Shown here: positions 1 to 64,000 of the stretch, piece by piece
Position numbering within the stretch: the stretch's first letter is position 1
Layout: each line of letters opens with the position of its first letter
Origin: Rhodobacteraceae bacterium HIMB11
GTDB lineage: Bacteria > Pseudomonadota > Alphaproteobacteria > Rhodobacterales > Rhodobacteraceae
DNA length: 64,000 bases
NCBI GenBank assembly: GCA_000472185.1
Contig: AVDB01000012.1
Span: 1-64,000, forward strand
Reading direction: 5' to 3'
Program-made: the position numbers and the translations under genes
The notes under the pieces: model-generated
The model's input: only the letters and a program-made list of their open reading frames with translations
Database searches by the model: none
What the model was told of the DNA's origin: nothing

Positions 1-1
1 G

Positions 2-802
2 TTAATGGGCCGGTGCAGACACCGCATCCAATAGGCCACGCCCACCATCAACAGTTACGACCTGACCCGTGACGAAACGCGATGCGTCGGATGCCAAATA
101 TTGAACTGTGTCCACAATTTCATTTGCTGATGCGATCCACCCGATTGGCGTATGCTCTTCGATATCTTTACGCATATCTGGGTTTTCTTTTAGGGTCGCT
201 TGCAAACTTGCCGACATAAGTGATGCAAAAGCCACGGCATTCACACGAATACCACTATCCGCATAAGCAAGTGCCAAAGACCGTGTCATTTGGTCAAGTG
301 CTGCGGTTGACACAGAATAGCCCAACAATTCGGGTTGCGCCCTTTGCGCAGCCAAGGAGCTCAGGTTTACGATTGTTCCGATACATTCATCATCACGCAC
401 CTCGACCTGTTGTTTCATGCGCTTTGCGACAGCTTGTGATAACCGCAGAGCTGTTAGAACGTTTTGCTCAAACAGCGTTTCAATACTGCTATCTTTATGA
501 TCAAAGGCATCGGTTGGCATCACCTGACGCGAGGCGTTGACCAATATATCAATCTGATCAAAGGCATCGACCGTCACTGACAACAAATTCGCCACCGTTA
601 GGCGTTCTCGCAAATCACCGGCGAAGTAAGTGACATTTTCTTGCTCTGCGATGTCTTCAATTTCTTTTTTAAGGCGTTTTTCGTCCATATCTGCGAAGAC
701 CACATTCGCACCCTGCTCAACAAAATGCCGCGCAATGGCAAGACCGATCCCATTCGCAGCACCTGTGACGATTGCGGTTTTACCGTCAATTGAAAAACTC
801 AT
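2..802 (-). CDS. SDR family NAD(P)-dependent oxidoreductase
   Basis: A 266-residue short-chain dehydrogenase/reductase, complete at both ends. The dinucleotide-binding TGAANGIG motif is at residues 13-20 and a VNAS strand end lies near 88-91. The expected catalytic Ser is around 149 and Tyr162 is present. The residue four after the tyrosine, normally lysine in YxxxK, is Thr166 (motif YSVST), so the classical proton relay is incomplete. The C-terminal end has the usual GQVVTVDGG substrate-loop/end motif. It is followed on the same strand by a methyltransferase gene, with 26 nt between them. Substrate cannot be predicted. The family call is firm; whether it is a typical oxidoreductase is uncertain because of the missing lysine. 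Confidence 0.85.
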   Translation of the reverse strand: MSFSIDGKTAIVTGAANGIGLAIARHFVEQGANVVFADMDEKRLKKEIEDIAEQENVTYFAGDLRERLTVANLLSVTVDAFDQIDILVNASRQVMPTDAFDHKDSSIETLFEQNVLTALRLSQAVAKRMKQQVEVRDDECIGTIVNLSSLAAQRAQPELLGYSVSTAALDQMTRSLALAYADSGIRVNAVAFASLMSASLQATLKENPDMRKDIEEHTPIGWIASANEIVDTVQYLASDASRFVTGQVVTVDGGRGLLDAVSAPAH

Positions 803-828
803 CTTACACTCCTTGGGGTGCCAGTGAT

Positions 829-1842
829 CTAAATTCCATCTTGTCGCTTTGGTTTATATGCATACAAAACTTTATAGCGATTGTCTTTGGTTACTTCGCT
901 GACGTCTTGGAACAATTCATTTAAAGTTTGTTCATACGGCAAATGGCGATTGGCCACGATGTAACAATCGCCCTGCGGTTTCAGGGATCTGACGGCTGAT
1001 TTGATGAAATCTATTCCAATCCCCGGATCCGCCTTGCCAAAATTATGGAACGGCGGATTCATGACAACTGTATCCAAAACCTCATCAGCACGCCATGATG
1101 TTGCATCGGCCCAAACAAATTTGATCTTGTCCGACGGAACATTCAGCCGCGCTATTTCAATCGCGCGATAATCTGCTTCGACGGCGATAACGCGCTTTGT
1201 GGGCATTTCGATAAGGTTTCGTGTCAGGTACCCCCAACCCGCACCTAAATCGGCAACGGTTCCAGTTAACCGAGGCAGTGCGGAGAGCAATAGTTCAGAT
1301 GCAGGGTCAGCAGCATCCGCGGAAAAAACACCTGCAAGGGTTTTAAAACCATCTTCTAGCGCCTTTGGCGTGTCAAAATAATCTGATAAATCCCTGTCAC
1401 CTGTGAACCAAGCAATTTTACCATGCGCTTTTGAGACCGCATCCTCAAGCGATGTGCGTTTTCGCAGGTCTTTTAAAATTGGATCAATGCCAGCGTCCTT
1501 TTGCCCGTCAACAATCACCAATCCGCTGTTGGTGCATTTTTGTGCCGAGGCAATCAAGTGCCGCGAAAGCGCTTTTGCTTTGGGCAACAACACTACGGCC
1601 ACATCAAAATCCGATTTCACCGATTGCACCACATCATATCCCACAGCCTGTAGATCTGTGACCGAAGGTGCGAATGTTTGATATATGGTTGGCTTCAGAT
1701 GTTTAAGCGCCGCAATTTGTTGAGGGGTCTCGGCGTTAAAAACAATCCACCTTTTTCCCTCTAAATGCGCGAATACATCCTCTACAAAATGAAAACGTGT
1801 ACTGAACAACGCTGGCCTGTCTATTCTTTTTCCATCGTGCAT
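829..1842 (-). CDS. RsmC-like class I SAM-dependent methyltransferase
   Basis: A 337-residue protein with a poorly conserved N-terminal half and a C-terminal Rossmann methyltransferase domain of the MTS/RsmC type. The SAM motif is DLGAGWG at residues 198-204 and the NPPFH motif of base N-methyltransferases is at 262-266. This layout matches 16S rRNA (guanine-N2) methyltransferases such as RsmC/RlmG, so an rRNA guanine is the likely substrate; the exact base is inference. The start overlaps the 3' end of clpS by 22 nt, which suggests translational coupling. Confidence 0.8.
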
Positions 1843-2162
1843 TGCAATGGATGCTGGTGACGGCGCGCATAATCCATAACCTGCGCAACCTTTGTCTCAG
1901 CGATTTCGTGACTGAAAACACCGACAACGGCAACACCCTTTTTGTGAACGGTCAGCATAATCTCAAAGGCCTGAGCGTGATTAAGGCCAAAAAACCGTTC
2001 AAGCACAATAACCACAAACTCCATTGGCGTGTAATCATCATTCAGCAACAGAACCTTGTACAATGGGGGCCGTTTTGTGCGCGTTTTGGGTTTTACCAAA
2101 ACGTCTGCGTCACCCTCATTATTTTTGTCGTCGCTTAATTTGTGCGCATATAGATCCAACAA
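1821..2162 (-). CDS. clpS: ATP-dependent Clp protease adaptor ClpS
   Basis: A 113-residue ClpS, the cytosolic adaptor that hands N-degron substrates to ClpA(P). A variable, charged N-terminal tail of about 33 residues precedes the core. The substrate-pocket motif [10 protein letters not shown] starts at Asn41 and the second pocket histidine is His73 in the TVHKKG segment. The EIAETKV helix that follows is also family-typical. clpA is not next to it here. It heads a minus-strand run with the methyltransferase and perhaps the SDR. Confidence 0.95.
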
Positions 2163-2470
2163 ATCTACATCCCTAATTCAAGTTATGCCGAACGCTTTAT
2201 ATAGGTCATGACCACCAAAGTAAAAGCGATAGTGGCACGATAAATTCAACACAAAACCACGATTGCAAATCACAAAAGCTCGACAGAACCAGAATGCGGA
2301 ACCTATTAACCCAATTTGTGGTTTTACAAATAGGTACCCCAATATGTTGATCAAACTATACAAATTTTCCCAAAAATCGTTGAATCATAGTACTTTATCG
2401 AAAGAACTAAATGTGATACGACTTTAGTAAGCGCCAAAATAGGCGCATGAGGCAGTAAAGGAAATCTATT
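2163..2470. other. Intergenic region between divergent clpS and D,D-carboxypeptidase genes
   Basis: About 308 nt of AT-rich sequence separating two divergent genes. It must carry promoters for both sides, but I could not pick a convincing -35/-10 pair or an operator. Short open frames inside it have no recognisable protein features. Confidence 0.5.
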
Positions 2471-3871
2471 GTGTTCAGACGGCTAACATCGTCAGGCTTA
2501 GTCGTGGTGCGTATGTTTGCCACGCTTGTTGCGATCATTTTCACATCTCATCTTGTTTGGGCTGCACCCTATGCGGCAATGGTTATGGACGCGCGCAGTG
2601 GAAAAGTACTGCATGCTGAAAATGCAGATACACGGCTTCATCCTGCGTCACTTACAAAAATGATGACCTTGTACGTTGTGTTCGAGGCCGTTGAAAATGG
2701 CGAAATCTCTTTGGATACAAAAGTACGGATTTCCAAGAAAGCGGCCGCAGAACCTCCATCAAAACTTGGCTTACGCTCAGGCCAACGCATTAAACTGAGG
2801 TATTTGATCCGCGCAGCCGCCGTGAAATCGGCAAATGACGCAGCCACAGCATTGGGTGAGGCGATTGAAGGATCAGAGGCAGCCTTTGCTCGGCGTATGA
2901 ACCGCACGGCCAAGGCACTTGGGATGAAACGAACAACGTTTAAAAATGCGCATGGACTTACCGAAAAGGGGCATCTCTCCACCGCGCGTGATATGACCAT
3001 CCTTGGGCGTCATTTGTTTTATGATTATCCCGATTACTACAATTTATTCTCGCGCATCCGCACACATGCAGGACTGCGAGAGGTTGCAAATACCAACCGC
3101 CGATTTTTGGGAAATTACCGCGGCGCTGATGGGATCAAAACGGGATATACCCGCGCTGCTGGTTTCAATCTTGTTGCCTCGGCTGAACGGGGTCAAGAGC
3201 GCATTATTACAACCGTTTTTGGTGGGCGTTCCACAGCAACACGGAACAAACGCGTTGCGCAGTTGATGGACAAAGGGTTCAAATTGGCGCCAAGCCGCGT
3301 AGCCGTTCAAAAACCTGCGCGCCCTGACTATTCTATTACCTCGACGGACACGGGTTCGCGACTTGCTGGGAAAACGGTACGTGTCAAAACAAACCGCCCG
3401 TACAGTCCACGCCCAAAACTACGCCCCACTGCGAACATTCAACTTGCGACCACCGATCTTAAAAGCGGGATCGAAAGTGCACTAAGCGAGGCGCAAAATG
3501 TACGTATTGAAGTCGATCGATCGACCACAGAACAGGCAACGCCGATATCGGTGAATATTGCGACCATCGATACAACCAGCGCAATCGCAGAAAGTTTGGG
3601 GCCAACGGTTGTTAGTAGATTATCGACATCAAATGGCGGTCATTGGGGGATCAATGTTGGACGCTTTAATACACGATATGCGGCTGAAAAAATGCTGTTG
3701 AAAACGGCCCTTGCCGAAATTGATGCACTCGACGGATCCTTGCGCAAAGTGCACCAAAGCAGACAAGGATTTGAAGCAACATTCCTGGGGCTAAGCGAAG
3801 CGCGCGCGCTGCAGGCCTGCACACGGCTAAGCGCTCGCAATATCAAATGCTCGACGATTTCGCCGGGTTAG
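2471..3871 (+). CDS. D-alanyl-D-alanine carboxypeptidase with C-terminal SPOR domain
   Basis: A 466-residue periplasmic penicillin-binding protein of the DacC/DacF family that trims the terminal D-Ala of peptidoglycan stem peptides. It starts at a GTG preceded by an AAGGAA ribosome-binding site. A signal peptide covers roughly residues 1-31. All three serine-transferase motifs are present: SLTK at 60-63 (nucleophile Ser60), SAN at 120-122 and KTG at 223-225. A linker of about 100 residues leads to a SPOR peptidoglycan-binding domain at about 390-465, a common architecture in Rhodobacterales. Its last bases overlap the restored frame of the ccoS remnant on the other strand. Confidence 0.92.
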   Translation: MFRRLTSSGLVVVRMFATLVAIIFTSHLVWAAPYAAMVMDARSGKVLHAENADTRLHPASLTKMMTLYVVFEAVENGEISLDTKVRISKKAAAEPPSKLGLRSGQRIKLRYLIRAAAVKSANDAATALGEAIEGSEAAFARRMNRTAKALGMKRTTFKNAHGLTEKGHLSTARDMTILGRHLFYDYPDYYNLFSRIRTHAGLREVANTNRRFLGNYRGADGIKTGYTRAAGFNLVASAERGQERIITTVFGGRSTATRNKRVAQLMDKGFKLAPSRVAVQKPARPDYSITSTDTGSRLAGKTVRVKTNRPYSPRPKLRPTANIQLATTDLKSGIESALSEAQNVRIEVDRSTTEQATPISVNIATIDTTSAIAESLGPTVVSRLSTSNGGHWGINVGRFNTRYAAEKMLLKTALAEIDALDGSLRKVHQSRQGFEATFLGLSEARALQACTRLSARNIKCSTISPG

Positions 3872-4021
3872 GTTTTGGATTTTGATCCCAGGTTCCTGAT
3901 AAAATACGCTCGGCGTTTCCAGCAGGATCGTCGTATTGCAGGGTACGTAGAACAAGAATGCGCCCAAACCAACACTGCCGAAGAAAAGCGAGATGGGTAT
4001 CAGAAATAGTAGTATATCCAT
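3843..4021 (-). pseudogene. ccoS: ccoS remnant (cbb3 oxidase assembly protein), frameshifted
   Basis: The N-terminal frame starts MDILLFLIPISLFF, the hydrophobic start typical of CcoS, a small membrane protein needed for cbb3-type cytochrome oxidase assembly. After about 24 residues this frame turns to nonsense. A neighbouring frame then continues with LRTLQYDDPAGNAERIL, which is the conserved CcoS segment after the membrane helix, and ends at 3843. One single-base indel near 3945-3955 therefore separates the two halves. The ATG overlaps the TAA of the ccoI remnant (TAATG), the usual ccoI-ccoS arrangement. Family identity is confident; loss of function follows from the frameshift. Confidence 0.85.
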
Positions 4022-4416
4022 TAACGTATCCTTAGTGCGTTCAGCGTGACACTGATGGACGATAGCGACATTGCCAAAGCCGCAATCAGGGGCGTGGCAA
4101 ATCCTGCAATCGCGATTGGTACCGCAATTACGTTATAAAACGTTGCGATCCGAAAATTCTACGTAATGCGCTTTTGTGATGCTTTTGCCAATGGGATTAA
4201 ACCGACCAGTTGGTCAAGGTTTTCACCCAAAAACACAATGTCCGACGCGCTGCGTCCAGTGCGCTGGATGGAGAAATCGAAACATGCGCCTCACAGTGTG
4301 CTGCAGTGTCGTTCAAACCGTCACCAATCATGAGGACGCGTTGGCCATCCGCCTTTAATGCGCGCAGCCGAATATATTTCTCGACAGGTGTCACAGCTGC
4401 GGAATAGTTTAAAATA
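4021..4416 (-). pseudogene. ccoI: ccoI/fixI remnant (C-terminal piece of copper P-type ATPase)
   Basis: Only the last quarter of a CcoI-type copper ATPase remains. It begins near VTPVEKYIRLRALK, runs through the hinge motif VLMIGDGLNDTAA and reaches SALDAAR. There the frame shifts by one base (near 4250); the next frame continues SDIVFLGENLDQLVGLIPLAKASQ. An in-frame TAG sits at 4159-4161. The last transmembrane segments ([20 protein letters not shown]...) follow, ending LNALRIR-stop. The metal-binding N-terminus, phosphorylation DKTG motif and most membrane helices are absent. The upstream edge, near 4416, abuts a hemN fragment on the opposite strand. Confidence 0.88.
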
Positions 4417-5192
4417 TTCAGCTAATTTACAACATCGGCGTCCACTTCCTTAACGCTGACCTTGTCTATGGTTTGCCGATGCAAACGACCGATCGGTTTG
4501 CTGAAACGCTGCAAAAACTCTTATCACCTACCCCTGATAGAATTGCGTTATTTGGGTACGCGCATGTTCCATGGATGGCCCGTCGCCAGAAAATGATTGA
4601 TCAAACGGCCCTTCCAAACCCCAAAGCGCGGTTGCGGCTTTTTCGAACGGCGCAGCATATTTTCGACGCGGATGGATATCAGTTGATTGAAATTGATCAT
4701 TTTGCTCTTCCCAATTGCTCTATGACACGTGCGTCGCAAACAGGGATGCTTTTTCGGAATTTTCAGGGGTATACAACTGACCCGTCAATGGTTTTGATTG
4801 AGGTGGGTGCATCGGCAATATCCAAATTCCCACAAGTCTACGCCCAAAATGCGCCGGGAACCGCAGAATATAGCAAATTAATAGATACAGGCGATCTGAC
4901 TACGGTTCGGGGACACGGGTTGACGGATCATGACAGATTAAACTCTGACATCATCGCCGCATTGTTATGTCAGTTTCAGGTCCGCATCTCAGATATTTGC
5001 GATAGCCACGACATACACCCAACCGCGTTGATTAATCGGTTTGAACGGGTAAACGCGCGCTTTGAAAACCTTCTGAATGTGAGCGAAGAAGGGCTTATCA
5101 TTCCACACGAAGCACGGCCATTGACCCGCATGATCGCGCGTGAATTAGATACCTATCCCTTATCAGACACAGGTCACAGTTACGCAACCTAA
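4413..5192 (+). pseudogene. hemN: hemN remnant (oxygen-independent coproporphyrinogen III dehydrogenase, N-terminus lost)
   Basis: An uninterrupted frame gives the C-terminal part of HemN, about 260 of the usual ~450 residues. Recognisable blocks are NADLVYGLP (about 4452-4478), TPDRIALFGYAHVPWM, FALPN, NFQGYTTD and the VLIEVGASAISKFPQ region, ending PLTRMIARELD. The radical-SAM cysteine motif CxxxCxC that binds the catalytic 4Fe-4S cluster lies in the missing N-terminal part, so the product cannot be active. The frame is open upstream only to a TAA at 4410-4412, where the ccoI remnant begins. The possible TTG start at 4473 is internal to the homology. The tail overlaps the end of the yejF gene by 4 nt. 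Confidence 0.88.
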
Positions 5193-6772
5193 ATCATTGC
5201 AGCATCAACCAACGCCTTGGTGTATTCCGTAGAAGGGTTCGTAAAGATTTGTTCCGCATACCCCTCTTCAATGATGTCCCCACGCTTCATCACCATCACG
5301 CGGTGGGACATGGCGCGCACAACCTTTAGATCATGACTGATAAAGATGTAGGCCAAACCATACCTGCGCTGCAAATCGCGCAACAAATCGACAATTTGAA
5401 CCTGTACCGTCATATCCAAAGCCGAGGTGGGTTCATCCAAAATAACAAGTTTGGGGCGCAACACCATAGCACGCGCGATTGCGATGCGTTGCCGCTGACC
5501 ACCCGAAAATTCGTGCGGGTAGCGATGCATCATGGCGGGGTCTAGGCCCACCTCAACCATAATATCGCGCACCTTTTGTTCGATTGCAGTATCATCCCCG
5601 ATGCGATGAACTCTTAAACCCTCGGCAATCACCTGCGCACAGGTCATACGAGGAGACAACGAGCCATAGGGGTCCTGAAAAACAATCTGCATATCTTGGC
5701 GTAAATTTCGCAACTCGCGCTTCGGAAGTTTTGCCAACAAGCGCCCATCGAATTCGGCCTGACCCTCAAACGAAATCAAACGCATCAGCGCCATCGCAAT
5801 CGTCGATTTTCCCGAACCGCTTTCACCAACAATCCCAAGAGTTTCGCCTGCACGTAATTCAAAGTTTGCCTCGTTCACGGCCTTTACATGGCCGACCGTA
5901 CGGCGCAACAATCCCCGCTGAATTGGAAACCAAATACGCATTTTATCAGCCCGCGCGACGACAGGTGCGTCCGCATCAATTGCATCAGGTGCCCCAATGG
6001 CATGTGCGGATAATAGTTTTTGCGTATAGGGGTGCTGTGGCGACGTGAACACCTTTTCAACGGTGTCATGTTCCACAATATCCCCATCTTTCATCACATA
6101 AACACGATCTGCGATTTTACGCACCACCGCCAAATCATGGGTGATGAACAACATGGCCGTGTTTTCTTTTTCTTTCAGGTCATTCAGCAAATCCAATATT
6201 TGCGCCTGAATTGTCACATCTAGGGCCGTTGTCGGTTCATCCGCGATCAGCAGTTTTGGACCATTTGCCAATGCCATCGCGATCATCACACGCTGTCGTT
6301 GTCCACCAGAAAGTTGGTGTGGATAATCAGAGAGGCGTGTTTCTGCGTCCTGAATGCCAACACGTTCAAGCAATTGCAAAATCCGCGCACGCGCAGCAGT
6401 ACCTGTGACCCCCTGATGAAGTTCCAATGACTCGCGCAACTGTTTTTCAATTGTGTGTAGCGGGTTAAGTGAGGTCATAGGTTCCTGAAAGATAAAGCTC
6501 ACCTCATTACCACGCAACTGGCGCAAAGCCCCTTCATCGTGATCCGAGATGTCCTGCCCGTTGTAGTGTGTCGTACCAGAAATCTGTGCGCTACGTCCCA
6601 ACAGTTTCATCGAGCTTAACGCCGTTACAGATTTTCCAGAGCCGCTTTCCCCAACCAAGGCAACGACTTCACCTGGGTTGATATGATAACTGACACCATT
6701 CACAACTGTCAGTGAACGACCCTCTTGGGTAAAGGCGATGCAGAGGTTTTCGACAGAAAGAACAGGCGTCAT
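5189..6772 (-). CDS. yejF: Peptide ABC transporter, duplicated ATP-binding protein YejF
   Basis: A 527-residue ATPase holding two nucleotide-binding domains in one chain. The first Walker A (GESGSGKS) is at 41-48, with signature LSGGQRQR and Walker B LLIADEPT. The second domain has [16 protein letters not shown] and LVILDEPT. Each domain ends with the oligopeptide/dipeptide transporter C-terminal extension. It powers the YejABEF importer in the inner membrane; in E. coli this takes up peptides including microcin C. Its start overlaps the stop of yejE (ATGA), so the two are translationally coupled. Confidence 0.93.
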
Positions 6773-7878
6773 TTGAATGTCTTTCTTGGATCAAATGCAT
6801 CACGCACGCCTTCAAAAATAAAGACCAACAAGGCAAGCATGACTGCAAAGGTAAAGAAGGCGGTGAACCCCAACCACGGTGCCTGCAGATTTTGTTTGGC
6901 TTGCAATGTTAATTCACCCAGTGACGGCGCAGTTGTCGGCAGGCCAAAGCCCAAGAAATCCAAACTGGCCAAACCTGCAATGGTTCCCGTCACAATAAAC
7001 GGCAGCATCGTCAACGTGGCAACCATAGCATTCGGCAACATGTGGCGGAACATAATTGTCCAATCGCGGACCCCCAATGCACGGGCAGCGCGGACGTATT
7101 CCAAATTACGGGCCCGCAAAAATTCTGCACGGACAACCCCAACGAGGCCCGTCCAACCAAATAAGATCATTAAAAAGACCAAGAGCCAGAAACTTCGCCC
7201 CAAGATCGCAAACATAATGATGATCACATATAGGGATGGAACGGCGGCCCAAATTTCGATCACACGCTGTAGGATCAAATCAGTCAAACCACCAAAAAAT
7301 CCCTGAATGGCCCCCATAATTATCCCAATGATACTGGATAGGGTAGTGACCAAAATTGTAAACAATATGGATAATCTGAACCCATAAATTACGCGCGCCA
7401 AAACGTCCCGCTTGGTATCATCTGTCCCCAACAAATTTTGAGAATTTGGGGGCAGCGGCGCAGCACCGGGGCGATCAACAGGCGTGTTGTAGGAATATGG
7501 GATCAACGGCCACATTAACCAACCCTGTTCAAAATCAGCCCCTGAATAAGAACCTGCGGAAATTTCATCCATAATTTCATACGGGATGTCGAAACAATCG
7601 ATTGCGCCGCCCGATTTGATTAAACATTGAACCTCGGGGTCGCGATAAACCGCCTCTGTTTTGAAATCCCCGCCAAAGCGTGTTTCGGGATAAAAGTTGA
7701 AGATTGGCGTAAAAAGCTCACCCCGATACTTCACCAAAATGGGTTTATCATTGGCAATAAATTCTGCGCAGAGGGAAATCGCGAAAAGGACACCGAAAAT
7801 AATCAATGACCAAAATGCGCGTCCATTGGCACGGAAATTTTTCCAGCGGCGTTGGTTTAGTGGCGATAGTTTTATCAT
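6769..7878 (-). CDS. yejE: Peptide ABC transporter permease YejE
   Basis: A 369-residue inner-membrane permease of the OppC/DppC class. An N-terminal membrane helix is followed by the long periplasmic insertion characteristic of YejE (about residues 45-145). Then come the five-helix core and the EAA-loop region around [20 protein letters not shown]. It pairs with YejB to form the channel. The start overlaps the yejB stop by 4 nt and the stop overlaps the yejF start by 4 nt. Confidence 0.93.
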
Positions 7879-8957
7879 CCCTCACGCCCTTCAAAATCGA
7901 TACGTGGGTCCACAAAGACGTACATCAAATCCGATAATATCCCGATCACAAGGCCCATAAGCCCAAAGATGAACAACGTGCCAAAAATTACGGGATAGTC
8001 GCGAGCGACAGCCGCCTCAAATCCAAGACGCCCTAAGCCATCCAGAGAAAAGATGGTTTCTATAATCAAACTTGCCCCAAAGAACACGCCAACAAAAACT
8101 GCTGGGAATCCAGCAATCACAATCAACATCGCATTTCGGAAAATATGGCCATAGAGTACACGCGATTCACTTAACCCCTTGGCCTTAGCGGTCATCACAT
8201 ATTGCTTTTGGATCTCATCCAAAAAGCTGTTTTTCGTCAAAAGCGTAAGCGTTGCAAACCCAGATATCGTCGAGGCAATAACGGGTAATGCGATATGCCA
8301 GAAGTAATCCGCAATTTTACCGATCAGTGACAATTCAGCAAAGTTATCCGAATAAAGCCCTCGAAGCGGAAAGATTTGATAGTACGATCCACCTGCGAAC
8401 AAGACCAAAAGGATGATTGCGAACAAGAACCCTGGGATGGCATAGGCCATAATGATGATACCACTGCTCCATGTATCGAACCGCGTTCCATCATTTACGG
8501 CCTTGCGAATACCCAACGGGATCGACACAAGATAGGCAATCAGCGTCGACCACAGCCCCAATGAAATGGAAACGGGCATTTTTTCCAAAACCAAATCAAT
8601 TACGCTGATTGAGCGGAAATAGCTTTCTCCAAAATCAAGTCGTATGTAGTTCCACATCATATCCAGAAACCGTTCAAGCGGTGGTTTATCGAAACCAAAC
8701 TCTTTCTCAAGTTCCGCTATGAATTCGGGTGGAAGCCCGCGCGCGCCTACATAATCCGTGTTTCCCGAACTATTGTCAGCGGTTTCAGAACCGCCGCCCG
8801 ATATTGCCTCGAACACGTCACCTTCGCCTTCTAAATTAGCAAGGATCTGCTCAATCGGCCCACCAGGGACAAATTGAACCAAGGCAAAGTTGATTACCAT
8901 GATCCCCAGAAGCGTCGGGATAACCAGCAAAAGCCGGCGAAGAATGTAGGCGCCCAT
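7875..8957 (-). CDS. yejB: Peptide ABC transporter permease YejB
   Basis: A 360-residue permease of the OppB/DppB class. The N-terminus [19 protein letters not shown] is the typical first helix. A periplasmic segment and five further membrane helices follow, and the EAA loop lies near [20 protein letters not shown]. It starts only 3 nt after the stop of yejA, so all four genes form one operon in the order yejA-yejB-yejE-yejF. Confidence 0.93.
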
Positions 8958-8960
8958 TGC

Positions 8961-10856
8961 TTACCTCAAAACGCCTTTGGCCTTAAGGTCGGCGGCTTTT
9001 TCGGCATTGTACCACCAGAAATCAAGATTACCCAATGCGAATGGCGGCAGTGTTTCAGGATGTTCGTACATGTTCCAATAGGCCACGCGATAGGTGTTGT
9101 TGAACCACTGAGGCACCCAGAAGTAATAAGCCCGCAAAGTACGATCCAATGCCTTGACCGACGTGGCCAAGTCCGCTTTATTTTGGGCATTCACAACATT
9201 TTCGATCAGCGCATCAACCGCCTCTGACTTTAGCCCCATCGAGTTAAACACAGACTGATCCGCAGTTTCCGATCCAAAATATTGCTTCAATCCTGATGAG
9301 GGTTCCAGCGACATTGGGAACTGATCAACCATCATATCGAAATCATAGTTGCGTGATCGGTCTGTCATCTGCGCAGGGTCGATGCGTGAATATATTGCAT
9401 CAATTCCTGCTGCTTTAAGGTTATCGATGAATGGCAGATGTACGCGGTCGAAAGTGGGGCTATCCTCGATAATTTCGATTATCAGCGTTTCACCCGCTGC
9501 ATTTCGGCGCAATCCATCATCCCCAACAGTCCAACCTGCTTCGTCCAACAGTGCGCTTGCCTTACGTAGGTTTTTACGATCCAACGTACGGTCTCCGGAA
9601 ACAGGGGCCATGACGGCCTCGCCATCAATCACACCTGCGGGCAAAAGGTCCGCGATGGGTTCCAACAGAGCAAGTTCCGCATCTGATGGCATGCCTTCGG
9701 CTGACAATTCAGAGTTTTCCCAGAATGAATTGATCCGCGCATACTGACCATAAAATAGCGATTCATTGGACCACTCAAAATTAAACAGCAATCCGACCGC
9801 CTGACGTACACGGATATCGTCAAATTTGTCGCGACGTAGATTCATTACATAGCTTTGGCCAGTCGCCATACCACCATCGGGCAGAAGCGTTTTAATTACA
9901 TGTCCTTCGTCAAGCGCAGGAAAATCATATGCAGTTGCCCATGATTTTGACGAGTTCTCTTGTCTGAACGTGTAAGCACCTGATTTGAAACCTTCAAACG
10001 CTGCGTTGGAATCCGCAAAATACTCAATGCGAATTGTGTCAAAGTTTCCGCGCCCTTTGTTGAATGGCAAATCCTTGCCCCAATAGTCAGGATTGCGTTT
10101 GTACGTGATGCGTTTGTTGATGTCATAGCTGTCTAATACATATGGACCTGAACCGATTGCCGGCTCCATCCGTGATTCGTCTAGCTTTGCGCCAGTCTTT
10201 TCAAACCACGTCTTGCTTTTCACAGGGAGGCCGCCAACGATTGGAATCGCATCACGGCGCGACGCGTCATCGGCAAACGAATATTTGATACGATGCGGCC
10301 CCAAGATTTCTACACCGGTGACGATCTGGCCCAGGATTGCACGATAACTGGCCAATCCTTCCTTCAGGAATAATTCATAGGTGAAGGCCACATCTTCAGC
10401 TGTCACTGGTGAGCCATCTGAAAAACGTGCCTCTGGGCGCATGTTGAAGATGACCCATGATTGATCCTCTGGATATTCCAAGGTTTCCGCCAAAAGACCA
10501 TAGCTCGTTCCCACTTCATCTGACGTGCCTTCAAGAAGTGATTCGAATGGCGCAGACGCCAGGGCGCCCGCGCGTCCCTTACGTGTATAGGGATTGAAAC
10601 TATCAAAGGTTCCCATCGTCCAGATAGAAATTTCACCGCCCTTTGGCGCGTCGGGGTTCACATAATCAAGGTGTTTGTAATCCGCTGGATATTTCAATTC
10701 GCCAAAGAAATTGAAACCATGTGTTTTGGTAATCGCTTCATCCGCGCGCAGGGACATTGCACCAAAAATAACCGCAAGCCCAATTGCAGATCCAACAAAA
10801 AAATTACGCAGTTTTGATGTGTCGACGTCTTTCGCCTGTACCCTTGATTTTGTCAT
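8961..10856 (-). CDS. yejA: Periplasmic peptide-binding protein YejA of the ABC importer
   Basis: A 631-residue extracellular solute-binding protein family 5 member that delivers peptides to YejBEF. Residues 1-40 contain a basic start and a hydrophobic stretch (FFVGSAIGLAVIFGAM) ending at LRADEA, a likely signal peptide. The family core with the PxxxWVIFNMRPEARFSDG block and the GSGPYVL motif is intact. The start has a strong ribosome-binding site (GGAGGAAGG). It is the first gene of the operon. Confidence 0.92.
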   Translation of the reverse strand: MTKSRVQAKDVDTSKLRNFFVGSAIGLAVIFGAMSLRADEAITKTHGFNFFGELKYPADYKHLDYVNPDAPKGGEISIWTMGTFDSFNPYTRKGRAGALASAPFESLLEGTSDEVGTSYGLLAETLEYPEDQSWVIFNMRPEARFSDGSPVTAEDVAFTYELFLKEGLASYRAILGQIVTGVEILGPHRIKYSFADDASRRDAIPIVGGLPVKSKTWFEKTGAKLDESRMEPAIGSGPYVLDSYDINKRITYKRNPDYWGKDLPFNKGRGNFDTIRIEYFADSNAAFEGFKSGAYTFRQENSSKSWATAYDFPALDEGHVIKTLLPDGGMATGQSYVMNLRRDKFDDIRVRQAVGLLFNFEWSNESLFYGQYARINSFWENSELSAEGMPSDAELALLEPIADLLPAGVIDGEAVMAPVSGDRTLDRKNLRKASALLDEAGWTVGDDGLRRNAAGETLIIEIIEDSPTFDRVHLPFIDNLKAAGIDAIYSRIDPAQMTDRSRNYDFDMMVDQFPMSLEPSSGLKQYFGSETADQSVFNSMGLKSEAVDALIENVVNAQNKADLATSVKALDRTLRAYYFWVPQWFNNTYRVAYWNMYEHPETLPPFALGNLDFWWYNAEKAADLKAKGVLR

Positions 10857-10936
10857 AGCCTTCCTCCCGTGTTGAACATAAGGCTAGGGCGTTCAGGGGT
10901 CAGGTTCAATAGCGATAAAACAATAGTGAACAAAAG

Positions 10937-10966
10937 AAAAAGCCGCGCAACAAGGCGCGGCTTTGT
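10937..10966 (-). terminator. Rho-independent terminator after the cytochrome c gene
   Basis: A perfect 8-bp stem, AGCCGCGC (10941-10948) and GCGCGGCT (10955-10962). Read on the minus strand it is followed by TTTTTCTTTT. It lies just downstream of the minus-strand cytochrome c gene and upstream of yejA, so it insulates the importer operon. Confidence 0.88.
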
Positions 10967-10984
10967 CATTCATATTGGTTAACC

Positions 10985-11506
10985 TTAGTTAATGGTCGCC
11001 AGATATGCGATAACGTTTGCGCGGTCTTCGATTTTCTTTAAACCTGCGAAACCCATTTTTGTGCCTGGTGCATACTTTTTGGGGTTTTCAAGAAAACCGT
11101 TCAGGTTTTCGGGTGACCAAACGTCTGCAACAGCGCTCAGCGCACCTGAGTATCCGTAACCCGCAACACCATCCACGGCACGTCCGACGACTTGGTACAT
11201 GTGTGGGCCAGTGCCGTTTTCGCCATCACCTAGTTTGTGGCATGCTTTACACTTGCCAAAAACTTTTTCACCTTTAGCCGCATCCGCTGACGCATAAATC
11301 GTTGCGAAATCTACAACTTCTTCTTCCTCAGTTGCTTCTTCTACAACGGCAACTTCGATTTCGTAACCACTTTTTGCATGATCATCGCCATGGCCGTGTC
11401 CACCACCTACGTGATACAGTACTTCTGCTGCCCACACGCCAAGAAGGTAAACCAACAATGCGCCACAAAAGCCGCCGATTACTTTGGTAAATGTCATTTG
11501 ATCCAT
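10985..11506 (-). CDS. Membrane-anchored class I cytochrome c (cytochrome c-y/c552 type)
   Basis: A 173-residue c-type cytochrome. An uncleaved-looking N-terminal helix (about residues 7-30) anchors it in the inner membrane. A His/Asp/Glu-rich linker follows (residues 32-66), then the heme domain with CKACH at 86-90. The axial methionine is probably in GTKMGFAG near the C-terminus. I chose the ATG at 11506 over a GTG two codons earlier. Cytochromes of this type shuttle electrons from the bc1 complex to terminal oxidases. As the cbb3 locus in this window is destroyed, an aa3-type oxidase elsewhere is the likelier partner (inference). Transcription ends at the hairpin downstream. Confidence 0.9.
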   Translation of the reverse strand: MDQMTFTKVIGGFCGALLVYLLGVWAAEVLYHVGGGHGHGDDHAKSGYEIEVAVVEEATEEEEVVDFATIYASADAAKGEKVFGKCKACHKLGDGENGTGPHMYQVVGRAVDGVAGYGYSGALSAVADVWSPENLNGFLENPKKYAPGTKMGFAGLKKIEDRANVIAYLATIN

Positions 11507-11615
11507 AGCCACATTCCATCTGCTACTGTTTGCGCGGTATCTATCCGCTTTCCTACTGCTTATGCAAGGTGTACAAATGCATCCAAACGACGCAGTTAGA
11601 GAAAAAAATAAGAAA

Positions 11616-12446
11616 ATGACAAAAAAAATTGCATTCCAAGGTGCATTAGGCGCCTACAGCCATGAAGCGTGCAATGCTGCGCGACCAGATTTAGAGCCTT
11701 TGGCCTGTAAAACCTTCGATCAAGTCATCGCCGCGGTGAACTCTGGGCAAGCCGAATATGCAATGCTCCCTGTCGAAAATTCGACGTACGGACGCGTGGC
11801 AGATATTCACCGATTGCTACCTGAAAGCGGTCTACACATTATCGATGAAACTTTCACACGCGTGCGGATTTCGATGATGGCAAACCAAGGTGTTTCCTTG
11901 CCAGACGTCACAGTTGCGCGTGCACATCTGGTCCTCCTGCCGCAGGCCCAAAAATTCTTAGATGAACATGACATTCGCGCGGAAACCGCTGTTGATAGCG
12001 CAGGTGCGGCGGCAGAACTGGCCGCCTCTGGAGAAACAGATGTTGCCGTCATGGCAAGCGAAATAGCCGCCGATATTTACGGTTTAAACATCCTTGCCCG
12101 CAATATCGAAGATCATGGTCACAACACTACGCGTTTCTTGGTCATGTCGACCAAACCAAATCATGAACGCCGCGCGGATACGATGCTGACCACATTTGTA
12201 TTTCAAGTACGCAATATTCCAGCGGCGTTATATAAGGCGATGGGCGGTTTCGCGACCAATGGCGTCAACATGACAAAGCTGGAAAGCTACATGGTTGGCG
12301 GCTCATTTACGGCAACACAGTTTTATGCAGATATTGAGGGGCACCCCGACGATCCCAATGTCAAATTAGCACTGGACGAACTCGCTTATTTTACGGATTC
12401 GATCAAAATATTGGGTGTATACCCTGCCAGTTCCCTGCGCGGTTAG
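11616..12446 (+). CDS. pheA: Prephenate dehydratase
   Basis: A 276-residue enzyme converting prephenate to phenylpyruvate in phenylalanine synthesis. The N-terminal catalytic domain begins KIAFQGALGAYSHEA and carries the NTTRFLVM segment (TRF catalytic motif). The C-terminal ACT domain, starting TTFVFQVRNIPAALYKAMGG, binds phenylalanine for feedback control, with a LESY segment where the ESRP motif usually lies. An upstream in-frame ATG at 11562 would add 18 residues without family similarity, so 11616 is preferred. It is monofunctional (no chorismate mutase domain). Its stop overlaps the convergent SRPBCC locus by 4 nt. Confidence 0.93.
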   Translation: MTKKIAFQGALGAYSHEACNAARPDLEPLACKTFDQVIAAVNSGQAEYAMLPVENSTYGRVADIHRLLPESGLHIIDETFTRVRISMMANQGVSLPDVTVARAHLVLLPQAQKFLDEHDIRAETAVDSAGAAAELAASGETDVAVMASEIAADIYGLNILARNIEDHGHNTTRFLVMSTKPNHERRADTMLTTFVFQVRNIPAALYKAMGGFATNGVNMTKLESYMVGGSFTATQFYADIEGHPDDPNVKLALDELAYFTDSIKILGVYPASSLRG

Positions 12447-12903
12447 GCGGCAGGCATCTGCGAAATAAATTCCGCCAACTTTCCGACGCGGGATTTGAAG
12501 CGCTGATTAAACTGTGATCGTGCAAGCTTCATGGACTGAACCAACAATCGTGCAGCCAACGTTTTGGGCTCGAGCACGAAGACAACTTGTATGCGTGTTT
12601 GCACCCGAGACAGCGGAATGACTTCGATTTCAAGTCGCGCATGCAATGCAGGGTTTACCGCATGAACTTTATGCTGTTTAGTTCATCAAATTCAATCAAT
12701 CGGATTTCAACATCGCGCTGACGGCCACGGACCTTAAAACGGCAATTCCAGCCCAAGGTATCTTCGTTTGGATTGCTTTGCGAAATCTGCGACACGTAAA
12801 CATTGCGTTTAATTGCAATACTTTCAAAAGTTTCGAAATTCGAAAGGCGCGCAATCACCTCAGCCTGCGGCAATTTTAAATCTTCTTGCGCTGAAAACTT
12901 CAT
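12443..12903 (-). pseudogene. SRPBCC family protein, interrupted by a frameshift
   Basis: Two adjacent frames on the minus strand together make one ~150-residue SRPBCC (START-like, ligand-pocket) protein. The first, from the ATG at 12903, gives MKFSAQEDLKLPQAEVIARL through FDELNSIKFMR and then hits a TAA at 12655-12657. A frame shifted by -1 continues at the same point with VNPALHARLEIEVIPLSRVQT and runs to the expected PKTLAARLLVQSMKLARSQF ending. The break falls between two well-conserved strands. It is either a real frameshift mutation or a sequence error. The 3' end overlaps pheA by 4 nt. Confidence 0.75.
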
Positions 12904-12933
12904 ACTCGTCCCGTCTCCCCAACTCTGAGTACC

Positions 12934-13884
12934 CTAGTCCAAGCGATCTGCAAGCCAGTTTTTTATTAAAAAATGCGCAATTGACCCTGGACGCGCGGGG
13001 AAAAGAGTGTCGTTTGTACCCGCAAACACATCCATCATCTCAGATTTTGAAATCCAAAGTGCATCTTCGATTTCTTGCGGGTCGATGGTAATCTGCTTAG
13101 ATGTAGCATGTCCTTGGCACCCGATCATCAGCGAATTTGGAAATGCCCATGGTTGGCTCGCAAGATACGTCACAGGGCCGACTTCCACATTCGTCTCTTC
13201 CAAAACTTCGCGGCGAACGGCGGCTTCTATCGTCTCACCCGGCTCTAAGAATCCAGCCAGCAGAGAATACATTTTTTCAGGGAAATTTGGTGAACGCCCA
13301 AGCAATATATCATCCCCATGGGTGATCAACATGATCACAACTGGATCTGTACGGGGAAAGTGTGATGCGTTACAACTGGTGCAGTTTCGCTGCCAACCCG
13401 ACTGCGTCATCGCACTGCGACCGCCACAGCGAGAACAGAATTTATGGCTTTGGTGCCATTGAAACAACGCCCGCGCTGTGGCCGCCAATTCACAATCTCG
13501 CGCACTTAGAGCATTCATGCATCCCCGTAACTCAAGAAACACATGCGATGCTGGCAAATCGGGATGACGCTGTTCAGTCGGATCAAAGAACCCAAGCGAT
13601 TGTGCCTCTTGATCAGATGGCGGTTCCCAGTCGGAAATATCAGTTGTAAAAAGCATCGTTCCATCGTCGCGGCCCAAAAATATTTGCGGCGCGGCTGCAA
13701 GGACAGGGTGCGTGCATGAAAGCATCGCAAGAGTTGGGCTGTCTTTATTCACAACCAAAACCTTGCCACGCCAGATGACAATGGATTGCCCCTTTGAAAT
13801 GTCCATTTCTGTCAGATTGCCGCGAAGCTGTGCCGCGCGATCCAATCCAGATCCACCAAATGTAACTGTTTCTGCTAGTTTCAT
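12934..13884 (-). CDS. nudC: NAD(+) diphosphatase (NudC-type Nudix hydrolase)
   Basis: A 316-residue Nudix enzyme that hydrolyses NADH/NAD+ and can remove NAD caps from RNA. The N-terminal domain is followed by a zinc ribbon (CSRCGG ... CTSC, about residues 142-162). The Nudix box GFLEPGETIEAAVRREVLEE lies directly behind, at about 207-228. The NudC-specific SQPWAFPNSLM motif, which positions the NAD substrate, is intact. Length and domain order match the family. Confidence 0.95.
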   Translation of the reverse strand: MKLAETVTFGGSGLDRAAQLRGNLTEMDISKGQSIVIWRGKVLVVNKDSPTLAMLSCTHPVLAAAPQIFLGRDDGTMLFTTDISDWEPPSDQEAQSLGFFDPTEQRHPDLPASHVFLELRGCMNALSARDCELAATARALFQWHQSHKFCSRCGGRSAMTQSGWQRNCTSCNASHFPRTDPVVIMLITHGDDILLGRSPNFPEKMYSLLAGFLEPGETIEAAVRREVLEETNVEVGPVTYLASQPWAFPNSLMIGCQGHATSKQITIDPQEIEDALWISKSEMMDVFAGTNDTLFPARPGSIAHFLIKNWLADRLD

Positions 13885-13989
13885 TTTTTTCCTATAAATC
13901 GTCGTCCAAGCAGGCTTGCATGCAGAGTTAGCACAATCAACGCATTTTCGTAGTCTTGCAATTATTTGGCCGAGCCTCTAAATAGCCAC

Positions 13990-14087
13990 CCGAGAGGTTG
14001 GCGCGGGCGAGCGCCTCGCCAACCCGGTCAGGTCCGGAAGGAAGCAGCCGTAACGAGCCCCGCTTGGGTCGTTGTCAGCCTCTCACC
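13990..14087 (+). ncRNA. ffs: Signal recognition particle RNA, bacterial small type (4.5S)
   Basis: The universally conserved SRP domain IV is readable: GTCAGGTCCGGAAGGAAGCA (14027-14046) followed by GCCGTAACGA. The flanks GAGAGGTTGGC and GTCAGCCTCTC pair to close the long hairpin, as in alphaproteobacterial ~97-nt SRP RNAs. The 3' end lies within a few bases of the stop codon of the convergent phosphatase gene. Exact ends are estimated from the pairing. Confidence 0.93.
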
Positions 14088-14088
14088 T

Positions 14089-14571
14089 TTACCCCCGTAA
14101 AGCCCAATCTTTTTGACGACTGGTTTCGACTGCGCATGGTCGAACGGCGCGCAACCTGTTCATAGCGCTTTCGCCCTCTTCACCTGCCTCGACCATCAAA
14201 CGCAAAACGGCCATTCCTGTGCGACCACATCCACCCCGACAATGCACAATCACGCGACCACCTGCGTTCAAAATTCGATGCAATGTTTGTGAAATTGGGA
14301 CCCAAAGGACATCACGATCCGATGGTGCTGCCTGAAAATCATCAACTGGAAAATGCAGCCATTGAATATTTGCATTGCGCAAATCATAGGGAATATCCGC
14401 AGACCCCAATTTCTTCATCTCGGCCTGACCCGTCATGGACAGCACGGCATCGGGCTTCCATTGCAACCACGCCGCCATTTCGGTGGCATAATCCCCCTTG
14501 GCGCCAGGCAGAGGCGACATCCCAATTATCCCCGACCCAAACGACAATTCAGAAATTTCAAATCCGCTCAT
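14089..14571 (-). CDS. Dual-specificity/tyrosine phosphatase-like protein
   Basis: A 160-residue cysteine phosphatase. The P-loop HCRGGCGRTG is at 110-119, with nucleophile Cys111 and phosphate-binding Arg117. A likely general acid is Asp77 or Asp78 in the HFPVDDFQ loop. The CDC14-like HCxxGxGRTG form is common in small bacterial phosphatases whose substrates are unknown. An in-frame GTG at 14583 would add four residues, but the GAGGTT ribosome-binding site fits the ATG at 14571. It is transcribed towards ffs and divergently from dnaX. Confidence 0.8.
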   Translation of the reverse strand: MSGFEISELSFGSGIIGMSPLPGAKGDYATEMAAWLQWKPDAVLSMTGQAEMKKLGSADIPYDLRNANIQWLHFPVDDFQAAPSDRDVLWVPISQTLHRILNAGGRVIVHCRGGCGRTGMAVLRLMVEAGEEGESAMNRLRAVRPCAVETSRQKDWALRG

Positions 14572-14647
14572 GTCCAACCTCACACATTGCTCTGGACGTT
14601 CTAACGATGGCAGCGTAGCTTAGACAAGAGCGAAATTCCGAGGTCCC

Positions 14648-16405
14648 ATGTCTGACACCACCAACCAAAGCTATCAGGTTCTTGCGCGGAAATACCGACC
14701 AGAAACCTTTGCCGATTTGGTCGGTCAGGATGCAATGGTGCGCACCCTGAAAAATGCCTTTGCCGCTGATCGCATCGCGCAGGCATTTATCATGACAGGT
14801 ATCCGCGGAACGGGTAAAACCACAACCGCGCGCATTATTGCCAAAGGCATGAATTGTATCGGCCCTGACGGGCAAGGTGGCCCAACGACGGATCCCTGCG
14901 GCGTGTGTGAACATTGCAGTGCGATTATCGAAGGTCGCCATGTGGATGTTATGGAAATGGACGCCGCCAGCCGCACGGGTGTCGACGATATTCGCGAGAT
15001 CATTGACAGTGTGCATTATCGCGCGGCTTCGGCCAGATACAAAATTTACATCATCGACGAAGTTCACATGTTGTCGACCAATGCATTTAATGCCTTGCTA
15101 AAGACACTGGAAGAACCGCCTGCGCATGTGAAATTTATCTTTGCAACGACGGAAATTCGAAAGGTTCCTGTCACAGTCCTCTCACGATGTCAGCGCTTTG
15201 ACCTACGTCGTATTGAGCCTGAGGTTATGATCGCATTGATGCGCAAAATCGCATCGGCAGAATCCGCTGAAATCACTGATGACGCATTGGCCCTGATTAC
15301 GCGCGCGGCCGAAGGCTCAGCACGGGACGCGACATCCTTGTTGGATCAGGCAATCAGCCATGGTGCGGGTGAGACAACAGCCGATCAAGTGCGGGCAATG
15401 CTGGGGTTAGCCGATCGCGGTCGGGTTCTGGATTTATTCGAAGCAATCATGCGTGGTGATGCATCAGCCGCCTTGGCCGAATTAGGGGCGCAATACGGCG
15501 ACGGCGCCGATCCAATGGCAATCATGCGCGATTTGGCCGAAATCACGCATTGGATTTCGGTTGTCAAAATCACACCTGATGCCGCCGACGATCCAACCGT
15601 TTCACCAGATGAACGCGCCCGTGGCGCTACACTGTCAGAGCAATTGGCTATGCGTGTTTTGACACGCATGTGGCAAATGTTGCTAAAGGCATTGGACGAA
15701 GTTGCGCAGGCCCCAAATTCAATGATGGCTGCGGAAATGGCGATCATTCGACTAACGCATGTTGCTGACCTACCCTCGCCCGAAGAATTGGTTAAAAAAC
15801 TGCAGAACTCCTCCCCGCCTCCTGTGCCACCATCAGGTGGGACATCAGGGACCCGAACGGGAATGGTAACAAATGCGCAATCCAATGCGGCGGTCACATC
15901 CGCACAAACGGGTGGCCCCACAGCATCGCTAGGTTCGGCACAACCCGTAACAGAAACGGTATCCGCTCTTGCGCATTATGCGACGTTCGATGCTGTGGTT
16001 GATTTGGTGCGATCACAACGGGATGTGAAATTACTGGTGGAAGTTGAAACTTGTATTCGGTTGGTGTCCTATCAACCTGGTCGCATCGAATTTACGCCAA
16101 CAAACGAGGCACCCTCTGATTTATCACAGCGACTTGGTGGTGCGTTGCAGCGTTGGACAGGGGCGCGATGGGCGATCATCCTGTCAAATACAGGTACAGC
16201 AACCACAATCGCAGAAGATCGAACCGCAGCGGAAGACGCCATAAAAGCCGAGGCGCAACAGCATCCTTTGATGCAGGCCGCAATGGCAAGTTTTCCAAAT
16301 GCCAAAATCATTGATATACGCACTGCGGCGGAAATCACGGCAGATGCAGAGTTAGATGCATTGCCAGAAGTAGAAGACGAATGGGACCCATTCGAAGAAA
16401 GTTAA
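14648..16405 (+). CDS. dnaX: DNA polymerase III subunits gamma/tau
   Basis: A 585-residue clamp-loader ATPase. Walker A GIRGTGKT is at 51-58. The zinc module is formed by Cys70, Cys84, Cys87 and Cys90, and DEVH (Walker B) lies in YIIDEVHML. Domain III ends near residue 380, followed by a Pro/Gly/Thr-rich linker and a C-terminal tau domain that would bind the polymerase alpha subunit. It is the first gene of a dnaX-ybaB-recR run, an order conserved in many bacteria. See the findings for a weak frameshift candidate at the gamma/tau boundary. Confidence 0.96.
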   Translation: MSDTTNQSYQVLARKYRPETFADLVGQDAMVRTLKNAFAADRIAQAFIMTGIRGTGKTTTARIIAKGMNCIGPDGQGGPTTDPCGVCEHCSAIIEGRHVDVMEMDAASRTGVDDIREIIDSVHYRAASARYKIYIIDEVHMLSTNAFNALLKTLEEPPAHVKFIFATTEIRKVPVTVLSRCQRFDLRRIEPEVMIALMRKIASAESAEITDDALALITRAAEGSARDATSLLDQAISHGAGETTADQVRAMLGLADRGRVLDLFEAIMRGDASAALAELGAQYGDGADPMAIMRDLAEITHWISVVKITPDAADDPTVSPDERARGATLSEQLAMRVLTRMWQMLLKALDEVAQAPNSMMAAEMAIIRLTHVADLPSPEELVKKLQNSSPPPVPPSGGTSGTRTGMVTNAQSNAAVTSAQTGGPTASLGSAQPVTETVSALAHYATFDAVVDLVRSQRDVKLLVEVETCIRLVSYQPGRIEFTPTNEAPSDLSQRLGGALQRWTGARWAIILSNTGTATTIAEDRTAAEDAIKAEAQQHPLMQAAMASFPNAKIIDIRTAAEITADAELDALPEVEDEWDPFEES

Positions 16406-16416
16406 CGGAGTAAGAC

Positions 16417-16761
16417 ATGTTTAAAGGTCTAGGCGCCATGGGCGATATGGCAAAATTGATGAAAAACGCCCAGGAAATGCAGGGCAAAGTCGTGCAGATG
16501 CAAGAAGAAATGCACAACATTATGGTTGTAGGCGAAGCAGGCGCAGGACTGGTGAAAGCAACATGCACGGCCAAGGGCGATTTAAAAGGATTGGACATCG
16601 ACCCATCCATTTTTTCCAAAGATGACAAAGAAGTCGTTGAGGATTTGATCGTAGCTGCGGTGAAAGACGCCCAAGAAAAAGCCGCAAACCGTGAACGCGA
16701 AGAGATGCAAAAGCTGACGGAAAGCCTTGGGCTGCCACCTGGGATGAACCTTCCGTTCTAA
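16417..16761 (+). CDS. YbaB/EbfC family nucleoid-associated protein
   Basis: A 114-residue small DNA-binding protein. The family core is clear: [22 protein letters not shown], the [21 protein letters not shown] segment and a PPGMNLPF ending. It starts 12 nt after dnaX behind a GGAG site and ends 5 nt before recR, so the three genes are co-transcribed. Confidence 0.95.
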
Positions 16762-16765
16762 GGGC

Positions 16766-17359
16766 ATGAGCGGCGCGAAAGATATTCATGATTTGATTGA
16801 TCTTATGGCCAAGCTTCCGGGGCTTGGTCCGCGTTCAGCGCGTCGCACCGTTTTACACATGGTGCGTAAGAAAAGCTACCTTCTTGCGCCCCTTGCTGAC
16901 CTGATGCAACAAGTCGCGGCCTCAGCCCGTGAATGCCTGAATTGCGGGAATATCGGAACCACAGACATCTGTGACATCTGCGATAGCGAGAAACGCGCCA
17001 ACGGTGAAATCTGTGTTGTGGAGGACGTCGCTGATTTATGGGCGATGGAACGCGCGGGCGTTTTTCATGGTCGTTATCATGTGTTGGGCGGAACATTGTC
17101 CGCCTTGGATGCCATCGGCCCAGATGAATTACGCGTTCCAAAACTAAGGGATCGCATTGCAAGCGAGAGCATTTCCGAAGTCATCTTGGCCCTGAACACA
17201 ACAATCGATGGTCAGACAACCGCGCATTATATTGCTGATGAGCTGGGAAGCGATGTGAACATCACGACCCTTGCGAAGGGTGTCCCGATCGGTGGTGAGC
17301 TCGACTACCTAGACGATGGAACAATTTCTGCCGCACTGCGTGCACGCAAGGCATTCTAG
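16766..17359 (+). CDS. recR: Recombination mediator protein RecR
   Basis: A 197-residue RecR that helps load RecA at gaps with RecF/RecO. The N-terminal helix-hairpin-helix segment [11 protein letters not shown] is followed by a four-cysteine zinc finger (CLNCGN...CDIC, about 57-72). The Toprim domain begins [17 protein letters not shown]. Length is normal. It closes the dnaX operon. Confidence 0.96.
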
Positions 17360-17363
17360 GGAC

Positions 17364-17393
17364 ATAAAAAACCCGGCGCATTGGCCGGGTTCA
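17364..17393. terminator. Hairpin terminator between recR and trcR
   Basis: Stem AACCCGGC (17370-17377) and GCCGGGTT (17384-17391). Read on the minus strand the stem is followed by TTTTTT, making it a good terminator for the minus-strand TrcR-type gene. On the plus strand the T tract is short, so termination of recR may be partial. Confidence 0.82.
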
Positions 17394-17398
17394 TCAAT

Positions 17399-18157
17399 TT
17401 ATACGTCTGGCTGTTCGTCGCCATCATCACCCGGCAGATTAAAAAAGCTGTCCGCGTCAAGGTATTCGTTGTCATCGCCTGCATCCTCAGAATCATCCTT
17501 CGGATCATTCAATGAAAACGCCTCTAACCCTTCGATTGCTGATGGGATTTTTGGCTCTGCAGGCATATCAAGCGACTGCTCGGTGCTGACCAATTTGCGA
17601 CGCTCGTCATCAGACATCACAGTGCCTTCAGCCGCTTTCTTGGCTGCTGCTTTTTGTACTACTAGATCCAATTCTGACTGCTTACACAAACCCAAGGCAA
17701 CTGGATCAATCGGCGTGATATTCGCGATGTTCCAATGCGTCCGTTCGCGGATTGCCTGAATTGTTGGTTTGGTTGTACCGATCAGTTTTGAAATTTGCGC
17801 ATCGCTGAGTTCTGGGTGGAATTTGACCAACCACAAAATAGATGCTGGACGATCCTGACGCTTTGACAATGGTGTGTAACGCGGACCGCGACGTTTTTCT
17901 TCACCCACGGCCGATGGGTTGAATTTAAGCTTCAACTTGTGCAGTGGATCTGCCTCACCTTTGGTGATTTCAACGGCTTCCAATTGGTTGTTGGCAATTG
18001 GATCAAAACCCTTAACACCAACAGCAACATCACCATCTGCAATGCCCTGCACCTCTAGTTCGTGCATCTCGACAAAATCTGCGATCTGCTTGAACGTCAG
18101 TGTTGTGTTGTCAACCAGCCAAACGGCTGTTGCGCGTGCCATGATCGGTTTGGCCAT
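17399..18157 (-). CDS. trcR: Cell cycle transcriptional regulator TrcR (DUF1013)
   Basis: A 252-residue DUF1013 protein, an alphaproteobacteria-specific family. The start MAKPIMARATAVWLVDNTTL is characteristic, and two helix-turn-helix-like segments follow (around FKQIADFVEMHEL and DAQISKLIGTTKPTIQAIRER). The C-terminus is a long acidic tail. The ATG at 18157 has a GAAGGAGAG ribosome-binding site; an in-frame upstream start would add 13 residues without support. Relatives in Caulobacter and rhizobia act in the cell-cycle regulatory network. Confidence 0.88.
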   Translation of the reverse strand: MAKPIMARATAVWLVDNTTLTFKQIADFVEMHELEVQGIADGDVAVGVKGFDPIANNQLEAVEITKGEADPLHKLKLKFNPSAVGEEKRRGPRYTPLSKRQDRPASILWLVKFHPELSDAQISKLIGTTKPTIQAIRERTHWNIANITPIDPVALGLCKQSELDLVVQKAAAKKAAEGTVMSDDERRKLVSTEQSLDMPAEPKIPSAIEGLEAFSLNDPKDDSEDAGDDNEYLDADSFFNLPGDDGDEQPDV

Positions 18158-18281
18158 AATGTCTCTCCTTCGCAAAATTTCCCCGTCACCTGCCAAGCAG
18201 GCAGCCTTTCACAAGGCGGGTTTCCATTGTAGGGGAACTTCAGGTGTCTATAACTACTTTCATTTCGAAAGGAAAGAGCGA

Positions 18282-18901
18282 ATGCGTAAACTGGCAATGA
18301 TCCTGACTTTATTGATCCCAATTCAACTTTGGGCGGATGATTTTGACTACTACGTCCTTTCGCTCAGTTGGTCCGCCAGTTTTTGTGACATTGAAGGCGA
18401 TGCCAGACAATCGGATCAGTGTGATGTCGAGCATGACTACAAATGGATATTGCACGGGCTTTGGCCGCAGTATCATCAGGGTTGGCCCGCCTACTGTATA
18501 CATCCGAACGTCCCCCATCACGCAAGATGACCCGCGATATGGTCGATATTATGGGCAGCAGCGGGCTCGCTTGGCATCAGTGGAAAAAGCATGGGTCCTG
18601 TAGTGGGCTAAGTGCCGCTGAATATTTTGCGAAATCACGAGAGGCCTATAGTACCATCACCCAGCCGAAAGTTTTAAACCGTCTTGATAAATTGGTACGT
18701 GTTCCCGCATCGGTCATCGAGGATGCATTTGTGCAATCAAATCCATATTTGGAACGCGATATGATAACCATCACCTGTAAACAAGGGTATATCCAAGAGG
18801 CGCGCGTATGCTTGTCAAAATCATTGCAACCCGTCCCCTGTGGCAGAGATGTGATCAAAGATTGCAGAATGACAAACGCGCTGTTTCCGCCGTCCCGCTA
18901 A
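18282..18901 (+). pseudogene. Ribonuclease T2 family protein, frameshifted
   Basis: From 18282 the frame gives a signal peptide (MRKLAMILTLLIPIQLWA), the first catalytic block (HGLWPQ) and GWPAYC, then leaves the family and stops at 18530. A second frame picks up at once with TSERPPSRKMTRDMVDIMG and the second catalytic block WHQWKKHGSC, running to 18901. One base is missing at about 18498-18499, just after the Cys codon. Both active-site histidine blocks survive, so a one-base correction would restore a ~206-residue periplasmic RNase. It overlaps the convergent TauE gene by 4 nt. Confidence 0.8.
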
Positions 18902-19665
18902 GCAAAAAATGCACGTCGGATAAGGTTGACGCCTGCAATCATCAAAACCAGCAGTGTCGCCTTCATAAAGACACTTTGATCAATTCGGTCTTGGATCATT
19001 CGACCAAGGCGCATGCCAAGTATGGCAGCAGGCACCAGGATCGCCGAATAAATCAGGGTGTGCAGGTTCAATATCCCGGTTGATAAATGACTGAATGTCA
19101 GGGCCAGCGCACCAATGCCATAAATGACGCCTTGGGTTCTGATATGCTCTTTCTTTTCGGCATCCATAACCGTCAGATAGGCAACTGTTGGCGGACCCCA
19201 AACCGCAGATAAACCGCCCACAAAACCAGCAAGCGCACCGATGGCTGCATGACTGATCCTCGACTCTTTTTTAACAGGAATGCGACGACCTGATAGCTGC
19301 AGCAGTGAAAAACCTATCACCATCACGCCAATTGCCCCAAGAAAAAGGGCGTTTGGAATAACGCGGATCAATTGCGCACTGAATAGCAAAACAATCAACG
19401 CTGTTAACATAAAGACACGGAACTTCACGATACTGCTCCATGCGGCACTTGCACCTTGACGCAAGGCCTGTTGCCCATTTGTGACCAGAGTGGGCAATAT
19501 AAGGCCCGCCAATGCAAGCTCGGGCGAGACAACAGAACCCAAGATTGAAATCATCACCATCGGGAGCGCAAAGCCAACCACTCCTTTGACCAATCCCGCG
19601 ATCAATGCGCCAATGACGGCGATAAGCCATTGATCAAGCGTTAATATGGAAATAGCGTCGTGCAT
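18898..19665 (-). CDS. TauE/SafE family membrane transporter
   Basis: A 255-residue integral membrane protein with about seven to eight helices and the glycine-rich repeats of the TauE/SafE family (GALIAGLVKGVVGFALPM near the N-terminus and GALAGFVGGLSAVWGPP in the second half). Members export sulfite, sulfoacetate or other organosulfonate products. No sulfur gene is adjacent, so the substrate is open. Confidence 0.85.
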   Translation of the reverse strand: MHDAISILTLDQWLIAVIGALIAGLVKGVVGFALPMVMISILGSVVSPELALAGLILPTLVTNGQQALRQGASAAWSSIVKFRVFMLTALIVLLFSAQLIRVIPNALFLGAIGVMVIGFSLLQLSGRRIPVKKESRISHAAIGALAGFVGGLSAVWGPPTVAYLTVMDAEKKEHIRTQGVIYGIGALALTFSHLSTGILNLHTLIYSAILVPAAILGMRLGRMIQDRIDQSVFMKATLLVLMIAGVNLIRRAFFA

Positions 19666-19809
19666 AGCGCGGGTGTAGCATATGGCAACACCGCGTCCAG
19701 CGTTATTTCGTCACGTAATTTTTGATCAATATTGACGCATGGTTGGTATTTTTGTTGCGCTGCAACTGCGAAATAGCTAGGGTCTTGCTACTGTATAAGG
19801 AGTTGATTC

Positions 19810-21504
19810 ATGGCACTTGACGGACAAAATGCTGCAATGCAGACAGAAAACTACATTGTAATGCCGGACCTATTGGCGACATCAAAACAGGCTTTGGAAA
19901 GCTTGGACACCTTGTTTGAGGCGGCTAAAGGCACCGTTAAGTCATTGGTTTCAAAAGATGGACGTGTTTCATCGGGCTTGATGGAACAACATCAAGCGGC
20001 GACACATGGCCTGTCATGGTTGGCAACATATCACGAATCCATGCGGCAGATGCAAAATTGGGCAACCAAGCTGAGTGATGCAGGCGAATTCGGGGAAGCC
20101 GAACAACTGCTTCATCAGATCGCATGCGGCGAATATCATGCACAAATCGTCGGTGGTATCCCAATGTCACAAGGCGAAATGGTTCGCCTGTCAGACATCA
20201 AAATTCCTGCTGCTGCGCAGCAAGAATATCAGAACGCAGCCGTGATGAATTTGATTGCAAACGGCAACACCCAGGCAGCGCGCACGCGCCTTGTTGAACT
20301 GATGCAGGAACAGGCAGGGAACGTCATTTTTGGCGCGTCTGGTTTGGACGAAGAGCTTGAAATGATCCGCGAACAGTTCCGCCGTTTTTCAGTAGATAAA
20401 GTGGAGCCGCATGCGCATGAATGGCATCTGAATGACGAATTGATCCCGATGGAAATCATCGAGGAACTTGCAGAACTGGGGGTATTCGGACTTACCATTC
20501 CCGAAGAGCTGGGTGGTTTTGGCTTGACCAAAGCTTCTATGGCGGTTGTGTCCGAAGAACTTTCACGGGGTTACATCGGTGTTGGCTCATTAGGCACGCG
20601 CTCTGAAATTGCAGCCGAGTTGATCATTTGCGGTGGTACGAATGAACAGAAAGAAAACTGGCTACCAAAATTGGCCAGCGGTGAAATCCTGCCAACCGCG
20701 GTCTTTACTGAACCAAACACAGGCTCTGACCTTGGCGCACTGCGCACACGTGCAGTGAAAGATGAAAACGGCGATTACAAAATCACTGGTAATAAGACAT
20801 GGATCACGCACGCGGCACGTACGCATGTGATGACACTCCTTGCGCGTACAAATCCTGACAGCACAGATCACCGCGGACTATCAATGTTCTTGGCCGAAAA
20901 GACACCAGGTACGGACGAAGCACCCTTCCCAACCGAAGGGATGACAGGTGGCGAGATTGAAGTGTTGGGCTATCGCGGGATGAAGGAATACGAACTTGGT
21001 TTCGACAATTTCCATGTAAAATCGGAAAACCTTTTGGGCGGAGAGGAAGGCAAAGGCTTTAAACAGCTGATGCAAACATTCGAAAGCGCGCGCATCCAAA
21101 CAGCGGCGCGTGCCGTGGGTGTCGCACAATCTGCGTTAGATGTTTCAATGCAATATGCATTGGATCGCAAGCAGTTTGGCAAGGAATTGATCCAGTTCCC
21201 TCGAGTTGCAAACAAGCTAGCGATGATGGCCGTCGAAATCACGGTTGCCCGTCAGTTGACATATTTCAGCGCCTTTGAAAAAGACAATGAGCGCCGCTGT
21301 GACCTTGAGGCTGGTATGGCCAAGTTGCTGGGCGCCCGCATTGCGTGGTCTGCCGCGGACAACGGGCTACAAATCCACGGCGGAAATGGCTTTGCGCTTG
21401 AATATTCAATCAGCCGCATTCTGTGTGACGCGCGTATCCTGAACATTTTTGAAGGTGCCGCTGAAATTCAGGCCCAAGTGATCGCACGTCGCTTGATGGA
21501 TTGA
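19810..21504 (+). CDS. mcd: Acyl-CoA dehydrogenase, probable (2S)-methylsuccinyl-CoA dehydrogenase
   Basis: A 564-residue flavoprotein. The acyl-CoA dehydrogenase core (from about residue 170, with TIPEELGGFGLTKASMAVVSEELSRG, FTEPNTGSDLG and QIHGGNGFALEYSISRILCDARI) is preceded by a ~160-residue N-terminal extension. That extension is characteristic of Mcd, the enzyme that oxidises (2S)-methylsuccinyl-CoA to mesaconyl-CoA in the ethylmalonyl-CoA pathway. The presence of malyl-CoA lyase at 50.7 kb supports the pathway in this organism. The start has an AAGGAG site. A general acyl-CoA dehydrogenase is the alternative. Confidence 0.8.
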   Translation: MALDGQNAAMQTENYIVMPDLLATSKQALESLDTLFEAAKGTVKSLVSKDGRVSSGLMEQHQAATHGLSWLATYHESMRQMQNWATKLSDAGEFGEAEQLLHQIACGEYHAQIVGGIPMSQGEMVRLSDIKIPAAAQQEYQNAAVMNLIANGNTQAARTRLVELMQEQAGNVIFGASGLDEELEMIREQFRRFSVDKVEPHAHEWHLNDELIPMEIIEELAELGVFGLTIPEELGGFGLTKASMAVVSEELSRGYIGVGSLGTRSEIAAELIICGGTNEQKENWLPKLASGEILPTAVFTEPNTGSDLGALRTRAVKDENGDYKITGNKTWITHAARTHVMTLLARTNPDSTDHRGLSMFLAEKTPGTDEAPFPTEGMTGGEIEVLGYRGMKEYELGFDNFHVKSENLLGGEEGKGFKQLMQTFESARIQTAARAVGVAQSALDVSMQYALDRKQFGKELIQFPRVANKLAMMAVEITVARQLTYFSAFEKDNERRCDLEAGMAKLLGARIAWSAADNGLQIHGGNGFALEYSISRILCDARILNIFEGAAEIQAQVIARRLMD

Positions 21505-21574
21505 TGGTCTGACGGGGAATTTCCCCTTGGATAGAATTTCATGATTTGTAAAAATTGGCGCAGAGGAAATTCCG

Positions 21575-21946
21575 ATGCGCCAGTTTTTTATCATGGTGGT
21601 TGCATTTGTCCTTGGTGGTTGGAACAGCGCCAAAGATATAGGCGGCGTCTATCACCTGATCAGTGATGCTCCAGCATTGCAACGTGTCACCTTGGAAATC
21701 GAGGACACACGCGTGTCAGGCCAAGGCCCCTGCAATCGATATTTTGGATCAATTGCGCACTCAGATACAGGTTCGAACAACATTCAAGTAGGGCCGATTG
21801 CCTCAACAAAAATTGCCTGTCCCCACCTATCGGCCGAGCATCGCTATTTCCAAGATTTGCAGGGCGTTTCCATGGTCAAAGTTGTGCCAGATGGGCTGGT
21901 CCTAACGACCAGCGATGAAACGAATTTGGTTTTTAAATACCGCTAA
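21575..21946 (+). CDS. META domain-containing protein (HslJ-like)
   Basis: A 123-residue exported-looking protein. A short hydrophobic N-terminus (about residues 4-16) is followed by a META/DUF306 domain with the family-typical GPCNRYFG turn and GPIASTKIACP segment. The usual lipobox cysteine is absent (LGGW instead of LxGC), so it is probably not a lipoprotein. Family function is unknown; some members are linked to heat shock or antibiotic stress. It overlaps the convergent znuB stop by 4 nt. Confidence 0.75.
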   Translation: MRQFFIMVVAFVLGGWNSAKDIGGVYHLISDAPALQRVTLEIEDTRVSGQGPCNRYFGSIAHSDTGSNNIQVGPIASTKIACPHLSAEHRYFQDLQGVSMVKVVPDGLVLTTSDETNLVFKYR

Positions 21947-22722
21947 ACTGCGCTGCGCCATTGGCTTATTCCAAAGAATACGGCAGCGGTTGCCACCATC
22001 GACGGGCCAGCGGGCCAATCAAATACATAGGCCGCCCAAAGCCCGATAGCGCTGGCCGCAGATCCAAACCCAACTGACAAAACCGCCATCGTTTCTGGTG
22101 TTGAAGTGAAACGACGCGCCGTTGCCGCAGGAATGATCAATAAGGCCGTAATCAACAAGGCCCCCACGATTTTCAACGCCAGACCAACCACAATTGCCAG
22201 AAGGGCTGCCAAATAAAACGACTCATGCTTGGCATTCACGCCGACAGATGCCGCCAAATCATCGCCTAGGGTGGCAGTGATCCAATTGCTCCACCGCCAC
22301 AAAATGATGCCTAAAATAACCGCAACGCCAATCCAGATGAATATTATATCGTGCCAACCAACAGCCAAGATATCGCCAAACAAAATCGCCTCAATCGATA
22401 ATCCACGGCCCCAAATACTTGCTCCGATTAACCCCAGTGCAAGACCCGTTTGGGCAAAAACGCCCAATATAACATCGGCCCCCTGAATACGGCTGGTTAA
22501 TGTAAACAGCAAAACGGACAAGATAAGCGCAAGAGCAATCACACCAAAATACGCAGATACGTGCAGCGCAATTGCACCCACCACGCCCAAAATTGCAGCG
22601 TGTGACAAGGCATCACCAAAATATACCATGCGCCGCCAAATCACAAAGCACCCCAAGACGCCCGTCAGTATCGCAACCCCAAGGCCCGACAAAAATGCGC
22701 GTATCATAAATTCTGCAAACAT
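21943..22722 (-). CDS. znuB: Zinc ABC transporter permease ZnuB
   Basis: A 259-residue ABC-3 family permease with about eight membrane helices. The motif GDALSHAAILGVVGA near the N-terminus and the ALKIVGALLITALLIIPAATAR segment are diagnostic of ZnuB/MntB-type permeases. Located 9 nt after znuC in the zur-znuC-znuB operon, it forms the channel for periplasmic zinc delivered by ZnuA. Confidence 0.95.
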   Translation of the reverse strand: MFAEFMIRAFLSGLGVAILTGVLGCFVIWRRMVYFGDALSHAAILGVVGAIALHVSAYFGVIALALILSVLLFTLTSRIQGADVILGVFAQTGLALGLIGASIWGRGLSIEAILFGDILAVGWHDIIFIWIGVAVILGIILWRWSNWITATLGDDLAASVGVNAKHESFYLAALLAIVVGLALKIVGALLITALLIIPAATARRFTSTPETMAVLSVGFGSAASAIGLWAAYVFDWPAGPSMVATAAVFFGISQWRSAV

Positions 22723-22731
22723 GGTCAGGTC

Positions 22732-23466
22732 CTAATGATCGTGCGAACAGGTTTCATCGTGCACGTGATCGTGCTGATGTTGATAAAGCGCAAGCGCACC
22801 CTGTGTGCCTGTGCCAAATAATGCGCGATATTCAGGCGCGCTTGAAACAACGCTTGGCGTGCCCTCACAGCAGATGTGTCCATTTAAACAAATGACGCGG
22901 TCAGATGCGCTCATCACGACGTGTAGATCATGACTTACCAAGACGATGGCGCAATCCAATTCGGCCTTTAGTTCAGCGATCAGTTGATAAAACCGTGCGG
23001 CGCCATTTTGATCCAAACCCTGCGTGGGTTCATCCAGTAACAATAGATCAGGCGAATCAATGATTGCACGGGCTAACAAGGCACGCTGAAATTGGCCTCC
23101 TGAAAGCGTTGCGATTTGCTGATCTAAAATATCATGAATGCCGACCAACGCCGCAGCCTCGGATATTTGTTCAACCTTAACACGCTTGGGAACCGACAAA
23201 AATCTGCGGACAGTAATCGGGAAACTATAATCAATATTTAGTTTTTGTGGGACATATCCAACGCTTAACGATTTAGAGCGTGACACAGATCCAGTTGTTG
23301 GAACAAGGGCGCCAATCAAGGCACGCATCATGGATGTTTTACCCGATCCATTTGGCCCTACGATTGTTATGATTTCACCACGGTTCACTGTTAAATCAAC
23401 ATCACGCAAGACAATCTTTCTATCGTATCCAATGGTTACTGAATTTAGTGATATCAAGTCAGTCAT
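22732..23466 (-). CDS. znuC: Zinc ABC transporter ATP-binding protein ZnuC
   Basis: A 244-residue ATPase with Walker A GPNGSGKT, signature LSGGQFQRALLARA and Walker B LLLLDEPT. The last ~25 residues are histidine-rich (HQHDHVHDETCSHDH), as in many ZnuC proteins. The ATG at 23466 has a good GAGGTGAG site and overlaps the end of zur; a GTG four codons upstream is less likely. Confidence 0.94.
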   Translation of the reverse strand: MTDLISLNSVTIGYDRKIVLRDVDLTVNRGEIITIVGPNGSGKTSMMRALIGALVPTTGSVSRSKSLSVGYVPQKLNIDYSFPITVRRFLSVPKRVKVEQISEAAALVGIHDILDQQIATLSGGQFQRALLARAIIDSPDLLLLDEPTQGLDQNGAARFYQLIAELKAELDCAIVLVSHDLHVVMSASDRVICLNGHICCEGTPSVVSSAPEYRALFGTGTQGALALYQHQHDHVHDETCSHDH

Positions 23467-23935
23467 TTGAACTCTCACCTCGACATTGCTGACAAGATCC
23501 CTCTGCCTCGATCGTTAGGGTATTGATAGAAAACCCATCATCCTGCCCAAGGCGTTGACCAAGTTCCGCTGCCTGCGCCGTTTCAGCCACCTTGTGACAG
23601 TCCGAACAAATCCATAGCGCTGGCGTGTGATCGGCATCTGGATGCGCACAGGCTACATAGGCATTCAGGCGTTCGACACGATGTGCGAACCCGTGTTCCA
23701 CCAAAAAATTCAGTGCACGATAGGCCATGGGCGGTTTATCCGCCAAGCCATCATCACTCAATTTTTGTAATACGTCATAGGCACCCAGCGCATGATGCCC
23801 CTCCAGTAGTATTTCAAGGGTGCGCTTACGGATCGGGGTCAAACGCAAACCACGTTCTGCGCAGGCACGTTCGACAGTGGTCAACGCGCTTTGCGTGCAA
23901 TTCGCATGGTCATGGGGCGCAAATACGTTTTGCAT
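23459..23935 (-). CDS. zur: Zinc uptake regulator Zur (Fur family)
   Basis: A 158-residue Fur-family repressor. The N-terminal winged helix covers about residues 20-85 (LTPIRKRTLEILLEGHHALGAYDVL). The dimerisation domain carries the structural zinc cysteines CSDC (near 112-115) and CQQC near the C-terminus. The gene heads the zur-znuC-znuB operon and faces znuA across a palindromic operator, so it very probably represses both units when zinc is replete. Confidence 0.93.
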   Translation of the reverse strand: MQNVFAPHDHANCTQSALTTVERACAERGLRLTPIRKRTLEILLEGHHALGAYDVLQKLSDDGLADKPPMAYRALNFLVEHGFAHRVERLNAYVACAHPDADHTPALWICSDCHKVAETAQAAELGQRLGQDDGFSINTLTIEAEGSCQQCRGESSND

Positions 23936-23954
23936 AATTCCTCCGAAGTACTAT

Positions 23955-23974
23955 TGCTATGTTATAACATAACA
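23955..23974. promoter_or_regulatory. Zur operator candidate between zur and znuA
   Basis: The perfect palindrome ATGTTATAACAT lies at 23959-23970 and is extended by partial repeats (ATAACAT to 23974). Alphaproteobacterial Zur boxes share a TGTTATA..TATAACA-type core. It sits in the short divergent space between zur and znuA, where one site could control both directions. Confidence 0.8.
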
Positions 23975-24009
23975 TTTATATGACCTGCAATACACAGGAG
24001 AGTGATCCA

Positions 24010-25122
24010 ATGAACAAAACTATTTCCGTCCTATTTGCAACAACGATATTCACAGCACCTGTTTTGGCAGATCAATTGCGAGTCGTGGTCGACATCCCGC
24101 CCGTTCACGGCATTGTTGATGGTGTTCTGGGATCGAATGCAAGCATTACGACACTGATCGGCAGCGGTATCGATCCACACAACTACACCATGAAACCAAG
24201 TCATGCAGCCGCAGTATCAGAAGCAGATTTTATTGTACTGATTGGCGAAGCGCTAACACCAAGTCTGGCGGAAAAATTACCCTCATTAGCAAGTAATGCG
24301 AAAATCATCGAACTTGCCGAGGTCCCGAATGTGCATCTGATCGCTTATCAAGACGCACACGATGACCATGAAAATGACGCTCATCATGACGACGAGCATC
24401 ACGATGATCATAAAGACCATAGCCATGATGCAGATCATGACGATCACGCACACGAAGGCCACGATGAACATGATCACGGCGACGCGCACCATGACGATCA
24501 TGACGAACATCACGGTGACCACAAAGATCATGAGGATCACGATGATCATGCGGATGAAAAAGAACATAAAGAGCAAGAACATGATGAACATCACGGCGAC
24601 GAACACGATGGCCATGACCACAGTGGGGTCGATCCACACATGTGGTTGGACATAGATAATGCGGACGTTTGGGCGCATGCGATTGCGAAATCAGCATCAG
24701 AACTTTCTCCTGCGTTGACATCAGATATGAATGCGCAGCTAGCGGCATTCGAACAAGCTCTCATCGGCCTTAGATCCGAGATGCAAACACTGACCGCGAA
24801 ACCATATTCGGTGTCGCATGATGCCTTTGGGTATCTTGAGGAAAGCTTTGGCATCGACCATCCGCAGGCCGTAACCAATGGTATGGGACTGCGACCATCG
24901 CCAAGTGATATGGCGAATTTGCGTGCGCAGATCGAGGCGACACCACCAGCATGCATGATCATCGACCCAAATGATCACACTGCCTTGGCCTATGCGCTGG
25001 CGGAAGAATACTCGATCAAAACCGTTGAGTTCTCTCAGCTGGGCGAAGTCGTTGAGGGTAAAAATGCGTACCTGAGTCTCATGCAAAGTGCAGTTACGGC
25101 GTTCAAAACCTGTTTCCAGTAA
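24010..25122 (+). CDS. znuA: Zinc ABC transporter substrate-binding protein ZnuA
   Basis: A 370-residue periplasmic zinc-binding protein. The start at 24010 (site CAGGAG) gives a clean signal peptide ending VLA-DQ near residue 20. Metal-ligand context DPHNY is at 55-59. A His/Asp/Glu-rich loop spans about residues 115-210 with roughly 30 histidines, much longer than in many ZnuA proteins. The second lobe follows (PHMWLDIDN, HDAFGYLEESFGI, a C-terminal ~DPNDHTALAYALAEEYSI block). The loop is thought in this family to collect zinc or sense its level. It is divergent from zur. Confidence 0.95.
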   Translation: MNKTISVLFATTIFTAPVLADQLRVVVDIPPVHGIVDGVLGSNASITTLIGSGIDPHNYTMKPSHAAAVSEADFIVLIGEALTPSLAEKLPSLASNAKIIELAEVPNVHLIAYQDAHDDHENDAHHDDEHHDDHKDHSHDADHDDHAHEGHDEHDHGDAHHDDHDEHHGDHKDHEDHDDHADEKEHKEQEHDEHHGDEHDGHDHSGVDPHMWLDIDNADVWAHAIAKSASELSPALTSDMNAQLAAFEQALIGLRSEMQTLTAKPYSVSHDAFGYLEESFGIDHPQAVTNGMGLRPSPSDMANLRAQIEATPPACMIIDPNDHTALAYALAEEYSIKTVEFSQLGEVVEGKNAYLSLMQSAVTAFKTCFQ

Positions 25123-25125
25123 AAC

Positions 25126-25150
25126 TTTGGCGGGGCCTTGCCCCGCTTAC
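25126..25150. terminator. Hairpin between convergent znuA and FAD oxidoreductase genes
   Basis: Stem GCGGGG (25130-25135), loop CCTTG, stem CCCCGC (25141-25146). It fills the 24-nt gap between two convergent stop codons. The T tract is weak on both strands, so termination strength is uncertain. Confidence 0.5.
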
Positions 25151-26175
25151 AAACTCTTCTCGACGCGAAAATCACTTGGAATCGTATCGGTATTTTCCAA
25201 TACAAAATCTGCCATCACTTGTGCGATTTTTGAGGCCATACCAAAACCGATTTTAAATCCACCATTCGCGATGTATTCAGATGCGTTGATCGGATGTGAC
25301 CCTAAAACAGGCGCGCGGCTCTTGCTTCTGGGGCGTTCCCCTGCCCAGCGCGCAAGAACCTTGGCGTTTTGCAAATCAGGCAAAATGTCAAAAGCGCGAT
25401 CAATCACGCTGTCCAATTGCTCGTCCGTTGTATCTGCGCTTGCATACTCGCGTTCCGAAGTGGATCCCACCGCAAGCGTACCGTCGGCATGTGGAATAAA
25501 ATGCAATGCATTGGCAAATATCTGCGGTTGAGTGCGCTGATCGTAATCAAATAAGGCGGCCTGCCCCTTAACGCCATTTCCGAAACTTTTGCCGGTGTGT
25601 TTCGATATGCGTTTTAAATCCCATGCCCCAGCCGCCCAAACAACCTTTCCTGAATCCTCCGCCGAACGGTGAATTTCCCCACCTGATTTTTGAATGGCCT
25701 GTGCGATTGAGGCAACGGCGTTTCGGGGTTGGATGCGTGCACTTAGGCTATCGAATATCCACTTCCCCGTTGGCGAGGGAGGCGCCCATTCAGGTTGCTG
25801 ATCAACAACGCGCCACTCTGCCATCCCCTGCCACAGCGACTTGGCATTCTTACCTCGTTCATGTGCAAGCGATAAACCCGCTTCGTCCAGCAATGGTTGA
25901 ATGCGACCTGTTCGCGCATACCCGCTGTTCAACCCAGAGGTACGATCAACATGTTCCCAAAACGTCTGCGCCATCTGAAGGCTTTCGAATTGAAACGCTT
26001 TCTTTTCATTCCAATTTTCTGGGACATGGGGCGCGAGTGCACCAACAATACCCCCGCTTGAACCAGCACCAATGCCATGTGGGTCAATCACCTGAACTTT
26101 AGCACCGCGCTGGATACATTCCCAGGCGATCGATAGACCAATAATCCCTGCACCTTTGATTGTCACTTCTGCCAT
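25147..26175 (-). CDS. FAD-dependent oxidoreductase (DAO family), likely MnmC oxidoreductase-domain equivalent
   Basis: A 342-residue DAO-fold flavoprotein with the FAD-binding motif GAGIIGLSIAWE at about residues 8-19 and a GAGSSGGIVGALAPHVP segment resembling the FAD-domain signature of MnmC. A C-terminal RWAGERPRSKSRAPVLG block is also family-like. The start at 26175 (MAEVTIKG) is preferred because upstream residues look non-coding. It is divergent, 65 nt apart, from an MnmD-type methyltransferase. In E. coli these two activities are fused in MnmC, so it may oxidise cmnm5s2U34 of tRNA to nm5s2U34 (inference). A generic amino-acid oxidase is the alternative. Confidence 0.7.
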   Translation of the reverse strand: MAEVTIKGAGIIGLSIAWECIQRGAKVQVIDPHGIGAGSSGGIVGALAPHVPENWNEKKAFQFESLQMAQTFWEHVDRTSGLNSGYARTGRIQPLLDEAGLSLAHERGKNAKSLWQGMAEWRVVDQQPEWAPPSPTGKWIFDSLSARIQPRNAVASIAQAIQKSGGEIHRSAEDSGKVVWAAGAWDLKRISKHTGKSFGNGVKGQAALFDYDQRTQPQIFANALHFIPHADGTLAVGSTSEREYASADTTDEQLDSVIDRAFDILPDLQNAKVLARWAGERPRSKSRAPVLGSHPINASEYIANGGFKIGFGMASKIAQVMADFVLENTDTIPSDFRVEKSL

Positions 26176-26240
26176 TGCCAAGACCTTCGTTGATGATAGT
26201 TTGTCCCTATTCACGTCTATGACGTTTCGCAAGGTCCCGC

Positions 26241-26918
26241 ATGAAAAACGTAAATCCGTCCATAACTTGGCGCGAGGATAAAATCCCTGTGTCCACACAA
26301 TTTAATGATCCGTATTATTCACTCGATAACGGACTTGCGGAAACGCATCACGTCTTTCTTGGTGGAAATAACCTTCCCACGCGGTTTGTCGACGGGTTTC
26401 GGATCGCTGAACTAGGCTTTGGGACAGGGTTAAATTTCATCGCAACACTTGATCAATGGCGCAAGAGTAAGATTGAGGGAAAGTTTCATTTCACAAGTTT
26501 TGAAGCCTATCCAATGATCCCCGACGACATGATCAAGGCCTATGAACAGTTTCCAGAGATCGCAAACATTGCATGCGAAATTGCGCCATATCTGGAGAAG
26601 CTGCTGGAAACAGGCACATTATCACTGCACGATGCGCATTTGCATTTGATCACAGGCGATGCGCGTGAAACGATTTCCCACTGGGACGCGCATGCAGATT
26701 GTTGGTACCTTGACGGATTTTCACCTGCCAAAAACCCAGAGCTTTGGGAGGGCACACTGATGAACGCCGTTTACGCCAAAACATGCGCTGGTGGGACCGC
26801 GGCAACATATACTGCCGCGGGATTTGTGCGTCGAAATCTGTCAGATGCAGGTTTTGAGGTCGAACGCGTCAAGGGTTTTGGGCGCAAGCGTCACATGAGC
26901 GTTGCGCGAAAGGTATAG
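26241..26918 (+). CDS. mnmD: tRNA (5-methylaminomethyl-2-thiouridine)(34) methyltransferase MnmD
   Basis: A 225-residue stand-alone version of the MnmC methyltransferase domain (DUF752). The N-terminal ITWREDKIPVSTQFNDPYYS block and HHVFLGGNNLP are family hallmarks. The SAM motif ELGFGTGLNFIA and the DGFSPAKNPELW motif follow. It would methylate nm5s2U34 to mnm5s2U34 in tRNA wobble positions. It is divergent from the FAD gene and ends 2 nt before the EamA permease start. Confidence 0.9.
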   Translation: MKNVNPSITWREDKIPVSTQFNDPYYSLDNGLAETHHVFLGGNNLPTRFVDGFRIAELGFGTGLNFIATLDQWRKSKIEGKFHFTSFEAYPMIPDDMIKAYEQFPEIANIACEIAPYLEKLLETGTLSLHDAHLHLITGDARETISHWDAHADCWYLDGFSPAKNPELWEGTLMNAVYAKTCAGGTAATYTAAGFVRRNLSDAGFEVERVKGFGRKRHMSVARKV

Positions 26919-26920
26919 AA

Positions 26921-27784
26921 ATGCAGTCGAATACACGCCTTGGTATTCTGTACATGGTGGCAACCACATTCGTGTTTGCACTACAAGATGGGTTTTCTCA
27001 GTACCTAAGCAGCACCTACAACGTTTATTTGGTGGTGATGATCCGATACTGGTTCTTTGCGGCCTTTGTCATTGCAATCACGGCCCGTCGGCCGGGCGGT
27101 ATTCAAGCCGCACTCAAACCCAGATACCCAATTTTGCAGATCCTGCGCGGCACAATATTGGCGATTGAAATTTGTGTCATGGTGACGGCATTCACAATAT
27201 TAGGGCTGATCGAAAGCCATGCAGTGTTTGCATGCTATCCATTGTTGGTCGCAGCCTTATCAGGGCCCATTTTGGGCGAAGGAGTCGGATGGCGACGCTG
27301 GGCGGCAATCTTTGTTGGATTTATCGGCGTACTTATCATTCTTGAACCGGGCTATGCCGTATTTTCACCAGCGGCTGTGATCCCCCTGATCTCGGCATTC
27401 ATGTTCGCACTTTATGGATTGATGACGCGATATGTGGCACGTGGGGACAGCGCGGCCACATCCTTTTTCTGGACAGGGATAGTTGGCGTTGTCGTTATGA
27501 CGATAGTCGGTATAGGAAACTGGCAACCCATGACACATACGGACTACGGATGGATGGCAATATTATGCGTGCTGGGCGCGTTGGGTCATTACCTGTTGAT
27601 CAAATGTTTCGAAGTGGCAGAGGCGAGCTCTGTGCAACCTTTTGCCTATTTGCAATTGGTCTTTGCCTCGGGAATAGGCATGTGGTTTTTTGACGAAACA
27701 TTAGAGTTACATGTCGCAATTGGGGCCGTGATTGTTGTGTCCGCCGGCCTGTTCACATTATGGCGCGCGCAGCGACAGGCTTGA
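26921..27784 (+). CDS. EamA/DMT family transporter
   Basis: A 287-residue membrane protein with ten predicted helices formed by two EamA repeats (first about 5-140, second about 150-285). Substrate is unknown; the family exports metabolites or takes up small compounds. Its end overlaps the 3' end of the convergent lytic transglycosylase gene by 27 nt. It probably shares a transcript with mnmD. Confidence 0.85.
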   Translation: MQSNTRLGILYMVATTFVFALQDGFSQYLSSTYNVYLVVMIRYWFFAAFVIAITARRPGGIQAALKPRYPILQILRGTILAIEICVMVTAFTILGLIESHAVFACYPLLVAALSGPILGEGVGWRRWAAIFVGFIGVLIILEPGYAVFSPAAVIPLISAFMFALYGLMTRYVARGDSAATSFFWTGIVGVVVMTIVGIGNWQPMTHTDYGWMAILCVLGALGHYLLIKCFEVAEASSVQPFAYLQLVFASGIGMWFFDETLELHVAIGAVIVVSAGLFTLWRAQRQA

Positions 27785-29704
27785 TCCCTTTAGCATGGCT
27801 TCAAAGCTTGTGGGAGCAATGGGTTTCCCAAGCCGCGCCTGATAAATTGGCAGGCTTTCTGTAACGCGCATGATGTAATTGCGCGTTTCTTGGAATGGGG
27901 CCATTTCGATCCAATCGATGACATCCACCGCATCCTTGCGTGGATCCCCCATCAGTTCGATCCAACGATCCGCCCTTGATGGTCCGGCGTTATAGGCAAC
28001 CGACATCAACACAGGGTTTCCGCCATATCGTTCGGCCAACTCTTCTAAATAGGTGATGCCGATGCGTGCATTATAGGCCCAATCGGTTTCCAAACGCTTC
28101 TGCGAGTATCTAAGCCCAACGCGATCCGCCATTTCCTTGGCCGTTTTGGGCATGACTTGCATCAAACCACGTGCGCCGACTGGTGAAATCACATAGGGGT
28201 CAAATTCGCTTTCACGGCGCGCAATGGCTAGCACCAATTCGGATGGCACGCGCGCGGGCATTCGTGCAACTGGATGCAACGCATAGTATGATCGCACAAA
28301 CGTCTTGCCCATCGATGCCTGTCGTTTACCCAACATAACCAAAACATGTGGTTTGCGTAATTCCTCCAAAAAATCATTCAATTTGTGAACATCGTCGGTG
28401 TCGAGTGTTTCGGAAAGATGTGTAATAAACCGTTCACCCAGTGGATTTTGATTTGCGGAAAACAGCAATATCGCTGCATGTAGGACGGAGCTATTTACAA
28501 AACTTGCATCTCGCCAATCTGGCAACTCTCTCCAAGTTAGAAAGTTGGATGGCATGGGCATGTTTGCTTTTTCTGCACTTAGAAGACCATAAAAACTGCT
28601 CTGATACTTTGCCCCGTTTTGATAGGCAGAGAGTGCTGCGTCCTTATTCCCTGATGCAGCATGCGCACGTCCCAACCAGTAATATGCGCGACCAAGAGAA
28701 ATGGGCGTATCAACCGCGGACAGAAAATTCGTGAAATGTTGAACCGCACGTTTTGGATCATTTAGCCGACGTAAGGCTGCAAAACCTGCCAACCACTCTA
28801 ATTTAGCATAGCTGGACCCCTCGGCGATATGATGGTTGGCCGCTAATGTGTAGGCTTGTTTGTTTTTGCCGTCGAACAACAGATCGCGGACAATACGGAT
28901 ACGCGCATTGGCCCAGCGTTCGGATTGCCCCAATCGACTGGCACTCGCGCTCGAAACACTCAGCAGATCAATTGCGCTATCTCGAAATCCATTTTTCAAA
29001 CGCCATTCAAATCTGGCGTGATTCAACACGGGGTGATTACCCAGCGTGTTTGGAACCGCATTTATCAATGCCGTGACGCCCTCTTGCCCGTTTCGCAATG
29101 CAATTCGCGCACGCAACAATGCGGACAGGTCGGCCCCCACCAATTGCTCTAACTGTTGCGCCGAGGCATGTTCATCCATCCACAACATTTCAATCAAGCG
29201 CAACTCATGCAGAGGCGCCAGTACCGAACCAAAAGCAGACAAAAATGCATCTTGTTGAGGCGCTTTCAGAGGAAGCGTAATCCAAGCATTTTGCGCAACC
29301 AACGCGGCTTTGTTACCTTGCCCATCATTGGATAATGCCAACGCGTAGGCAAGTGCACCGGCACCCGTTTGGGGGGCGGAGTTTTCAAAGTATGTTAGGA
29401 TTGTTTGATCGCTTGCGTCGCTTAACGCAACTTCGGATTGCTTCCGCAAGTAGGGCAATCCAGGCCAAACTTCATTCCTTTCCAAAAACGTAATCGCCTC
29501 TTGCACGGTGCCCTGTCCAGCGCGCAAACGATGCCATTCAATGATGTCCCGTGCGACCGCGCCATCACTTTGCGCAAGGCGTAATGCGTCCCCCCAATTT
29601 CCTACATTCATTTCGGAAATTGCGCGTTCCAACGCACGCTCGTCTGCCCACAGGGTCGAAACCGCAGACGAAAGCATAAGAAAAATACATAATACTCGGA
29701 ACAT
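27758..29704 (-). CDS. Soluble lytic murein transglycosylase
   Basis: A 648-residue periplasmic enzyme of the Slt70 type that cleaves glycan strands to 1,6-anhydromuramyl products. The ATG at 29704 gives a signal peptide (MFRVLCIFLMLSSAVSTLWA). The next ~430 residues are helical TPR-like superhelix. The catalytic SLT domain starts near 490: ARRESEFDPYVISPVGARG holds the catalytic Glu, then LMQVMPKTAKEMA and a SVAYNAGPSRADRW block. Start codons upstream add residues before the signal peptide and are disfavoured. Confidence 0.92.
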   Translation of the reverse strand: MFRVLCIFLMLSSAVSTLWADERALERAISEMNVGNWGDALRLAQSDGAVARDIIEWHRLRAGQGTVQEAITFLERNEVWPGLPYLRKQSEVALSDASDQTILTYFENSAPQTGAGALAYALALSNDGQGNKAALVAQNAWITLPLKAPQQDAFLSAFGSVLAPLHELRLIEMLWMDEHASAQQLEQLVGADLSALLRARIALRNGQEGVTALINAVPNTLGNHPVLNHARFEWRLKNGFRDSAIDLLSVSSASASRLGQSERWANARIRIVRDLLFDGKNKQAYTLAANHHIAEGSSYAKLEWLAGFAALRRLNDPKRAVQHFTNFLSAVDTPISLGRAYYWLGRAHAASGNKDAALSAYQNGAKYQSSFYGLLSAEKANMPMPSNFLTWRELPDWRDASFVNSSVLHAAILLFSANQNPLGERFITHLSETLDTDDVHKLNDFLEELRKPHVLVMLGKRQASMGKTFVRSYYALHPVARMPARVPSELVLAIARRESEFDPYVISPVGARGLMQVMPKTAKEMADRVGLRYSQKRLETDWAYNARIGITYLEELAERYGGNPVLMSVAYNAGPSRADRWIELMGDPRKDAVDVIDWIEMAPFQETRNYIMRVTESLPIYQARLGKPIAPTSFEAMLKGSSLSLRAP

Positions 29705-29846
29705 GACTTGCAATTTCAACTCATTGGCTGGATAGGTACCCATAGCTTATGTCACATAACTCAGGCATCAAGTCACGGTTTCCTTATCTGCAAGAAACCG
29801 CTTTATTCATCCGGGCCCTGCCCGCCAAACACGAAAGGAGCGTGTC

Positions 29847-30722
29847 ATGTTAAAAGGCTCAATGCCAGCTTTGATCACGCCGTTCAAAGACGGCGCTGTG
29901 GATCTGGATACACTCAAAAAATTGGTCGATTGGCACATTGACCAAGGAAGCCATGGATTGGTTCCCGTCGGAACAACAGGCGAAAGCCCGACCCTAACTC
30001 ATGATGAACATGAATTGGTCGTCGAAACTGTGGTTACAGCCGCGGCGGGACGCGTTCCTGTCGTTGCAGGCGCAGGATCAAACAACACGGCAGAGGCATT
30101 GCGATTCGTTGAGCATGCGAAAAAAGTCGGTGCGGATGCCGCACTTGTCGTGACACCATATTACAACAAACCGACACAGGCAGGCTTGATCGCGCATTTT
30201 GGGGCGCTTGCAAATTCATCTGATCTACCAATCGTTATTTATAACATTCCGGGCCGTTCAGTTGTTGATATGTCACCAGAAACGATGGGCGCCTTGGCAA
30301 AGCTGCCCAATATCATCGGCGTCAAGGACGCAACTGGTGATTTGGCGCGCGTTTGCGATCAACGCATGACGTGCGGTGCAGACTTCCTTCAAATTTCGGG
30401 TGAGGACGCAACGGCACACGGGTTCAATGCCCAAGGTGGTGTTGGCTGTATTTCTGTAACTGCAAATGTTGCCCCAGCGTTGTGCGCACAAATGCAAGAG
30501 GCAACTTTGCGTGGGGATTATGCCGCTGCACTTGAATTACAGGATCGTTTGATGCCACTGCATAAGGCGATTTTCACCGAACCCGGTCTGGTCGGGGCAA
30601 AATACGCAATGTCAGAATTGGGATTATGTTCTGATGAAGTGCGTTTGCCGCTTGTCCCACTGACAGACGGAACCAAGGCAAAGGTTCGCGATGCACTGCG
30701 TCATGCGAGTTTGCTGAACTGA
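29847..30722 (+). CDS. dapA: 4-hydroxy-tetrahydrodipicolinate synthase
   Basis: A 291-residue TIM-barrel lyase condensing pyruvate with aspartate semialdehyde in the diaminopimelate/lysine pathway. Schiff-base Lys160 is in [10 protein letters not shown], the catalytic Tyr132 is in VIYNIPGR, and the Thr pair of GTTGE is at 43-44. Length is standard and the start has a GAAAGGAG site. A strong terminator follows, so it appears to be a single-gene unit. Confidence 0.96.
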
Positions 30723-30742
30723 TACTAGATCAAATTAAAAAT

Positions 30743-30771
30743 TCAAGGCGCGTTTCACGCGCCTTTTTTAT
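30743..30771 (+). terminator. Rho-independent terminator of dapA
   Basis: Perfect 8-bp stem AAGGCGCG (30745-30752) and CGCGCCTT (30758-30765), then TTTTT on the plus strand. It ends at the convergent puuD stop codon. Confidence 0.92.
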
Positions 30772-32021
30772 TTCAACGCTAACGATAAAGGCATAGTGTC
30801 CATCGCATTGCGATACCATTGCCTGATCAACAAACGTTCATCCTCTTCCATCCAAGATACATTTGCGGGCGGCATCGCGTGACTAACCCCTGACTGTAAA
30901 TAGATAGCCTTGGCATGTTGGGTAATGTCCGCGGTGGTTTCTAAAAACACATGTTTGGGCGCGCGACGAATTCCAACATAGACGGGTTCACGTGCATGAC
31001 ACATGGAACATCTGCCCATAACAATGTCTTGGGCCTCATCAAAACCAACTGCGGTCGCAAAGATATCCTGCCGCGCAGATAGTTCACTCGTCTCTAAATC
31101 ATCCTGATGCAGGGGTGCAGTGGACAGCCACATAACCAGAATGAACAAAATAATGGTCGCGGGCCATGTCCAAATTGGGTTTCCCCGACGCGCGTGAAGT
31201 GAATTAAAATAATGGCGGATGGTCACCCCCATGAGGAACACCAACGCCGCGATGATCCAATTATACTCGCTCGCAAATGCAAGCGGATAGTGATTGGACA
31301 GCATAAAGAAGATGACGGGCAACGTCAGGTAATTGTTGTGGGTCGAACGTAACTTGGCGATTTTCCCGTATTTTGGATCGGGTGCGCGGCCTGCAATCAA
31401 ATCCGCGACAACGATTTTCTGAGTAGGGATGATAATGAAAAAGACGTTTGCTGACATGATTGTCGCCGTAAACGCACCCAGATGCAGAAGTGTGGCACGC
31501 CCAGTAAATACCTGATTATACCCCCACCCCATGACGACCAACAAAACAAATAGCAGAACCATCAACAAGGTTGGTGTTTCGCCCAAGGGGGATTTGCACA
31601 ATTGATCGTAAACAATCCAACCAAATGCCAATGATCCAGCGGAAATCAAAATCCCCTGAAACAGGGACAAATCGGTTTTGCTGGCATCAACCAAATACAG
31701 CTCACCACCCGCCCAATAAACAATCATCAATAGCGCGGCGCCAGAAAGCCATGTGGAATAACTTTCCCATTTAAACCATGTCAAATGCTCTGGCATACGT
31801 TCAGGGGCGACTAAGTATTTGCGGATGTGGTAAAAGCCGCCGCCATGCACTTGCCACTCTTCCCCATGCGCGCCTTTGGGCAAATCTGGCGCTTGGCGTA
31901 ATCCCAAATCCAATGCGATGAAATAGAACGATGAACCGATCCACGCGATTGCCGTGATCACATGCAGCCAGCGCACCGCAAATGCCAGCCAATCCCACAT
32001 AATCGTCAATTCGTATGCCAT
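30768..32021 (-). CDS. puuD: Membrane-bound urate hydroxylase PuuD with cytochrome c domain
   Basis: A 417-residue protein with about eight membrane helices followed by a C-terminal cytochrome c domain (heme motif CSMCH). This is the membrane urate oxidase that turns urate into 5-hydroxyisourate and passes electrons to the respiratory chain instead of making peroxide. The N-terminus MAYELTIMWDWLAFAVRWLHV and the HGGGFYHIRKY block are typical. The ATG at 32021 fits the family; 41 upstream residues would run into the promoter region. It is divergent from a LysR gene and is the first step of the purine island. Confidence 0.93.
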   Translation of the reverse strand: MAYELTIMWDWLAFAVRWLHVITAIAWIGSSFYFIALDLGLRQAPDLPKGAHGEEWQVHGGGFYHIRKYLVAPERMPEHLTWFKWESYSTWLSGAALLMIVYWAGGELYLVDASKTDLSLFQGILISAGSLAFGWIVYDQLCKSPLGETPTLLMVLLFVLLVVMGWGYNQVFTGRATLLHLGAFTATIMSANVFFIIIPTQKIVVADLIAGRAPDPKYGKIAKLRSTHNNYLTLPVIFFMLSNHYPLAFASEYNWIIAALVFLMGVTIRHYFNSLHARRGNPIWTWPATIILFILVMWLSTAPLHQDDLETSELSARQDIFATAVGFDEAQDIVMGRCSMCHAREPVYVGIRRAPKHVFLETTADITQHAKAIYLQSGVSHAMPPANVSWMEEDERLLIRQWYRNAMDTMPLSLALK

Positions 32022-32067
32022 TACTTTGCCCTTGGTCTTTGCGTCTGACGCGAAACTATCGTTGTTT

Positions 32068-32095
32068 GTGATTTTCTTGTATTGTAGAAAATACC
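32068..32095. promoter_or_regulatory. Dyad operator candidate in the puuD/lysR divergent region
   Basis: The inverted repeat ATTTTC-N10-GAAAAT (32071-32092) lies in the 100-nt space between puuD and the LysR-type gene, 30 nt before the regulator's start. A dyad of this spacing matches the T-N11-A type of LysR-family sites, so it is a candidate autoregulatory and puuD-controlling operator. Confidence 0.55.
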
Positions 32096-32121
32096 CAATC
32101 TGTTTCAAGAAAATCGGAATA

Positions 32122-33027
32122 ATGTCGTACTTTGATAATATCAAAACCTTTATCCGCGTCTATGAACTCGGCTCGATGTCAGCGGCCGCGCGTGATCAGC
32201 GCATTTCGCCTGCTGTAGCCTCGGCGCGCATTTCGCAACTAGAGGAACATCTCAGCGTTCGTTTGTTTCAGCGTACCACGCGTATGCTGCATCCTACGGA
32301 ACAGGGTAAACTGTTCTATTCTGGTGCAACTCGCGTTTTGGAAGCGGTAGAAGATGCCGAAGCCGCGGTGCAGGATATCACCCAAAACCCGCGCGGCACG
32401 CTATATGTGGCAGCCCCACTTGGCATTGGACGGCGTTTAATTGCTCCTGCGATTCCAATGTTCAAAAAACAATTCCCATTGATCGACATTCGCTTACGCC
32501 TGTCTGATCGACGTGTGGATGTTTTGGTAGAAGGTTTGGATTTGGCGTTCTTCTTGGGCAATCCCGAAGACTCGACGCTAAAAATGCGCAAATTTGCGAA
32601 TTGCGCGCGTTTATTATGCGCAGCACCTGAATACATCGCCGCGCGTGGTGCACCCGAAAACGTGTCCGCCTTAACCGATGGATCACACGATTGCCTGAAC
32701 CTTCGCTTCCCAGGCGCATCTGAATTTCAGTGGCCTCTCATTCTCGACGGCACGGTACAGCGTATCGCAGTCAAGGGACCCTATGAAAGTGACGACGGAG
32801 ACGTCCTAACCAATTGGGCCCTAGAAGGTCATGGAATTGTTTTAAAACCCTTTTTCGAAGTTCAAGAACATTTGAACAGCGGCCAATTGGTTCCTGTCCT
32901 GACAAGCATTGCGCCAACAGATGTGCAAATGGGATGCCTCTATCCGCATCGCAAGCGACAAGACCCCAAAACACGACACTTCATGGATTTCATGGCCCAG
33001 CACATTACGACCGCGCTTCAGGAATAA
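32122..33027 (+). CDS. LysR family transcriptional regulator
   Basis: A 301-residue LysR regulator. The N-terminal winged helix-turn-helix (MSYFDNIKTFIRVYELGSMS ... AVASARISQLEEHLSVRLFQRTTR) spans about residues 1-60, followed by the periplasmic-binding-like effector domain. The start at 32122 excludes 56 upstream residues that lie in the promoter region. Its place between puuD and the other urate genes suggests it responds to urate or a breakdown product (inference). Confidence 0.92.
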   Translation: MSYFDNIKTFIRVYELGSMSAAARDQRISPAVASARISQLEEHLSVRLFQRTTRMLHPTEQGKLFYSGATRVLEAVEDAEAAVQDITQNPRGTLYVAAPLGIGRRLIAPAIPMFKKQFPLIDIRLRLSDRRVDVLVEGLDLAFFLGNPEDSTLKMRKFANCARLLCAAPEYIAARGAPENVSALTDGSHDCLNLRFPGASEFQWPLILDGTVQRIAVKGPYESDDGDVLTNWALEGHGIVLKPFFEVQEHLNSGQLVPVLTSIAPTDVQMGCLYPHRKRQDPKTRHFMDFMAQHITTALQE

Positions 33028-33381
33028 TCAACTGCCCCGATAGGTGGAGTATCCATAGGGCGATAATAACAATGGCACGTGATAGTGATCGTTTAGCGCC
33101 ATCCCAAAGTGGATTGGAATAACGTCCAAGAATTTGGGGTCTGGCCCCGCCTGCCCTGTTGCCAAAAGATAATCACCAGCATGAAACACCAATTCATACT
33201 GCCCCAATTCAAACTGCGATGCAGGCAGGATTTGTTGATCCGTGCGCCCATCTGCGTTCGTTTCCAAACTGATCACATGTTCGCGCACATCCCCATTAAT
33301 ACGATACAAATCAATCTTAAGTCCCGCCGCGGGACATCCACGCGCTGTATCCAGAACATGTGTTGTTAAAAAACCTGACAT
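33028..33381 (-). CDS. uraH: Hydroxyisourate hydrolase
   Basis: A 117-residue transthyretin-like enzyme hydrolysing 5-hydroxyisourate to OHCU. The start [15 protein letters not shown] and the C-terminal tetrapeptide YRGS, diagnostic of HIU hydrolases rather than transthyretins, are both present. The ATG at 33381 is preferred over a TTG four codons upstream. It has no leader peptide in this start choice, so it should be cytosolic. It ends right beside the convergent LysR gene. Confidence 0.94.
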
Positions 33382-33530
33382 CGTCGTCCCCAAGCTGTTT
33401 GGGATAGTATTTCGTCTGTTCGACGCATGATCAACAACAATCCGAACACCAAAACAGTTTCAAAAATAATTTGAAAGGCAAACGAATTTTGCGAAAGTAC
33501 AAGGGAGTGGAACACAGCGAGGGAAACACC

Positions 33531-34946
33531 ATGATACGTTACGAACGGGACATGCTGGGGTATGGAGCGACACCGCCAAATGCAAACTGGCCCAATCAGG
33601 CGCGCATCGCGGTGCAATTCGTGATCAATTATGAAGAAGGTGGCGAAAATTGCATCCTGCACGGGGACGAGGGATCAGAAGCGTTCTTGTCTGAAATTGT
33701 TGGTGCGGCTTCGTGGCCTGATCAACGTCACTGGAATATGGAAAGCATCTATGAATACGGCGCACGCGCTGGCTTTTGGCGTTTGCATCGACTTTTCACT
33801 GAACTGAATATTCCCGCGACCGTTTATGGTGTCGCAACCGCACTTGCTCGTTCTCCTGTTCAGGTGCGCGCGATGCAGGATGCAGGTTGGGAAATTGCCA
33901 GTCACGGTTTGAAATGGGTTGAGCATAAGGACATGCCCAAAGAAGAAGAGCGCGCCCAAATTCAACAAGCAATCACGCTGCACACCGAAGTCACAGGCGA
34001 ACGACCCTACGGGTGGTACACAGGGCGATGTTCGGAAAATACAGTCGCGCTGGTCGCCGAAGACGGTGGATTTGATTATATCTCTGACACCTATGCAGAT
34101 GATCTTCCGTATTGGATGACACTTGAAGGGCGGGATCAGTTGATTATTCCATACACGCTGGATGCAAATGACATGCGCTTTGCAACGCCCCAAGGGTTCA
34201 ATTCAGGCGATCAATTTTTTCAATATTTGAAGGACAGCTTTGATGCCCTTTATGCCGAAGGCGCGGGCGGACAGCCAAAAATGATGTCCATTGGGCTTCA
34301 TTGTCGCTTGATCGGTCGGCCGGGTCGCGTGATGGCCTTACGCCGTTTTATGGCGTATGCGCAAGCAAAAGAGGGCGTTTGGTTCGCAACCCGCCGCGAT
34401 ATTGCAAAACACTGGATCGAAAATCACCCGCCTGTTCATTTTGATCGACCCAGTCAAATGTCACGCAAAAAATTCGTTGAAACATATGGTTCAATTTTTG
34501 AGCATTCCGCATGGGTTGCCGAGGGCGCATATGATGGTGAACTGGGTGCTGCACATGACTGCGCCATCGGGTTACACAACGCAATGGCACGGGCTTTCAG
34601 ACGCGCAGATCACAAGGATCGCTTGGCCGTTTTGCGCGCGCACCCTGATCTGGCTGGCAAATTGGCCGCGGCCAAACGCCTGACCAAAGAAAGCACATCA
34701 GAACAAGCCTCGGCAGGCCTAGACGCATTGACAGATGAAGAGCGGGCGAAGTTCCAAGAACTGAACACACAATACGTGAAAAAGCATGGCTTCCCCTTCA
34801 TTATCGCCGTTAGGGATCACAGCAAGCAAGGCATTTTGCATGCGTTTGAGCGTAGAATTGGCAACGCCACCGAGATTGAATTTGAGGAAGCTTGCAAACA
34901 AGTCGAACGGATCGCAGAGCTGAGATTAAGTGAGATCCTACCATGA
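33531..34946 (+). CDS. Fused allantoinase (PuuE) and OHCU decarboxylase (UraD)
   Basis: A 471-residue two-domain protein. Residues ~1-305 are a polysaccharide-deacetylase-fold allantoinase of the PuuE type (YERDMLGYGATPPNANWPN, NYEEGGENCILHGD, ASHGLKWVEHKDM). Residues ~310-471 are UraD (MSRKKFVETYGSIFEHSAWVAE, LRAHPDLAGKLA, LNTQYVKKHGFPFIIAVR), which decarboxylates OHCU to S-allantoin. The fused protein thus performs two consecutive steps, decarboxylation then ring opening to allantoate. The ATG at 33531 has a GAGGG site. Its stop overlaps the allA start (ATGA). Confidence 0.93.
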   Translation: MIRYERDMLGYGATPPNANWPNQARIAVQFVINYEEGGENCILHGDEGSEAFLSEIVGAASWPDQRHWNMESIYEYGARAGFWRLHRLFTELNIPATVYGVATALARSPVQVRAMQDAGWEIASHGLKWVEHKDMPKEEERAQIQQAITLHTEVTGERPYGWYTGRCSENTVALVAEDGGFDYISDTYADDLPYWMTLEGRDQLIIPYTLDANDMRFATPQGFNSGDQFFQYLKDSFDALYAEGAGGQPKMMSIGLHCRLIGRPGRVMALRRFMAYAQAKEGVWFATRRDIAKHWIENHPPVHFDRPSQMSRKKFVETYGSIFEHSAWVAEGAYDGELGAAHDCAIGLHNAMARAFRRADHKDRLAVLRAHPDLAGKLAAAKRLTKESTSEQASAGLDALTDEERAKFQELNTQYVKKHGFPFIIAVRDHSKQGILHAFERRIGNATEIEFEEACKQVERIAELRLSEILP

Positions 34947-35434
34947 GTATGGAAATCATCATCGAACCTCTTACCGCCAAGGCATTCGCCCCATTTGGTG
35001 AAATTTTAGAAGCGGCTGGGACACCTGATAAAATCATAAATCAGGGCATGTGTGGCCGACATCATGACCTTGCCAAACTGGATTTTGTTAATGGGCGTGC
35101 GGGGATCAGTATATTTGATGCCCAAGTTCGATCGCTGCCTTATGAACTGACGATGATGGAGCGCCATCCAGAAGGATCACAAGCCTTTGTCCCAATGTCG
35201 TATTTTCCATTCCTGATCATAGTTGCGGGAGATGCGAATAGCACTCCAGGCAGACCACGTGCCTTTCTATCGAATGTGGGTCAGGGCATCAATTTTCACC
35301 GCAATACATGGCATGGTGTTTTGACACCGCTACATGCACCAGGCCTTTTCTGCGTCATAGATCGGATAGGAGAAGGTGCAAATCTAGAAGAGTTTTTCTT
35401 TGACACACCATATGTAGTTGTATCAAAATCTTAG
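34943..35434 (+). CDS. allA: Ureidoglycolate lyase
   Basis: A 163-residue cupin-like AllA that splits ureidoglycolate into glyoxylate and urea. Family landmarks are LTAKAFAPFGEIL, the MMERHPEGSQAFVPM block and the FHRNTWHGVLTPL motif with likely metal or substrate histidines. It is translationally coupled to the PuuE-UraD fusion. Confidence 0.93.
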   Translation: MSMEIIIEPLTAKAFAPFGEILEAAGTPDKIINQGMCGRHHDLAKLDFVNGRAGISIFDAQVRSLPYELTMMERHPEGSQAFVPMSYFPFLIIVAGDANSTPGRPRAFLSNVGQGINFHRNTWHGVLTPLHAPGLFCVIDRIGEGANLEEFFFDTPYVVVSKS

Positions 35435-35493
35435 CAATTCGCCCGAAAAAGAGGTGGAACGCATAAATAACAGTCAATCAGGGGAGACTTATT

Positions 35494-36816
35494 ATGACTG
35501 ATAAAGCAATGGGAGCGTATAGCGATCCCAACTCAATGCCGCCTATGGGTCAGGCGGTACCACTTGGTCTGCAACACGTTTTGGCGATGTTTGCATCAAA
35601 CGTTACGCCTTCAATCATCGTGGCTGGAGCAGCGGGACTAGCTTTTGGCAGCGCTGAACAGATTTATCTAATTCAGATGGCCATGCTGTTTGCAGGGGTT
35701 GCAACGATTTTCCAAACAATGGGCTTTGGTCCAGTGGGCGCACGCATGCCAATCATGCAAGGTACCAGCTTTGCCTTTGTTGGTGTGTTGGCTGGTATTT
35801 CGGCAACCCAAGGATTGGGCGTTGCCCTGACTTCGTGTATCATCGGCGGTCTTATACACTTTGCACTAGGTTCTGTGATCGGACGCATCCGGTTTCTTTT
35901 CCCGCCACTTGTCACAGGTTTGGTGATTTTGGCGATTGGTCTTTATTTGATCCCAGTGGGTATCAAATACGCCGCAGGTGGCGCTGCTGATTTCCAAATG
36001 GCGGCCGAAAGCTTTGGCTCACTGAAACACTGGACCGTCGCACTGACGGTAATCGTTGTGGCATTGTTGTTTAAGTTTAAGACTTCTGGCGCACTTTCAA
36101 ATGCAGCGATCCTTATCGGTTTGCTTGCGGGCTACGCAGTTGCCGCAATGTTGGGCATGGTCAGCCTTGCGGGTTTCCAAAAAGCAAGCTGGGTTACAAG
36201 CATTCAGGTCCTACCATACGGCTTTGAATTCAGCTTGGGTGCAGTTATTGCGGTCACATTGGTGTCAATCGTGTCTGCCGTTGAAACGGTTGGCGATGCA
36301 TCAGCAACAGCAAAAGCAGGCGCAGGACGCGATGCAACCGACGAAGAAATCGCGGGCGCAACATATGCGGACGGCCTGGGGACCGCGGTCGCGGGCGTCT
36401 TTGGCGGTTTGCCAAACACATCCTTTAGCCAGAACGTCGGCATTGTCGGAATGACTGGTGTAATGAGCCGTCACGTTGTCACCATTGCTGGTGTCATCTT
36501 GGTAATCTGTGGTTTGCTACCAAAAATTGGTGCGCTGATTGCGTCAATGCCTCTACCTGTTTTAGGCGGTGGAGTGATCGTTATGTTCGGCATGGTTGCC
36601 GCCGCTGGCATGAATGTTTTGTCAGAAGTAAAAATGACACGACGCAACATGGTAATCATCGCGATTTCATTGACTGCGGGTCTTGGTTTGAACCTTGTTC
36701 CAACGGCTGTTCAGTATCTTCCTGGTATTTGGAAAACGCTTGCGACTTCTGCTGTTGCGCCAACGGCTTTCCTTGCCATTGTGCTGAACCAAATCCTACC
36801 AGAGGATATGGAATAA
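35494..36816 (+). CDS. NCS2 family nucleobase:cation symporter, probable urate/xanthine permease
   Basis: A 440-residue inner-membrane symporter with about 12-14 helices. The NCS2 signature QNVGIVGMTGVMSR is intact. Position at the end of the urate degradation genes points to urate or xanthine uptake (inference). A GGGGAG site precedes the ATG and a strong terminator follows the stop. Confidence 0.9.
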   Translation: MTDKAMGAYSDPNSMPPMGQAVPLGLQHVLAMFASNVTPSIIVAGAAGLAFGSAEQIYLIQMAMLFAGVATIFQTMGFGPVGARMPIMQGTSFAFVGVLAGISATQGLGVALTSCIIGGLIHFALGSVIGRIRFLFPPLVTGLVILAIGLYLIPVGIKYAAGGAADFQMAAESFGSLKHWTVALTVIVVALLFKFKTSGALSNAAILIGLLAGYAVAAMLGMVSLAGFQKASWVTSIQVLPYGFEFSLGAVIAVTLVSIVSAVETVGDASATAKAGAGRDATDEEIAGATYADGLGTAVAGVFGGLPNTSFSQNVGIVGMTGVMSRHVVTIAGVILVICGLLPKIGALIASMPLPVLGGGVIVMFGMVAAAGMNVLSEVKMTRRNMVIIAISLTAGLGLNLVPTAVQYLPGIWKTLATSAVAPTAFLAIVLNQILPEDME

Positions 36817-36839
36817 ACCATTTTAACAATCCAACTATC

Positions 36840-36868
36840 AGGCCCCGCACCACGCGGGGTTTTTTTCT
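36840..36868 (+). terminator. Rho-independent terminator of the purine permease operon
   Basis: Stem CCCCGC (36843-36848) and GCGGGG (36854-36859), then an uninterrupted T run. It closes the puuE-uraD/allA/permease unit. Confidence 0.92.
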
Positions 36869-36902
36869 TGAAAATTGATTCAGATGACGCAAGTCTGAAA
36901 GT

Positions 36903-37238
36903 ATGAATAACCTGACACCCTTTCCTGGCACGAACGCACACCACGTTGTTGCGTTTCACCGCACCGAACTTAGCGTAATACTATCACTATATGGTCAGAT
37001 GGTGGCAGCGGGCGAATGGCGGGATTATGGAATTTCCTCGTTAAAAGAAGTCGCCGTTTTTTCAATATTTAGGCGCACAGCGGAACAACCCCTGTACAGA
37101 ATTGAAAAACGCCCAAAGCTGCGCAGCAAACAGGGCGAATACAGCGTTATCGGTATGGATGGTCAAATCCTAAAACGCGGTCATGATTTAAAAACGGTTC
37201 TGCGTGTCTTTGATAAAAAACGCATCAGAGTGGTCTAA
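36903..37238 (+). CDS. DUF2794 domain-containing protein
   Basis: A 111-residue soluble protein of an alphaproteobacterial family without known function. Landmarks are HHVVAFHRTELSVILSLYGQMV and the VAVFSIFRR / PLYRIEKRPKL segments. It follows the purine terminator and is probably a separate unit. Confidence 0.88.
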   Translation: MNNLTPFPGTNAHHVVAFHRTELSVILSLYGQMVAAGEWRDYGISSLKEVAVFSIFRRTAEQPLYRIEKRPKLRSKQGEYSVIGMDGQILKRGHDLKTVLRVFDKKRIRVV

Positions 37239-37411
37239 GCACTTTATCTTAAAATTCGGCATGAGCATTTGAAGTGTCGTTGTAAAACAATATATCGTAG
37301 AGAATATTGCCGCCTCCATGTGTTAATATAGCGGTTCTTACGACAACATCTCTGGGAAGCGAATGAGACAATTTCGTAATGCTCTATTTAACCGAGTATT
37401 TTAGCTCGAGT

Positions 37412-38209
37412 TCATGTAGTCAAAAGCCGTACCAAAATACTGTTAGGGTCTTTCAAACCGTCAATTACATCGAAATGGTGTTCACCTTGACGCACGATCA
37501 TTTTCGCACCCCAGTTTTCCGCCAAAATCATTGATTGTTCCAAAAAAACTGGTCGTTCGTCACCTCCAACCCAAACAGTCACGGGACAAATCGGTTTCGG
37601 CATCAATGCGGGGCTTTCAGCTGTCGCCGTTTCATCCGTCAGTCGAAAATCATTATTCATTTCTGTAAACACTAAGGTGCGCAAATCAGCGACTGCTGAA
37701 ATTGGGACAATTTGCGTAATACGAGAGATAAGATTATCCGACAGCACATCAGGTACAGCTAACCGTGCTACCAGATGGCCACCAGCAGAGTGTCCTGTCA
37801 GCGCAATGGGTCCTGCAAACTTCTCTGCAATCTGTGTCACGCAGCTGCGCATTTGCTGCGTTATTTCAGCAATCGTAACACGAGGGCACAAGTCATATGA
37901 AGGCATCACAACCCGCCATCCTTGAGCTAATGCACCATGCGCAAAATGTGACCAATAGGATTTATCAAACCGCCGCCAATATCCGCCATGCACAAAGACT
38001 AGAGTACCCTTTGCCTCAACCTCAGGGTGAAAGACATCATATGTTTGCCGTTTGCTTTGGCCATATGCGGTATCTAACTCGGCACGCTGTTGTTCCAGCA
38101 TGTCTGACCGAAACGCTGAAGCATCTGTTTGCCAGCGTCTGATGAAATCATCTGCATTTGGGATATACGCAGCATTGGCATAAGCATCATCATAATCTAT
38201 TCGCGACAT
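37412..38209 (-). CDS. Alpha/beta hydrolase, kynurenine formamidase-like
   Basis: A 265-residue alpha/beta hydrolase. The oxyanion-hole motif HGGYWRR and the nucleophile elbow GHSAGGH are clear, and a C-terminal QGEHHFDV segment supplies the catalytic His. HGGYW-type motifs are frequent in arylformamidases (kynurenine formamidase) and related esterases. No other kynurenine gene is adjacent, so the substrate is open. The start has an AAAGGAG site. Confidence 0.78.
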   Translation of the reverse strand: MSRIDYDDAYANAAYIPNADDFIRRWQTDASAFRSDMLEQQRAELDTAYGQSKRQTYDVFHPEVEAKGTLVFVHGGYWRRFDKSYWSHFAHGALAQGWRVVMPSYDLCPRVTIAEITQQMRSCVTQIAEKFAGPIALTGHSAGGHLVARLAVPDVLSDNLISRITQIVPISAVADLRTLVFTEMNNDFRLTDETATAESPALMPKPICPVTVWVGGDERPVFLEQSMILAENWGAKMIVRQGEHHFDVIDGLKDPNSILVRLLTT

Positions 38210-38285
38210 TTCTGGCTCCTTTGTAGGCTGGACAATTTATGACAGAGGTGATTTCCCTATGCACGAGATATTTGCGGAGGACGTC

Positions 38286-39761
38286 ATGGCAAACAAAACC
38301 AATTTAAAAGACCTGCTGAAAGACCCATCATTGCTCGCCACCCAAGGCTATTTAGCAGGCGAGTGGGTTAACGGCGAAGATGGGGCAACATTCGACGTAA
38401 CGAACCCAGCAAGAGGAGATGTCATCGCCAAAGTGGCCGACCTAAGCCGTGCACAAACTGCACGGGCGATTGCAGCAGCAGAGGCTGCACAGAAGGCATG
38501 GGCCGCCAAAACTGCCAAAGAGCGTGCTAATATTTTGCGCCGTTGGTACGATCTAATGATGGAAAATGCAGATGACTTGGGTACTATTTTGACTGCTGAA
38601 CAAGGGAAGCCCTTGGCCGAGGCAAAAGGTGAAATTGGGTACGGTGCCTCATTCATTGAATTCTTTGCCGAAGAAGCAAAGCGCATCTATGGCGAAACAA
38701 TTCCCGGACATCAGCCCGATAAACGCATCATGGTTCTAAAACAGCCTATCGGTGTTGCTGCATCAATCACCCCATGGAATTTTCCAAATGCGATGATCAC
38801 ACGTAAGGCCGCGCCAGCATTGGCCGCAGGCTGTTCCTTTGTCGCGCGCCCTGCTGCAGAAACGCCACTCTCCGCTTTGGTCATGGGCGTTCTTGCGGAA
38901 CGCGCGGGCATACCAAAGGGCGTTTTGTCCATTATCCCGTCCTCACGTTCGTCTGAAATCGGCAAAGAATTTTGTGAAAACCCAGCAGTACGCAAATTGA
39001 CATTTACAGGATCAACCGAGGTGGGCCGTATTTTACTGCGTCAGGCAGCAGATCAGGTAATGAAGTGTTCGATGGAGTTGGGGGGTAATGCACCCTTTAT
39101 TGTGTTCGACGATGCCGATCTGGATGAAGCGGTTGCAGGCGCAATCATGTGCAAATTCCGCAACAACGGTCAAACATGTGTATGTGCCAACCGCATCTAT
39201 GTTCAAGCAGGTGTTTATGAAGCCTTCGCCGAAAAACTGGCCGCAGCATTGTCCCAGATGAAAATCGGTGACGGGCTTGAAGATGGTGTGGCGTTGGGCC
39301 CGCTTATTAACCAAGATGCGATCACCAAGGTTCAAGAGCACATTGCAGATGCCACAGCAAAGGGTGGCACAGTGTTTTATGGCGGTGAAAGCCATCAGGG
39401 CGAAGGCTTTTTCATGCCACCTACAATCGTAACAGGCGCAACCAAAGATATGGCCGTAGCAACCGAAGAAACATTCGGACCACTTGCCCCCCTATTTAAG
39501 TTCGAAGACGTTGACGAGGTGATCGAACTGGCTAATGACACCATCTTTGGGCTTGCATCCTATTTCTATGCCAAAGATCTGAGTCGCGTTTATAAAGTTG
39601 CCGAGGCACTGGAATACGGGATCGTAGGTGTCAACACTGGTATCATTTCAACCGAGGTCGCGCCGTTTGGCGGCGTTAAACAATCGGGTCTTGGTCGTGA
39701 AGGAAGCCATCATGGTATCGACGACTATCTGGAACTGAAATACATCTGTATGAGTGTTTAA
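38286..39761 (+). CDS. gabD: NAD(P)-dependent succinate-semialdehyde dehydrogenase
   Basis: A 491-residue aldehyde dehydrogenase. GabD features include TPWNFPNAMITRK, the FTGSTEVGR NAD loop, the catalytic-Glu motif MELGGNAPFIVFDDADLD and the catalytic-Cys motif GQTCVCANR. It oxidises succinate semialdehyde to succinate, as in GABA breakdown, though no transaminase gene is adjacent. The ATG at 38286 is chosen because a GGAGG site lies just upstream; nine extra upstream residues are possible. Confidence 0.9.
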   Translation: MANKTNLKDLLKDPSLLATQGYLAGEWVNGEDGATFDVTNPARGDVIAKVADLSRAQTARAIAAAEAAQKAWAAKTAKERANILRRWYDLMMENADDLGTILTAEQGKPLAEAKGEIGYGASFIEFFAEEAKRIYGETIPGHQPDKRIMVLKQPIGVAASITPWNFPNAMITRKAAPALAAGCSFVARPAAETPLSALVMGVLAERAGIPKGVLSIIPSSRSSEIGKEFCENPAVRKLTFTGSTEVGRILLRQAADQVMKCSMELGGNAPFIVFDDADLDEAVAGAIMCKFRNNGQTCVCANRIYVQAGVYEAFAEKLAAALSQMKIGDGLEDGVALGPLINQDAITKVQEHIADATAKGGTVFYGGESHQGEGFFMPPTIVTGATKDMAVATEETFGPLAPLFKFEDVDEVIELANDTIFGLASYFYAKDLSRVYKVAEALEYGIVGVNTGIISTEVAPFGGVKQSGLGREGSHHGIDDYLELKYICMSV

Positions 39762-39798
39762 TTGCTGTACCAGTAAATCTTCGATAGGACTACCAACG

Positions 39799-39832
39799 AA
39801 AAGGCCCTCTCGTTTGAGAGGGCCTTTTTTTA
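39799..39832. terminator. Bidirectional terminator between gabD and pnp
   Basis: Perfect 10-bp stem AAGGCCCTCT (39801-39810) and AGAGGGCCTT (39817-39826) between convergent genes. There is a T7 run on the plus strand and TTTT on the minus strand. Confidence 0.93.
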
Positions 39833-39838
39833 TCTGTA

Positions 39839-41977
39839 TTATTCTTCGTCGTTTGACTTTTCTTCGACGATCTCTTCGCCCGTTTCTTGATCAACCATCT
39901 TCATGGCAAGGCGGACTTTACCGCGATCATCAAAGCCCAAGAGTTTGACTTTAACTTCTTGACCCTCTTTCAGAACATCAGATGGGTGGTTTAGACGACG
40001 GTTTTCGATTTGGCTGACGTGGACCAGACCATCGCGCTTCCCAAAGAAGTTCACGAATGCACCGAAATCAACAACCTTCACGACTTTACCAGTGTAGATT
40101 TGTCCAACTTCTGGTTCTGCAACGATTGCATAGATCATGTCATATGCTTTCTTGATGGACTCACCATCAGGGGACGCAATTTTGATCTGACCATCATCGT
40201 TGATATCAACTTTGGCACCAGAAACTTCAACGATCTCGCGGATCACTTTACCGCCTGAACCGATCACTTCACGGATCTTGTCAGTTGGAACCTGCATTGT
40301 TTCAATGCGTGGTGCGTGGACCGAGAATTCACCTGCTTCGGTCAATGCATTCGACATCTCACCCAAGATATGCATGCGGCCCTCTTTGGCCTGTGCCAAA
40401 GCGTTCTTCATGATTTCAGGTGTGATACCCGCAACCTTGATGTCCATTTGCAGAGATGTGATGCCGTTTTCTGTACCAGCGACTTTAAAGTCCATGTCAC
40501 CCAAGTGATCTTCGTCACCCAAGATGTCAGTTAGGATCGCGTAATCGCCGTCATCCTCAAGGATAAGGCCCATGGCAACACCTGCAACGGGTGCTTTTAG
40601 TGGGACACCTGCATCCATCATGGACAATGAACCGCCACAAACAGACGCCATTGAAGATGAACCGTTTGATTCAGTGATCTCGGAAACAACACGGATTGTG
40701 TATGGGAAATCGGTTGCCGCAGGCAAAACAGCCTGAAGCGCACGCCATGCCAGTTTACCATGGCCAATTTCACGACGACCTGGTGAGCCAACACGCCCAA
40801 CTTCACCCACAGAATAAGGAGGGAAGTTATAGTGCAACATAAAGTTTGATTTATAAGTGCCATGCAACGCATCTATCATCTGTTCATCATCACCAGTCCC
40901 CAGCGTGGTTACCGCCAATGCCTGTGTCTCACCACGTGTGAACAATGCAGAGCCGTGTGTACGTGGCAACATTCCTGTTTCACTTACAATCGCGCGCACA
41001 TCTGTGGTTGCACGACCATCAATACGCTTGCCACCTTTTACGACGTCCCCGCGCAGAATGCTTGCCTCTAGCTTCTTCATCGCTGAACCAAGGTTCGCAT
41101 CTGCCAGTTGCTCTTCGTTTAGCGCCCCTTTGATCGCGTCGCGTGCTGCGGCAACGGCTTCGACGCGTTCTTGTTTGTCGGTGTTGCCATAGGCTGCGCG
41201 CATCTGCTCTTCGCCTGCTGCTTTCACTGCTGCGTATAGATCAGAGTAGTCGACAGGTGCGAAATCAAATGGCTCTTTCGCGGCAACTTCGGCCAAATCG
41301 ATGATCAAATCGATGACGGGCTGAATTTGCTCGTGTGCGAATGTGACCGCGCCCAGCATTTCATCTTCGCTCAGTTCATATGCCTCTGACTCAACCATCA
41401 TTACGGCATCTTTGGTTCCTGCAACAACCAGATCCAAACGCTGTTCTGGGTTGTTGCGCAGGCCGTTCATGTCATCAACAGTTGGGTTCAAGACATATTC
41501 ACCATCAACAAAACCAACGCGCGCACAACCGATTGGACCCATGAATGGGACACCAGAAATGGTCAACGCAGCAGAGGCCGCAATCATTGCAACGATGTCG
41601 GGCGAGTTCACCAAATCATGGCTAAGAACCGTACACATCACCAAAACTTCGTTTTTGAAACCATCAACGAACAATGGGCGAATTGGGCGGTCAATCAAAC
41701 GCGCTGTTAGTGTTTCTGCCTCTGATGGGCGTGCTTCGCGCTTGAAAAAGCCGCCAGGGATTTTACCAGCGGCATAGTATTTCTCTTGGTAATGTACTGT
41801 CAGAGGGAAAAAGTCCTGCCCCTCTTTCATTGATTTGGCGAATGTGACGTTTGCCATCACAGATGTTTCGCCCAATGTGGCAATCACGGTGCCGTCCGCT
41901 TGACGTGCAACTTTGCCTGTTTCCAGCGTAAGCGTTTCTTCGCCCCACTGCATAGATTTTTTCGTTACTTCGAACAT
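39839..41977 (-). CDS. pnp: Polyribonucleotide nucleotidyltransferase (PNPase)
   Basis: A 712-residue exoribonuclease: two RNase PH domains (about 1-230 and 310-540) joined by a helical linker, then KH ([22 protein letters not shown]) and S1 ([20 protein letters not shown]) domains. It degrades RNA 3' to 5' with phosphate and is a degradosome partner. The C-terminus is an acidic tail. It lies downstream of rpsO on the same strand, the usual rpsO-pnp order. The start is supported by an AGGAAA site. Confidence 0.97.
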
Positions 41978-42009
41978 CTCATTTTCCTATATTGGCCCAC
42001 TGGCCATTT

Positions 42010-42035
42010 GCGTAGGGGGCGGATTCCCCCTGACC
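42010..42035 (-). promoter_or_regulatory. Hairpin in the pnp leader
   Basis: Stem AGGGGG (42014-42019) and CCCCCT (42026-42031) with a 6-nt loop, about 35 nt upstream of the pnp start. pnp leaders in enterobacteria contain a hairpin processed by RNase III and used in autocontrol; a similar role here is inference. There is no T tract, so it is not a terminator. Confidence 0.35.
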
Positions 42036-42144
42036 CCTATATCTTATATTTCGGGCGCTGGAGTCCGGGCGCCTGATCTCAGATGTCGCGCGTATATAGG
42101 AGAAACCAAGATATGGAAAGGATTAGATCGCAGTACAGCTTCAA

Positions 42145-42174
42145 ACAAAAAACCGCACCAAATGGCGCGGTTTG
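42145..42174 (-). terminator. Terminator between rpsO and pnp
   Basis: Read on the minus strand the stem AACCGCGCC and GGTGCGGTT (one G-T pair) is followed by TTTTTTG. It lies 25 nt after the rpsO stop, so pnp is likely expressed by read-through or from its own promoter. Confidence 0.82.
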
Positions 42175-42198
42175 ATGTGTTCGTATGCGTGTCGCAAA

Positions 42199-42468
42199 TT
42201 AGCGACGAATGCCCAAACGCTTGATCAGATCAGTGTAACGCTGTTCTTCTTTTGCTTTTAGGTAATCAAGAAGCTTACGACGCTGCGCAACCATTTTCAA
42301 AAGACCACGGCGACCGTGGTTGTCTTTTTTATGGAATTTGAAGTGCTCTGTCAGTGTTGTGATACGTGACGTTAGAATAGCAACTTGAACCTCTGGGGAA
42401 CCTGTATCGCCTTCTTTCGTCGCGAATTCTTTCATGACGCGTGCTTTTTCTTCAGCAGTAATCGACAT
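42199..42468 (-). CDS. rpsO: 30S ribosomal protein S15
   Basis: An 89-residue S15, complete. Conserved blocks: the [23 protein letters not shown] region, [29 protein letters not shown] and the terminal [12 protein letters not shown]. It binds 16S rRNA in the platform of the small subunit. A GGAG site lies just upstream of the ATG. Confidence 0.98.
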
Positions 42469-42594
42469 CGGGGTCTCCTTTGTGTTTAAGGGTTATGGCA
42501 CAAGCCGGGATGTCGTCCAGCAAGGCCCTTGGAGGAATCTGCTTTCACAGATCAGGCGCGTATACTGAAAAATCTGAGATTTGCAAAGAGGATT

Positions 42595-43485
42595 CTATGT
42601 ATGCGTTTGAACCACAATGCTCGACGCATCAAATGGCACGGTTGATTTGACATGGGCGGCCACCTGATCGCCCAAGCGAATTTCATACACATCTTCTGAC
42701 ACTGGATGAACGGAAATGCCACGCACATCATTTTCGTGAAAATGAATGGCCATCGTGTCCACAGTGGGATCAAAATCCGTAATCTCGATCGGTTCATCGC
42801 CCACATCTGTATAAACAAACGTGTCGCCCCCATCGCCGCCTGTCATGACATCGGCGCCATAGCTATGGATGCTGTCGTCTCCTTCCCCGCCATTTAGGTA
42901 ATCACGTTCCAAATCCGTGTCGATCAACACGTCATCCCCCGCACCCCCCATTAGGGTGTCATGACCTGTTCCACCTGACAATATATCGTCGCCATCGTCC
43001 CCATGCAGTGCATCTGAACCATGCCCCCCAGCTAGGATGTCACCTCCTTGACCACCGATCAGTGTGTCTGATCCTGCGCCGCCATCCAAACTGTCGTGGC
43101 CTGATCCACCAGCCAAATGATCATTGCCATTTTCGCCATGCAGTTCATCATTCCCAGTTAATCCCTGAAGCACATCATTTCCATGACCGCCAGTCATAAA
43201 ATCATCACCGTTCCCGCCGATAACAGTATCATTCCCATCGGCCCCATTCAGCGTGTCATCCCCATCGTAACCATGGATCTGATCATCACCACCGCGACCA
43301 TCGATCATGTCATCCAGAAATCTACCCCACAATAGATCGGGACCATCTGTGGGCGGCGCGGACTCTTCCAATTCAGGGGCGTCAGGCTCGCACTCTTCCT
43401 CCTCTGTGATCGGCGGTTCGACATCGGGCAAAAATGCAATTCCCCCCAACAACATAAATCCCAATAAACCTGATAACATCACCAT
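42595..43485 (-). CDS. RTX-type calcium-binding repeat protein
   Basis: A ~296-residue protein. A short hydrophobic N-terminus (VMLSGLLGFMLLGGIAFL) is followed by a Glu/Pro/Asp-rich spacer. About a dozen tandem nonapeptides of the GGxGxDxLx type follow (roughly residues 65-205), forming a calcium-binding beta-roll. The C-terminal ~90 residues are a beta-rich cap. The N-terminal hydrophobic segment suggests membrane anchoring rather than type I secretion of a free toxin. No type I secretion genes are nearby. An in-frame GTG three codons earlier (43494) is an alternative start. Role unknown. Confidence 0.82.
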   Translation of the reverse strand: MVMLSGLLGFMLLGGIAFLPDVEPPITEEEECEPDAPELEESAPPTDGPDLLWGRFLDDMIDGRGGDDQIHGYDGDDTLNGADGNDTVIGGNGDDFMTGGHGNDVLQGLTGNDELHGENGNDHLAGGSGHDSLDGGAGSDTLIGGQGGDILAGGHGSDALHGDDGDDILSGGTGHDTLMGGAGDDVLIDTDLERDYLNGGEGDDSIHSYGADVMTGGDGGDTFVYTDVGDEPIEITDFDPTVDTMAIHFHENDVRGISVHPVSEDVYEIRLGDQVAAHVKSTVPFDASSIVVQTHT

Positions 43486-43556
43486 GAAACACACCCTGTC
43501 CCAAGCCTAATCTTGGTCGCAGGGCCGCAAAACTCAACAAATGTTTGAAGGGTTGG

Positions 43557-43808
43557 TTAACGTTTCATTTCAATCTGTTCGATCAATTGTATCGCCCAAT
43601 CGCCTAGGATTGGAATGAATTCGATCTGCGCAAGGATTTGAACAGTGGCATAAACCAAAATAGTTGCCCCCAAAACAGACCCCAATCCAAATGCCAAACC
43701 GCGCAGCAAATTGAACCACAACATCGCAATCACAGATCGTTGCATCCGCAATGCAGGGTGACTCAGCAATTGGTCCATCTGTTCGTTCAGGCGTTGATCA
43801 TCAGCCAT
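43557..43808 (-). CDS. DUF5665 domain-containing membrane protein
   Basis: An 83-residue protein with a charged N-terminus and one or two membrane helices (FNLLRGLAFGLGSVLGATILVYATVQ), then the family motif IEFIPILGDWA. Function is unknown. It overlaps the upstream DUF1643 gene by 8 nt, so the two are likely coupled. Confidence 0.85.
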   Translation of the reverse strand: MADDQRLNEQMDQLLSHPALRMQRSVIAMLWFNLLRGLAFGLGSVLGATILVYATVQILAQIEFIPILGDWAIQLIEQIEMKR

Positions 43809-44319
43809 TTAGATCACTCCATAAAACGGGTTGCTGCGCATAACTTATGTACAGCGGATGTTTTGGATGCCCCGCCTTTGAAAGGCCCAAATGAAAGACG
43901 GGGATATCCATATTTTGCAACAGTGCTTTGACAGCTGCCCCACGATTTAGATGTTCACCATGCGTCCCCCATGCCGCAACAGTCACATCCGCCCAATCGC
44001 AGGCATCCAAAATTGCGGCATCATTTGCAGGGCCAATAGGATCGCGAGCCGCGCGCATCTTTTTGGGGTCCGTGTCGCGCCATGCAAAGATATTCGTTAC
44101 ACGAAAGGCGCCATAGCCCAGCGCACGCGCGCGTCGTTCGCACCGTTCAACAGTTGGGTCATTTTGAACCTCGGTCGCGGTTGAGGGATTCAGCATCACA
44201 AAATGCACCTTGCCACCCGTTTCATCCCAAACGCGCGTCAGGCTGTAACGATAACGTTCGCAGTCAGAATAAATTGCCACTGAGGCGGCATCGTCCTTTT
44301 GATGGGTCCGTTTTAACAT
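43801..44319 (-). CDS. DUF1643 domain-containing protein
   Basis: A 172-residue soluble protein. Family landmarks are HFVMLNPSTATEVQNDPTVERCERRA, FRVTNIFAWRDTDP and a VAAWGTHG strand. The fold is uracil-DNA-glycosylase-like in some predictions, but no function is established. The start (MLKRTHQKDD) is the most upstream one available. Confidence 0.82.
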   Translation of the reverse strand: MLKRTHQKDDAASVAIYSDCERYRYSLTRVWDETGGKVHFVMLNPSTATEVQNDPTVERCERRARALGYGAFRVTNIFAWRDTDPKKMRAARDPIGPANDAAILDACDWADVTVAAWGTHGEHLNRGAAVKALLQNMDIPVFHLGLSKAGHPKHPLYISYAQQPVLWSDLNG

Positions 44320-44520
44320 GCTGCGACCTTGGCGGTTTACGGCGTAGATTGCAAACAGGTAAGGCTTTCCACCACTGCATTCTGGTGTCGACTGTGATAA
44401 TCTAATGGTGTTGTTGGTAATTCAGTTTTTGTTTGTGTTTCGTGTAACCTGCCTAGGTGTCGCAAAAGGGTCTGAAAATCTTTCTGATCCGGCGCTGCCG
44501 TCATCTCCCCAAATCGATAC

Positions 44521-45441
44521 CTAGGCCCCCTTTTCAGGGCGCACAAAGACGCGAGAGGGGTGTAATTCCCCTGCTTTAAACACACCAACAGCGATGGGTT
44601 CGCCATCACAACTGGCCCAACATTCATCGCCATATTCCAAATTTTGACCGATCACCATTGCGGGATTTCCGTTGCGCAAACGCGCTGCGGCCTCGGGCGC
44701 ACAACTGGCCATTGGCAGATCAGACAGACCCAATTCAAGCGGCAAAAGGTGGGCATCAATCTCTTCGCAACGCGCCAGGTTTTCAATAGTGTCCAACGAT
44801 ACGGCCTGATCCACATCAAAAGGTCCCGACCATGTGCGTCGCAGCCATTGAACATGTCCATAACATCCCAATTTCGCGCCCAGATCGCGGGCAATCGAAC
44901 GCACATATCCGCCCTTGCCACAGACCATTTCCAAAATTGCGTGGTCCGCGTCGGGCTGTTCATTCAAGATCAGACTATCCACATAAAGCGGACGCGCAGA
45001 GAGCGTGACATCCTCGCCCTCGCGGGCCAATGCATAGGCCCGTTGGCCATCAATTTTGATCGCTGAAAACTTTGGCGGGACTTGTTCAATATCCCCAACA
45101 AAGGCATGCAATGCCTCTTTGATTTCATCACCAGAGGGGCGCACATCAGAACGTGATATCACCTCACCCTCAGCATCATCTGTATTGGTCGCCTCACCAA
45201 ATTTCACCATAAACTCATAGGCTTTCAGGGCATCTGTAATAAATGGCACGGTTTTGGTTGCTTCACCAAGGGCCACGGCCAAAACCCCGGTTGCATCTGG
45301 ATCCAATGTCCCTGCATGACCGGCCTTTTGTGCCTGAAAGGCCCATTTGACTTTGTTCACAACAGCTGTCGATGTCCAACCAGCGGGCTTATCAATTATG
45401 ACCCACCCAGAAATCGCGCGGCCTTTGCGTCTACGTGCCAT
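44521..45441 (-). CDS. truB: tRNA pseudouridine(55) synthase
   Basis: A 306-residue TruB that makes pseudouridine 55 in the T-loop of tRNAs. The motif [22 protein letters not shown] carries the catalytic Asp, and [13 protein letters not shown] is also typical. The ATG at 45441 ([13 protein letters not shown]) has an AGGATAT site; a further upstream start adds unsupported residues. It ends about 200 nt before the DUF1643 gene; that gap shows no recognisable feature. rpsO is not adjacent, unlike the common truB-rpsO order. Confidence 0.95.
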
Positions 45442-45494
45442 TCTATATCCTGCATTTGCTAAGTCCCCGCCCCTACCCAATGCACAGGGTACGG

Positions 45495-46394
45495 TCAATC
45501 CCTAAGACGTTGAAACAGCCGTCCATCAATAATGGCCAACCCCAAACCGATCAGGGCCATCCCGATGATTTCCTTGATAAAAATGGACTCTCCCAACACC
45601 AAAACACCCAATATAATTGCCGAAATTGGCACCAAAAAAGTGACCAATGAAATATTGGTGGCACCTGCGCGTTCAAGAATGCGGAAATAGAGGATATAGG
45701 CGAATGAGGTGCACAGCACCGCCAATCCAAACATCGAAGCGGCTGCGTTAAATGAAAGGCCCCAGATATCTTGGGGTCCATCAATCCACAGCGCAATTGG
45801 CCATAAAACAAGAGACGACATCGTGACTTGGCCCGTTGCGACCATCACAGGATCCACCTTTAATTCGCGAAAACGGCGGCCGAAAACGCTTGCAAACCCA
45901 TAGGATAACGCGGCTCCCAATGCGCAAAGCTGCGCCCAAAAATCGGCGCCCAAACCGCCGAGCGCCTCTGGCCCAACCATCAGAATGACGCCCGAAAAAC
46001 CGACGACAACACCCAACACGCGCAGGACACTAAACCGTTCATCTGTCAGGAAAAAACCCGCAACAAGGATCGTAAACAATGGGGTCGTCGCGTTCAAAAT
46101 GGATGCTAAACCAGATGTGATTTGCGTTTGTCCTTGAACGATAAGGCTAAAGGGGATCGCGTTGTTCAAAACGCCCAAGATTAACAATGCGCCCCAAACT
46201 TTGGGGGAGGTTGGAATTTTACGTCCTGTAACGCGCACAAACCCCCACAATGCCAGTGCCGCCACCGTCACACGAATGGCCACAATTGTTATGACGGGAA
46301 GTTCGGCAACCAAGATCGCATTGAATAAAAATGACCCGCCCCAAACTGTGGCAAGTGTGATCAGCATCACCCAATCAAAGGCGTCCATTTTCAT
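45495..46394 (-). CDS. EamA/DMT family transporter
   Basis: A ~299-residue permease with ten helices in two EamA repeats (about 5-140 and 150-290). Substrate is unknown. I place the start at the ATG at 46394; a TTG at 46406 and an ATG at 46388 are also in frame. The gene begins about 20 nt downstream of a perfect 11-bp tandem repeat. It is unrelated at close level to the other EamA gene in this window. Confidence 0.85.
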
Positions 46395-46414
46395 CAATTT
46401 TGCCAATCTGTTTT

Positions 46415-46457
46415 ACGTCGGTATCACGTCGGTATCACGTCGGTATTACGTCGGTGC
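46415..46457. repeat. Four-copy 11-bp tandem repeat upstream of the EamA gene
   Basis: Unit ACGTCGGTATC occurs at 46415-46425 and 46426-46436, then ACGTCGGTATT at 46437-46447 and a partial copy ACGTCGGTGC at 46448-46457. One unit is about one helical turn, so all copies would face the same side of DNA. It lies in the 5' region of the minus-strand permease. Confidence 0.9.
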
Positions 46458-46760
46458 ATTTCTTAATTCCAGCAAGATTTGACCTAGCAGACGCAATTTG
46501 CGACGCGTCCGATCCCATTCCCCAAAATAACGCACCAAAAAGACGCATGCAGATTATGCTTATTGCAATTTCTCGATGCCCGCCCGTTTGATGGCATCGC
46601 TAAAGGCCTGCAAGCACCGCAGATAAAGCGCAGGCATTTTATGAACATCAATGCAGCGACCGATGGTATGGGCCAAAAATCTGCGTTTTAATGTTCAGCC
46701 TTATCAAAGGCCATCGGCACCTAAGCACGTTCAAACGGCTAACGCTCAGGCGTCGTCTTT
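46458..46760. other. Intergenic stretch without recognisable genes
   Basis: About 300 nt between the tandem repeat and the CDGSH locus. A 43-codon open stretch on the minus strand (about 46560-46691) has protein-like composition but no start with a ribosome-binding site and no family I recognise. No hairpin with a T tract was seen. Confidence 0.4.
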
Positions 46761-47381
46761 CTATTTTACGTCGTGGTGTGTTCCGTCACAAATGAGTTTA
46801 TTTTTGGACTGCCCACATCGGCAAAGGATATATTCCTTTTCACTCGCGCCTGCGCCGTTGAATTCCGCGTCGAGTGGAATGTTTTTGACAACATAAGGCC
46901 CGTTTTTCACAAAGCTGACGGACTGTTCGTCACTGTCCGTGTGATGCAGGTCCTCGCCATCAACCGACACGCGCAAGGCACCTGATGGTCAGGCGTTTAT
47001 CACTGAAAGGATCCCCTCAAGGTTCCCGTTTTCGTGCTGAACCCATGGCTTTTGGCTGGGGTCAAAAACTTGTTTATGAAGACGTTGGCATTCGGCAATA
47101 TGACCACACAGGACGGGCGTGTAGGACACTGTTACACTCTTGCCTTCAACCTGGCCCGTGTACTGAATTGGCGTATTTCGAAGCTTTGCATCGCCATTAT
47201 CCGAGCTGAACCCCGCCGCGGTATGTGATCCATCACAAAACGGTTTGTTTTTCGACTGTCCAAAGCGGCACAGACCAAAGGCGGGCTTTTCTGGTTTAAC
47301 GTCTGCTCCAACAGGATCCTTCAAGTTCGGGATCCCCTGCGCGACCAGCGGTCCATCTTTCATTGGTTTGATTATGGTCAT
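46761..47381 (-). pseudogene. CDGSH / 4Fe-4S mono-cluster protein with in-frame TGA at a ligand cysteine
   Basis: Read through one TGA, the frame encodes 206 residues in the order CDGSH, divergent 4Fe-4S mono-cluster (Fer4_19-type), CDGSH. The ATG at 47381 has an AGGAGGGG site. The first CDGSH motif is CRFGQSKNKPFCDGSH, with Phe replacing the second Cys. The mono-cluster part has LCGHIAEC and then VINA-stop-PSGAL, where relatives have CPSGAL. The TGA is at 46989-46991. The frame continues without any other break to a normal second CDGSH motif CRCGQSKNKLICDGTHH. So a Cys codon has become TGA, either a nonsense mutation or, less likely, a selenocysteine codon. Listed as disrupted, with the product undecided. 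Confidence 0.7.
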
Positions 47382-47642
47382 TACGCCCCTCCTACTACGT
47401 GCAATTTCTTGTGCTCCACACCATTTCACACAAATCTAATTCGCCTTAAGGGAGTAGTTAAGTTGGTGCATACAACCAAAGGTATTTTAGTGATTAAGAT
47501 GCAACGATCGTCCGATCAGACGATCATCGTTCTGGGCACCGCAATTGTGGAACAAGATTTCGCGTCCGATAATTCTGTGCCGCAAATAGGGCAAGCCTCA
47601 TGAGAATGAGGTGAACATAGATGAGATTTCAAAAGTGAGGTT

Positions 47643-47718
<76 letters not shown>

Positions 47719-47791
47719 AATTACATACGCATTAGGTATGCAATCGCGGCGGTATGATCAAGTGGAAAATACCACCGCGTGTCTGTGTGTT

Positions 47792-48115
47792 TTAGCTTTC
47801 GTCTTCTTCCGAAGACATGTCGGCGATATCGTCCAAAGATACGTTGTCATCATCTTCATCATCCAGAAGATCATCATCCATATCCATGTCAACGTTATCG
47901 TCCTCTAGCACCACGTCATCCTCGGACACTTCTGTCTGGTTGGCTTTGCGTGTTGCTGCATCTTCTTGATCTGCGGCGATCAAACGTGTTTTTCCTGTAT
48001 CCAGTTCAACAACCTCACCCGTGTATGGGCTTACGATTGGATCTGCATTCAGGTCATAAAAACGCTTACCTGTGGTGGGGCATACGCGTTTTGTACCCCA
48101 TTCTTCTTTGGGCAT
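47792..48115 (-). CDS. TIGR02300 family protein
   Basis: A 107-residue protein with the family start MPKEEWGTKRVCPTTGKRFY and the DLNADPIVSPYTGEVV segment, ending in a strongly acidic tail (about 30 Asp/Glu). Function is unknown; the family is alphaproteobacterial. The chosen ATG at 48115 has an AAAGGGA site, and upstream in-frame residues are non-family. Confidence 0.9.
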   Translation of the reverse strand: MPKEEWGTKRVCPTTGKRFYDLNADPIVSPYTGEVVELDTGKTRLIAADQEDAATRKANQTEVSEDDVVLEDDNVDMDMDDDLLDDEDDDNVSLDDIADMSSEEDES

Positions 48116-48244
48116 AATGATCCCTTTCAAAAACTTTGGCCTTGTCGACGGTCTGCGCCAACTGCCATAAGAGTCGCGGTATGTCAAAGGCTTTGACCAA
48201 GAAATTTGGTATCGGTTCGCAATATAGGCCCCTAGGTTGGAAAA

Positions 48245-48931
48245 ATGCAGATATTTCTTAGCGATTATCCCACTATTGGTGCAACTTTGCGGCGATCACG
48301 TCAGGCAAAGCGTTTGTCGCTTAGAATCTCTTCGCTAGACGGTCGGATTACGATAACAGGGCCCCATTTTGTACCCGAGAGCACATTTCAGGATTTTCTG
48401 GATAGCAAAGCTGAATGGATCCTTGTCAATCACAAACACATTGAACGCATCATCGTTGATGATGGCGCGTCTGTGCCCATGCTGGGTAAACCGCATGTGA
48501 TCAGGACCACCAATATGCGCAAAATATCTGTCGTGGACGATCAGATTTTGGTACCCCAACACAGGTCCAGCATTGGGGCACAAGTGAAAGGTGTCCTCAA
48601 ATCACTGGCGCGCGATCATCTTGCACAGGCCTCTGATCATTATGCTCAGCGCCTTGGGCATTCGTATCAAGGCTTGCGTTTGCGCGATACACGTTCGCGG
48701 TGGGGGTCGTGCTCATCCGATGGGCATTTAATGTATTCTTGGCGCTTGGTGATGGCCCCGCGCGATGTTCTGAACTATGTCGCCGCGCATGAAGTGGCGC
48801 ATTTGGTTGAAATGAACCACTCGAAATCATTTTGGGCAGTGGTTCACGATATTTATGGCGATTACGAACAACCCAGGGATTGGTTGCGCACATCGGGTAA
48901 TCAATTGCACCGTTATGATTTCAATTCTTGA
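48245..48931 (+). CDS. YgjP-like M48-type metallopeptidase
   Basis: A 228-residue protein of the DUF45/YgjP family. The zinc motif HEVAH (in AAHEVAHLVEMNHSKSFW, with a downstream third ligand) and the RWGSCSS motif are intact. These are predicted cytosolic zinc proteases of unknown substrate. It is divergent from the TIGR02300 gene. Confidence 0.88.
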   Translation: MQIFLSDYPTIGATLRRSRQAKRLSLRISSLDGRITITGPHFVPESTFQDFLDSKAEWILVNHKHIERIIVDDGASVPMLGKPHVIRTTNMRKISVVDDQILVPQHRSSIGAQVKGVLKSLARDHLAQASDHYAQRLGHSYQGLRLRDTRSRWGSCSSDGHLMYSWRLVMAPRDVLNYVAAHEVAHLVEMNHSKSFWAVVHDIYGDYEQPRDWLRTSGNQLHRYDFNS

Positions 48932-48963
48932 CTTTTATGTATTTGTGATCACAACCATGTGGT

Positions 48964-49611
48964 ATGAAACAAAATGCATCCCCTGATCAGAATACCGTGG
49001 CCCATGATCGGGTCTATCGCGGGCTACGCACACGGATCATGCATGGTGAAATTCTACCTGGTCAGGCGCTGACTCTGCGCGGGATTGGGACGGAATTTGG
49101 TGTTTCCATGACACCTGCCCGAGAGTCCGTTCGCCGATTGGTCGCCGAAGGGGCACTATCCATGTCGAATTCCGGTCGCGTATTTACTCCAGAGCTGACA
49201 AGCGAACGGATTGAAGAACTTTCTGCACTGCGTTCCTTGATCGAGGTTGAGCTGGCCTCCCGTGCCCTGCCCCGTGCGCATTTGGCCCTGATCGATCGCC
49301 TTCAACGGATCAATGCAATGATTGCAGCGGCAATCGATGATCACGATGCGGTGGCCTATATCCGTAGCAACCTAGATTTTCACAGAACCCTTTATTTAAG
49401 GGCACAAGCACCTGCAATGTTGGCCATGGCTGAGACCGTTTGGTTGCAACTTGGCCCAACCATGCGCAGCCTTTATGGCAAACTTAACAGAAAGGAACCG
49501 CCCCATTTTCACCGGGTGATCCTTGCCGCGCTAAAGGCTGGCGATGAACCCAGTCTTCGCCTTGCTGTGCGCAGTGACGTAACACAAAGTTTGAAAATGC
49601 TGGGTGCCTGA
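48964..49611 (+). CDS. GntR family transcriptional regulator (FadR/FCD subgroup)
   Basis: A 215-residue regulator. The N-terminal winged helix (LRTRIMHGEILPGQALTLRGIG...SMTPARESVRRLVAEG) covers about residues 15-75, followed by an all-helical FCD ligand domain with metal-ligand-like residues. Target unknown. It is convergent with accA, with 4 nt between stops. Confidence 0.9.
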   Translation: MKQNASPDQNTVAHDRVYRGLRTRIMHGEILPGQALTLRGIGTEFGVSMTPARESVRRLVAEGALSMSNSGRVFTPELTSERIEELSALRSLIEVELASRALPRAHLALIDRLQRINAMIAAAIDDHDAVAYIRSNLDFHRTLYLRAQAPAMLAMAETVWLQLGPTMRSLYGKLNRKEPPHFHRVILAALKAGDEPSLRLAVRSDVTQSLKMLGA

Positions 49612-49615
49612 ACTC

Positions 49616-50578
49616 TCAGGCCGCTAATCCTTTTGATCCCATATCAAGGAATTTTTTACGGCGGTCTTGGATCAATGCTTTGGGTTTTGAATTTGCCATA
49701 TCGGCCAACATACCGCTAATCGCATTTTTAACCGCTTCGATCGTGGCGGCGCGATCACGATGGGCGCCACCAACAGGTTCCGCGATAACGTGATCACAAA
49801 CGCCCAACTTGTTTAAATCTTGTGCTGTTAGGCGTAATGCTTCGGCCGCCTCGCGCATTTTTTCCGCGTCCTTCCACAAGATTGAGGCACAGCCTTCGGG
49901 TGAAATTACAGAATACACAGAATGCTCTAACATCGCGACGCGATTAGCGGTCGCAAAGGCGACGGCGCCGCCTGATCCACCCTCACCAATAATCACAGAT
50001 ACCAAGGGTACACCCAATTGCAGGCATTTTTCTGTGCAACGGGCGATGGCCTCTGATTGGCCACGCTCTTCTGCGCCTTTGCCGGGGTAGGCACCGGGTG
50101 TGTCGACCAATGTCACCACGGGCAGACCGAATTTATCGGCCATTTCCATCAAACGGATCGCTTTGCGATACCCTTCAGGTCGCGCCATGCCGAAATTTCG
50201 TTCGATACGCGATTTCGTGTCATTGCCCTTTTCGTGGCCAATCACGATAACAGGTGTGTCGTTGAAACGTGCCAAGCCGCCCAATACAGCGTGGTCGTCG
50301 GCAAAATTGCGATCCCCTGCAAGGGGTGTGAACTCTGTGAACAAGGCATCGATGTAATCCTGACAATGCGGACGTTCAGGGTGCCGCGCAATCTGACATT
50401 TCCGCCATGGCGTGAGGGTTTGATACAGCTCTTTCAAAAGCTGCTCGGCCTTACGGTCAAGCGCTTTGGCCTCGTCCTCAATATCCATATCTTCGTTTTG
50501 ACGCGCCATTGCACGTAATTCCTCGGCCTTGCCTTCGATTTCAGCCAATGGTTTTTCAAAATCTAGATAGTGGGTCAT
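49616..50578 (-). CDS. accA: Acetyl-CoA carboxylase carboxyltransferase subunit alpha
   Basis: A 320-residue AccA. It begins with the family leader [22 protein letters not shown] and carries [22 protein letters not shown] and the oxyanion [17 protein letters not shown]. It transfers the carboxyl group from carboxybiotin to acetyl-CoA in fatty acid synthesis together with AccD. Length is standard. Confidence 0.97.
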
Positions 50579-50726
50579 GATCTGCCTTTATCTTGGTTCG
50601 ACACGCTATATGGTATCCATGCATATTTATTGCAAGCATTCAATTGATGCGAGCCATAGTTGATGCATTTCCGAACAAGGCAAAATGCGCGAATCAATCG
50701 GCCACGCGCATTCAATATTCAAATAA

Positions 50727-51686
50727 TTATAAGGATGAGATAATCTCGGATTGTTTGACGATGACTTCCGCCTGTTTGATTGACGCAATATCAACCAAAC
50801 GCCCTTTGTAAACTGTTGCGCCCTCACCGTTTGCTTTGGCCGCTTCCATCGCTTCCAAAATTTCGCGCGCTTCTGTCACAGCTTCTTCAGAAGGGGTGAA
50901 CACTTCATTTGACAGGGCAACTTGTTTGGGGTGGATGGCCCATTTCCCAACCATACCCAATGTCGCCGAACGACGGGCCTGTGCGCGGAAACCTTCATCA
51001 TCTGAAAAATCACCGTATGGGCCATCTACGGGCAAAACGCCATGTGTGCGACACGCCGCAACAATGGCAGATTGCGCCCAATGCCATGGATCAGACCAAT
51101 AGTTTTTGCCCTCGTGATGCATGTAATAGTTTGCCTGCGTGCCACCGATACCAGTTGTCGCCATACCCATAGAGGCGGCGAAATCAGCCGCACCCAACGA
51201 CATTGCCTGTAGGCGGGGCGTTGCCGCGGCGATTTCTTCGACATGAGCAATGCCAGCGGCGCTTTCAATGATAACCTCAAACGCGATCTGTTTGGTGCGT
51301 CCCTGCGCGCGTTCTACGGCTGTGACAAGTGCATCAACCGCATATAGATCCGCAGCACAACCAACCTTTGGGATCATGATTTGATCCAAACGCTCGGATG
51401 CGTTTTCCAGCAGTTCAACCACATCACGATACCAATAGGGCGTGTCCAAACCATTGATGCGAACAGACAGTGTTTTGGTGCCCCAATCGATCGAGCCAAT
51501 CGCATCAATCACATTTTGACGTGCGCTGTCTTTGTCAGAGGGCGCAACTGAGTCTTCAAGATCAAGATTGATCACGTCTGCAGCACTGGCCGCCATTTTT
51601 TCAAAAATCGCTGGACGCGAACCTGGGCCAAACAATTGACAACGATTTGGGCGGGCAACAGGAGTTGGTTGGATGCGAAATGACAT
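50727..51686 (-). CDS. mcl1: L-malyl-CoA/beta-methylmalyl-CoA lyase
   Basis: A 319-residue CitE/Mcl-family CoA ester lyase. Landmarks are RCQLFGPGSRPAIFEKMAASAADVINLDLEDSVAP (metal and CoA binding), EVIIESAAGI and SLGAADFAASMGM. Sequence type and length match the Rhodobacter Mcl1 that cleaves beta-methylmalyl-CoA to glyoxylate and propionyl-CoA, and (S)-malyl-CoA to glyoxylate and acetyl-CoA, in the ethylmalonyl-CoA pathway. Mcd at 19.8 kb is the step shortly before it. It is divergent from the epimerase gene. Confidence 0.9.
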   Translation of the reverse strand: MSFRIQPTPVARPNRCQLFGPGSRPAIFEKMAASAADVINLDLEDSVAPSDKDSARQNVIDAIGSIDWGTKTLSVRINGLDTPYWYRDVVELLENASERLDQIMIPKVGCAADLYAVDALVTAVERAQGRTKQIAFEVIIESAAGIAHVEEIAAATPRLQAMSLGAADFAASMGMATTGIGGTQANYYMHHEGKNYWSDPWHWAQSAIVAACRTHGVLPVDGPYGDFSDDEGFRAQARRSATLGMVGKWAIHPKQVALSNEVFTPSEEAVTEAREILEAMEAAKANGEGATVYKGRLVDIASIKQAEVIVKQSEIISSL

Positions 51687-51867
51687 GACGGCCTTTCTGC
51701 TTGCGCAACTAAATTTCGAATTTCACAGGAAGTTGGTTATAAAATTACCAACCCAAGCGCAACCAAATTTTGCATTTGCAGCAATTTTTCTGCATCGCCG
51801 CAGGGTGATTGGAATTGAAAGTCCATCCAAAGGATGATTCAATTTTAGGATCGCCAAGGAAACATCT

Positions 51868-52833
51868 ATGAAAATCGACGTATCGCAAGCCTCCTTCCCC
51901 CTAAAATCCGCGTTCCGAATATCACGCGGCAGCAAAACAACAGCGGATGTGGTGGCAGTTAAACTGACACGGAATGGCGTTCAGGGATGGGGAGAATGCG
52001 TCCCCTATGCACGATATGGGGAAACAGTTGAAAGCGTGATTGAACAACTGCAATCGGTGCCCCCAAACATTACCCGCATGGAATTGATCGAAACGCTACC
52101 AGCCGGCGCAGCACGCAACGCATTGGATTGTGCGATTTGGGATTTGAACGCCAAGGAAACAAACAGCCGTGTGTGGCAATTGGCAAAATTGCCGAAACCA
52201 AAACCCGTGCAAACGGCATTCACACTTTCGCTGGACACGGTTGAAAACATGACCCGCGCCGCCGCGCAAAACGCCCACCGTCCGATCCTAAAGCTGAAAG
52301 TGGGCACACCCGATGATTTGGACCGACTTGTGGCCGTACGTAACGCAGCACCAGATGCGAAATTAGTGATCGATGCAAATGAAGGCTGGACAATAGACGA
52401 CTACCACATGCTGATTGATCACCTTTTGGACCTGAACATTGCGCTTATCGAACAACCGTTTCCTGCGGGACAGGATGCATTCCTGAGCAACCTAGACCGA
52501 CCCATCCCGATTTGCGCAGATGAATCTGTCCATACAAGTTCGGATTTACCTGCGCTTAACGGAAAATATGATTGCGTAAACATTAAATTGGACAAATCAG
52601 GTGGATTGACCGCCGCCATCGACTTGAAAGCCAAGGCACACGCGATGGGATTTGACATCATGGTTGGATGCATGGTGGGCACATCGTTGGCCATGGCACC
52701 TGCCCTACTGCTTGCCCCAGATGCGACACTAGTTGACCTTGACGGTCCACTGTTATTAGCGAAAGATCGCGACACCCCGATTTCATATGATGCGCGTGGA
52801 ATGCATCCTGCGCCCGCGGAGTTATGGGGTTAG
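51868..52833 (+). CDS. Enolase-superfamily epimerase (DgcA-type N-acetyl-D-Glu racemase or dipeptide epimerase)
   Basis: A 321-residue MLE-subgroup enolase-superfamily enzyme. The catalytic KxK is in LKLKVG (near residue 141), the metal ligands are in VIDANEGW, IEQPF and CADES, and the second catalytic Lys is in NIKLDKSGG. Two functions fit: L-Ala-D/L-Glu epimerase of peptidoglycan recycling, or N-acetyl-D-glutamate racemase DgcA. The adjacent D-amino-acid transaminase favours D-glutamate breakdown, but no dgcN gene is present here. Confidence 0.82.
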   Translation: MKIDVSQASFPLKSAFRISRGSKTTADVVAVKLTRNGVQGWGECVPYARYGETVESVIEQLQSVPPNITRMELIETLPAGAARNALDCAIWDLNAKETNSRVWQLAKLPKPKPVQTAFTLSLDTVENMTRAAAQNAHRPILKLKVGTPDDLDRLVAVRNAAPDAKLVIDANEGWTIDDYHMLIDHLLDLNIALIEQPFPAGQDAFLSNLDRPIPICADESVHTSSDLPALNGKYDCVNIKLDKSGGLTAAIDLKAKAHAMGFDIMVGCMVGTSLAMAPALLLAPDATLVDLDGPLLLAKDRDTPISYDARGMHPAPAELWG

Positions 52834-52848
52834 AATAAAGGATTTAGA

Positions 52849-53712
52849 ATGAACCGCACTGTTTATGTAAACGGAGAGTACCTTCCCGAAACCGAAGCCA
52901 AAGTATCAATTTTTGATCGTGGGTTTCTAATGGCGGATGCGGTTTATGAAGTGACCTCCGTACTCAGTGGCAAACTGATCGACTTTGATGGGCACATCGT
53001 GCGTCTGCAACGTTCATTGGATGAATTGGAAATCAACAACCCACACTCACGCGAGGAATGGTTGAACATTCATCGCGAATTGGTGCGCGCGAATGACCTT
53101 GTCGATGGTGGGATTTATCTGCAGATTTCGCGCGGCGCACCAAATGATCGTGACTTTGTTTGGCCAGACCCCGAAATGACCACTCCGACCGTGGTGCTCT
53201 TTACGCAAAGCAAGCCTGGTCTTGCCAATAGCCCATCGGCGCAAACTGGTATCAAAGTCATCAGTATCGAGGATATTCGCTGGGGACGCCGTGACATTAA
53301 AACGGTTCAGCTTTTGTATCCCTCAATGGGCAAAATGATGGCACAAAAAGCAGGCGCCGACGATGCATGGATGGTTCAAAATGGCCATGTGACAGAGGGT
53401 ACATCCAACAACGCCTACATTGTTAAAGACGACGTCATCATCACACGCGCGCTTTCAAATGACATCTTACACGGCATTACCCGTGCCGCCGTTTTGCGTT
53501 TCGCGGACGAAGCCCAGATGAAGATAGAAGAGCGTAATTTTACGATTGAAGAGGCACAGCAAGCGGACGAGGCATTCATCACCAGTGCGTCTGCCTTCGT
53601 AACCCCAGTTGTAGAATTAGACGGACAGAAAATTTCCAGCGGCACACTAGGATCTGTCGTCCCGAGACTGCGGGAAATCTATCTAGAAGAAAGCATGAAA
53701 ACCGCGATCTAA
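52849..53712 (+). CDS. D-amino-acid transaminase
   Basis: A 287-residue class IV PLP aminotransferase. It starts VYVNGEYLPETEAKVSIFDRG, typical of D-amino-acid transaminases. PLP Lys lies in the DIKTVQLLYPSMGKMMAQKAG region, and EGTSNNAYIV is the characteristic phosphate-binding segment. It probably interconverts D-Glu/D-Ala and keto acids and is 15 nt downstream of the epimerase. The stop overlaps the convergent gene by 4 nt. Confidence 0.9.
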   Translation: MNRTVYVNGEYLPETEAKVSIFDRGFLMADAVYEVTSVLSGKLIDFDGHIVRLQRSLDELEINNPHSREEWLNIHRELVRANDLVDGGIYLQISRGAPNDRDFVWPDPEMTTPTVVLFTQSKPGLANSPSAQTGIKVISIEDIRWGRRDIKTVQLLYPSMGKMMAQKAGADDAWMVQNGHVTEGTSNNAYIVKDDVIITRALSNDILHGITRAAVLRFADEAQMKIEERNFTIEEAQQADEAFITSASAFVTPVVELDGQKISSGTLGSVVPRLREIYLEESMKTAI

Positions 53713-54272
53713 TTGCGGATCTGCGCACCAACCTGCGTCAAACAGGCATCGACAAGCGCGGTTTCATCCGCGCTTAACGATTGGGCGCGTGGATAAATTG
53801 GATTTGCGCGATCGTTCAAAACAACCGTATCCCACCCATCCGTAGTCTCCATAAAGTGTTGAACGCCTGCATCCCCGAACACATGCAAATATCCCTGCAG
53901 AACAACGTCCAAGTAAGTGAGCAATATTGGATGATCAGGCGTTGGCGGGAATCTCGTCGCTTCTGGGATCGCGTAAATCGCCAGTTCAGGATGATCAGAA
54001 TGATCATGGCTGATCATTTCGGTTGCCACCAAACGATCATATCCCTCTTCTCGGGCATCTAGTGCAACCCAATCGGCATTGGGCACCTTGGCAATCAGCC
54101 CAAGTAATTCCGTGCGAACAGACGGAACAATCGTCAAAAACGCCATGTCCCGTGCGTTTGTGCGTTTCCAGACACGCCGCCAACCAGACAGTTTTGCTGG
54201 GCGTGCATCCTGATAAACGTGGGTTTTGGTATTAACGAGACTGCCGTAGCCGAAAAAATATGGATCACTCAT
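53709..54272 (-). CDS. Gamma-glutamylcyclotransferase family protein
   Basis: A 187-residue AIG2/GGCT-fold protein with the start DPYFFGYGSLVN, which holds the substrate-binding GYGSL loop of the family. A catalytic acid (Glu) is expected in the DAREEGYDRL region. Members act on gamma-glutamyl peptides or glutathione. The ATG at 54272 is preferred to an upstream one that adds 15 non-family residues. Confidence 0.8.
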   Translation of the reverse strand: MSDPYFFGYGSLVNTKTHVYQDARPAKLSGWRRVWKRTNARDMAFLTIVPSVRTELLGLIAKVPNADWVALDAREEGYDRLVATEMISHDHSDHPELAIYAIPEATRFPPTPDHPILLTYLDVVLQGYLHVFGDAGVQHFMETTDGWDTVVLNDRANPIYPRAQSLSADETALVDACLTQVGAQIRN

Positions 54273-54377
54273 ATGCGCAGTGTTGGACCACCCGTTCAGC
54301 GGTGTCAAACCTATCAATTACACTGCGCACAAAAATTTTGTTGGAAATTTTGTGTACATATGTCTACATTAGCGCAC

Positions 54378-54530
54378 CACCATGGGAGAACTGGTGATCC
54401 AGTGCCGAAGGAGCAACCGCCCCCGGAAACTCTCAGGCTGCAGGACCATGGGGTAAATAAACTCTGGAGAGAGATGTTTAACATCCGCCGAAGGGATAGC
54501 GATCTCAGGCAAAAGGACAGAGGGGGCATC
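54378..54530 (+). promoter_or_regulatory. Tandem glycine riboswitch upstream of gcvT
   Basis: Two glycine aptamers in series. The first (about 54380-54453) shows GGGAGA, GCCGAAGGAGCAA and the AACTCTCAGGC / AGGACC core. The second (about 54460-54526) shows CTGGAGAGA, GCCGAAGGGATAGC and the CTCAGGCAAAAGGACAGAGGGGG core. They are joined by a short linker and lie 70-220 nt before gcvT. A -35/-10 pair candidate (TTGGAA, 54341-54346; TACATT, 54365-54370) lies just upstream. Glycine binding is expected to turn on the cleavage operon. Confidence 0.95.
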
Positions 54531-54598
54531 AAACCGCGGGTATCGTGCCGCGAAGTTATTGATGCCGGAGTATCCGGTAAGACATTGAAGGAAACCGG

Positions 54599-55726
54599 AT
54601 GAGCGAAGGCCTAAAGCAAACGCCATTTTATGATCTACACCTCGAACTGGGCGCAAAGATGGTGCCATTTGCAGGATATGACATGCCAGTACAATATGCG
54701 GCAGGCGTGATGAAAGAACATCTACACACGCGATCCAAGGCAGGATTATTTGATGTCAGCCACATGGGTCAGGTGATCCTGCGCGGGCCAGATTGTGAAA
54801 CGACTGCGCGTGCGCTGGAGCGTTTGATTCCCATGAACGTCCTTGATCTGGGCGTTGATCGTCAGCGCTATGGTTTCTTTACAAATGACCAAGGCGGAAT
54901 TTTGGATGATTTGATGTTTGCAAATCGCGGAGACCATATTTTCGTCGTGGTGAATGCCGCGTGCAAAGATGCCGACATTGCGCATCTACGAAAACATCTG
55001 GAACCTGAAATTACGGTCAAATCCTTGGACAATCGCGCCCTTTTGGCAATTCAGGGCCCCGCAGCTGAGGCCGTCATGGCCGAGTATCATCCCAGATTTG
55101 CGGATATGAACTTTATGGATGTGGACACCCTTCCTATCGCAGGTGCGGAATGCTGGGTTTCACGTTCTGGCTATACTGGTGAAGATGGCTATGAAATCTC
55201 AATTCCTGTTGCCGCGGCTGAAACCGTGGCGCGTGCATTGCTGGCACATGACGATGTCGAATTCATTGGATTGGGTGCACGCGACTCATTACGGCTTGAG
55301 GCGGGATTATGCCTTTATGGGCATGATATTGACACAGATACGACGCCGACCTCTGCGTCGCTAAATTGGGCAATACAAAAAGCCCGACGCACGGCAGGAA
55401 CACGCGCAGGTGGGTTTCCAGGCGCGGATGTTATCCTAAACCAGATCGAAAATGGTGCGCCGCAGCGTCGTGTCGGATTACGCCCAACGGGACGCGCCCC
55501 GATGCGCGAGGGCGTGGAAATTTTTGCCGACGAAACCAGCACTGACGCAGTGGGCAAAGTGACTTCGGGCGGATTTGGACCCAGCGTCGAAGGACCCGTT
55601 GCAATGGGGTATGTCACTGCCGAGTTAGCGACAGTTGGCACAACGCTATACGGAGAGGTGCGCGGCAAACGCCATCCTGTGGAAGTCTCTGCACTTCCGT
55701 TCGTACCCGCAAATTTCAAACGTTAA
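54599..55726 (+). CDS. gcvT: Glycine cleavage system T protein (aminomethyltransferase)
   Basis: A 375-residue GcvT that moves the aminomethyl carbon from lipoyl-H protein to tetrahydrofolate, releasing ammonia. It starts LKQTPFYDLHLELGAKMVPFAGYDMPVQY. It carries the folate-binding GLFDVSHMGQ and GLGARDSLRLEAGLCLYGHD blocks. The start follows an AAGGAAA site. It is the first gene of the gcvTHP operon under the glycine riboswitch. Confidence 0.96.
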   Translation: MSEGLKQTPFYDLHLELGAKMVPFAGYDMPVQYAAGVMKEHLHTRSKAGLFDVSHMGQVILRGPDCETTARALERLIPMNVLDLGVDRQRYGFFTNDQGGILDDLMFANRGDHIFVVVNAACKDADIAHLRKHLEPEITVKSLDNRALLAIQGPAAEAVMAEYHPRFADMNFMDVDTLPIAGAECWVSRSGYTGEDGYEISIPVAAAETVARALLAHDDVEFIGLGARDSLRLEAGLCLYGHDIDTDTTPTSASLNWAIQKARRTAGTRAGGFPGADVILNQIENGAPQRRVGLRPTGRAPMREGVEIFADETSTDAVGKVTSGGFGPSVEGPVAMGYVTAELATVGTTLYGEVRGKRHPVEVSALPFVPANFKR

Positions 55727-55741
55727 ACAAGGAGAGGATCA

Positions 55742-56101
55742 ATGAAATTCACAGAAGAGCACGAATGGCTGCGCGTTGAAGGGGACATTGTTGTCGTCGG
55801 CATCACAGAACACGCAAGCACGCAATTGGGCGACATCGTATTTGTCGAACTACCCGAAGAAGGCGACACAGTATCCAAGGACGATGAAGTGGTCGTGATC
55901 GAGAGCGTAAAGGCCGCGTCGGATATTTTAGCCCCACTTGATGGTGAAATCGTCGAGATCAACGATGCGCTGACGGACGAACCCTCCAAGGTAAACGAAG
56001 ACCCGATGGGCGATGCATGGTTTTTCAAAATCAAACCAAGCGATCTGTCGCAAATGGACGAATATATGGACGAAGCTGGCTACAACGCTTTGATCGGTTA
56101 A
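55742..56101 (+). CDS. gcvH: Glycine cleavage system H protein
   Basis: A 119-residue lipoyl carrier. The lipoylation site is Lys57 in ESVKAASD, and the TEEHEWLRVEGD start is typical. It shuttles the aminomethyl group between GcvP, GcvT and the lipoamide dehydrogenase. It is 15 nt after gcvT with an AAGGAGAGG site. Confidence 0.97.
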   Translation: MKFTEEHEWLRVEGDIVVVGITEHASTQLGDIVFVELPEEGDTVSKDDEVVVIESVKAASDILAPLDGEIVEINDALTDEPSKVNEDPMGDAWFFKIKPSDLSQMDEYMDEAGYNALIG

Positions 56102-56134
56102 TTCCAATTTTTCCTATGATAAAGGAGCACTCAG

Positions 56135-58984
56135 ATGCCTTTTAAACCAACTGACTATCTGCCCTATGACTTTGCAAACCGCCGTCACATTGGCCCATCT
56201 CCTTCCGAGATGAGTGACATGTTGAAAATGGTGGGTGCTCCTAATCTTAACGCATTGATCGACGAAACATTGCCTGAATCGATCCGACAGAAAGAACCAT
56301 TGGATTTCGGCAAACCCATGTCAGAACGGGAATTGCTTTATCATATGCGGGTTACGGCATCGAAAAACAAAGTCATGAAAAGCCTGATTGGTCAGGGATA
56401 TTATGGCACCGTCACACCACCTGTAATCCAACGCAACATTCTGGAAAACCCCGCGTGGTACACCGCATACACACCCTATCAGCCCGAAATCTCTCAGGGA
56501 CGCCTTGAGGCATTGTTGAATTTTCAAACAATGATTTCGGATTTGACAGGATTGGAAATCGCAAACGCATCCCTATTGGACGAAGCGACAGCCTGCGCAG
56601 AGGCCATGACAATGGCTCAGCGCGTGGCCAAATCAAAAGCAACCGCGTTCTTTGTTGACGAAAACTGTCATCCCCAAAACATTGCGGTCATGAAAACCCG
56701 CGCAAAACCGCTGGGTATTCAGGTGATCGTTGGAAACCCCGACGATCTGGATCCAACTGCGGTTTTTGGGGCAATTTTTCAGTATCCTGGAACACTTGGA
56801 CACATCCGTGATTTCACAAATGAAATGTCCGCGCTGCATGCACAAAAGGCGATTGGCATCGTTTCGGCCGATCCGCTTGCATTAACGTTACTAAAAGATC
56901 CAGGCGCGATGAGGGCCGATATCGCCGTCGGTAGCACCCAGCGTTTCGGTGTGCCTGAAGGATACGGGGGACCACACGCGGCGTATATGGCAACGAAAGA
57001 CGCCTATAAACGATCCATGCCTGGTCGGATTGTGGGCATTTCAATCGACAGCCATGGGAACAAAGCCTATCGGCTATCGCTTCAAACCCGTGAACAGCAT
57101 ATTCGCCGCGAAAAGGCGACATCAAACGTGTGTACGGCCCAAGCACTACTTGCGGTGATGGCGTCGTTTTATGCCGTTTTCCATGGGCCCGAGGGGTTAA
57201 AAGCGATCGCCCAGCGCATTCACCGCAAAACCGTGCGCCTTGCCAAAGGGTTGGAAGAGGCTGGATTTACCGTCGAACCAGCGGCGTTTTTTGACACGAT
57301 CACGGTTGATGTTGGTTTGCTGCAAAAGGGGGTCATCCAAGCGGCCGTGAACGAAGGCATCAACCTACGCCCCGTTGGCAAGACAAAAGTGGGCATTTCG
57401 TTTGATGAACGGACCCGCCGCGAAACAACCGAAGCGGTTTGGCGCGCGTTCGGCATTGAACGGGCCGATGATGATTTGACACCTGAATATCGTATTCCTG
57501 ATGAAAATAAGCGCACCACAAAATATTTGGAACATGATGTGTTTCACATGAACCGTGCCGAAACGGAAATGATGCGCTACATGCGCCGTCTCTCCGATCG
57601 TGATCTGGCATTGGATCGTGCCATGATCCCGCTGGGGTCCTGTACGATGAAGCTAAATTCCGTCGCGGAAATGATGCCCGTCAGTTGGCGCGAATTTTCG
57701 TTGATCCACCCATATGCGCCGATAGATCAAACCGAAGGCTATCAGGAACTGATCCACGATCTGTCTGACAAATTGTGCCATATCACTGGATACGATGCGA
57801 TTTCGATGCAACCCAATTCAGGGGCACAAGGCGAATATACGGGCCTTTTGACAATTGCAGAATATCACGCCGCACGCGGTGAAGCGCATCGCAACGTCTG
57901 CCTGATCCCAATGTCAGCACATGGGACAAACCCTGCCAGCGCGCAAATGGTTGGTTGGAAAGTCGTTGCCGTAAACTCGGACAAAAATGGGGACATTGAT
58001 ATTGATGATTTCCGTCAAAAAGCCGAAGCCCACAAAGATAACCTTGCAGGCTGCATGATCACTTACCCCTCAACACATGGAGTGTTTGAAGAAACAGTGC
58101 ATGAAGTATGTGCAATCACGCATGAGTTTGGCGGTCAGGTTTACATTGATGGCGCTAATATGAACGCCATGGTCGGGCTGTCCCGACCAGGTGATATTGG
58201 CGGGGATGTCAGCCACCTAAACCTGCACAAAACATTCTGCATCCCGCATGGCGGTGGCGGCCCAGGCATGGGGCCAATCGGTGTAAAGGCGCATCTGGTT
58301 CCGCATTTGCCTGGTCATCCGTTGGAAGAAACAGCAGCGGGACCAGTGTCCGCAGCGCCATTTGGCTCTCCCTCGCTTCTTCCGATATCATGGGCCTACT
58401 GCCTAATGATGGGCGGAGAAGGGCTGACACAGGCGACACGTGTTGCGATCCTGAACGCCAATTACATTGCAAAGCGTTTAGAAGGCGCGTTTGACGTGCT
58501 TTATAAAGGAAGCAATGGTCGGGTTGCCCATGAATGTATCCTTGATGTGCGCCCATTTGCCGAAAGTGCGGGCGTTACTGTTGAAGATATCGCAAAACGC
58601 CTGATGGACTGCGGGTTCCACGCCCCAACAATGTCGTGGCCTGTTGCTGGCACATTGATGGTTGAACCAACTGAATCGGAAACCAAATCCGAATTGGATC
58701 GTTTCTGCGACGCGATGCTGGCCATTCGTGCGGAAATCGCCGAAATCGAAAACGGAACAATGGATCACGACAACAATCCGCTGAAGAAAGCGCCACATAC
58801 AGTCGAGGATTTGGTCGGCCCGTGGAATCGCCCCTATTCACGCGAACAGGGATGTTTCCCACCAGGTGCATTCCGTGTGGACAAATATTGGCCACCCGTT
58901 AATCGTGTGGACAACACATATGGGGATCGAAACTTGATCTGCGTTTGCCCCCCAATGAGCGATTATTCACAAGCAGCGGAATAA
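56135..58984 (+). CDS. gcvP: Glycine cleavage system P protein (decarboxylase)
   Basis: A 949-residue single-chain GcvP, with both halves fused as in proteobacteria. The PLP-binding lysine is in [18 protein letters not shown] of the C-terminal half (near residue 694). It decarboxylates glycine and loads the aminomethyl group on GcvH. An AAAGGAG site precedes the ATG. The stop is 6 nt before the following FAD gene. Confidence 0.97.
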
Positions 58985-58990
58985 ACATAA

Positions 58991-60343
58991 ATGTCGGCAT
59001 TCACCTTTCCAATCGGAACACATACGCCACCTCAACATGCGCAGGCGTTACCCGATAAGGTGGATGTTGTGATCATCGGTGGCGGCGTAATTGGTGTTTG
59101 CGCCGCCCTTTTCTTGCGCCGTCATGGGCAATCTGTTTTCGTGTGTGAAAAGGGACGTATGGCAGGCGAACAGTCCTCTCGTAATTGGGGATGGATACGT
59201 CAACAGGGACGCGACCCTGATGAGCTACCCATCATGATGGAGGCCAATCGCCTTTGGCAGGACCTGAATGCGCAACTGGATTGCGATATCGGGCTGCGTC
59301 AGGGTGGTATTGTTTATTTCAGTGATAGTGACAGCGAACTTGAACGGTATGAAACATTCACCACTCTTGCGGCCGAGCATGGACTTCAATCGAACCTAAA
59401 GTCGCGCTCTCAGGTGCAGGCCATGATCCCTGACCTGAATCGGTCATATCGCGGGGCATTACACACACCATCCGATATGCGCGCAGAACCTTGGGTGGCC
59501 GTGCCTGCCCTTGCCAGATTGGCCGCAGCAGAGGGCGTGTTAATCCGTGAAAATTGTGCTGTGCGTCGACTGGATAACAAAAATGGTCAGATCAGTGGTG
59601 TCATCACAGAACACGGCCATGTAGCTTGTGAACAGGTACTGTTGTGTGGGGGTGCGTGGTCTTCACTGTTTTTGCAAGGCCACGGTGTGCGCATCCCACA
59701 ACTCTCAGTACGCGCAACCGTGGTGAAAACATCGGAATTACCCGAAGTATTCGCAGGCGGTGCTGTCGATAGTAAATTGGCGTTCCGCCACCGCGCCGAT
59801 GGTGGGTATTCGCTCGCAACCAGCAGTACGCATGATCTCTTTTTAGGCTGGGATGGCATGCGATATGCGAAATCATTTTGGCCCGCTGTTAAAAATGACC
59901 CCCTCAATAATCGCATAAACCCATTTGGTCCCCCCAACTATCCAGATAGCTGGACTGTCAAACGATCTTGGAGTGCAGACGATGAGACCCCTTTTGAGCG
60001 CACCCGCATTTTAAACCCTGCGCCGTCCCGAAAGGCGATGCGCATCATAAAGAAATCCTTTGACCGCGCATTTCCACAGTTCAAAGGTTGGTCCGTGTCA
60101 GGCGCGTGGGCAGGATTGATCGACACGATGCCCGATGTTGTCCCCATTATTGATAGTTGTTCGGATATTCCGGGTCTGACAATCGCAACAGGGATGTCGG
60201 GACATGGATTTGGTATCGGTCCTGGTGTTGGACGCGTCGTCGCAGATATGATGAGCGGGAAACAGTCCAATCATATGTTGCACAGATTTCGTTATGATCG
60301 CTTCAAAAACGGTGATCCGATCATTTTGGGTCCCGCGCTTTAA
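58991..60343 (+). CDS. FAD-dependent amine/glycine oxidase-like protein (DAO family)
   Basis: A 450-residue DAO flavoprotein. The FAD dinucleotide motif DVVIIGGGVIGVCAALFLRR is at about residues 24-43, with a flavin-region QSSRNWGWIRQQGRD and a C-terminal GMSGHGFGIGPGVGRVVADM block. The fold suits sarcosine, dimethylglycine or other N-methyl/imino acid oxidases. Co-location with gcvTHP, almost without gap, suggests it feeds glycine or one-carbon units (inference). The exact substrate is unknown. Confidence 0.8.
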   Translation: MSAFTFPIGTHTPPQHAQALPDKVDVVIIGGGVIGVCAALFLRRHGQSVFVCEKGRMAGEQSSRNWGWIRQQGRDPDELPIMMEANRLWQDLNAQLDCDIGLRQGGIVYFSDSDSELERYETFTTLAAEHGLQSNLKSRSQVQAMIPDLNRSYRGALHTPSDMRAEPWVAVPALARLAAAEGVLIRENCAVRRLDNKNGQISGVITEHGHVACEQVLLCGGAWSSLFLQGHGVRIPQLSVRATVVKTSELPEVFAGGAVDSKLAFRHRADGGYSLATSSTHDLFLGWDGMRYAKSFWPAVKNDPLNNRINPFGPPNYPDSWTVKRSWSADDETPFERTRILNPAPSRKAMRIIKKSFDRAFPQFKGWSVSGAWAGLIDTMPDVVPIIDSCSDIPGLTIATGMSGHGFGIGPGVGRVVADMMSGKQSNHMLHRFRYDRFKNGDPIILGPAL

Positions 60344-60475
60344 ATATTGGCGCGACAAGATCAATGATTTTCAGCGCGGACCTGATGCGTTATTGCCTGA
60401 TCTCATCGAATTCGCTATCACACGACATAAGAAATGATAGCGTTAACATTGTCACTCATAGAAAGCACACCTGCG

Positions 60476-61138
60476 ATGCGTCTATATCTTGATACGGCTG
60501 ATCAAACTGCATGGGCAGAGTGGATGCCAAACGGTGTGTTCTATGGCATCACGACAAACCCACTGCTGGCAGCGCGTGCGGGGCTGACATATAATCAGAT
60601 CAACTGGCAAGACATGGTTCAAATCGCGGCCGATGCGGGTGCACAGGAATTTCATGCGCAGGTTATTGGCAACGAAACTGACGCGCTACGCTTTGCCGAG
60701 AACCTTTATGCATATGGGGCATCGTCCAACATCGATTGCGTTGTGAAAATACCACTCAACACTTGGGGCATTTCTCTCACGCCAAAGATTCAGTCACTGG
60801 GTGGCAAAACCCTTATGACAGCCTGTTATGATGCAAAACAGATGATAACGGCAAACGCACTTGGTGCGGATTATATTGCGCCATACTTTGGGCGCATGGC
60901 AGAAGCTGGCCTAGACGCAATGGCGCACATGCGCGCAATCCACGCTATGTCATGGAATGGGCCATGCCGCCCCTTGATCGCATCATTGCGCAGCGCACAG
61001 CAAATGGTGGATATCGCCGAAATTGGTCATGATTGTTTCACAATCGCGCCCGCAATTGCGCAAGACCTATTTCACAACGCACTAACCGAAGAAGCGGCAC
61101 AGGAATTTGAACGCGCCACTAAAGGAGAACAAACATGA
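60476..61138 (+). CDS. Transaldolase/fructose-6-phosphate aldolase-like protein
   Basis: A 220-residue TIM-barrel aldolase of the small transaldolase (FSA/TalC) group. It begins MRLYLDTAD and has the ITTNPLL motif, the Schiff-base lysine in CVVKIPLN and the ALGADYIAPYFGRM block. It may split or make sugar phosphates with dihydroxyacetone or sedoheptulose-type partners. The start at 60476 fits the family; a more upstream start is possible. Its stop overlaps the kinase start (ATGA). Confidence 0.85.
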   Translation: MRLYLDTADQTAWAEWMPNGVFYGITTNPLLAARAGLTYNQINWQDMVQIAADAGAQEFHAQVIGNETDALRFAENLYAYGASSNIDCVVKIPLNTWGISLTPKIQSLGGKTLMTACYDAKQMITANALGADYIAPYFGRMAEAGLDAMAHMRAIHAMSWNGPCRPLIASLRSAQQMVDIAEIGHDCFTIAPAIAQDLFHNALTEEAAQEFERATKGEQT

Positions 61139-62061
61139 TTACGATCGGTGGTGAGAACCTAATCGATTACGTTCAAACCGAGGTGAAAGATGGCTTGCCC
61201 ATATATACCGCCATCCCAGGCGGATCATGTTATAATGTTGCAATTGCAGCGGCGCGTCAGGGTCAAACAGTCAGCTATGTAACCCCAATTTCAACTGATA
61301 GCTTGGGCAACGTGTTGGCCCAGCGCCTGATTGACGACGGCATCCAATTGGCGACGCCCCGCACTGATGCACCAACCTCTTTGGCGGTTGTGTCCGTCAA
61401 CAATGGTCAGCCCAGTTATCAGTTTTATCGGAGCGACACAGCGGACCGTCAAATTACACCCAACACATTGGATGCCGCGATTTCTGCTCAGACACGCGTG
61501 TTTCACATTGGATCGCTTGCGTTAATCGAAGGCGCAGACGCGGATTTATGGGAACAACGTTTTGCAACGCTTGCCTCCAATGACGTTATAACCAGTCTTG
61601 ATCCCAATGCGCGTCCAGTGGTGGTAAAAGACAAGGATCCATATGTTGCCCGCCTGCTCCGTATTATGAAAAATGCGCGCGTTCTGAAACTATCTGATGA
61701 AGATTTGGAGTACTTGGCCCCTGATCAGCCATTGATGGAGGCCTTTGAACACATCTGTTCTGAAACGCAGGCCGCTATTATCATTTTAACTAAAGGCGCC
61801 GACGGCGCAGTTGTCCGTTGTGGATCAACACAGTTTGACATTGCCGCGGCACAGGCAAATCCGTTGGTGGATACCGTGGGTGCTGGGGATACTTTTATGG
61901 GCACGTTATTGGTTGAGATTTCTAAAACGGGCCTATCTGCGTCAGAACTGGGCTCCATAGCAAAAGACGACTTAAAACGGATCGTGACACGCGCGGCTAA
62001 GGCCGCTGCCCTAAACTGTCAAAGCTCGGGCTGTAATCCACCCTATGAACAGGATCTGTAG
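61135..62061 (+). CDS. PfkB family carbohydrate kinase
   Basis: A 308-residue ribokinase-type sugar kinase. It has the GGSCYNVAIAAARQG motif (first PfkB signature) and the ATP/catalytic DTVGAGDTFMG motif with catalytic Asp. Coupling to the aldolase suggests a two-step sugar route in which the kinase phosphorylates a ketose (fructokinase-like) that the aldolase splits or transfers (inference). Confidence 0.88.
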   Translation: MITIGGENLIDYVQTEVKDGLPIYTAIPGGSCYNVAIAAARQGQTVSYVTPISTDSLGNVLAQRLIDDGIQLATPRTDAPTSLAVVSVNNGQPSYQFYRSDTADRQITPNTLDAAISAQTRVFHIGSLALIEGADADLWEQRFATLASNDVITSLDPNARPVVVKDKDPYVARLLRIMKNARVLKLSDEDLEYLAPDQPLMEAFEHICSETQAAIIILTKGADGAVVRCGSTQFDIAAAQANPLVDTVGAGDTFMGTLLVEISKTGLSASELGSIAKDDLKRIVTRAAKAAALNCQSSGCNPPYEQDL

Positions 62062-62243
62062 TTTGACGCATATGGACCGCGTCATATTGCAACGTTTCTG
62101 ATTACCTCATTGAATTTTCGATCTGCATCCTGTATGCGGACGCTGTCATTCACAAAAAATGCTGCGTCTGCATAGTGATCAAAACGTAAGACACGACGCG
62201 GCTTTGACGAAAGCTTCCGTAAGGCTTGAAAGGTAGGAAATTT

Positions 62244-64000
62244 ATGACCGATACAGCAAACCCCGATATATTGTATACAATTGTAGACGAAGCGCCCGAA
62301 TTGGCGAGTGCATCGCTGCTTCCCATCATCCGTTCATTCGCTTCTGCGGCGGGCGTGACTGTTGGAACCAAGGACATCTCTCTTGCTGGACGAATCATTT
62401 CCGCCTTTCCCGAATTTTTGACAGAAGAACAGCGTCAGACCGATGATTTGGCCGCCCTTGGTGAATTGGTAAAAACACCATCTGCAAATGTTATCAAACT
62501 TCCCAACATTTCCGCATCTGTTCCACAGCTAAGCGCCGCGATTGCCGAGCTACAGGAACAGGGCTATGCGCTTCCTGATTATCCAGAAGAGGCATCAACA
62601 GACAAAGAAAAATCAATTCGTGCACGGTATGATGCGATCAAAGGATCGGCGGTAAATCCCGTTCTGCGTGAAGGTAACTCAGACCGTCGCGCAGCGCGTG
62701 CGGTTAAAAACTATGCGATGAAAAACCCCCACTCTATGGGTGAATGGGTCAGCACATCGAAAACACACGTGGCTTCAATGGATGGCAATGACTTCCGTTC
62801 AAACGAAGTATCCGCCACTGTCACCGACGCGCAAGCGGGCCCTGCGAAAATCGAATTCACGGATACGGATGGCAACGTGAGCGTCCTAAAAGATGGCATC
62901 GACATCCTACCTGGCACCGTTGTTGACGCGACATTCATGCGTGCATCTGCCCTACGTGATTTCCTACGCAGCGAAATTGCCAAAGCAAAAGAAGAAGGCG
63001 TTTTGTTTTCATTACACATGAAGGCAACAATGATGAAGGTATCTGATCCGATCATCTTTGGTCACGCTGTTTCAGTCTTCTTTGAAGAAGCGTTTGAAAA
63101 GCACGCTGACGCCTTGGCGGCGGCTGGGGTGAACCCAAATTCAGGTCTGGGTGATGTTTTGGACCGCATTGCGGATCAACCCGAAATTCTGGCCGATTTC
63201 AATGCAATCATGGCCGACAAGGCACCAATGTATATGGTTGACAGTGATCGTGGTATCACAAACCTACACGTCCCATCAGATGTCATCATCGACGCATCCA
63301 TGCCCGCGGTCATCCGCGCAGGCGGCAAAGGTTGGGGACCAGATGGAAAACCAGCGGACACAAAATGTGTGATCCCAGACAACTGCTATGCGCCCGTTTA
63401 CGATGAAACAATCAACTATTTCAAAGAAACAGGTGCTCTTGATCCAACAACATCAGGCGCAGTTGCCAACGTTGGCCTAATGGCACAAAAAGCCGAGGAA
63501 TACGGCAGCCACCCAACAACATTTGAAATTCCTGCGAACGGCACCATCCGCTATATCGTTGCGAATGGCGACGTATTGCACGAACAATCCGTGGAAAAGG
63601 GTGACATTTGGCGTTCATCAAGTGTGCGCAAAGCACCGATCGAGGATTGGGTGCGTCTGGGTATTTCCCGTCAGGCAGCCACTGGATCACAAGCAATTTT
63701 CTGGTTGGACGAAACACGGGCGCATGACGCAGAACTGATTAAGTACGTCACTCCAATTTTGGAGGCCGAGGGCGTTGCCGATAAATTCCAAATCCTTGCC
63801 CCACGCGAAGCAACGCGTGTTACTTTGGAAACCATCCGCACAGGGGCTGATAGCATCGCGATCAGCGGAAACGTATTGCGGGATTACCTAACCGATTTGT
63901 TCCCGATCCTAGAATTGGGCACATCTGCGAAAATGCTATCAATTGTGAAATTGATGCAAGGCGGCGGAATGTTTGAAACAGGCGCTGGTGGTTCTGCACC
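62244..64000 (+). CDS. icd: Monomeric NADP-dependent isocitrate dehydrogenase (5' part, runs off the window)
   Basis: The first ~585 codons of a monomeric isocitrate dehydrogenase (family length ~740). It begins [25 protein letters not shown]. Landmarks are [16 protein letters not shown] and [10 protein letters not shown], which hold substrate-binding residues, then [21 protein letters not shown] and [10 protein letters not shown]. It makes 2-oxoglutarate and NADPH in the citric acid cycle. The start at 62244 has an AGGTAGGAAA site. It is truncated by the window end, not by mutation. Confidence 0.95.

Follow-up and report, generated by a model that had tools for sequence, protein, structure and literature searches.

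Decaying remnants of a low-oxygen gene island between dac and yejF in Rhodobacteraceae bacterium HIMB11

The window analyzed in this study, a stretch of 64,000 nucleotides from contig AVDB01000012.1 of Rhodobacteraceae bacterium HIMB11 (GenBank assembly GCA_000472185.1; genome G000), contains broken pieces of ccoS, ccoI, and hemN between two intact genes. Bacteria that live in well-oxygenated water are set apart from relatives in low-oxygen niches by having lost the high-affinity oxidase. The locus raises the question of what once stood here, by which events it was lost, and whether it was lost more than once. A reading of the letters alone, hereafter the sequence-only reading, had proposed a single large deletion followed by drift of the remaining ends.

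Gene remnants and the missing island

The left flank is dac, the gene of a D-alanyl-D-alanine carboxypeptidase with a C-terminal SPOR-like region (positions 2471 to 3871, plus strand; Pfam PF00768, E value of 1.1e-65), and the right flank is the gene of a YejF-type peptide ABC transporter ATPase (5189 to 6772, minus strand; 61 to 70% identity to relatives). Both genes are intact and convergent, and dac has an omega of about 0.06 between congeners. The ccoS remnant (3843 to 4021, minus strand) matches TIGR00847 over its first 23 residues (E value of 1.5e-5), and a four-genome alignment with translation placed a frameshifting 4-bp deletion near position 3960, relative to the intact ccoS of the congener G003. 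With its broken frame and a score of 24.5 bits, it falls short of the cutoff of 28.35 for a functional CcoS. The convergent genes dac and ccoS share 29 bp at their 3' ends (3843 to 3871), so that the end of dac should have been under partial constraint from both for as long as ccoS existed. The C-terminal end of ccoI (4021 to 4421, minus strand; TIGR01494/TIGR01525), encoding a copper P-type ATPase, overlaps ccoS in the sequence TAATG and has lost its upstream part. About 130 last codons are left, which align with the CcoI C terminus of relatives, retain a P-type ATPase match (E value of 6.5e-9) with a clear GDGLND motif, and carry both an in-frame TAG on the minus strand (4159 to 4161) and, by comparison with G003, a 7-bp deletion near 4250.

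On the plus strand follows the C-terminal half of hemN, the gene of the oxygen-independent coproporphyrinogen III dehydrogenase (4422 to 5192). It includes an open frame of 239 amino acids (4473 to 5192) that matches positions 212 to 441 of the 454 positions of TIGR00538 (E value of 3.9e-50); read from position 4407, the match covers positions 190 to 441 and includes one TAA. The radical-SAM half of this profile is absent from the window remnant, whose score of 171 bits over positions 212 to 441 lies far below the cutoff of 324.95 for a functional HemN. The sequence-only reading had described all three remnants in these terms, i.e., ccoS with one frameshift, the last part of ccoI with a frameshift near 4250 and a TAG, and a hemN fragment on the other strand without its radical-SAM part, and the profile matches and alignments bear this description out. 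The body of ccoI thus meets the body of hemN at a deletion junction that the homology limits of both remnants resolve to about 4408 to 4437: CcoI-like residues extend to about 4421 on the minus strand, and hemN can be recognized with certainty from 4437 onward and plausibly from about 4422. The earlier estimate of 4413 to 4416 lies inside this range.

An intact island with the same flanks is found in Sulfitobacter (locus L132 joined to L076), Roseobacter (L133 and L077), and Halocynthiibacter (L134 and L088), in agreement with the proposed clustering of ccoNOQP-GHIS, fnrL, and hemN. The three loci L132, L133, and L134 carry clpS and dac followed by ccoS and ccoI, and L076 continues with ccoH, ccoG, ccoP/Q/O/N, usp, fnrL, hemN, and yejF, so that the full order in relatives is dac> <ccoS <ccoI <ccoH <ccoG <ccoPQON usp> <fnrL hemN> <yejF. 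Like these islands, the locus in the window has clpS-dac and yejF-yejE as flanks, and its surviving pieces show the same order and orientations; unlike them, it lacks an interior of about 9.8 kb, its island ends contain frameshifts and a stop codon, and its congeners have undergone further deletions. The size of the missing part follows from the distance between the stop codons of dac and yejF, which is about 11.1 kb in L132 plus L076, with islands of similar size in the other two relatives, and 1.32 kb in the window. Given the gene order of the relatives, one deletion from ccoI to hemN removes exactly the genes that the sequence-only reading had listed (ccoNOPQ, ccoG, ccoH, most of ccoI, fnrL, and the start of hemN) and additionally usp. 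No mobile-element gene was seen between dac and yejF; any homology at the junction itself would be legible only in the predeletion sequence of the window lineage or in a close intact relative.

The hemN gene adjoins or lies near yejF in nearly all island-bearing loci that were compared. The spacing of their stop codons is about 1.2 to 1.4 kb in L042, L043, L061, and many Rhodobacter- or Defluviimonas-like loci and about 2.2 kb in Ruegeria, which indicates that in those loci the island is bordered on its right side by one or more extra genes. In Dinoroseobacter shibae, FnrL activates the cbb3 operon and hemN (PMC5398030), and the genes of the island are hence linked functionally as well as physically.

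The genome of HIMB11 (3.10 Mb, 99.85% complete) was searched with family models and protein comparisons, and the predicted absence of ccoN, fnrL, and intact hemN elsewhere proved correct. Neither ccoN nor fnrL has a match anywhere in this genome, the only hemN matches are the window remnant and a second, HemW-like one, and a cytochrome bd is missing as well. Retained are one COX1-type oxidase and an intact HemF, the latter being present in all four genomes of the genus. These absences would confine the cell to respiration by a single low-affinity COX1-type oxidase and to oxygen-dependent heme synthesis via HemF, and low oxygen should accordingly not be exploitable. Overall, broken homologues occupy the place of intact genes in relatives, in the same order, and intact copies of ccoN, fnrL, and hemN are missing from the rest of the genome; the segment is very probably a decaying deletion scar of a low-oxygen island whose function has disappeared from this genome.

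Scars in sister species and the timing of the loss

The genus sample comprises HIMB11 and the three congeners G001, G002, and G003, which are represented by fragmented draft assemblies and share about 93% DNA identity at the locus. All three carry dac, broken remnants, and yejF in the same order as the window, and ccoN is absent from all four genomes. The extent of the remnants differs. G001 lacks the equivalent of 3979 to 4843, G002 lacks 3917 to 4037 as well as about 4245 to 4436, and G003 lacks 4310 to 4955. The sequence-only reading had seen no repeat at the junction, a remark that has to be amended for the genus, since short direct repeats mark some of the secondary deletions in the congeners: CGCCCAAA at 3961 and 4841 in G001 and TTCAGCG at the ends of the first deletion in G002, whose second deletion may be marked by GCGTCC (4252 and 4438). 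The small disabling changes are private to single species (the TAG and two frameshifts of the window, an internal TAA in the hemN fragment of G002, and a ccoI stop in G003), and alignment plus translation revealed none that is shared between species.

Substitution rates were estimated from small samples (66 to 250 codons) and from species pairs that are not independent. For all remnants of HIMB11 and G002 together, the maximum likelihood omega is 0.42 (0.30 to 0.56), and an omega of 1 is rejected (likelihood ratio statistic of 16.7); the value is 0.33 to 0.56 in five of the six species pairs and 0.79 in the sixth. The flanking genes have values of 0.05 to 0.11, and intact hemN in other species pairs has 0.03 to 0.07. 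Constraint on the remnants is clearly relaxed, yet it was not lacking over the whole period. Of 87 hemN differences, 41 fall on third codon positions, where neutrality predicts a share of 0.333 (P = 0.005); base-composition bias was rejected as the source, as four-fold sites predict the same third-position share of 0.333 for hemN. In the ccoI piece, 12 to 15 differences contrast with 30 to 33 expected under neutrality from four-fold sites (Poisson P values of 1e-4 to 8e-4). Within the limits of these small samples, the values speak against purely neutral drift since before the species split, and hemN and ccoI were probably still under selection after the divergence of the species had begun.

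The scars admit several histories. An error of assembly or sequencing that joined two unrelated ends is scarcely credible: although only a single assembly has precisely this junction, three other assemblies contain truncated ccoS/ccoI beside truncated hemN between the same flanks, which excludes a mistake confined to the window, and ccoN and fnrL are missing genome-wide. It is very improbable, too, that the 239-amino-acid frame represents a retained working protein. The frame is free of stops in the window species, its omega is below 1, and no indel separates it from G002 over 750 bp, but the fragment of G002, 83% identical to that of the window, is interrupted by its TAA, only residues 107 to 239 are left in G001 and 161 to 239 in G003, the radical-SAM half is gone, and omega is 5 to 10 times that of intact hemN. 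The truncations, the TAA, and the raised omega led us to reject this frame as a retained gene.

The remaining histories differ in the number and timing of the losses. Codon-level constraint that persisted after the split of the four species indicates a recent and possibly parallel loss, and on balance we favor the view that the function disappeared after the split had begun, so that several lineages would have lost the locus in parallel, as happened repeatedly in other parts of the family. Two observations speak against such parallel loss, as all four species keep only the edges of the island, at most 540 bp from dac and at most 780 bp from yejF, and the hemN-side ends in HIMB11 and G002 lie within about 20 bp of each other, as would be expected from one shared ancestral deletion. 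The corresponding alternative, in which a single deletion in the common ancestor created the junction at 4413, neutral drift followed, and G001 to G003 later lost sequence across it, is parsimonious and agrees with the location of all deletion ends of the congeners at or inside the junction of HIMB11. We nevertheless consider it rather unlikely, since the bias among codon positions, a remnant omega of 0.3 to 0.5 with an omega of 1 rejected, and fewer than half of the neutrally expected ccoI differences all stand against it. Similar breakpoints and constraint after the split would be reconciled if one later deletion had spread among the species by homologous recombination over the flanks, e.g., via gene transfer agents, because most of the remnant sequence would then be the recipient's own; the distances between the four species differ from one gene to another, which is compatible with recombination. 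This history appears improbable, given that the sequence next to the junction is no more alike between HIMB11 and G002 than the remainder and that remnants and flanks have diverged to an equal extent at synonymous sites. Of the original proposal of one deletion and subsequent drift, the deletion is consistent with the gene order of the relatives, whereas plain drift is insecure in view of the codon-level constraint after the split.

Most probably, an island of about 11 kb (ccoNOQP-GHIS, usp, fnrL, and hemN) was once located between dac and yejF and lost its core to a deletion of about 9.8 kb with one end in ccoI and the other in hemN. The stubs are still decaying, both by small frameshifts and by additional deletions, of which some occurred at short direct repeats. 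The genus shows the loss midway, and the differing amounts of stub in its four species allow dating, a reading of the mechanism, and a test for repeated loss.

Loss of the island across the family

Across 200 genomes drawn evenly from the family, ccoN exceeds the cutoff in 175 and hemN in 161, and 17 genomes have no ccoN match. Intact hemN is also missing in 16 of these 17 (Fisher P = 3e-12); the single exception, G033, carries fnrL and intact hemN on its yejF contig (L154). Clean losses of the island occur in at least six other genera, represented by six of the 17 genomes without ccoN (G035, G090, G093, G185, G190, and G235), in which the stop codon of dac lies 3 to 229 bp from that of yejF. 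Like the window genus, these genomes have lost ccoN and intact hemN, and dac faces yejF; unlike it, they have no recognizable remnants, none having been detected in the six dac-yejF gaps. In G151, G079, and G174, no more than about 1.3 kb separates dac from yejF, and the sole match of G174 to the ccoN model is weak. The gaps of the respective loci (L144, L155, and L152) measure 0.76 to 1.23 kb and consist of sequence unlike the island, as if inserted or replaced.

A partial loss is represented by Rhodobacteraceae bacterium GH2-2 (L066, positions 4254 to 10720), where usp comes directly after clpS and dac, the cco genes being absent from this place, and a small gene, a PhzF-like gene, fnrL, intact hemN, and yejF complete the order. 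This arrangement suggests that the cbb3 genes can be lost first while fnrL and hemN stay.

In a tree of YejF plus YejE, the losses are scattered, and the presence or absence of the island requires at least five changes of state. The tree groups the window genus with G235 and G185, for which parsimony would read one shared loss; we consider the loss in the window genus to be separate, because its remnants look too young. Tentatively, the interval between dac and yejF may be regarded as a site of recurrent deletion where the low-oxygen module disappears in its entirety. Such losses would have happened independently in many genera, and in parallel even among four sister species, with a repeated narrowing of the respiratory niche. 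The side-by-side position of the genes suggests why the oxidase, its regulator FnrL, and anaerobic heme synthesis have been lost together.

Comparison with known losses of cbb3 oxidase

The loss of cbb3 oxidase in pelagic roseobacters has already been published. According to the sections considered here, six pelagic Roseobacter clusters lack cbb3, with the exception of two deep TCR species (PMC12661815), fnrL adjoins the cbb3 operon in the CHUG group, and oxygen affinity differs measurably between CHUG lineages that carry the cbb3-fnrL operon and those that lack it (PMC9426536). A half-eroded scar or the position between dac and yejF is not described in the same sections of PMC9426536 and PMC12661815, and the current study adds this fossil, the precise genes on either side of it, and the evidence for repeated loss of the locus as a unit. 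The CHUG group and the pelagic Roseobacter clusters resemble HIMB11 in being related bacteria without the high-affinity oxidase (PMC9426536 and PMC12661815, as far as these sections extend). The locus is a case of ordinary gene loss that is unusually well preserved.
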